From a virus: DNA of 23,703 nucleotides. Each line of letters opens with the position of its first letter. The first letter of the stretch is position 1. The position numbers and the translations under genes are program-made. Shown piece after piece: positions 1 through 23,703 of this stretch. The DNA lies in the IMG/VR virus record IMGVR_UViG_3300017767_005457, positions 1 to 23,703 of that record; one strand, 5' to 3'. The notes beneath the pieces are model-generated. The model was given only the letters and a program-made list of their open reading frames with translations, ran no database searches and had not been told where the DNA came from.

Positions 1-102
1 ATGAACAAGCACGATCGAGAGTTCTTCGAAGGCATAGTGTTCAGCTGTCTAGTACTACTGACTATCTTCTTCGTCGTATTATACGTAATGGATCGCTGGT
101 AA
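1..102 (+). CDS. 33-aa single-pass membrane protein (start uncertain)
   Basis: A 33-residue reading frame begins with ATG at the first base of the window and ends at TAA 100-102. It has a charged N-terminus (MNKHDREFFEG), one hydrophobic stretch of about 18 residues (IVFSCLVLLTIFFVVLYV) and a short C-terminus MDRW, so it would be a one-pass inner-membrane peptide. The gene could start upstream of the window, because the frame is open to the edge. Base composition matches the higher-GC block that includes the next two genes. I do not recognise a family and its role is unknown. Confidence 0.4.
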   Translation: MNKHDREFFEGIVFSCLVLLTIFFVVLYVMDRW

Positions 103-112
103 AGGAACTAGC

Positions 113-120
113 CTATAATA
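113..120 (+). promoter_or_regulatory. Promoter-like box CTATAATA before the gene at 126
   Basis: CTATAATA is followed by five bases (AGAGT) and then ATG. It has the same placement as the late-like boxes elsewhere, but with TATAAT in place of ATAAATA. No clear -35 is visible. Confidence 0.4.
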
Positions 121-125
121 AGAGT

Positions 126-299
126 ATGCCGAAAACAGACTTTGAGAAATTACAAGAGGAGCGAGCAGCTGCTACGCTACTAAGAGATGAACTGTCCTTC
201 CTTGTTGGGTGGACGAAAGCAGATAACCCAGATGTTGCGGAGAAGCTAGAGAAGGCTTTGAAGATGCATGAAGAAGCAAGATGCCAGGATTGGCTCTAA
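126..299 (+). CDS. 57-aa charged helical protein, unknown function
   Basis: This 57-residue frame (MPKTDFEKLQEERAAATLL...) is rich in Glu, Lys and Ala and probably all helical, with no cysteine pair, signal peptide or membrane segment. The start is supported by a TATAATA box five bases upstream. It lies between the small membrane peptide and the RadA-like gene, 23 bases before the latter, and shares their higher GC. It may be an accessory of the same transcription block. No family is recognised. Confidence 0.6.
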   Translation: MPKTDFEKLQEERAAATLLRDELSFLVGWTKADNPDVAEKLEKALKMHEEARCQDWL

Positions 300-317
300 T
301 TGGAACTATACTATAAT
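290..317 (+). promoter_or_regulatory. Sigma-70-like promoter for the RadA-like gene
   Basis: TTGGCT (290-295), a 16-base spacer and TATAAT (312-317) end five bases before the ATG at 323. The -35 matches the TTGACA consensus only partly. Confidence 0.4.
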
Positions 318-322
318 TAGGT

Positions 323-1228
323 ATGCAGATGAAACTTATTACAGATCAAACAAACTTTACCGCCGTTCAGGATATCACTATACCTGACATTTTCTTTAAC
401 CGTATGAAGTCCGGAGTACAGGACTTCGATAAACTCTTCGGCGAAGGTCTCCTTCCCGGCGCAGCGATTACTCTTACCGCCCAAGCAGGTTGCGGGAAGA
501 CCACATTTGCATTACAGCTTCTTGAGCACCTCTCACAGGCTGGTTATGATACATCGTATGCGTCCGGGGAGGAGAATTGCTTCCAGCTCGCCTTTACTTG
601 TAAGCGGCTCAACGTTAAGGGTGTGAAGATCGCTAACGTTACCGATATCGATACGATCGCTAAAGAGATGGAGGCGAACGATATCATGGTTGTCGATTCG
701 TTCCAGGCCCTTACTACTAAGACTAAGATGAATAGTCGAGCGCTCGAGCAGTACGCCATCAGTACTCTATGCAATAAAGCTAAGGAGTCAGAGTGTGTGT
801 TGATCTTCATCATGCACCTTACTAAAGCTGGCCAGTTAAAGGGCTCGACCCTCGTACCGCACTCGGTAGATGTTAACATGATGATCAGCCATGACATGGA
901 GTCTGATGACGATACGACTAGGCTCATCTCAGTATCGAAGAACCGCTTCGGTCAGTCGATCGAAGTACAAGCCCTCCTAGGTCATAAGGGCTTCCATATC
1001 GGCGATAAGGTAACGACTGGTAAGAAGATCAAGTCAAAGGCTAATCGTAAGGCAGACCTCCAAGCTAATATACTTAAGATGGACCCGCCTAACATTACCG
1101 AGCAAGGAGTAATGTCCTCTTTCAGTTTAACTAAAGGTCAAACGTACGTAGTGCTTAAGCAGCTAGTAGATGATAAGAAGCTTAAGAAGTATGGCAGAGG
1201 TACCAATGCAGTCTGGAAAAAGATCTAA
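323..1228 (+). CDS. RadA/Sms-like ATPase with C-terminal winged-helix-like region
   Basis: This is a RecA-fold ATPase of the RadA/Sms type, which processes recombination intermediates by driving branch migration on DNA. Visible motifs are Walker A AQAGCGKT (residues 53-60), a SGEE motif near 81-84, Walker B IMVVDS (121-126) and KNRFG (206-210), the hallmark of RadA. It is 301 residues, against about 450 for bacterial RadA: the N-terminal zinc finger and the C-terminal Lon-protease-like domain are both missing. Instead the last 70 residues look like a small winged-helix domain (ITEQGVMSSFSLTKGQTYVV...). The ATG at 323 sits five bases after TATAAT; an in-frame ATG at 329 is an alternative. Codon use is GC-richer than in most of the window. 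A DnaB-like or RecA-like assignment fits less well because of KNRFG. Confidence 0.8.
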   Translation: MQMKLITDQTNFTAVQDITIPDIFFNRMKSGVQDFDKLFGEGLLPGAAITLTAQAGCGKTTFALQLLEHLSQAGYDTSYASGEENCFQLAFTCKRLNVKGVKIANVTDIDTIAKEMEANDIMVVDSFQALTTKTKMNSRALEQYAISTLCNKAKESECVLIFIMHLTKAGQLKGSTLVPHSVDVNMMISHDMESDDDTTRLISVSKNRFGQSIEVQALLGHKGFHIGDKVTTGKKIKSKANRKADLQANILKMDPPNITEQGVMSSFSLTKGQTYVVLKQLVDDKKLKKYGRGTNAVWKKI

Positions 1229-1250
1229 TACTTTCTCATCGGCATAACTA

Positions 1251-1289
1251 AAGCCTCTCTCGTTTCGGGTAACTGAGCGAGAGAGGTTT
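1251..1289 (+). terminator. Strong hairpin after the RadA-like gene
   Basis: CCTCTCTCG (1254-1262) pairs perfectly with CGAGAGAGG (1278-1286), extended by AAG/TTT to about 12 pairs around a 15-base loop. It starts 22 bases after the stop codon. The T-tract is only three bases, so it may terminate weakly or act in another way. Confidence 0.5.
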
Positions 1290-1454
1290 CTCTCTCGACC
1301 CCCGCTGCTCAGAGAGACCCCTCTAGAGAGACCGTTAGCGTTCGAGATTGGTAATATAGAGAGGCGATATAAAGAATTAAGGTACCACATGTCTTCAAAA
1401 AATTTTTTAGCGCTCCCGAGGTAGTTCCTATTACGGGAAAAATTATATTATAAG

Positions 1455-1462
1455 TATAAATA
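1455..1462 (+). promoter_or_regulatory. Late-like promoter box TATAAATA
   Basis: Perfect TATAAATA, then AGTAT, then the ATG at 1468. No well-spaced -35 is visible. Confidence 0.7.
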
Positions 1463-1467
1463 AGTAT

Positions 1468-1815
1468 ATGGCTATTACGTACGATATAAACATAAGAGAT
1501 TTTGAAGTTCAATTTGCAGGAACAGGAACTTTATCAGCATTAAGCAATATAGTAGTTGCAGTAAAATATGCTTTAAGTGGAAAAGATACAAGCGCTACAC
1601 CGGTATCAGCTAGTGAGGTGATTTGGGATCCATGTAATATAAATCTAGAAACTCCTGTAGTAAGTGCCTTTACTGCATTTGATAATCTTACTAAAGCTAA
1701 GGTACTTAAGTTTATGAAAGCTGCAGGTACTACTTCTAGAATATGGAACTTAACTGCTGCTATAGCTAAGACACAAGAAGCAGCAACAGAAGGAATTTCT
1801 GCTAAACCTTGGTAA
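1468..1815 (+). CDS. Small phage protein, possibly DUF7936-like
   Basis: This 115-residue protein starts MAITYDINIRDFEVQFAGTG. Its first half looks beta-rich and its second half helical (LTKAKVLKFMKAAGTTSRIW, then a helix). The layout resembles small phage proteins of the DUF7936 type, and also the gene at 9502, which shares the MAIT start and a TKAxxL-x-W-x-A pattern near its C-terminus. The function is unknown; a virion-associated role is a guess. The start is fixed by a perfect TATAAATA box five bases upstream, so the mRNA may be leaderless. Confidence 0.75.
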   Translation: MAITYDINIRDFEVQFAGTGTLSALSNIVVAVKYALSGKDTSATPVSASEVIWDPCNINLETPVVSAFTAFDNLTKAKVLKFMKAAGTTSRIWNLTAAIAKTQEAATEGISAKPW

Positions 1816-1821
1816 CTTTAA

Positions 1822-1829
1822 CATAAATA
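1822..1829 (+). promoter_or_regulatory. Late-like promoter box CATAAATA
   Basis: CATAAATA, then ATAAT, then the ATG at 1835. It would drive the 1835-2334 gene pair. Confidence 0.65.
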
Positions 1830-1834
1830 ATAAT

Positions 1835-2347
1835 ATGTCCGATATTTATAATAAAAACGCAAGAGAAGCTCACTTAATGTCAGAAGCTTATAGTAGCATC
1901 TATAACGAAGATGACAATAAAGAGATAAAATTATTTCATCCTACTTTTGCTAGCGGTTCTCCTAAGATTATAGAAGTATTAGCAAATGCTCAAAAGCTTA
2001 TCGAGTATTGGATGGAAAAAGGTTTTAAATTAGCAACACCAGAAGAAGCTGCTAAGTATTCTGATGAAGAAGATAAGGATTTACATGATGAAGATAATGA
2101 ATATGATTCAGAGGCTGATGCATATAGAGATATGTCTGATAAGTATAAAGCAGAAGATTCTGTTGAAGTTGGTAATATATACAAAGGTGAATCATATTAT
2201 GAGTTAGTTGTTGGTATCAAAGGTAATGAAGTATTCACTAAGAAGATCGATCTAGAGGATGGTAATCAATATGATATCAATCAGATGCATAAAGAGCTCT
2301 CACATGCTGGTAACATCGATTTTGAATTTCTAAATGAAATCCTTTAA
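1835..2347 (+). CDS. Acidic phage protein with NKNARE N-terminal module
   Basis: This is a 170-residue, strongly acidic protein with no membrane segment. Residues 6-24 (NKNAREAHLMSEAYSSIYN) match the start of the protein at 3699 (NKNAREKELLEEAYASLYE), pointing to a shared N-terminal targeting or processing peptide. The middle (about 70-115) is rich in Asp and Glu (SDEEDKDLHDEDNEYDSE), and the end may form a small beta-domain. By analogy with T4 internal proteins, the conserved start could be a capsid-targeting sequence cut by the prohead protease (MSE|A); this is inference. The gene overlaps the next by 14 bases. Confidence 0.75.
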   Translation: MSDIYNKNAREAHLMSEAYSSIYNEDDNKEIKLFHPTFASGSPKIIEVLANAQKLIEYWMEKGFKLATPEEAAKYSDEEDKDLHDEDNEYDSEADAYRDMSDKYKAEDSVEVGNIYKGESYYELVVGIKGNEVFTKKIDLEDGNQYDINQMHKELSHAGNIDFEFLNEIL

Positions 2348-3026
2348 GATATACTTCGAACAAACCAATCTAGCTACAACATTTAGTAATACTCGAGGCG
2401 AACTAAGTGCTAATTCATTAGAAGAGCTGCTACAGAGATACGAAGGTATGACTGTTAAGCAAGCACTAGATAAAGGACATACCGGTAGAGGGCCTCAATA
2501 TCTAGATCTCCTCTTACGCAATACACTAGAGTCACGCAGCGGTTTAGATATTCTAGATATGTCCGCAGACGAAGCTAATAATCTGCAAGACTTTATTAAG
2601 AAGCTCATCTTGTTTCTATTAAAGGATGTACGTCGTAATAATATGGCTCAAGATATCTCAGAAACAGATGAATTCAAAAGACAGCACAATTACGATGACT
2701 ATCTTAAAGCGAAAGACGTTGCAGTAGCTGGGAGAAGAAAGATAAGAGAGGAAATGTTAGCAGCTAAAGAAGCAGGTGACGAGGAAAGATATAGAGCTCT
2801 AAGAAGCGATATCACTAGTACTATAGGGGACTGGGAGAAAGAAACTGAATATGGTAAAGCTAGTGCACAGGCGTATAAAGAGAAACAAGAAAGAGATAAA
2901 GCTCTACAATTCAATACACCTATAACAGCAGAGTTTCTAAAAGATGATGGTTCAGATTATTATGGTGATTTAGCAGACGCTGCAGCTAGGATAGGTATTA
3001 AGTCTTCGAAGGTTATAGACGTTTAA
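2334..3026 (+). CDS. Helical phage protein, unknown function
   Basis: This 230-residue, mostly helical, charged protein begins MKSFKIYFEQ, a start much like the MKxFxxF peptides found on internal proteins of T4-like phages. Residues from about 120 to 190 are rich in Lys, Arg and Glu (KAKDVAVAGRRKIREEM...) and could form a long helix or coiled coil. The ATG lies inside the last codons of the preceding gene, so translation is probably coupled. The 3' end overlaps the ferredoxin gene by four bases in convergent orientation. No family is recognised. Confidence 0.7.
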   Translation: MKSFKIYFEQTNLATTFSNTRGELSANSLEELLQRYEGMTVKQALDKGHTGRGPQYLDLLLRNTLESRSGLDILDMSADEANNLQDFIKKLILFLLKDVRRNNMAQDISETDEFKRQHNYDDYLKAKDVAVAGRRKIREEMLAAKEAGDEERYRALRSDITSTIGDWEKETEYGKASAQAYKEKQERDKALQFNTPITAEFLKDDGSDYYGDLADAAARIGIKSSKVIDV

Positions 3027-3253
3027 CCATCATCTCCAATAGCATCTACAGGGCAACCTTCCAGCGCCTCTTTACACAACTCTTCTTCTTCTGCGTTAAC
3101 CGGTTGTTTATATACATACGAGTATCCCTCATCTTCATTCCGCGTAAAGTTGCTAGGTGCTGTCTCTCTACACGCATCACAATCTATACATTCCTCATCA
3201 ACATAATAAGTACCAGGTACATTTTCTTCATACTTATATTTTTTATCAGCCAT
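3023..3253 (-). CDS. Ferredoxin with a single Fe-S cluster
   Basis: This 76-residue ferredoxin has cysteines at C22, C25 and C28 (CIDCDAC) and C67 followed by Pro (EGCPVDAIG), the C-x2-C-x2-C...CP pattern that binds one [4Fe-4S] or [3Fe-4S] cluster; C60 is extra. It would act as a soluble electron carrier in the cytoplasm. The layout NVPGTYYVDEECIDCDACRETAP...EGYSYVYKQP recalls, from memory, ferredoxins of Verrucomicrobia and some deltaproteobacterial groups. I chose the start MADKKYK at 3253 because it sits five bases after CTAAATA; the ATG at 3283 would cover that box. It stands alone on the minus strand, convergent with the preceding gene. Its redox partner is not visible here. Confidence 0.85.
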   Translation of the reverse strand: MADKKYKYEENVPGTYYVDEECIDCDACRETAPSNFTRNEDEGYSYVYKQPVNAEEEELCKEALEGCPVDAIGDDG

Positions 3254-3258
3254 ATAAC

Positions 3259-3266
3259 TATTTAGT
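3259..3266 (-). promoter_or_regulatory. Late-like promoter box ACTAAATA (ferredoxin)
   Basis: Read on the minus strand this is ACTAAATA, then GTTAT, then the ATG at 3253. The CTAAATA form matches what I recall of late promoters in T4-like cyanophages. Confidence 0.6.
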
Positions 3267-3341
3267 TTATAATATAAGACCATCCAGAATTTTTTGGCCG
3301 AGTGATCTTCGATCGAAATAGTATAAAATGTATCTGTATTG

Positions 3342-3349
3342 TATAAATA
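3342..3349 (+). promoter_or_regulatory. Late-like promoter box TATAAATA
   Basis: Perfect TATAAATA, then TTATT, then the ATG at 3355. It decides the start of that gene over the in-frame ATG at 3328, and would drive the 3355-3699-4112 unit. Confidence 0.7.
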
Positions 3350-3354
3350 TTATT

Positions 3355-3699
3355 ATGAAACAACACAATAGTTTTAAAAACGATATGGACCTCATTAGTG
3401 AAGCCGCCATGGGTGTGCTCGGAGGAGCTCATATGATGCACAATGTAGCTGGTAATGCTGCTGATGCTTTGGCACAAGATGATGGTTATAATAGCCCTGA
3501 AGAGGCTGCCGAGGATACATCTAAGAAAGATATACTTAATGCAATCGATAGTGCAATCGCTCAAGTTGAAGGATTAGATCAATTTCCTGATATAGCTGAT
3601 GCATTGCAGAATGTCTTAGATCATCATAAGCATAGTGAAGATGGAGAGCATCATGGTGCACCTACCCCAGTTTCTCCTGAAGACGAAGCATACATGTAA
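3355..3699 (+). CDS. Acidic Ala-rich phage protein, unknown
   Basis: This 114-residue protein (MKQHNSFKNDMDLISEAAMG...) has a Gly/Ala/Met-rich section after the N-terminus, an acidic middle (SPEEAAEDTSKKDILNAID) and a His-rich tail (HHKHSEDGEHHG). The N-terminus holds ISE|A, which fits the (L/I)xE|(A/G/S) cleavage rule of T4-type prohead proteases, so a capsid-internal role is possible. The TAA stop shares its last A with the ATG of the next gene (TAATG), indicating coupled translation. No family is recognised. Confidence 0.7.
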   Translation: MKQHNSFKNDMDLISEAAMGVLGGAHMMHNVAGNAADALAQDDGYNSPEEAAEDTSKKDILNAIDSAIAQVEGLDQFPDIADALQNVLDHHKHSEDGEHHGAPTPVSPEDEAYM

Positions 3700-4112
3700 T
3701 GAATAAGAATGCTAGAGAGAAAGAGCTCTTAGAAGAGGCATACGCCTCTCTCTACGAAGCTAAAGACGAATCCGCTGAATCAATTGAATCAATTGAGGAT
3801 AGGTTTGCGAGCGCAGTTGAATATGCAGGTGATGTCGGAGAGTTTAATGTTCAAGATTTCCTGGAGTTTAAGCCATATATTGCAAACTGGGATACGTTAC
3901 TTGAGATTATTGATGAAGAGAATACAGAGGGATTTAGTGAGAGATGGGAAGAGATTAAGTTTGGAAGGTCAGAAGAGGATAATGAAGGTATGAGTAATTT
4001 AGAGGCTCTTATATCTAGTAGCGCTAACGAAGATGGTGAAATAGATATTAAACAAGGTGGCGGTACAAGTCCTGCTGCATTTGATGCTGAAGAAAAAACA
4101 GGCTTAGGATAA
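3699..4112 (+). CDS. Acidic phage protein with NKNARE N-terminal module
   Basis: This 137-residue, very acidic protein has a start (MNKNAREKELLEEAYASLYE) that repeats the module seen at 1835. LEE|A within it fits the T4-type prohead protease site. The rest is rich in Glu and Asp with a few hydrophobic helices (VQDFLEFKPYIANWDTLLEI) and has no known catalytic motif. It is joined to both neighbours by one-base TAATG overlaps, so the three genes from 3355 to 4510 form one translational unit. Confidence 0.72.
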   Translation: MNKNAREKELLEEAYASLYEAKDESAESIESIEDRFASAVEYAGDVGEFNVQDFLEFKPYIANWDTLLEIIDEENTEGFSERWEEIKFGRSEEDNEGMSNLEALISSSANEDGEIDIKQGGGTSPAAFDAEEKTGLG

Positions 4113-4510
4113 TGATAAAGTCTCGTAAATTCATCGCGGGATTAGCTCTATTTGTAGCAGCTACAGCTTTTGTTTTTACTAATCATACAGACTTTGATGG
4201 ATGGGCTGATATGATGAAATGGGTATTTGGTATCTATGTAGGCGGTAATGTAGGTGCTCATACAGCTGCTAAGGTTAAATTAGGTAATGGTCATCACCCG
4301 CCTGGGTCTGTTAGCAATGGTCAGCCAGGTGTTATTATAGCTCAAGATGACGTACATGTAACTCACCCCGCGGTAGCTACTCCAGTTACTACACCATATG
4401 TGGCAGTAAGAACTATGTCAGGTAAAGATCCTGAAGAAGTTAAAAAACAAATTGAGCAAGATCCAGAAGGTATAGAGATACCTCCTCCTGAAAAAGGTAC
4501 GAGAATTTAG
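4112..4510 (+). CDS. Small membrane protein, holin-like in shape
   Basis: This 132-residue protein has two likely membrane segments: FIAGLALFVAATAFVFT (about 7-23) and WVFGIYVGGNVGAHTAA (about 37-53). They are followed by a soluble, Pro- and Val-rich tail ending PPPEKGTRI. Two short segments plus a hydrophilic tail fit a holin or another phage envelope protein, but the better holin candidate lies beside the endolysin at 14330. It follows the 3699 gene with a TAATG overlap, so it is expressed with putative capsid-associated proteins. Function is unresolved. Confidence 0.65.
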   Translation: MIKSRKFIAGLALFVAATAFVFTNHTDFDGWADMMKWVFGIYVGGNVGAHTAAKVKLGNGHHPPGSVSNGQPGVIIAQDDVHVTHPAVATPVTTPYVAVRTMSGKDPEEVKKQIEQDPEGIEIPPPEKGTRI

Positions 4511-4520
4511 CAAATAGTTA

Positions 4521-4528
4521 AATAAGTA
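4521..4528 (+). promoter_or_regulatory. Variant late-like box AATAAGTA
   Basis: AATAAGTA, then CTCTA, then the GTG at 4534. One base differs from the AATAAATA form; the spacing supports the GTG start. Confidence 0.45.
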
Positions 4529-4533
4529 CTCTA

Positions 4534-5136
4534 GTGACTAGAAAAGAAATTCGAAATATCACTAAACGTCTCTTTGAAAATAGTAAGAGACATAACTTAG
4601 AGTTAGTTGAAATTAATGAGAGCTCTCCATATGTTGTTAATGCGGTAGTAGAGATACCCAAAGGAGGTTCAGCTAAGTACGAATATAACCCCGAACTAGA
4701 CACGTTCCAATTAGACCGGTGTCTTCCTGACTCTATGCAGTATCCATGTTCATATGGATTTGTTCCTTCTACTATGGGTCAAGATGATGATCCATTAGAT
4801 ATATTAATATACAATAACGTTCCTATTGATAGAGGTACTATAGTAGAGTGTAATGTTATAGGAGCTTTAGATATGGAAGACTCTCATGGCCAAGATTGGA
4901 AGATATTAGGAGTTCCAACTTATAGAGGAAAAGGATATTGGTCCTTAAAAGATGTAGATCAGATGTTCCTAAAAATAGCTGATAATTTTTTTAAGCATTA
5001 TAAGGATCTAGAGGAACAAAGGAAAGTAACAGTTCGTGGTTGGGTAGATAAAAAACAAGCTCTAAAGATAGTAGATGATTGTTGCGAACGTTTTAGACCT
5101 TTAGATTCTCTTAATGAGTTAATTAGAGAGTTTTAG
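4534..5136 (+). CDS. ppa: Family I inorganic pyrophosphatase
   Basis: It hydrolyses pyrophosphate to phosphate, pulling nucleotide polymerisation and activation reactions forward in the cytoplasm. The 200-residue protein covers the whole family I fold: IPKGGSAKYE (41-50), DR (61-62), YPCSYGF (70-76), the DxDPxD metal site D84-D86-P-L-D89, the second pair D116 and D121 (DSHGQD) and the HYKDLE motif near 155. All the metal-binding residues known from the E. coli enzyme (D65, D67, D70, D97, D102) have counterparts. An N-terminal extension of about 30 residues precedes the domain. Translation starts at GTG, five bases after a box-like AATAAGTA. Phage-encoded pyrophosphatase is uncommon; it fits with the ribonucleotide reductase and phosphoribosyltransferase of this phage. 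Confidence 0.93.
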   Translation: MTRKEIRNITKRLFENSKRHNLELVEINESSPYVVNAVVEIPKGGSAKYEYNPELDTFQLDRCLPDSMQYPCSYGFVPSTMGQDDDPLDILIYNNVPIDRGTIVECNVIGALDMEDSHGQDWKILGVPTYRGKGYWSLKDVDQMFLKIADNFFKHYKDLEEQRKVTVRGWVDKKQALKIVDDCCERFRPLDSLNELIREF

Positions 5137-5138
5137 CC

Positions 5139-5166
5139 TTGATTTTATAGTTTTGTATTATATAAT
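5139..5166 (+). promoter_or_regulatory. Sigma-70-like promoter
   Basis: TTGATT (5139-5144), a 16-base spacer and TATAAT (5161-5166), then TAAGT and the ATG at 5172. Confidence 0.5.
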
Positions 5167-5171
5167 TAAGT

Positions 5172-5510
5172 ATGTTAAACTTTATTATAATAGTTGGTAT
5201 TTTAGTATGGGTTATGACTTCTATAATGTTTGCAGCAACTTGCGGTGCTATGTTTGCTCCTACTAAAAGAAAAATTATTAGCAGATCTATAATCTCTTGC
5301 TTACTGCTGATACCTTGTCTCGTAGTTGTACCTTTAGGTTTTGTTGCAGGTATAATTTTATCTCTTATAATTTTTATAGTAGGTATATCTATTTTTGGTG
5401 TAAAGATAGCTTGCGAGCTTATAAGAGACGGTATACCAGAGATAGATGAAGATGGTAATATAATAGAAGAAGAAGTAAAAGAAACTACTATATCACCACC
5501 TTGGGTTTAG
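5172..5510 (+). CDS. Small integral membrane protein, unknown
   Basis: This 112-residue protein has an N-terminal membrane helix (FIIIVGILVWVMTSIMFAATCGAMF), a basic stretch (PTKRKIISR) and a long hydrophobic section (SIISCLLLIPCLVVVPLGFVAGIILSLI and on) that can hold two more helices. It ends in an acidic cytoplasmic-type tail (EIDEDGNIIEEEVKE). It has its own sigma-70-like promoter and may be expressed earlier than its late-box neighbours. No family is recognised; candidate roles are a holin-related, superinfection or envelope-modifying protein. Confidence 0.65.
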   Translation: MLNFIIIVGILVWVMTSIMFAATCGAMFAPTKRKIISRSIISCLLLIPCLVVVPLGFVAGIILSLIIFIVGISIFGVKIACELIRDGIPEIDEDGNIIEEEVKETTISPPWV

Positions 5511-5518
5511 TTTATTCG

Positions 5519-5526
5519 AATAAATA
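5519..5526 (+). promoter_or_regulatory. Late-like promoter box AATAAATA
   Basis: AATAAATA, then TATAT, then the ATG of the 16-codon frame at 5532. Confidence 0.6.
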
Positions 5527-5531
5527 TATAT

Positions 5532-5582
5532 ATGACTGATCCTCATAATATATACACACTACAAGGAGGCGCAATTATCTAA
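5532..5582 (+). CDS. Possible 16-aa leader peptide (MTDPHNIYTLQGGAII)
   Basis: A 16-codon frame starts exactly five bases after a late-like box and ends five bases before the ATG of the DUF5662-like gene. Codons for Gln-Gly-Gly create AAGGAGG (5563-5569), one of the few clear Shine-Dalgarno sequences in the window, so the peptide-coding stretch may also load ribosomes onto the downstream gene. It could be a leader peptide, a remnant of a longer gene, or an untranslated leader with a chance ATG. Confidence 0.35.
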   Translation: MTDPHNIYTLQGGAII

Positions 5583-5586
5583 TGTT

Positions 5587-6114
5587 ATGGATAAGGATGC
5601 AAACGATGGATCAGCTACTCTACCCCTCGAAATAAGGGAAGACTATAGACGTAGATTATTATCTGTTTGGGAGCATGTACAAGCAGTAAGAGCAGCAGCA
5701 TTTAAACTAGCTACTAGACTTATAGATAATGCTGAAACAGAAAATGATTTAGATTTAGCAAGACGTCTTTTACAACGTTGTAGTAAGCATGACTTATCTA
5801 AATTTCAAGGCATAGAGTGGGATACTCTCCATAGAGATGAAGATAAGCAGGCTTTAAAATTAGCTATACATCAACATCAACAAACTAATGATCACCACCC
5901 TGAATACCATGTTGATGGTATTAGCGCTATGAATGACGCTCAGGTAGCGGAAATGGTATGTGATTGGTATGCTAGACAATCAGAGATGGGTACTGACTTT
6001 AGATCTTTTATACGTAAAGATGCTCCGACAAGATGGGGCTTTACTACCAAATCAAAAATATATAAGACCATAAAAAGGTTTGTTGATCTCTTGCTTGATC
6101 CAGTTTTCAAATAA
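5587..6114 (+). CDS. DUF5662-like protein with HD-like histidine motifs
   Basis: This 175-residue helical protein has CSKHDLSKFQGIEW (about 66-79) and a second histidine cluster HQHQQTNDHHPEYHVDGI (about 97-114). HDxSKF and NxHHPEYH are, from memory, hallmarks of the DUF5662 family, common in phages and likely related to metal-dependent HD-domain hydrolases; no reaction is established. The N-terminus (MDKDANDGSATLPLEIREDYRRRL) is longer than in the homologues I recall. The frame remains open upstream but has no other ATG; AAGGAGG lies 17 bases before this start. A +1 frameshift from the 5532 peptide into this frame cannot be excluded. Confidence 0.7.
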   Translation: MDKDANDGSATLPLEIREDYRRRLLSVWEHVQAVRAAAFKLATRLIDNAETENDLDLARRLLQRCSKHDLSKFQGIEWDTLHRDEDKQALKLAIHQHQQTNDHHPEYHVDGISAMNDAQVAEMVCDWYARQSEMGTDFRSFIRKDAPTRWGFTTKSKIYKTIKRFVDLLLDPVFK

Positions 6115-6117
6115 ATA
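6110..6117 (+). promoter_or_regulatory. Late-like promoter box AATAAATA (tubulin-like gene)
   Basis: AATAAATA is followed by six bases (TATTAT), one more than the usual five, before the ATG at 6124. Confidence 0.5.
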
Positions 6118-6123
6118 TATTAT

Positions 6124-7302
6124 ATGAGCGACGAAGATGTAACAAACGAAGAAGTAAAAGAGGATATTCCTGTATTAGATAGCATTCCAGATTTAGAAAT
6201 TCCAGATATTGATTTAGAAGATTTTGATATACCTGAGGAAGAAGAGACTGCAGTAGAAGACGAGTCTGGTGGTTCACAGATATTTGCATGGATAGGATCC
6301 GGACAAGGAGGAGGTAGAATTGCTAAAGCCTTCTACGATAGAGGTTATAAGAAGTGTTTAGCTGTTAATACATCGCACCACGATTTAGATGGTTTAGATA
6401 TTCCAGCTGCTCAAAAGCTTCTCTTAGATGTAGGTGAGCAAGGTGCTGGTAAAGATATGGAGAAAGGATATGAGGCTGCCAATAAGTATAAGCAGAATAT
6501 TTTTGATTTAATGCGTAAGGTATATGGTAATAATGTAAGCCATTTATATGTCTGCGTCGGAGCCGGTGGAGGAAGTGGTTCAGGTTCTTCTTTAGTACTA
6601 ATTGATATTGCTAAGAAGTATATGAAGTATATTGGACATGATAACCCAGACGAAAGAGTTGGTGTAGTAATGTCACTACCAACTAGAGGAGAAGCTACGT
6701 CTCCCTTAGTCTCCACTAATGCACATAAGGTTTTGAAGACAGTGGGTGAGTATGCAGAGAATGGTTCTATTTCACCTCTCCTTATTATTGATAATTCTAA
6801 AATTGAAAAGCTATATAGAGGTCTAACTGTTAAGCAATTTTGGCCTACAGTTAATAATACTATATCAGGCCTCTTTCATGTGTTCAATGTTCTAACGAGT
6901 AACCCATCACCATATACTTCATTTGACCCAACAGATTATTCAAGTGTATTAAGATGTGGTGGTGTCATGGTACTTGGTGTAGCTAAACTTAAAGAGTTTG
7001 ATGATGAGCAAAAGGTATCTGCTGCTATAAAGTCTAACTTAGAAAAGACATTATTAACTGATGTTGATTTAGCTGACGCAAAAGTTGCAGCTTGTGTAGC
7101 TATCGGTAGTAAAGAAATTATGGAAAATACTCCAGGTCTTATGGATAGCCTATCTTATGGCTTTGATACACTCGGATCTGTATGTCCTAAAGCTACTGTA
7201 CATAGAGGTATATATGAAGATAATAAAGATAGTCTTAGACTATACACTATAGTATCCGGATTAGATATTCCAAAGAAAAGGCTTCAACAGCTATCTTCAT
7301 AG
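6124..7302 (+). CDS. FtsZ/tubulin-like GTPase
   Basis: This is a 392-residue cytoskeletal GTPase of the FtsZ/tubulin superfamily. The N-terminal nucleotide site reads IGSGQGGGRIAKAF (57-70) and VNTSHHDLDGLD (81-92). The tubulin signature is GGGSGSG (148-154), with Ser in place of the usual Thr. The T7 synergy loop reads SFDPTDYSSVL (266-276) and keeps both aspartates (D268, D271) that stimulate GTP hydrolysis across the filament interface, followed by GGVMVLGVAK as in FtsZ. It should therefore polymerise and turn over GTP. An acidic tail of about 50 residues (DLEIPDIDLEDFDIPEEEE) precedes the fold; most relatives carry acidic tails at the C-terminus. Phage tubulins such as PhuZ centre and deliver phage particles in large phages. 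Whether this one spindles or affects host division is unknown. Confidence 0.85.
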   Translation: MSDEDVTNEEVKEDIPVLDSIPDLEIPDIDLEDFDIPEEEETAVEDESGGSQIFAWIGSGQGGGRIAKAFYDRGYKKCLAVNTSHHDLDGLDIPAAQKLLLDVGEQGAGKDMEKGYEAANKYKQNIFDLMRKVYGNNVSHLYVCVGAGGGSGSGSSLVLIDIAKKYMKYIGHDNPDERVGVVMSLPTRGEATSPLVSTNAHKVLKTVGEYAENGSISPLLIIDNSKIEKLYRGLTVKQFWPTVNNTISGLFHVFNVLTSNPSPYTSFDPTDYSSVLRCGGVMVLGVAKLKEFDDEQKVSAAIKSNLEKTLLTDVDLADAKVAACVAIGSKEIMENTPGLMDSLSYGFDTLGSVCPKATVHRGIYEDNKDSLRLYTIVSGLDIPKKRLQQLSS

Positions 7303-7327
7303 TAGCATTATGTGAACATTATGGTAT

Positions 7328-7335
7328 AATAAATA
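7328..7335 (+). promoter_or_regulatory. Late-like promoter box AATAAATA
   Basis: AATAAATA, then GGTAT, then the ATG at 7341. A TATAAT (7325-7330) overlaps it. Confidence 0.6.
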
Positions 7336-7340
7336 GGTAT

Positions 7341-7739
7341 ATGAAAATTAAACTATTTGCGATAATCGCAGTATTAGCCGGGCTTGCAGTAGCAAGCGGT
7401 ACTCCTGAAAAGGAAGAAGGAAGAAAAGATCGTGGTAAGCCAGGTGTTAAACAGTGGATTGAAAAATTCGATAAAAATGGTGATGGTAAATTAGATGAAG
7501 CTGAGCGTAAAGAAGCCATGGCTGCTAGAAAAGCTGATTTTCTAAAGAGGTTTGATAAAGATGGAGATGGTAAGATTGGACCAGAAGAAAAGAAAGCTGC
7601 TGCTGAAGCTATGAAAAGACGTAGAGGCGGACCAAAGCCTGAAGGTAAACGTCCACGTCCAGATGGTAAAGGTAAAAGTAAAGGACCTAAAAAAGGTAAA
7701 GGACCTAAAAAAGGTAAAGGACCGGCGAAAAAAAAGTAA
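7341..7739 (+). CDS. Exported EF-hand protein with basic repeat tail
   Basis: This 132-residue protein has a Sec signal peptide (MKIKLFAIIAVLAGLAVASG, cleavage near 19-21) and two textbook EF-hand loops, DKNGDGKLDEAE (44-55) and DKDGDGKIGPEE (72-83), each with Asp at 1, 3 and 5 and Glu at 12 for calcium. The last 40 residues are very basic, with GPKKGK units encoded by an 18-bp tandem repeat (7680-7715 plus a partial third copy). Small secreted EF-hand proteins like this are abundant in Planctomycetes and Verrucomicrobia, so it looks host-derived. The basic tail could bind polyanions such as sulfated glycans, cell-wall polymers or nucleic acid. It is the last protein gene before the tmRNA. 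Confidence 0.85.
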   Translation: MKIKLFAIIAVLAGLAVASGTPEKEEGRKDRGKPGVKQWIEKFDKNGDGKLDEAERKEAMAARKADFLKRFDKDGDGKIGPEEKKAAAEAMKRRRGGPKPEGKRPRPDGKGKSKGPKKGKGPKKGKGPAKKK

Positions 7740-7745
7740 TCTTTA

Positions 7746-7760
7746 ACTCACTATGTGAGT
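7746..7760 (+). other. Small hairpin after the EF-hand gene
   Basis: ACTCAC, a three-base loop and GTGAGT form a 6-pair stem seven bases after the stop codon. There is no T-tract, so it is unlikely to be a strong terminator. Confidence 0.35.
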
Positions 7761-7807
7761 GTGATAAAACATGTGGGTGTTCAGTCCTATCCTGTACATG
7801 CACAAAT

Positions 7808-7842
7808 TTATTAGATTTACGCAAGCCTGTAATATCTAATAA
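7808..7842 (+). other. Hairpin just upstream of the tmRNA
   Basis: TTATTAGATTTAC (7808-7820) pairs with GTAATATCTAATAA (7829-7842) through 13 pairs with one bulged T, closing an 8-base loop. It ends 11 bases before the mature tmRNA 5' end. It could be a terminator for the EF-hand gene or a processing signal for the tmRNA precursor. Confidence 0.45.
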
Positions 7843-7853
7843 TTAAATAAATT

Positions 7854-8263
7854 GGGGGTGCCATGGATTCGACATTATATTGGATTTATAGCTCGCATAT
7901 CGTGGTTGATCGGTTGGCCACGTTAAAAGCCGATTATTTACATAACTGCAGAACAAAAAGAAGCAGACCTTCTTGCGGAAGCAGAAGCCATCTTCAACAA
8001 CCCAGATGCATTCTTGGTTCAAGAAGAAGCGCTTTTAGCCGCGTAGAAAACAAACATGGATTCTCATTAAAGTGTTTGGGTATAGCAATGAGTTGTTAAT
8101 ATAGCGATTAACATAATATAAGGCTAAATTAGAGCATTACTAATTAAAAAAATGTAGGGTGGTTGATATAACCATATACCCTTAATATCAAATATATCTA
8201 AATATGTAGACGGTTGTTATGACAACTTAATGGACAGGGGTTCAACTCCCCTCACCTCCACCA
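7854..8263 (+). ncRNA. ssrA: tmRNA (transfer-messenger RNA), 410 nt, 32-codon tag
   Basis: This RNA rescues stalled ribosomes: it acts first as alanyl-tRNA, then as a short mRNA adding a degradation tag. The acceptor stem GGGGGTG (7854-7860) pairs with CACCTCC (8253-8259), including the G3-U70 pair read by alanyl-tRNA synthetase, and the encoded 3' end is ACCA. GGATTCGAC (7865-7873) is the canonical D-arm side, and AGGGG-TTCAACT-CCCCT is the T-arm. An H-type pseudoknot is visible: 7901-7905 with 7918-7922 and 7909-7913 with 7930-7934. It ends 13 bases before the resume codon GCA at 7948 (nucleotide 95; nucleotide 90 in E. coli). The tag runs AEQKEADLL to EEALLAA and stops at TAG 8044. Its ALLAA end is a ClpXP-type degron. 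At 32 residues the tag is about three times the usual length. Confidence 0.95.
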
Positions 8264-8290
8264 TAAAGGAACTGTCATATAATATAGTAT

Positions 8291-8647
8291 ATGCCAAATT
8301 ATGTTGAAACACGACCTTGGGGATCATTTGAAATATTAATTGATGACCCTGATTATAAAGTAAAAAGAATTATTGTAAAAAATGGTGAAAGACTTAGTTT
8401 ACAGTATCATAATAAGAGAGATGAGAACTGGGTTATAGTTCAAGGTAAAGCTTATGTTCAATTAGATCGTCATGGTGATAATTGTAAAGTGTACGAGAGG
8501 GGGGAGAGTTTATATATTTCTAGATTTACTCCACATAGAGTGTCATGTCAAAGCGAAGAAGATTTAATCTTTATTGAAACTCAGACGGGTGAATATTTTA
8601 GAGAAGATGATATAGTAAGATTGGAAGACGATTATAAACGAGAGTAA
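8291..8647 (+). CDS. Stand-alone cupin, mannose-6-phosphate isomerase type II-like
   Basis: This 118-residue cupin matches the C-terminal domain of bifunctional mannose-1-phosphate guanylyltransferase/mannose-6-phosphate isomerase. RPWGSFEIL opens the domain, the metal-binding first cupin motif reads RLSLQYHNKRDENWVIVQGKA, the second includes RFTPHRVSCQ, and the end VRLEDDYKRE is typical. It would interconvert fructose-6-phosphate and mannose-6-phosphate or a related sugar phosphate; the nucleotidyltransferase domain is absent. The ATG lies 27 bases after the tmRNA, with TATAAT at 8278-8283 seven bases upstream of the start. Surface glycan remodelling, or nucleotide sugars for phage DNA or virion decoration, are possible uses. 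Confidence 0.85.
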   Translation: MPNYVETRPWGSFEILIDDPDYKVKRIIVKNGERLSLQYHNKRDENWVIVQGKAYVQLDRHGDNCKVYERGESLYISRFTPHRVSCQSEEDLIFIETQTGEYFREDDIVRLEDDYKRE

Positions 8648-8659
8648 TTAGTACTCTTT

Positions 8660-8667
8660 AATAAATA
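8660..8667 (+). promoter_or_regulatory. Late-like promoter box AATAAATA (lysozyme)
   Basis: AATAAATA, then TATGT, then GTG at 8673. The spacing selects this GTG over the out-of-frame ATG at 8669 and the GTG at 8671. Confidence 0.6.
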
Positions 8668-8672
8668 TATGT

Positions 8673-9491
8673 GTGTCAGAACAACTCGACGAAGGTATGA
8701 AAGAAATAGTATTAGGCTTATTAGCTATAGGATCTGCTCCATTCTCTGCAGACAAGATACAGAATTATTTAGATAATAGACCTGAGCCTATCGAGCAAAA
8801 AATTGATGCGGTTGAAAGAATAGAAGATATTACACCTTCATCATCTAATTTTCATAGAGTCGCAGATGAATTCTTAAAACAATATAAAGTTAGAGATACT
8901 AACGGATATACACCACCTGAGCCTAAATCAGTAAAAAAATCTATACCAAATGTACAAGATACTCCGCCTGATAGATCTAAATCAGATATACTAAAATTAG
9001 CTGGAGACTTAATAAAACCTGTAGAGATTTACGGAAGCGACATAAGTGATCCTAGAAATAGAAAGTTCTTACAGCCTTATACAGATGATGTAGGTATTTA
9101 TACAATTGGCATAGGTCACAAAATAGGAGATGGTTCTAAAGGAGCTAAAAATAAATGGGTTAAACAATATGGTAGAAGTATATCTCCAGAATTTGCAGAA
9201 AGGCTTTTTGATAAAAGACTTAGTTACCATTTAGAAAGAGTAAAAAATATATTTGGTAATACATTTGATAATTTAACAGATAAACAAGCAGCGGTATTAC
9301 TTGACATTAGCTATAGGGGAGATCTCTTATCTAGTATGAATTGGGTAGAGCTTTTACAAAAAGGTCAAAATATAAAAGCAGCAAATGAATATTTAGATCA
9401 TAAAGAATATAAACGTAGAAAGCTCAAAGGTAGAGACGGGGTAGTTAAGAGAATGGAGCGTAATGCTAATATATTAGCTAGCACTAATTAA
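8673..9491 (+). CDS. GH24 lysozyme (muramidase) with N-terminal extension
   Basis: The C-terminal half is a T4-lysozyme-type muramidase that cuts the MurNAc-GlcNAc bond of peptidoglycan. The catalytic set is visible as E118, D138 or D139 (QPYTDDVGIY) and T144 in TIGIGH (144-149). D138 to T144 keeps the six-residue spacing of D20 and T26 in T4 lysozyme. The helical lobe includes LTDKQAAVLLDISY (201-214). About 110 N-terminal residues are extra: a hydrophobic helix (EIVLGLLAIGSAPF, 11-24) and a Pro/Ser-rich linker. The helix could be a signal-anchor (SAR endolysin) or a virion-targeting segment. A dedicated amidase endolysin lies at 14644, so this may be a virion-borne or second lysis enzyme. 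Translation starts at GTG. Confidence 0.82.
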   Translation: MSEQLDEGMKEIVLGLLAIGSAPFSADKIQNYLDNRPEPIEQKIDAVERIEDITPSSSNFHRVADEFLKQYKVRDTNGYTPPEPKSVKKSIPNVQDTPPDRSKSDILKLAGDLIKPVEIYGSDISDPRNRKFLQPYTDDVGIYTIGIGHKIGDGSKGAKNKWVKQYGRSISPEFAERLFDKRLSYHLERVKNIFGNTFDNLTDKQAAVLLDISYRGDLLSSMNWVELLQKGQNIKAANEYLDHKEYKRRKLKGRDGVVKRMERNANILASTN

Positions 9492-9494
9492 ATA
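9488..9494 (+). promoter_or_regulatory. Possible weak late-like box TTAAATA
   Basis: TTAAATA lies seven bases before the ATG at 9502, a looser spacing than at the other sites. Confidence 0.25.
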
Positions 9495-9501
9495 AAAATA
9501 T

Positions 9502-9837
9502 ATGGCTATTACAAGATCATTTAATACAGCAATACCTTTCATCAGTGGAGGTAAAGTAGTAAGGTGGGAGCTAGGAATGACATATACAAACGGTACTTCT
9601 GGATCTGCTTCATTTTATCAATCAGAATTTTCAACAATTATTAATTCTAGTACATTTGGCTTAAGTAGTGATTTTACACCTAAAGCAGAAGGTTCCTGGA
9701 CTAAAGCTCAATTATTATCTCTTATATCACCTATTACAGGTCATTGGGATCAGGTATTTGCTTCACAAATTAATTCTGTTATAACTAACCCAACGGTAGC
9801 TCCAATACCTGATAATAATTACGTTATTCCATCTTAA
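9502..9837 (+). CDS. Small phage protein, distant relative of the gene at 1468
   Basis: This 111-residue protein starts MAITRSFNTAIPFISGGKVV, with beta-rich alternation and many Ser, Thr and Gly residues, then a short helical section (SWTKAQLLSLISPITGHWDQ). The start MAIT and the WTKAQLL-x-W-x-A pattern recall the 115-residue protein at 1468, so the two may be distant paralogues. No catalytic residues, signal or membrane helix are visible. It follows the lysozyme by ten bases and may be co-transcribed with it. Confidence 0.7.
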   Translation: MAITRSFNTAIPFISGGKVVRWELGMTYTNGTSGSASFYQSEFSTIINSSTFGLSSDFTPKAEGSWTKAQLLSLISPITGHWDQVFASQINSVITNPTVAPIPDNNYVIPS

Positions 9838-9880
9838 ATAAAGAATAATAAGTTATTGCAATTTAAAATTTAAATATTAT

Positions 9881-9888
9881 AATAAATA
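9881..9888 (+). promoter_or_regulatory. Late-like promoter box AATAAATA (beta-barrel)
   Basis: AATAAATA, then TTAAT, then the ATG at 9894. Confidence 0.6.
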
Positions 9889-9893
9889 TTAAT

Positions 9894-10367
9894 ATGAAAA
9901 AAGTAACTACATTACTCGCTGCAACTGCTCTTGCGTTTGCGGCCCTTGTTGGACCCGCTGCAGCAGCAACTGTAGCAGGTGTGGAACTTACCGATTATAG
10001 TGTCGGAGTAACCAAAAAAGATGGCGACTTCAATCTTGTAGTTGGTACTACAGCTCCTATTGCCCTTGCAGGTGTAGAGGTTGATCTTAAGCCAGCTGTT
10101 GGCTTTGGTAATGGTGATATTAACTTCGATCTTGGTGCATCTTATGATGTAACAGAAGTTTTTGGAACCACAGTCTCTGCTATTGGAGGTCTCGGACTTA
10201 ATTGGATCGAAACTGATGATATAGAGCTCGACATTCGAGCTGGAGCTGGTGTATCGTATGAAGTTGGAGATGGTAAATCTGTCTTTGCTACATACACATT
10301 TGGCTACAATTTTGAAGCTGAAGATAATGATACAGAGCTTAGGCTTGGAGTATCATTTGAGTTTTAA
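9894..10367 (+). CDS. Small outer-membrane beta-barrel protein
   Basis: This 157-residue protein has a clear Sec signal peptide (MKKVTTLLAATALAFAALVG, cleaved after PAAA near 25), so it goes to the periplasm. The mature part is a run of alternating amphipathic strands (YSVGVTKKDGDFNLVVG, VEVDLKPAVGFGNGDINFDLG and so on), enough for about eight strands. It ends LRLGVSFEF, with the C-terminal Phe recognised by the BAM machinery, like OmpX/OmpA-type barrels. Codon use is GC-richer than its neighbours (32 of 60 bases G or C in 9901-9960), suggesting a bacterial origin. A strong terminator follows. A phage-made barrel could mask receptors or block superinfection; this is inference. Confidence 0.82.
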   Translation: MKKVTTLLAATALAFAALVGPAAAATVAGVELTDYSVGVTKKDGDFNLVVGTTAPIALAGVEVDLKPAVGFGNGDINFDLGASYDVTEVFGTTVSAIGGLGLNWIETDDIELDIRAGAGVSYEVGDGKSVFATYTFGYNFEAEDNDTELRLGVSFEF

Positions 10368-10387
10368 TTTAACCTAATAACCCTCAC

Positions 10388-10421
10388 AAAAAACGCTCTT
10401 GGAAACAGGAGCGTTTTTTTT
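10388..10421. terminator. Bidirectional intrinsic terminator
   Basis: AAAAAACGCTC (10388-10398) and GAGCGTTTTTTT (10409-10420) form a GC-rich five-pair core flanked by an A-tract and a T-tract. It would terminate the barrel gene on the plus strand and the DUF1501 gene on the minus strand; the DUF1501 stop codon overlaps it. Confidence 0.9.
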
Positions 10422-11622
10422 ATGCCAAGATATCTTTAATTATATTACCTTTATTAGCTACCTTAAACGGTCGTCCGTTAGGAGAGAAGATTTCTTTTTC
10501 TGTCTGTATGCCTAATAAGTGAGCTATAGTAACATTAATATCAGATATGGTATAAGGATCTTTAGTTACTTTAGAAGCTGATTTATTTGTCTCCCCTGCT
10601 ACATAACCACCTTTAACACCAGCGCCTATAAGCACAGTTGAATAACATGATGGGTGATGATCTCTACCCTCGTTAACATTTATTTTCGGGGTTCTACCAA
10701 ACTCTGTTACCAGTGCTATTAATGTTGTATCTAATAGACCTTCACTGTCTAAATCTAAAATTAAAGCACTTAAAGCGTCATCTACTTCTTTAAGTTTATT
10801 ATCTAATTTAGTAAAGTTATCTACATGGGTATCCCAGCCTCCATTGTTTATTTCAATAAACTTAATATCCCCTTTAATAAGTCTTTTAGCTAATAAACAA
10901 CCTTGACCTAATTTTGTATCACCGTATCTAGATCTAGCAGCTGGATTCTCTTTTGTTAAATCAAATAATTCTAAATCTTTAGATTTTAAAAATCTAACTG
11001 TATTATCGTAAAATTGATTATACTCTGAAGCTAGAGGCGCTTTTAAATTACTGTTAAGCTCTCTTAGTATACGCATTCTTTCTTGTAGTTTATTATCTAT
11101 TTTAGAGTTTTTTAACCCACCGTTAGGATCGATAATTGGTAATGGTGATTTTACTTTCGGTAAGAAACCGGAATTAGGATGTGCAGATGAACCAGAAATT
11201 AAAACATAATCTGGTATATCTTTTTTTCTATCTTGTATATGAGCTACCCAAGAACCTAAGCTAGGATGTACTATAGAACCTATCTGTCTATATGATGTTC
11301 TGTTTAAATATTGAGCTTGTTCATGCGCTCCTGTTTTAGACTTTGTTGATCTAATAATAGACATCTTATCTACTACTTCTGCTAGTTTAGGTAAACGACT
11401 GCCTAATTCTATACCACTAACATTAGTACTTATTTTAGTAGTATCTCCCATTATTTCTTTATCATCTTTAGGATCAAATGAATCAATATGACTCATTCCT
11501 CCATCTAAGCAAATATAAATTATATTTTTAGCTTTAGAAGCTATAGGTATATCATTAGCATCTAATGTCTTTAGACCGTAAGTAGATGCTGCTAAGGTTT
11601 GTATAAATGCTCTTCTGTTCAT
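10420..11622 (-). CDS. DUF1501 protein with Tat-like signal
   Basis: This 400-residue DUF1501 protein has an alkaline-phosphatase-superfamily fold and is typical of Planctomycetes, Verrucomicrobia and Lentisphaerae. It opens with a twin-arginine-like signal (MNRRAFIQTLAAS). Family motifs are CLDGGMSHIDSFDPK (38-52), GGWDTH (261-266), EFGRTP (307-312) and GRDHHP (319-324), with metal-binding-type His and Asp residues. The length is close to the family norm and nothing is missing, so it should be functional. The reaction is not known; it probably acts in the periplasm on sugar- or sulfate-containing substrates together with DUF1549/DUF1553 partners. Its ATG overlaps the stop of the upstream DUF1549 gene (TAATG), the gene order found in bacterial operons. 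I know of no described phage example. Confidence 0.9.
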   Translation of the reverse strand: MNRRAFIQTLAASTYGLKTLDANDIPIASKAKNIIYICLDGGMSHIDSFDPKDDKEIMGDTTKISTNVSGIELGSRLPKLAEVVDKMSIIRSTKSKTGAHEQAQYLNRTSYRQIGSIVHPSLGSWVAHIQDRKKDIPDYVLISGSSAHPNSGFLPKVKSPLPIIDPNGGLKNSKIDNKLQERMRILRELNSNLKAPLASEYNQFYDNTVRFLKSKDLELFDLTKENPAARSRYGDTKLGQGCLLAKRLIKGDIKFIEINNGGWDTHVDNFTKLDNKLKEVDDALSALILDLDSEGLLDTTLIALVTEFGRTPKINVNEGRDHHPSCYSTVLIGAGVKGGYVAGETNKSASKVTKDPYTISDINVTIAHLLGIQTEKEIFSPNGRPFKVANKGNIIKDILA

Positions 11623-13364
11623 TAGCTTATAAGTTTAAATTCGTGCGTGTTAATTAATACCCATACAATATCTTCAAAGCTAGAGTCTTTAAATAATTCT
11701 CTCTCTTTATCGTTTGGAGCTCTACCTATATATGATATAAAAATAACGTTTATATCTATATTTTTATCCATGTCTTTTGCTTTATTAGCAACATACCCAC
11801 TATTATTTTGTAATGCTTTTGTAACATTACCATTCATTAAATTTAAAATTTGAGTTATATTAGGTTGTTCATTTCCTGTCTCTATTAATTCTCTATCTGA
11901 CCTACCAAACTCTCTCATAAAGTTTGCATTTTTACCTTCAAAAATTTGTGAAGATCTAACTACAAGATGACCTTTAATTTTAGGTGCACCTTCATAATAA
12001 CTACCTCTTATTTTTCTATATTCATCCCATTTCTTTAATGCTTGTGAAGCAGTAATAGACTCTAAATTAGAAAATAGAGTTATATAATCTTCTTTTCTAT
12101 CTTTTGGATACCATTTATCCGGGTCTCCTTGATATAATGTTATAATAGAATCCCAAAGCTGTGCACTTGTCATTCTTCTTAAAACTGGACCTCTAAAGCT
12201 ATTTTCAGGATCTGTTTTACTTTGATAAAATTTTGTATTATATAGTATAGAATTAAACTTTTTTAAATCATAATCTACCTCTTTAATTACGCTTATAAGA
12301 TATTCAGTCAATCTTAAATTTCGGCCTTCTTTAAGCTCGTCAAATAAAGCTACTTCATTTAAATTATCTATTAAAGGAAATCCAAACGATCTATCCCATA
12401 ATCGATTAACTATATTAGCTGCAAACGTTGGATGATTATCGCTTATAATCCAATTAGCAAAATTATCTCTTAGCCCTTGTCTCTTACGCTTTTCTTTTAC
12501 TCTATCACCTAAGGCAGTCTCAGCCTTAACTGTCTCCCCAGGCTCTCCGTCCCTATACTTATAATCATCAGGTAGTTTGAGCCTTTTGTCCTGCTCTTCA
12601 ACTATTGTATGTTGATAGCCATGTCGATAGAATTGACCCACAACATTTATAGCTCCTTTTTTCTTACCAGCTTTATCCAATTCTTCAGCTTCTTTTTTTA
12701 ATCTCTGAAACTGTTTTCTATTTTCTTTACTACCTCTTGTATTTAACTGAGTAAAAAAAGCAGTCATATTATAATAATCCATTTGAGTCCAGTCATCAAA
12801 AGGATGATCATGACATTGTGCACAATTAATATTCATGCCTGCGAAGGCTTGAAATGTGTTACTTACGTTATCGAGTAACATACCTTCATCTCTGAGAAAA
12901 TAACCAACTTCAGGATTTTCCCATATATTGCCTTTAGCAGTTAATAACTTTTTAATAAATTCATCATATGCTGTATTACCTTCAATCTGCTGCTTAACCC
13001 AGCTTATATATGTATCACCATCTATATTATTAGATAATCTTCTTTTTATACGTAATAAATCAGCATAAAAGTTAAACATACTTTCAGTATATCCTTTTGA
13101 ATTTTGTAAATCTTCAATTAGTTTTTTACGATCAGGTCTTCTTAGAAATTTTATAGTCTCATCATATGTAGGTATTCTCCCTACTATATCTAAATAAGCA
13201 CGTCTAACAAAAACAAAACTAGATGCCACGACCGGCATCTCTACTTTTCTATTCTTTAAATCTTGTGCTATTAACTTATCAATCTCTCTGCTATGATTAA
13301 CTACATCATTAGCAATAACGTTAGAGCAGAGTATACATAAAAATATTGTTATAGCTTTCACCAT
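11622..13364 (-). CDS. DUF1549/DUF1553 exported protein with CxxCH motif
   Basis: This 580-residue protein has a Sec signal peptide (MVKAITIFLCILCSNVIAND). The DUF1549 domain shows RRAYLDIVGRIPTYDE (54-69) and CAQCHDHPFDDWTQMDYY (181-198), where CAQCH is a haem-c-like CxxCH. The DUF1553 domain follows (NRLWDRSFGFPLIDNLNE; QPNITQILNLMNG; YIGRAPNDKERE). In PVC bacteria such proteins are encoded by the dozen next to DUF1501 and sulfatase genes and are linked to polysaccharide breakdown, but the biochemistry is not settled. It is somewhat short because extra N-terminal cytochrome or carbohydrate-binding domains are absent. It is the first gene of a two-gene unit, its start preceded by CATAAATA with the usual five-base gap. 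The late-type box suggests it is adapted to phage expression rather than a chance host fragment. Confidence 0.92.
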   Translation of the reverse strand: MVKAITIFLCILCSNVIANDVVNHSREIDKLIAQDLKNRKVEMPVVASSFVFVRRAYLDIVGRIPTYDETIKFLRRPDRKKLIEDLQNSKGYTESMFNFYADLLRIKRRLSNNIDGDTYISWVKQQIEGNTAYDEFIKKLLTAKGNIWENPEVGYFLRDEGMLLDNVSNTFQAFAGMNINCAQCHDHPFDDWTQMDYYNMTAFFTQLNTRGSKENRKQFQRLKKEAEELDKAGKKKGAINVVGQFYRHGYQHTIVEEQDKRLKLPDDYKYRDGEPGETVKAETALGDRVKEKRKRQGLRDNFANWIISDNHPTFAANIVNRLWDRSFGFPLIDNLNEVALFDELKEGRNLRLTEYLISVIKEVDYDLKKFNSILYNTKFYQSKTDPENSFRGPVLRRMTSAQLWDSIITLYQGDPDKWYPKDRKEDYITLFSNLESITASQALKKWDEYRKIRGSYYEGAPKIKGHLVVRSSQIFEGKNANFMREFGRSDRELIETGNEQPNITQILNLMNGNVTKALQNNSGYVANKAKDMDKNIDINVIFISYIGRAPNDKERELFKDSSFEDIVWVLINTHEFKLIS

Positions 13365-13369
13365 AACAA

Positions 13370-13377
13370 TATTTATG
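13370..13377 (-). promoter_or_regulatory. Late-like promoter box CATAAATA (DUF1549 operon)
   Basis: On the minus strand CATAAATA, then TTGTT, then the ATG at 13364. Confidence 0.65.
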
Positions 13378-13394
13378 TGTCTTTAATGTATAAA

Positions 13395-13535
13395 CTACTT
13401 ATCTCGACGTTTTGATCTACCGCCTTGTCCACGGTATTTTTTATGTCCTTTAGAATTTCTACTAATACCTTGTCTAGTTTTTTTAGGTTTTTTATCGCTT
13501 ACTTTCCAAGAAGGAGTATTACTTTGTTTTGCCAT
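13395..13535 (-). CDS. 46-aa highly basic protein
   Basis: This 46-residue frame (MAKQSNTPSWKVSDKKPKKT, then RQGISRNSKGHKKYRGQGGR, ending SKRRDK) has about a third Lys plus Arg. It starts inside the 3' end of the preceding gene (13519-13719), so it is probably translated by coupling. The KKYRGQG tail recalls small basic proteins common in marine T4-like phages and, more loosely, small ribosomal proteins. RNA, DNA or ribosome binding is likely from composition alone; no family is assigned. Confidence 0.65.
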   Translation of the reverse strand: MAKQSNTPSWKVSDKKPKKTRQGISRNSKGHKKYRGQGGRSKRRDK

Positions 13536-13719
13536 ATGTATATATTTTACCTTCTTCTGTTACTATTGCAACATCTCCATTTTCATCCCAGTACGCGCTA
13601 GCTGAAATTTTATTTGTAGATAAGATGTTAATTTTTTCTTGTGCTTCTAAAAACTTACGACCTGCACTCTTTGCCCACATTTTAAGATCTTGTGGAAAGA
13701 TATATTCAAGATTCTTCAT
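13519..13719 (-). CDS. 66-aa phage protein, unknown
   Basis: This 66-residue protein has a helical first half (MKNLEYIFPQDLKMWAKSAG) and a beta-rich second half (ASAYWDENGDVAIVTEEGKI) ending YTYGKTK. It overlaps the upstream gene by 14 bases and the downstream basic-protein gene by 17 bases, a chain typical of coupled translation. An open frame on the opposite strand here is a shadow. No function is recognised. Confidence 0.65.
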   Translation of the reverse strand: MKNLEYIFPQDLKMWAKSAGRKFLEAQEKINILSTNKISASAYWDENGDVAIVTEEGKIYTYGKTK

Positions 13720-13912
13720 CTAGTTTATCATAATGAAGACCATCATTACCATTTTGACCTATAACATTCATACGGATTTCTGCTTCTTTTTCTTCTTCTT
13801 CAGTCATAGATAACTCCTCTATGTCATCTTTTTTACCAAATATAGCTTCATATCTATCACTATATTCTTTATACGAAACAGAAAGCGGTCGTGGTGTATC
13901 TCCTTTACTCAT
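13706..13912 (-). CDS. 68-aa conserved phage protein (MSKGDxPRP type)
   Basis: It begins MSKGDTPRPLSVSYKEYSDR, followed by YEAIFGKKDD. The MSKGxxxRP...Y...(W/Y)(D/E)xIFGKK pattern is, from memory, very common among short hypothetical phage proteins. No function is known. The C-terminal half is acidic (MTEEEEKEAEIRMN). It is the first gene of a three-gene minus-strand unit, and its start follows a TATAATAT box by five bases. Confidence 0.75.
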   Translation of the reverse strand: MSKGDTPRPLSVSYKEYSDRYEAIFGKKDDIEELSMTEEEEKEAEIRMNVIGQNGNDGLHYDKLDEES

Positions 13913-13917
13913 ATAGT

Positions 13918-13925
13918 ATATTATA
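13918..13925 (-). promoter_or_regulatory. Promoter-like box TATAATAT
   Basis: On the minus strand TATAATAT, then ACTAT, then the ATG at 13912. Confidence 0.4.
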
Positions 13926-13947
13926 CTATATCTACTCTAGTACTCAA

Positions 13948-14202
13948 CTACTTGCCTGAAGTAGGCTTAAAGTAGAGCTGTCTTTCAAGTTTTCTAAAAC
14001 GAGTATCAGAATGCCACACTTCATCTGTCTGAGGTGTGTATACACCATCTTTACTTTGAATCGGTATCCCCTTCGACAGATTTAAGGTAGAAGGCTGATA
14101 GATGTTCAAGGTGCCGCTTTTCGTCGAGGAGCTCGTCCCGCAAGATGTCAGCCCTATCATTAGAATTGACGTCGCCAGCAGTGCGTAATGTTTCAATTTC
14201 AT
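13948..14202 (-). CDS. Outer-membrane lipoprotein, o-spanin-like (Rz1-like)
   Basis: This 84-residue protein has a lipoprotein signal: basic start MKLKHY, hydrophobic ALLATSILMIG and lipobox LTSC with the lipidated Cys at 21. The mature part is Ser/Thr/Pro-rich, as in outer-membrane spanin subunits. Its first 152 bases lie out of frame inside the 3' part of the 14051-14323 gene, the Rz/Rz1 type of overlap. With the holin-like and amidase genes nearby, a role in disrupting the outer membrane at lysis is likely. It would also imply a host with an outer membrane. Confidence 0.75.
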   Translation of the reverse strand: MKLKHYALLATSILMIGLTSCGTSSSTKSGTLNIYQPSTLNLSKGIPIQSKDGVYTPQTDEVWHSDTRFRKLERQLYFKPTSGK

Positions 14203-14323
14203 TTATTAATTTTTTCTGTTTATCTCTAGACTCAGTGACTACGCGATGATAATGTGTTTTATTCCTTAGTTCTAAATAAGCAACTAAAGCACGTAACACG
14301 CCTTTTATCAAACCCCCAGCCAT
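14051..14323 (-). CDS. i-spanin-like (Rz-like) helical protein
   Basis: This 90-residue protein has a moderately hydrophobic N-terminus (MAGGLIKGVLRALVAYLELR) and a charged helical, coiled-coil-like body (KQKKLINEIETLRTAG; ILRDELLDEKRHLEHLSAFY). Inner-membrane spanins have one N-terminal membrane helix and a periplasmic coiled coil. This one fits in shape and in its overlap with the lipoprotein gene, but its membrane helix is weak, so the call is tentative. It follows the holin-like gene by six bases. Confidence 0.6.
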   Translation of the reverse strand: MAGGLIKGVLRALVAYLELRNKTHYHRVVTESRDKQKKLINEIETLRTAGDVNSNDRADILRDELLDEKRHLEHLSAFYLKSVEGDTDSK

Positions 14324-14329
14324 GGTTAA

Positions 14330-14590
14330 TTATTTTTTAGTAGCTTTCTTTTTAGTAGCTTTTTTAAGCACATCAGTAACTGCACCTTTTACAGTCTCTT
14401 CAGCAACAGCTTTTGCTTTTGCTTTACCGATATTAAGAGCTAGAAATTCTACCGCTTTATAAGCTTTAGAAAACCAAGTACCTTCTTTCGGGGTTGGAGT
14501 TGCTGCACAAAAAGCAGCTGCTGCAGCAATAATTGCAGCTACTAGACCAAACCAAGGTTTGTCACTAATGAATTCAAGTATCATATCCAT
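14330..14590 (-). CDS. Holin-like small membrane protein
   Basis: This 86-residue protein has an N-terminal membrane helix (WFGLVAAIIAAAAAFCAATP, about 13-32), a conserved-looking TPTPKEGTWFSKAYK stretch followed by an amphipathic segment (VEFLALNIGKAKA), and a very basic tail ending KKATKKKATKK. The TPTPK...KxYKxxxxLALNxGKAK pattern is common in small phage membrane proteins next to endolysins, often annotated as holins. It starts a minus-strand unit with the two spanin-like genes and is divergent from the amidase gene. Confidence 0.7.
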   Translation of the reverse strand: MDMILEFISDKPWFGLVAAIIAAAAAFCAATPTPKEGTWFSKAYKAVEFLALNIGKAKAKAVAEETVKGAVTDVLKKATKKKATKK

Positions 14591-14595
14591 AAAAG

Positions 14596-14603
14596 TATTT
14601 ATC
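14596..14603 (-). promoter_or_regulatory. Late-like promoter box GATAAATA (holin unit)
   Basis: On the minus strand GATAAATA, then CTTTT, then the ATG at 14590. Confidence 0.65.
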
Positions 14604-14630
14604 TAAGATGTAACATTTTACAACTTTTTT

Positions 14631-14638
14631 AATAAATA
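14631..14638 (+). promoter_or_regulatory. Late-like promoter box AATAAATA (amidase)
   Basis: AATAAATA, then CTTTT, then the ATG at 14644; the five-base gap is identical to that of the divergent box. Confidence 0.65.
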
Positions 14639-14643
14639 CTTTT

Positions 14644-15384
14644 ATGTCATTAACAGATACAACTAAAAAAATTCAAGAAGCTGTAGGTGCTACAGCTGAT
14701 GGTGTTTACGGAAAAAATACCGCGTTAAAGATTATAGGTAAATTAGGATTTACTAAAGAAGATCTTACTAAAATTATTCAGAAAAAAACTGATTCCCTTC
14801 CTGATGGTGCTTATGGACCTAACACAGCAAAAACTATTTCAGAAGCATTAGGCTTAAGTAAAGAACCCGCAGTGGTTGAGGTCACATCAAGTGCCGTCGA
14901 TGGAACATATCCTGAAGTTAGTAAGCCTTCTCCTAATATATCATCTTCTAGAATTAGACCTGAAGGGGTAGTATTACACCATTCTTCAGGTTCTTATGCT
15001 GGGTCTGTAAGCTGGATATGTCAATCAAAGTCTCAAGTATCATATCACTGTATTATTGATACTAACGGTGAACGAACAGTATTTGCAGATGATGACCGTA
15101 GATGCTGGCATGCAGGTAAATCTAGCTTTAATGGCAGAACTAACTGCAACGGTTTCTTGTTAGGGTTATCTTTTAGTGGTAATACCCATACAAGAGAATT
15201 AACAGATGATGAAGTATCATCAGCAGTAGAATGGTTACTACCAAGATTTGAAAAATGGGGCTGGCCAACAGATCTTTCTACTGTAACTACACATAGAGAG
15301 ATTTCACCTGGGAGAAAAGATGATCCTGATGCTCGTTCGGAAAATAAAATTAAGAGTGCATTACAAGCAGCTTTAAATAAATAA
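14644..15384 (+). CDS. Endolysin: N-acetylmuramoyl-L-alanine amidase
   Basis: It cleaves the bond between MurNAc and L-Ala in peptidoglycan to release phage at lysis. Two peptidoglycan-binding repeats occupy residues 5-70 (TADGVYGKNTA and LPDGAYGPNTA). The Amidase_2/PGRP-like domain follows from about 105: LHHSSG (111-116), SYHCII (133-138), CWHAGKSS (154-161) and THREISPGRKDDP (216-228). The zinc ligands are likely one of H112/H113, H217 and D227, as in AmpD. There is no signal peptide, so it needs the holin-like protein encoded divergently. At 246 residues it is a normal modular endolysin. Confidence 0.92.
   Translation: MSLTDTTKKIQEAVGATADGVYGKNTALKIIGKLGFTKEDLTKIIQKKTDSLPDGAYGPNTAKTISEALGLSKEPAVVEVTSSAVDGTYPEVSKPSPNISSSRIRPEGVVLHHSSGSYAGSVSWICQSKSQVSYHCIIDTNGERTVFADDDRRCWHAGKSSFNGRTNCNGFLLGLSFSGNTHTRELTDDEVSSAVEWLLPRFEKWGWPTDLSTVTTHREISPGRKDDPDARSENKIKSALQAALNK
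15376..15383 (+). promoter_or_regulatory. Late-like promoter box AATAAATA
   Basis: AATAAATA overlaps the end of the amidase gene; then ATTAT and the ATG at 15389. Confidence 0.6.
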
Positions 15385-15388
15385 TTAT

Positions 15389-15589
15389 ATGATTAAAAGG
15401 TTGACAGAAAATAAAGTAAAAGTTTGTTGTGGTCGTACTGGATGCCCAGTAGTCGAAAAAATAGACGAAGATCATTACAAAGTTACTGACGATGACGGTA
15501 ACACTATTATTGTCAAAAAAGAAGAGCTTAAGTTGATGGGAGATGCAGTCAATACTATTGATGGAGATCAGCAGCTTTTAAATGGCTGA
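15389..15589 (+). CDS. 66-aa CCGRxGCP phage protein
   Basis: This 66-residue protein has VKVCCGRTGCPVVEKI (10-25), then a beta-rich KVTDDDGNTIIVKKEELKLM section. The VCCGRxGCPxxE...ITDDDGN pattern is, from memory, a widespread short phage and marine-virus protein of unknown function. Three cysteines in CCGRTGC could bind a metal with partners, but a fourth ligand is not obvious. It overlaps the following gene by eight bases. Confidence 0.72.
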   Translation: MIKRLTENKVKVCCGRTGCPVVEKIDEDHYKVTDDDGNTIIVKKEELKLMGDAVNTIDGDQQLLNG

Positions 15590-15872
15590 TTTATTATTTT
15601 ATACTTTAGCTTCTTATGGCCTCTGTTACATATTAATGGAGGCTAAAATACTTAACTTTATACGAGTTAAAATAGTAAAAATAAAATTCTTTGAAGAATT
15701 GTTAAACTGCTCTCTGTGCACAGGCTTCTGGACTGGCCTTATAATCGGAACTTATGCTAGCAGTTACAATAATATTCTTTTTGCTTTGTATAGCAGTAGC
15801 AGTTGCTATCTTATCTATCTAGTTAATAGCATACTACTTAACAAAGTATACCCTATTGAGAAAGAGAAATAA
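15582..15872 (+). CDS. Small membrane protein, DUF1360-like
   Basis: This 96-residue protein has membrane helices near 3-20 (DLLFYTLASYGLCYILM), 48-65 and 68-87. The motif LLNCSLCTGFWTGLIIG (41-57) matches the C-x2-C-x-(G/S)-(F/W)-W-x-G pattern of DUF1360 proteins, found in phages and bacteria. No function is known. It starts within the previous gene, and its last 20 bases overlap the convergent gene at 15853. Confidence 0.7.
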   Translation: MADLLFYTLASYGLCYILMEAKILNFIRVKIVKIKFFEELLNCSLCTGFWTGLIIGTYASSYNNILFALYSSSSCYLIYLVNSILLNKVYPIEKEK

Positions 15873-16224
15873 TATGATTTTTCAATTTAGCCAACAGATC
15901 GATAGCATAATTCATACCATCTCCGTCAGCGACTTTTTGAAGCTCTTCTAGCTTTTTTAAAACATCTAAGTTAATAATTTCAGCCTTCTCTACGTCTGTG
16001 GGTTTTTCTTCATCTACAGCTACTGCAGTACCTACTTGATAGTTACCAGCCACTCCTAATTCATATGCATCTTCTTTACCCGGGTAAGGTAGAGTACCCC
16101 TTCTAATAGAATAACCAGGTGCTGCATGAATAGACTGATACTTAGGATTGACTAGAGGTTGCATAGAAAGGCCTCTATAACCTTCTTCATAAATTCGTTG
16201 TATATTTTCGTAGTCGTTGCCCAC
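15853..16224 (-). CDS. Phage protein with MGNDYENI start, unknown
   Basis: This 123-residue protein begins MGNDYENIQRIYEEGYRGLS, a form that recalls the short N-terminal peptides on other proteins in the window (a helix with Glu followed by small residues). A Gly/Pro/Tyr-rich middle (APGYSIRRGTLPYPGKEDAY) and a C-terminal helix (VLKKLEELQKVA and on) follow. It starts at GTG, five bases after AATAAATA. It overlaps the DUF1360-like gene tail to tail. No family is recognised; a virion or internal protein is possible. Confidence 0.7.
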   Translation of the reverse strand: MGNDYENIQRIYEEGYRGLSMQPLVNPKYQSIHAAPGYSIRRGTLPYPGKEDAYELGVAGNYQVGTAVAVDEEKPTDVEKAEIINLDVLKKLEELQKVADGDGMNYAIDLLAKLKNHIISLSQ

Positions 16225-16229
16225 GTTTA

Positions 16230-16237
16230 TATTTATT
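16230..16237 (-). promoter_or_regulatory. Late-like promoter box AATAAATA
   Basis: On the minus strand AATAAATA, then TAAAC, then GTG at 16224. Being the only start codon at the standard distance, it settles the GTG start. It overlaps the -35 of the divergent promoter by two bases. Confidence 0.65.
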
Positions 16238-16263
16238 GAAAAAAATAAGATTTACTATATAAT
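16236..16263 (+). promoter_or_regulatory. Sigma-70-like promoter (phosphoribosyltransferase)
   Basis: TTGAAA (16236-16241), a 16-base spacer and TATAAT (16258-16263), then ACGGT and the ATG at 16269. It is the best -35/-10 pair in the window. Confidence 0.6.
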
Positions 16264-16268
16264 ACGGT

Positions 16269-16706
16269 ATGGAAGTTTTAAAGTTTTCTTTTGATGAGAT
16301 AAATGTTATGTCACGTTTGATAGCTACAAGAGCTAAAGAGCATAGCTTTACTCATATAATAGGTATTGCACGTGGCGGTTTATTTCCTTCTACTATTATT
16401 AGCTATAAATTAGATTTACCGTTAATAACTTGTAGTGTAAGTTCATATAACGGGGACAAAAAAAACGAATTGCATGTAAATCATGATTTAAAGATCACTC
16501 AATTCAATCAAGACAGTAAATTACTGTTAGTAGACGATATATGTGATACCGGTGAAACTATGAAATGGCTTAGCAATAAGCTAACTTCAGGAGGTATAAA
16601 GCATAAAAAAGCATGCATCTTTACTAAGCCTAAACATACTAAATATCTAGATCACTATGGAAGTGTTGTACCAGAAGATAAGTGGATTGTTTTTCCTTGG
16701 GAATAG
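16269..16706 (+). CDS. Phosphoribosyltransferase (purine salvage type)
   Basis: This 145-residue type I PRTase transfers a ribose-5-phosphate from PRPP to a base. The PRPP loop is LLLVDDICDTGET (85-97), with the paired acidic residues D89 and D90; the N-terminal IGIARGGLFP (31-40) forms the pyrophosphate-binding loop. The short hood and the C-terminus DKWIVFPWE resemble xanthine/hypoxanthine-guanine PRTases of the Gpt type, but the base specificity cannot be read from the sequence. It has its own sigma-70-like promoter, divergent from the late-box gene at 16224, so early expression for nucleotide salvage is plausible. Confidence 0.88.
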   Translation: MEVLKFSFDEINVMSRLIATRAKEHSFTHIIGIARGGLFPSTIISYKLDLPLITCSVSSYNGDKKNELHVNHDLKITQFNQDSKLLLVDDICDTGETMKWLSNKLTSGGIKHKKACIFTKPKHTKYLDHYGSVVPEDKWIVFPWE

Positions 16707-16714
16707 ATTATAAT
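16687..16714 (+). promoter_or_regulatory. Possible sigma-70-like promoter
   Basis: TTGTTT (16687-16692), 16 bases, TATAAT (16709-16714), then six bases to the ATG at 16721. The -35 lies in the PRTase 3' end. Confidence 0.35.
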
Positions 16715-16720
16715 AATATT

Positions 16721-17089
16721 ATGGCAAGTAGACGAATAACCTGCTCTATTACTGGAAAGAGCTATACATATGGTCAAGACTATTATGAAAAGAAAACTAA
16801 TGATTATATTGACGAAGAAAATTTAAAAAAATATTTTATTACTCAAAAAGCTAAGAACTATTTGAATAAGGGTTACTCTATTCAAGAGATAAGAAACATA
16901 TTAAATGTAGAAGAAGATGGCATGCCAGCTGTTGATTCTCGTGAAATGGTAGATCTAATAGAATTTCATAAAATTAAAGCAACTCAAACTGCTAAAAAAA
17001 TATCAAATACTTTGAATTTTGCCACACATAAATCCGATCCAGAGGTAGCTGCTTTCATAAATAATATAAGAGATTATGAACAAGACTAA
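16721..17089 (+). CDS. Phage protein with SITGKSYTYG motif, unknown
   Basis: This 122-residue protein begins MASRRITCSITGKSYTYGQD. The opening resembles a short zinc-ribbon-like or beta-hairpin start with only one Cys. A helical section (ENLKKYFITQKAKNYLNKGY; SIQEIRNILNV) follows, with a possible helix-turn-helix around KGYSIQEIRNILN, suggesting nucleic-acid contact. The start at 16721 is preferred over 16682 because of the TATAATA box before it; the longer version would run back into the PRTase gene. It overlaps the next gene by 14 bases. Confidence 0.68.
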   Translation: MASRRITCSITGKSYTYGQDYYEKKTNDYIDEENLKKYFITQKAKNYLNKGYSIQEIRNILNVEEDGMPAVDSREMVDLIEFHKIKATQTAKKISNTLNFATHKSDPEVAAFINNIRDYEQD

Positions 17090-17306
17090 ACAATTTATCG
17101 CACAGCAGGGCTCGAATAGTACAGTAAAGATATTCGAAGCAGGTACAGGACAGTTATATAGAGTTATTACGGTAGGCGGTAATATTATATCATCACCATA
17201 CGTCTCAGGCAGTATTATGACTGTGACCGTTGAATCGGCTGGTAAGAAGCATGTTAAAACTTATTCTCTACCTCATGGCGGCTTAAAAAGTACTATCCCA
17301 GTATAA
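17076..17306 (+). CDS. Small beta-rich phage protein, unknown
   Basis: This 76-residue protein (MNKTKQFIAQQGSNSTVKIF...) shows repeated short beta-strands (GQLYRVITVGG, ISSPYVSGSIMTVTVESAG, HVKTYSLPHGG), like a fragment of a beta-propeller or beta-sandwich. Short proteins of this form occur in other marine phages, from memory. It starts inside the preceding gene. Its GC is a little above its neighbours. No function is known. Confidence 0.65.
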   Translation: MNKTKQFIAQQGSNSTVKIFEAGTGQLYRVITVGGNIISSPYVSGSIMTVTVESAGKKHVKTYSLPHGGLKSTIPV

Positions 17307-17325
17307 CATATACATTAATTAGATA

Positions 17326-18309
17326 ATGGACGGGAGTACTATATTCACAGAGCAGCTATCTAGAAAACCTAATAAGTATCCATGGACAGATCAGTTCATA
17401 GAAGCGATGCACAATGGGTTTTGGACTGATAAAGAGTTTTCATTTAAATCTGATATTCAACAGTTTAAAGTTGAACTAAGTGATCAAGAACGAGAGATAA
17501 TCGTCCGTACTTTATCTGCTATAGGTCAGATTGAAGTAGCAGTAAAAACGTTCTGGGCAAAGTTAGGGGAAAATTTACCTCATCCTTCCTTATCTGATCT
17601 TGGTTTTGTAATGGCAAATGTTGAAGTAATTCATAATAATGCTTATGAAAGATTAATAAGCATATTAGGATTAGAAGAGGTCTTTGAAGAGAACTTAAAG
17701 CTAGAATGGATTCAAGGTAGAGTTAATTATCTTCGCAAATATACACATAAATTTTATAAGAACAGTAAGAAGCAATATCTATATGCCCTTATATTGTTTA
17801 CTCTATTCGTTGAAAATGTTTCACTCTTTTCACAATTTTATGTTATAAATTGGTTTGCGAGAAATAAAAATGTACTTAAAGATACTGACCAGCAAGTTAA
17901 ATATACTAGAAATGAAGAAAATATTCATGCATTAGTAGGTATAAAAATTATTAATACTATAAGAGAAGAAAGCCCGGAGCTATTTGATGAAGAATTAGAA
18001 GAAAGAATTTTACACGAAGCTCAAGAAGCGTTAACAGCTGAAAGCAATATAGTTGATTGGATGGTTAATGGTTATAAAGAGAAAGGTTTAAACGCTACTC
18101 TACTTAAAGGTTTTATTAAAAATAGGATTATAAATTCTTTAGAACAAATAGGATTTAAAGCTCCATTTGAGATGGATAACAGCGCATTAGAGGATACAAT
18201 GTGGTTTGAAGAAGAATTAATGGGCAACAATATGGCAGATTTCTTTCATACTAGACCTACTGAATACTCTAAAAAGAACCAATCATTTGACGAAGACGAT
18301 TTATTTTAA
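17326..18309 (+). CDS. nrdB: Ribonucleotide reductase class I beta subunit
   Basis: This is the radical-generating small subunit of aerobic ribonucleotide reductase, which with NrdA makes deoxyribonucleotides for phage replication. The dinuclear metal ligands line up as E70, E100 and H103 (EVIH), E163 and E198 with H201 (ENIH); the radical tyrosine is Y107. The first ligand is Glu where E. coli has Asp84. The C-terminus SFDEDDLF is the acidic, aromatic-ended tail that docks into NrdA. The length of 327 residues is normal. It starts a four-gene unit: nrdB, nrdA, carbamoyltransferase, ClpP-like. No convincing box lies just before the ATG, so the promoter may be further upstream. Confidence 0.93.
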   Translation: MDGSTIFTEQLSRKPNKYPWTDQFIEAMHNGFWTDKEFSFKSDIQQFKVELSDQEREIIVRTLSAIGQIEVAVKTFWAKLGENLPHPSLSDLGFVMANVEVIHNNAYERLISILGLEEVFEENLKLEWIQGRVNYLRKYTHKFYKNSKKQYLYALILFTLFVENVSLFSQFYVINWFARNKNVLKDTDQQVKYTRNEENIHALVGIKIINTIREESPELFDEELEERILHEAQEALTAESNIVDWMVNGYKEKGLNATLLKGFIKNRIINSLEQIGFKAPFEMDNSALEDTMWFEEELMGNNMADFFHTRPTEYSKKNQSFDEDDLF

Positions 18310-18310
18310 T

Positions 18311-19957
18311 ATGAAAAATTATAGCTGGCTTAATGCTGATTCAAGAAAATTTCTTAAGAGGGGGTACTTAGAAGGAGAAGAAACTGCAGAAGAAAGAATT
18401 GAAACAATAGCTAAGACAGCTGAGAAGTATTTAAATATTAAAGGGTTTGCTGATAAATTTATTGACTATATGTCAAGAGGTTATTACTCTCTATCTTCTC
18501 CCATATGGTCAAATTTTGGTAAAGAGAGGGGGTTACCTATTTCTTGCTTTGGTAGTTTTATTCCTGATGATATGGAAAAAATTCTTACTAAAGTATCTGA
18601 GATAGGAACTATGTCTAAAGTAGGAGGTGGTACTTCTGGTTATTTTGGAGCAGTTAGACATAGAGGTGCGCCTATCTCATCAGGAGGAACAGCCACCGGT
18701 GTACATCATCAACTAACCGTGTTTGATGCTCTAATAAACTATGTTTCACAAAGCAATGTTAGACGTGGATCATTTGCAGCTTACTTACCAGTAGATCATA
18801 AAGATATCGAAGAGTTTATGCGTATTAGATCTGAAGGCGATCCTATTCAAGACTTATCTTTCGGAGTTTGCATTACTGATGAATGGATGCAATCTGTAGT
18901 AGATGGAGATAAAGATAAACGTAAGCTTTGGGCTAAGATTATTAAAAAGAGATATGAAACAGGCTATCCATATATCTTTTGGACGGATACAGCAAACAAT
19001 AACGCTCCTCAAGTCTATAAAGATAAAAATAAAAAGATACATGCCAGTAACCTTTGTACAGAAATTTTCTTATCTACAGATGAAGATGAATCTTTTGTTT
19101 GTGATTTATCATCAATTAATTTAGCTCTCTGGGATGATCTTAAAGAGACAGACGCAATAGAAACATTAGTTTACTTTTTAGATGCTGTAATGTCTGAATT
19201 TATTCAAAAGACAGAGGGAGTTAGATATATGGAAGCTCCTCATAACTTTGCTGTAAGGCAAAGAGCATTAGGTGTAGGTGTTCTAGGATGGCATTCATAT
19301 CTTCAATCTAAAATGATAGCGTTTGAATCCTTAGCAGCTAAAGGTATCAATCAAGAAATATTTGTATTGATGAAAGATAGATGTGATAAAGCAACATCTG
19401 ATCTAGCAAAAGAGTTTGGCGAGCCAGAATTATGTAAGGGTTATGGAATTCGTAATTCAACTACTATGGCTATTGCTCCTACTACTAGTAGTTCATTTAT
19501 TCTAGGTCAAATATCACCATCAGTTGAACCTTTAAACTCTAACTACTTTGTAAAAGATTTAGCTAAAGGTAAATTTACTTATCGTAATCCACATCTTGTA
19601 AAATTATTAAAAGAAAAAGATAAAGATGACCCAACTACATGGAAAAGTATCTTAACACACGGAGGTAGTGTTCAACATTTAAAGTTTTTATCCGAAGAAG
19701 AAAAAGATGTTTTTAAGACTTTTGGAGAGATATCTCAAAAAGAAATTATTATTCAAGCCGCAATGAGACAAAAATATATTGACCAAGGTCAATCTCTAAA
19801 CTTAATGATACCACCTAATACAAAGCCGCGTGAAGTTAACGAATTGTTAATTTATGCCTGGCAAAGTGGAATTAAGTCATTATACTATCAGAGAAGCGCT
19901 AACCCTGCTCAAGAGTTAGCTCGTAATATTCTTAATTGTGCATCATGTCAAGGTTAA
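18311..19957 (+). CDS. nrdA: Ribonucleotide reductase class I alpha subunit
   Basis: This is the catalytic large subunit reducing ribonucleoside diphosphates. Active-site residues are C79 (ISCFGSF), N247, C249 and E251 (SNLCTEIFL), C264 (CDLSSINL), the radical-path tyrosines Y525-Y526 (SLYYQRSANPAQE) and the C-terminal redox pair C543 and C546 (CASCQG). It has 548 residues against 761 in E. coli because the N-terminal ATP-cone is missing, so it should lack dATP feedback inhibition, a common phage trait. The ATG at 18311 lies one base after the nrdB stop; the ATG at 18287 would overlap nrdB and is less likely. Its 3' end overlaps the carbamoyltransferase gene by 13 bases. Confidence 0.94.
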   Translation: MKNYSWLNADSRKFLKRGYLEGEETAEERIETIAKTAEKYLNIKGFADKFIDYMSRGYYSLSSPIWSNFGKERGLPISCFGSFIPDDMEKILTKVSEIGTMSKVGGGTSGYFGAVRHRGAPISSGGTATGVHHQLTVFDALINYVSQSNVRRGSFAAYLPVDHKDIEEFMRIRSEGDPIQDLSFGVCITDEWMQSVVDGDKDKRKLWAKIIKKRYETGYPYIFWTDTANNNAPQVYKDKNKKIHASNLCTEIFLSTDEDESFVCDLSSINLALWDDLKETDAIETLVYFLDAVMSEFIQKTEGVRYMEAPHNFAVRQRALGVGVLGWHSYLQSKMIAFESLAAKGINQEIFVLMKDRCDKATSDLAKEFGEPELCKGYGIRNSTTMAIAPTTSSSFILGQISPSVEPLNSNYFVKDLAKGKFTYRNPHLVKLLKEKDKDDPTTWKSILTHGGSVQHLKFLSEEEKDVFKTFGEISQKEIIIQAAMRQKYIDQGQSLNLMIPPNTKPREVNELLIYAWQSGIKSLYYQRSANPAQELARNILNCASCQG

Positions 19958-21636
19958 AAAATAAAATTAAAGGAACAAATATACTCAGTCTTTATCTTAG
20001 CCATGATACAGCTGCAACTTATATAGATAAAAATAACAAATTAAAAGTATTAGAGTATGAAAGATTTGTAAAGCAGCGTTATGGTAGCTTTACAAAAACA
20101 ATGGAGAATAGAGAAGGTTTAGGCACTACTGATTTACAGAGAAGATCTTTCTTAGAGTATATAAAAGAGGATTTAAAAGGTGAAATTAAACTTATTCTAC
20201 ATTCTGATCCTGCTTTAAATAATAACGATGAGGATTTAAATGATAAAGAATTAATAAAAGAATTTTTTCCTAATGCTAAATATCTTTTAATGCTTCATCA
20301 TGAAGCACATGCTGCTAGTGGCTTTTATACTTCTAACTTTAACGACGCAGTTATATTATCATTTGACGGAGGAGGTCTAGATATTGAAGTAGATGCTGAA
20401 GAGGATATAGAAGACGAAAAAATTTCTCAAACTACTACCTATACGAAGGTGTTTGTTGGTAGTAATAACACTATTAAATCTGTAGGTAAATCTAATATGT
20501 CTCTAGGTATACCATATGGTCACCTAGCTAAATGTATCTCAGAAATTAAAGCAGGTCCGGATTGCGATGAAAACTCATTAGTATACTCAGGTAAAATAAT
20601 GGGATTATGTGGTTATGGTCATATTAAAGAAGAGTGGGTTAAGCCTATGATAACATATTATGAAAGTGGGGATTATTACGGTGATAAAGATGCTCTATAT
20701 AGATTAGGAAAAGAGATAGGTTTAGATTTAGGAATTAATAAAATAAAAGGTCAAGTAGGTTACGATTTAGCTGCAACTTCACAATACGTATTTGAAATGT
20801 TTGCTTCTGATATTATTCAAGAAGTAATTAATAAAGAACGTGAATTATCAGGTAAATTTAAAAATATAATATTAGTAGGGGGATGTGCTTTAAATGTTTT
20901 GTTTAATCAGTCATTAGCTAAAGACCTTAAAAAACATAATCTCGAATTATACGTACCCGCCTATCCTAATGACTGTGGGTTAGCGCTAGGTCAGTTTTTA
21001 AATTATACTAGAGCAAGAGTAACCGGTGACCCATACATAGGTTTTGATATTTTAGATAGAGATAAATTTGATACATATAAAAAAGAACGCAATGCAAAAA
21101 AATGTGATATTGTTAAGTTAGTAGATCTTATTAAAGATGGTAAAATTATTGGCATCTTGCAAGGTCAATCGGAAATAGGTCCTAGAGCTCTAGGTAATAG
21201 AAGTATAATATGTGACCCTTCTATTAAAGATATGAAAGATATTCTTAACTCTAAAGTAAAATTTAGAGAGTGGTATAGACCTTTTGCACCAGTTTGTAGA
21301 TTGGAAGATAGTGAAACGTATTTTGACGATGTATTTGAATCAAAGTATATGAGTTTCGCTCCTACAGTTAAGAAACAATATAGAGAAATTTTACCATCAA
21401 TTACACATATTGATGGTACTGCTAGATTACAAACAGTAAAAGAAGAAGATCATAAGTTGTTTTATGATATACTAACAGAGCTTAAAAAACGAGATGAAAT
21501 ACCTGTTATATTGAATACATCATTTAATATGAAAGGTTATCCTATTTTAACTACTATAGAAGATGCATTAAAAGTGTTGGATGAAACTGAAATGGATTAT
21601 GTCTATGTTGAAGGTTACCTATTTACAAAAAAATAA
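19945..21636 (+). CDS. NodU/CmcH-type O-carbamoyltransferase
   Basis: This 563-residue protein transfers a carbamoyl group from carbamoyl phosphate, via carbamoyl-AMP, to a hydroxyl of a small acceptor. The N-terminal Kae1-like domain has LSHDTAATYI, the metal-binding LHHEAHAASGF (H118 or H119 with H122), SFDGGG (139-144), NMSLGIPYGHL and VGGCALNVLFN. The C-terminal YrdC-like domain contains QGQSEIGPRALGNRS near 405-419 and FREWYRPFAPV. All hallmark motifs are intact. ATG 19945 is preferred to the TTG at 19936. Its place directly behind nrdA suggests the acceptor could be a modified nucleotide, making a carbamoylated DNA base; a glycan or nucleotide sugar is the alternative. Confidence 0.9.
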   Translation: MSRLKNKIKGTNILSLYLSHDTAATYIDKNNKLKVLEYERFVKQRYGSFTKTMENREGLGTTDLQRRSFLEYIKEDLKGEIKLILHSDPALNNNDEDLNDKELIKEFFPNAKYLLMLHHEAHAASGFYTSNFNDAVILSFDGGGLDIEVDAEEDIEDEKISQTTTYTKVFVGSNNTIKSVGKSNMSLGIPYGHLAKCISEIKAGPDCDENSLVYSGKIMGLCGYGHIKEEWVKPMITYYESGDYYGDKDALYRLGKEIGLDLGINKIKGQVGYDLAATSQYVFEMFASDIIQEVINKERELSGKFKNIILVGGCALNVLFNQSLAKDLKKHNLELYVPAYPNDCGLALGQFLNYTRARVTGDPYIGFDILDRDKFDTYKKERNAKKCDIVKLVDLIKDGKIIGILQGQSEIGPRALGNRSIICDPSIKDMKDILNSKVKFREWYRPFAPVCRLEDSETYFDDVFESKYMSFAPTVKKQYREILPSITHIDGTARLQTVKEEDHKLFYDILTELKKRDEIPVILNTSFNMKGYPILTTIEDALKVLDETEMDYVYVEGYLFTKK

Positions 21637-21637
21637 T

Positions 21638-22267
21638 ATGAAATGGAAATATATAAATCAAGATGAAGCTCAAGACGATCAACAAGAGCAAAGTAATCCA
21701 CAATACATTATTAATGCAGCTCCTTCGTCTGCAGGAGCAGTAACTAGAAGTATAGAAAATAATTTATATTTTTATGGTGATATTACTGAAGCTAATGCAT
21801 TAGAGTTAAACGCTGCCTTATATGAAGTAGATAAAAAACTCTCAATTACTAACGTATTTTTAGATATTAAACCTGTTATAAATTTACATCTAAATTCTTA
21901 CGGTGGTTCGTTATTTGCCGGTTTAGCTACAGTAGACGTAATTAGAAATTTAAACAGTAATGTACATTCTATTATTGAAGGTGCTGCTGCTTCAGCTGCT
22001 ACTATTATATCAGTAGTTTGTAATAAAAGATCTATGGGTAAGTATTCAAAGATGCTTATACATCAACTAAGTTCGGGTGCTTATGGAAAGTATAATGAAC
22101 TAGAAGATGATATGGAAAATAATAAACATCTTATGCAAACTATAAAATCTATCTATAGGGAATATACCAACGTTCCTATGAAAAAATTAGATGAGATTCT
22201 TAAACACGATCTTTGGTTTGATAGTGAGACGTGTTTAAATTTAGGCTTAGTAGATGAAGTTAATTAA
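21638..22267 (+). CDS. ClpP-like serine protease (S14)
   Basis: This 209-residue ClpP-fold protease has the catalytic triad S119 (EGAAASAATI), H142 (LIHQLSSG) and D191 (KHDLWF); LNSYGGSLFAG (85-95) supplies the oxyanion glycine pair, and GLVDEV closes the fold. The first 35 residues are a polar, Gln-rich extension (NQDEAQDDQQEQSN). Phage ClpP-like enzymes are often prohead maturation proteases, but this gene sits in the nucleotide-metabolism operon, so it might instead work with a Clp ATPase. ATG 21638 lies one base after the carbamoyltransferase stop. The 3' end overlaps the convergent structural gene by four bases. Confidence 0.88.
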   Translation: MKWKYINQDEAQDDQQEQSNPQYIINAAPSSAGAVTRSIENNLYFYGDITEANALELNAALYEVDKKLSITNVFLDIKPVINLHLNSYGGSLFAGLATVDVIRNLNSNVHSIIEGAAASAATIISVVCNKRSMGKYSKMLIHQLSSGAYGKYNELEDDMENNKHLMQTIKSIYREYTNVPMKKLDEILKHDLWFDSETCLNLGLVDEVN

Positions 22268-23703
22268 TAACTAGAGCCTCCTCCTGAACTTCCTCCTGAA
22301 CTTCCTCCTGAACTTCCTCCAGATGCTGGTGCAGATGCTATAGCGGCCGACTGGGTAGGTACTGATTGAGTATTAGCTTGTACAACCGGTATTGTAGGAA
22401 CTGCAATTGGATCCTCCATAGGCTCTGAAAGCAATACTGTAGAAGAAATAGGTTTTGTTCCTTCTTTTGGTACCTCTTCGAATCGCTCTTTAATTAAACC
22501 ATCCGTTTGAACCCTACGCCTATCATTAGGTAGTTTAGTTCCAGGTGGCACAAATAAACCTCTTGGTAAGAGATTAGCTTCTTCTATACCGTCTCTCGAC
22601 CCTGTACTATTTTCATCAGTAACAGTTACTGGAACTTTATACTCATTCTCAACACACTGCGCACTACCTTTATAACCATCTACATTAATTCCTTCTCCTT
22701 GTGCTATAGCTCTTACATCATCATTGCTCTCACATAATCTAAGGGGTATGTTTTTAAAGTGATGACTATGAGGTTCACATTCTACTCTATCTGAATTACT
22801 ATCAGCGTTTAGTGTTATGGTAACATTATCTACACCTGATGGATCACGTGGTAATCCGTCTATTTCTGCTTTAAATTTTAATCCATTTAATAATTTAGCA
22901 AACAACCTTACATCTTCAGTTTTTTGTATTTCAACCGGAGCAGTAATATGCTGTACATAAGCTTCTCCTTCTGTATAGCTAGAACCTCCGACAACAGTAT
23001 TGTTAGCTACTCCTAGACCCGGTTCAATATAAACCTGTCTATTAGATCTCAATGAAATATTATTTTTAGATTGTAGCTCTACTATACTTTCACTAGTTAT
23101 GTTAATACCCTGAGCTGATTGTATGTTTGTCTTTTGAGCAGATACTTTAAAAGTTGTACCACCTATCTCTACCCCTCCGGTAGACTTTAATTGTATACCG
23201 CCAGAGCCTACCATTACATTCCATTTGTTTCCAACATTTAAAGTATAATTACCTACAGGAAACATACTTTCATTGTTAACTTCTTCTACATGTGGAAATT
23301 TATCAACATTTACAAATGTAACTTGTCTACCAACTGCAACTCTATTTTGCTGTGATCTACCTTCAGGATCAACTCTTATATTTGGGTAATTATTAAAAGT
23401 TGCACCAACACTTTCTACTTTATCTCTATAAACAAATTCTTCTTCATCTCCTCCAGTACCCATTCTCGCTTCAATAGGAGATAATTTTTCTTGAACTTCT
23501 GTTATACTAGTTTGTAACTGCTCGTGAACTGGATTAGCAGCCCATACTCCTCCTTCAGTAGCGGAATTCTTTCCTGGATACTTTATTGCTCCTTGAGAGT
23601 TGGAAGCATAGCCACCAGAACCAACAGCTGATTGTATATCTTCTTTTGAAGGATTTTTAACTTTAAAACAGTTTTCAGTAATAGTAGGATCAATTTTAGT
23701 ATC
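22264..23703 (-). CDS. Virion structural protein, baseplate or tail-spike-like (5' end outside window)
   Basis: 479 residues are visible and the frame is open to the right edge, so the gene is partial at its start; the internal Met at 23463 is not a convincing beginning. The visible N-terminal part has GGYASNSQGAIKYPGKN and GGVWAANPVHEQLQ. A run of short beta repeats (SGGIQLKSTGGVEIGGTTFK; INITSESIVELQSKNNISLR) resembles the beta-helical needle of gp5/VgrG-type spikes. EPHSHHF near residue 310 carries an HxH that in some spikes binds metal. The C-terminus is a Gly/Ser repeat. A tail or baseplate role is inferred from this architecture. Confidence 0.7.
   Translation of the reverse strand, partial: DTKIDPTITENCFKVKNPSKEDIQSAVGSGGYASNSQGAIKYPGKNSATEGGVWAANPVHEQLQTSITEVQEKLSPIEARMGTGGDEEEFVYRDKVESVGATFNNYPNIRVDPEGRSQQNRVAVGRQVTFVNVDKFPHVEEVNNESMFPVGNYTLNVGNKWNVMVGSGGIQLKSTGGVEIGGTTFKVSAQKTNIQSAQGINITSESIVELQSKNNISLRSNRQVYIEPGLGVANNTVVGGSSYTEGEAYVQHITAPVEIQKTEDVRLFAKLLNGLKFKAEIDGLPRDPSGVDNVTITLNADSNSDRVECEPHSHHFKNIPLRLCESNDDVRAIAQGEGINVDGYKGSAQCVENEYKVPVTVTDENSTGSRDGIEEANLLPRGLFVPPGTKLPNDRRRVQTDGLIKERFEEVPKEGTKPISSTVLLSEPMEDPIAVPTIPVVQANTQSVPTQSAAIASAPASGGSSGGSSGGSSGGGSSY
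22278..22320 (-). repeat. 12-bp tandem repeat encoding Gly-Gly-Ser-Ser
   Basis: About 3.6 copies of TTCCTCCTGAAC (plus-strand sense; the first copy has one mismatch) encode the GGSSGGSSGGSSGG tail of the structural protein. It is a coding microsatellite able to change length by slippage. Confidence 0.85.

Follow-up and report, generated by a model that had tools for sequence, protein, structure and literature searches.

A PVC-type DUF1549/DUF1553 and DUF1501 gene pair carried by large marine phages

The gene pair, its signals and its neighbors

The window analyzed here is a 23,703 nt (23.7 kb) stretch of viral DNA (IMG/VR record IMGVR_UViG_3300017767_005457), and its minus strand carries two complete genes, a DUF1549/DUF1553 (PSCyt2-PSD1) gene at 11622-13364 followed by a DUF1501 gene at 10420-11622. 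The 580 aa product of the first has a hydrophobic, Sec-type N-terminus and a CAQCH (CxxCH) motif at residues 181-185, and matches Pfam families DUF1549 (PF07583, E = 2e-38, 132.9 bits) and DUF1553 (PF07587, 4.5e-19, 69.3 bits), both above cut-off and in family order. The 400 aa DUF1501 protein matches PF07394 over residues 31-399 (9.9e-97, 325 bits against a cut-off of 27) and is a predicted hydrolase of the alkaline phosphatase superfamily. Its N-terminus, MNRRAFIQTLAAS, is of the twin-arginine (RR-x-F) type, with R3, R4 and F6 invariant across 19 sequences, so that predicted export signals, one Sec-type and one twin-arginine, are found at the starts of the two proteins. The genes meet at a TAATG stop-start junction (11620-11624, minus strand) with one base in common, and in most sister contigs the junction is either TAATG or a spacing of 0-4 nt. 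An octamer of the T4 late promoter type, CATAAATA, lies at 13370-13377 (minus strand), 5 nt (TTGTT) ahead of the ATG at 13364, and a terminator-like hairpin followed by a U run is found 3' of DUF1501 (10380-10425, minus strand; -14.4 kcal/mol, z -2.94). A previous sequence-only reading of this DNA had given the same coordinates, strand, gene order and junction, all of which are correct, and had recognized a PVC-type pair in bacterial order, in agreement with the Pfam families and with the placement of both proteins inside PVC sequences (see below).

In marine T4-like cyanophages, the motif NATAAATA serves as the late promoter (PMC2984593). Of the 13 boxes that the window has no more than 40 nt from a start codon, 12 sit 5-6 nt before it, and in the sister genome the same holds for 34 of 42 (the raw count was 38 of 47, but five cases had been doubled by overlapping pieces, and four of the five were at 5-6 nt). 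Since NATAAATA is not enriched overall (105 sites compared to about 172 in Markov shuffles), it is the placement before starts that is non-random. Genes preceded by a late box include those for the portal, tail sheath, amidase, lysozyme and a holin-like protein. Ahead of DUF1549, the box is found at the same distance in most sisters despite differing surrounding sequence, and is absent in L030 and L031. The earlier description of a phage-style start box is upheld by this recurrence and spacing. Both features of a T4-type late transcription unit are present, NATAAATA at a fixed distance and, in the sister genome, a member of the late sigma family phrog_234, and the assignment of a late promoter to the pair is well supported by these sequence features. 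A scan for sigma-70 promoters gave no excess over shuffles. In T4, the late box lies at about -13 to -6; with the same geometry, transcription would begin at the start codon itself, so that this phage may produce leaderless messages late in infection.

Upstream of the pair, and on the same strand, is a putative lysis cassette that is common to the window group. It begins with a gene for a holin-like small membrane protein (14330-14590, minus strand; phrog_9685), which has its own late box, followed by a candidate inner-spanin (Rz)-like gene (14051-14323, minus strand) encoding an N-terminal hydrophobic stretch and a coiled-coil-like region, an overlapping gene in another frame for a candidate outer-spanin (Rz1)-like lipoprotein with an LTSC lipobox (13948-14202, minus strand), and then small genes and the pair. 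The positions of the two spanin-like genes are conserved, and neither they nor the holin-like gene gave a significant match to any profile of known function. Diverging from the start of the cassette is the gene for an N-acetylmuramoyl-L-alanine amidase endolysin (14644-15384, plus strand; PF01510, 1.1e-18), which has a late box, as do the genes for a phage lysozyme (8673-9491, plus strand; PF00959) and for an outer-membrane-barrel-like exported protein (9894-10367, plus strand; OMP_b-brl 0.0027, below the cut-off).

Similar arrangements are seen in other T4-like contigs. L018 has, in order, holin-like, Rz-like and Rz1-like genes, a small membrane protein, a Phage_lysozyme2 protein (PF18013, 7.2e-31) directly upstream of the pair, DUF1549/1553, DUF1501 and a second DUF1501. 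In the L025/L026 group, the pair follows a lysozyme of this type (for L026, on the basis of a matching PHROG pattern), near baseplate-like genes. Spanin-like genes adjoin the pair in L022/L023 and L027, are found together with an amidase upstream of it in L034, and lie downstream of it in L239, where an NlpC/P60 protein is encoded directly upstream. L031 has no lysis gene next to the pair. In most T4-like contigs, then, the pair appears to lie in or beside a lysis cassette, with the spanin and holin roles assigned from sequence features and gene position. In L026, the reading frame directly after DUF1501 (12931-14412, plus strand) encodes a long tandem cysteine repeat, CGSCPSSSATI, and has no Pfam match.

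Several other features of this DNA were observed. Shine-Dalgarno motifs are rare at starts with or without a box, both window-wide and in L137-L144 and L016, where NATAAATA boxes likewise lie 5-6 nt ahead of start codons, as might be expected of leaderless late messages. A Tubulin/FtsZ-family protein (6124-7302, plus strand; PF00091, 1.8e-10) has a 91% identical relative in L175/L176 and was undetected in most other sisters, while an exported EF-hand protein with a basic tail and a late box (7341-7739, plus strand) is conserved in most sisters, and a ferredoxin-like small protein on the opposite strand (3023-3283, minus strand) shows up to 84% identity in sisters. A member of the ClpP-like head maturation protease family and a Nol-like carbamoyltransferase are found at 21581-22267 and 19936-21636 (both plus strand). 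The phage tmRNA (7854-8263, plus strand; RF00023, 125.9 bits) has an unusually long predicted tag of 32 aa, similar in sisters.

Phage carriage, ancestry and hosts

More than 20 further viral contigs have the pair, adjacent and in the same order, at 53-92% identity, and long synteny is shared by most of them. The longest close sister contig (170.9 kb) encodes a gp20 portal (3e-97), a gp23 capsid protein (1e-86), tail sheath and baseplate proteins, and the phrog_234 late sigma factor family member (1e-25); these T4-like structural markers belong to the sister, the window itself being a fragment that lacks them. The search of viral metagenomes for the two families beside capsid genes, proposed by the sequence-only reading, thus found them together many times, and in the 171 kb contig along with gp23. 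Because these are signature families of PVC bacteria, an assembly chimera or a bacterial island has to be considered, but the flanking genes and the late box are those of a phage, and the arrangement recurs in many independent contigs from different samples and in separate phage clades. This explanation is rejected, its probability being negligible, and carriage of the pair by phages is well supported as real. In L033, DUF1549 is at the contig end and PHROGs leave the phage status of the contig undecided. Neither protein had a match among the 50,697 annotated phages of INPHARED or in any PHROG family, and no phage example of the pair was found in the open-access papers searched, so that, as had been suspected, the pair is new in phages as far as these collections and papers show.

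Pairwise dN/dS values of about 0.02-0.10 for both genes indicate strong purifying selection, a conclusion that is well supported. Residues that are invariant in bacterial relatives (positions at least 93% conserved) are largely kept by the phage proteins, 44 of 48 in DUF1501 and 32 of 33 in DUF1549/1553, which bears out the earlier view that both genes are full length with their motifs intact. Among the kept residues are S44, H45, D47, H100, D264, H266, E307 and H322 of DUF1501, and the CxxCH motif, of which C181, C184 and H185 are invariant in 21 aligned viral DUF1549/1553 sequences. A single CxxCH is found within the aligned span of all bacterial (70/70) and phage (30/30) sequences.

Comparison with host copies places the T4-like phages as a single clade within PVC (Planctomycetes-Verrucomicrobia) sequences in both gene trees. 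The inner branching is also alike, with L178 splitting off first, then L031, then the rest, and such congruence argues that the pair travelled as a unit. The DUF1501 proteins of this clade show at most 42-47% identity to the nearest bacterial copies found and, together with the long stem of the clade, this leads us to reject a recent transfer into the phage. The pair of L178, at the same locus, is much diverged, its DUF1501 having 55% identity compared to 83-92% for the amidase and NrdB. Three relatives (L175, L176 and L177, of which L175 and L176 look near-identical) have the same lysis cassette and no pair, and some relatives can evidently do without it.

Phage-alignment searches revealed a second phage group (L225-L234 and L265-L289, with records up to 222 kb). 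Most of these have a terminase large-subunit match and lack gp23, and the pair is present in order in nearly all; one record, when checked, proved to contain terminase and tail genes. In both trees the group is a clade of its own (support 98-99), with bacterial sequences nearer to it than the T4-like clade is; the trees were built quickly, with SH-aLRT as the only measure of support, and the deeper forks parting the two phage clades have values of about 80-85. The topology suggests that this second, non-gp23 group captured the pair independently, and that large marine phages have taken it over repeatedly and kept it under selection.

The phage pairs share with those of PVC bacteria (Rhodopirellula, Verrucomicrobiota) the same families, gene order, single CxxCH and nearly all invariant residues, but differ in having a phage late box and a deep clade of their own. 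There is usually one pair per phage contig, whereas a Roseibacillus MAG has 51 DUF1501 matches (one lies on a contig of phage origin), and the phage form appears compact, lacking the PSCyt1-type region that is read beside DUF1501 in several hosts.

Evidence for the host comes from L018, where a second, bacterial-type DUF1501 (12936-14357, plus strand) overlaps the end of the phage DUF1501. Over its full length it has 72-77% identity to one gene that is shared by many genomes of the family (Verrucomicrobiota) to which the Roseibacillus MAG belongs, while other genomes in a phylum-wide sample reach no more than 51%. In several genomes the verrucomicrobial ortholog appears to have a large DUF1549-type gene as its neighbor, and the L018 copy is best read as a separate acquisition into the same operon. 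Its closeness to the verrucomicrobial gene points to a verrucomicrobial host for L018 and, by extension, for the clade, so that PVC bacteria of the Verrucomicrobiota are most likely the hosts of the T4-like clade. In the Roseibacillus contig PBAI01000036, about 4.9 kb of phage-type DNA (GC about 0.33) abuts the chromosome (GC about 0.55), the border being the 3' end of a tRNA-Sec gene. The junction may reflect integration, a shared tRNA or a chimera and, as the contig contains ambiguous bases and could be chimeric, it was set aside as proof of the host and gives only a hint. At this border (L135 4400-5100), the tRNA-Sec 3' end is followed by CCATAAAGGAACT, and the same sequence follows the 3' end of the tmRNA in the window. 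Two other host markers were tried: the barrel-like gene matched only the Roseibacillus phage-bearing contig among 241 genomes, and the tmRNA had matches in 60 of 60 family genomes searched.

Predicted fold and chemistry

A sequence search of solved structures gave no significant match for either protein of the pair. The DUF1501 model is weak (mean pLDDT 49), as the alignment behind it consists of close relatives. The Foldseek matches listed for it include YejM, sulfatases, LtaS and related enzymes, and in VIA-align the best match of this low-confidence model was ENPP6 (Z 9.8, rmsd 5.1, 211 residues), with YejM (9.1), PafA (8.2), autotaxin and sulfatases also found; essentially all of the VIA-align matches listed are members of the alkaline phosphatase superfamily. 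One sister DUF1501 has a weak match to PF01663. The low-confidence model thus resembles alkaline-phosphatase/sulfatase-superfamily enzymes (ENPP, PafA, S1 sulfatases, YejM/PbgA, LtaS), although DUF1501 differs from these in having no significant sequence match to solved structures, and the eight invariant Ser, His, Asp and Glu residues named above are compatible with metal-dependent ester hydrolysis. The DUF1549/1553 model is better overall (pLDDT 77), with the CxxCH region (residues 180-188) poorly modelled. Its only significant structural match is in the C-terminal part, to phycobilisome-linker domains, and is low (Z 6.6, 66 residues); a sister protein has a DUF4214 match in the same part. 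A redox role has been guessed for bacterial relatives (PMC2754498), and for the phage pair such a role, for instance as a c-type cytochrome with covalently bound haem, would be based solely on the invariant CxxCH motif.

Possible roles in infection

Because the pair is late and is usually found beside lysis genes, it may well help to open or strip the unusual envelope of the host. Our tentative preference, plausible if somewhat short of probable, is for an exported pair of PVC origin that, at a late stage, acts on surface glycans or the envelope of the host and aids lysis in marine phages of PVC bacteria. Late in infection, DUF1501 would be exported through the Tat pathway of the host and DUF1549/1553 through Sec. 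The sequence-only reading had suggested effects on host surface glycans, envelope redox chemistry or debris polysaccharides, suggestions that stay conjectural here. DUF1501 would then act as a metal-dependent phospho- or sulfo-ester hydrolase on glycans or lipids of the envelope or surface, with the CxxCH protein as its partner in binding or electron transfer, and the pair would weaken or strip an outer envelope layer before holin, endolysin and spanins complete lysis and the virions leave. Late expression, neighborhood and predicted export are shared with phage lysis cassettes (holin, endolysin, Rz/Rz1 spanins), but the pair consists of two enzyme-like proteins rather than a holin, endolysin or spanin, and we know of no proteins of this kind in any lysis system. 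A wider proposal, that PVC phages possess a further type of lysis factor, composed of a CxxCH protein and an alkaline-phosphatase-like hydrolase, for breaching an envelope layer peculiar to PVC bacteria, is possible but doubtful.

The setting of the pair in the second phage group, where it adjoins ribonucleotide reductase or sugar-nucleotide genes and not lysis genes, implies that a lysis role need not be universal. The lack of a neighboring lysis gene in L031, and of the pair itself beside the cassette of L175, L176 and L177, also counts against the preferred reading. The same setting favors auxiliary metabolic genes that supply the infected cell with phosphate, sulfate or sugars from seawater glycans, as do the suggested carbohydrate role of bacterial copies, which are reported to occur near sulfatase genes (PMC5615132), and, for Lentisphaerae (a PVC relative), a proposal that phages change the polysaccharide metabolism of their hosts (PMC11361711). 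Like auxiliary metabolic genes, the pair is of host type and has been kept by phages; unlike them it has no assigned pathway, and in the T4-like clade its late promoter and usual linkage to lysis genes would be late for feeding a cell, so we regard this role as unlikely. Remodelling of the cell surface, by which the pair would remove or alter the capsule or the phage receptor, keeping progeny from sticking to debris and excluding other phages, fits the predicted export of both proteins, the adjacent phage gene for a barrel-like outer membrane protein with its late box, and the divergence of the L178 pair, as expected of host-adaptive genes. Against it, active-site-like residues are conserved, with no known receptor, capsule or substrate, and we consider it rather improbable. 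A late promoter is also common to structural genes and could indicate a virion-associated enzyme used in adsorption, such as a tail depolymerase, but export signals on both proteins would be unusual for virion proteins, Pfam finds no tail or receptor-binding domains, and this option is very improbable.

Few protein families of PVC bacteria have expanded as much as DUF1501, DUF1549 and DUF1553, yet none of the three has an assigned function. The compact phage pair, maintained under selection, offers a minimal version with a defined time and setting of expression, which makes function testable, and together with the verrucomicrobial DUF1501 of a sister phage it is of use in linking large uncultured marine phages to their hosts. 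If the wider proposal of an additional lysis factor is true, it would also reveal what the many DUF1501/DUF1553 pairs of PVC bacteria normally do, namely the processing of the envelope or of surface glycans.
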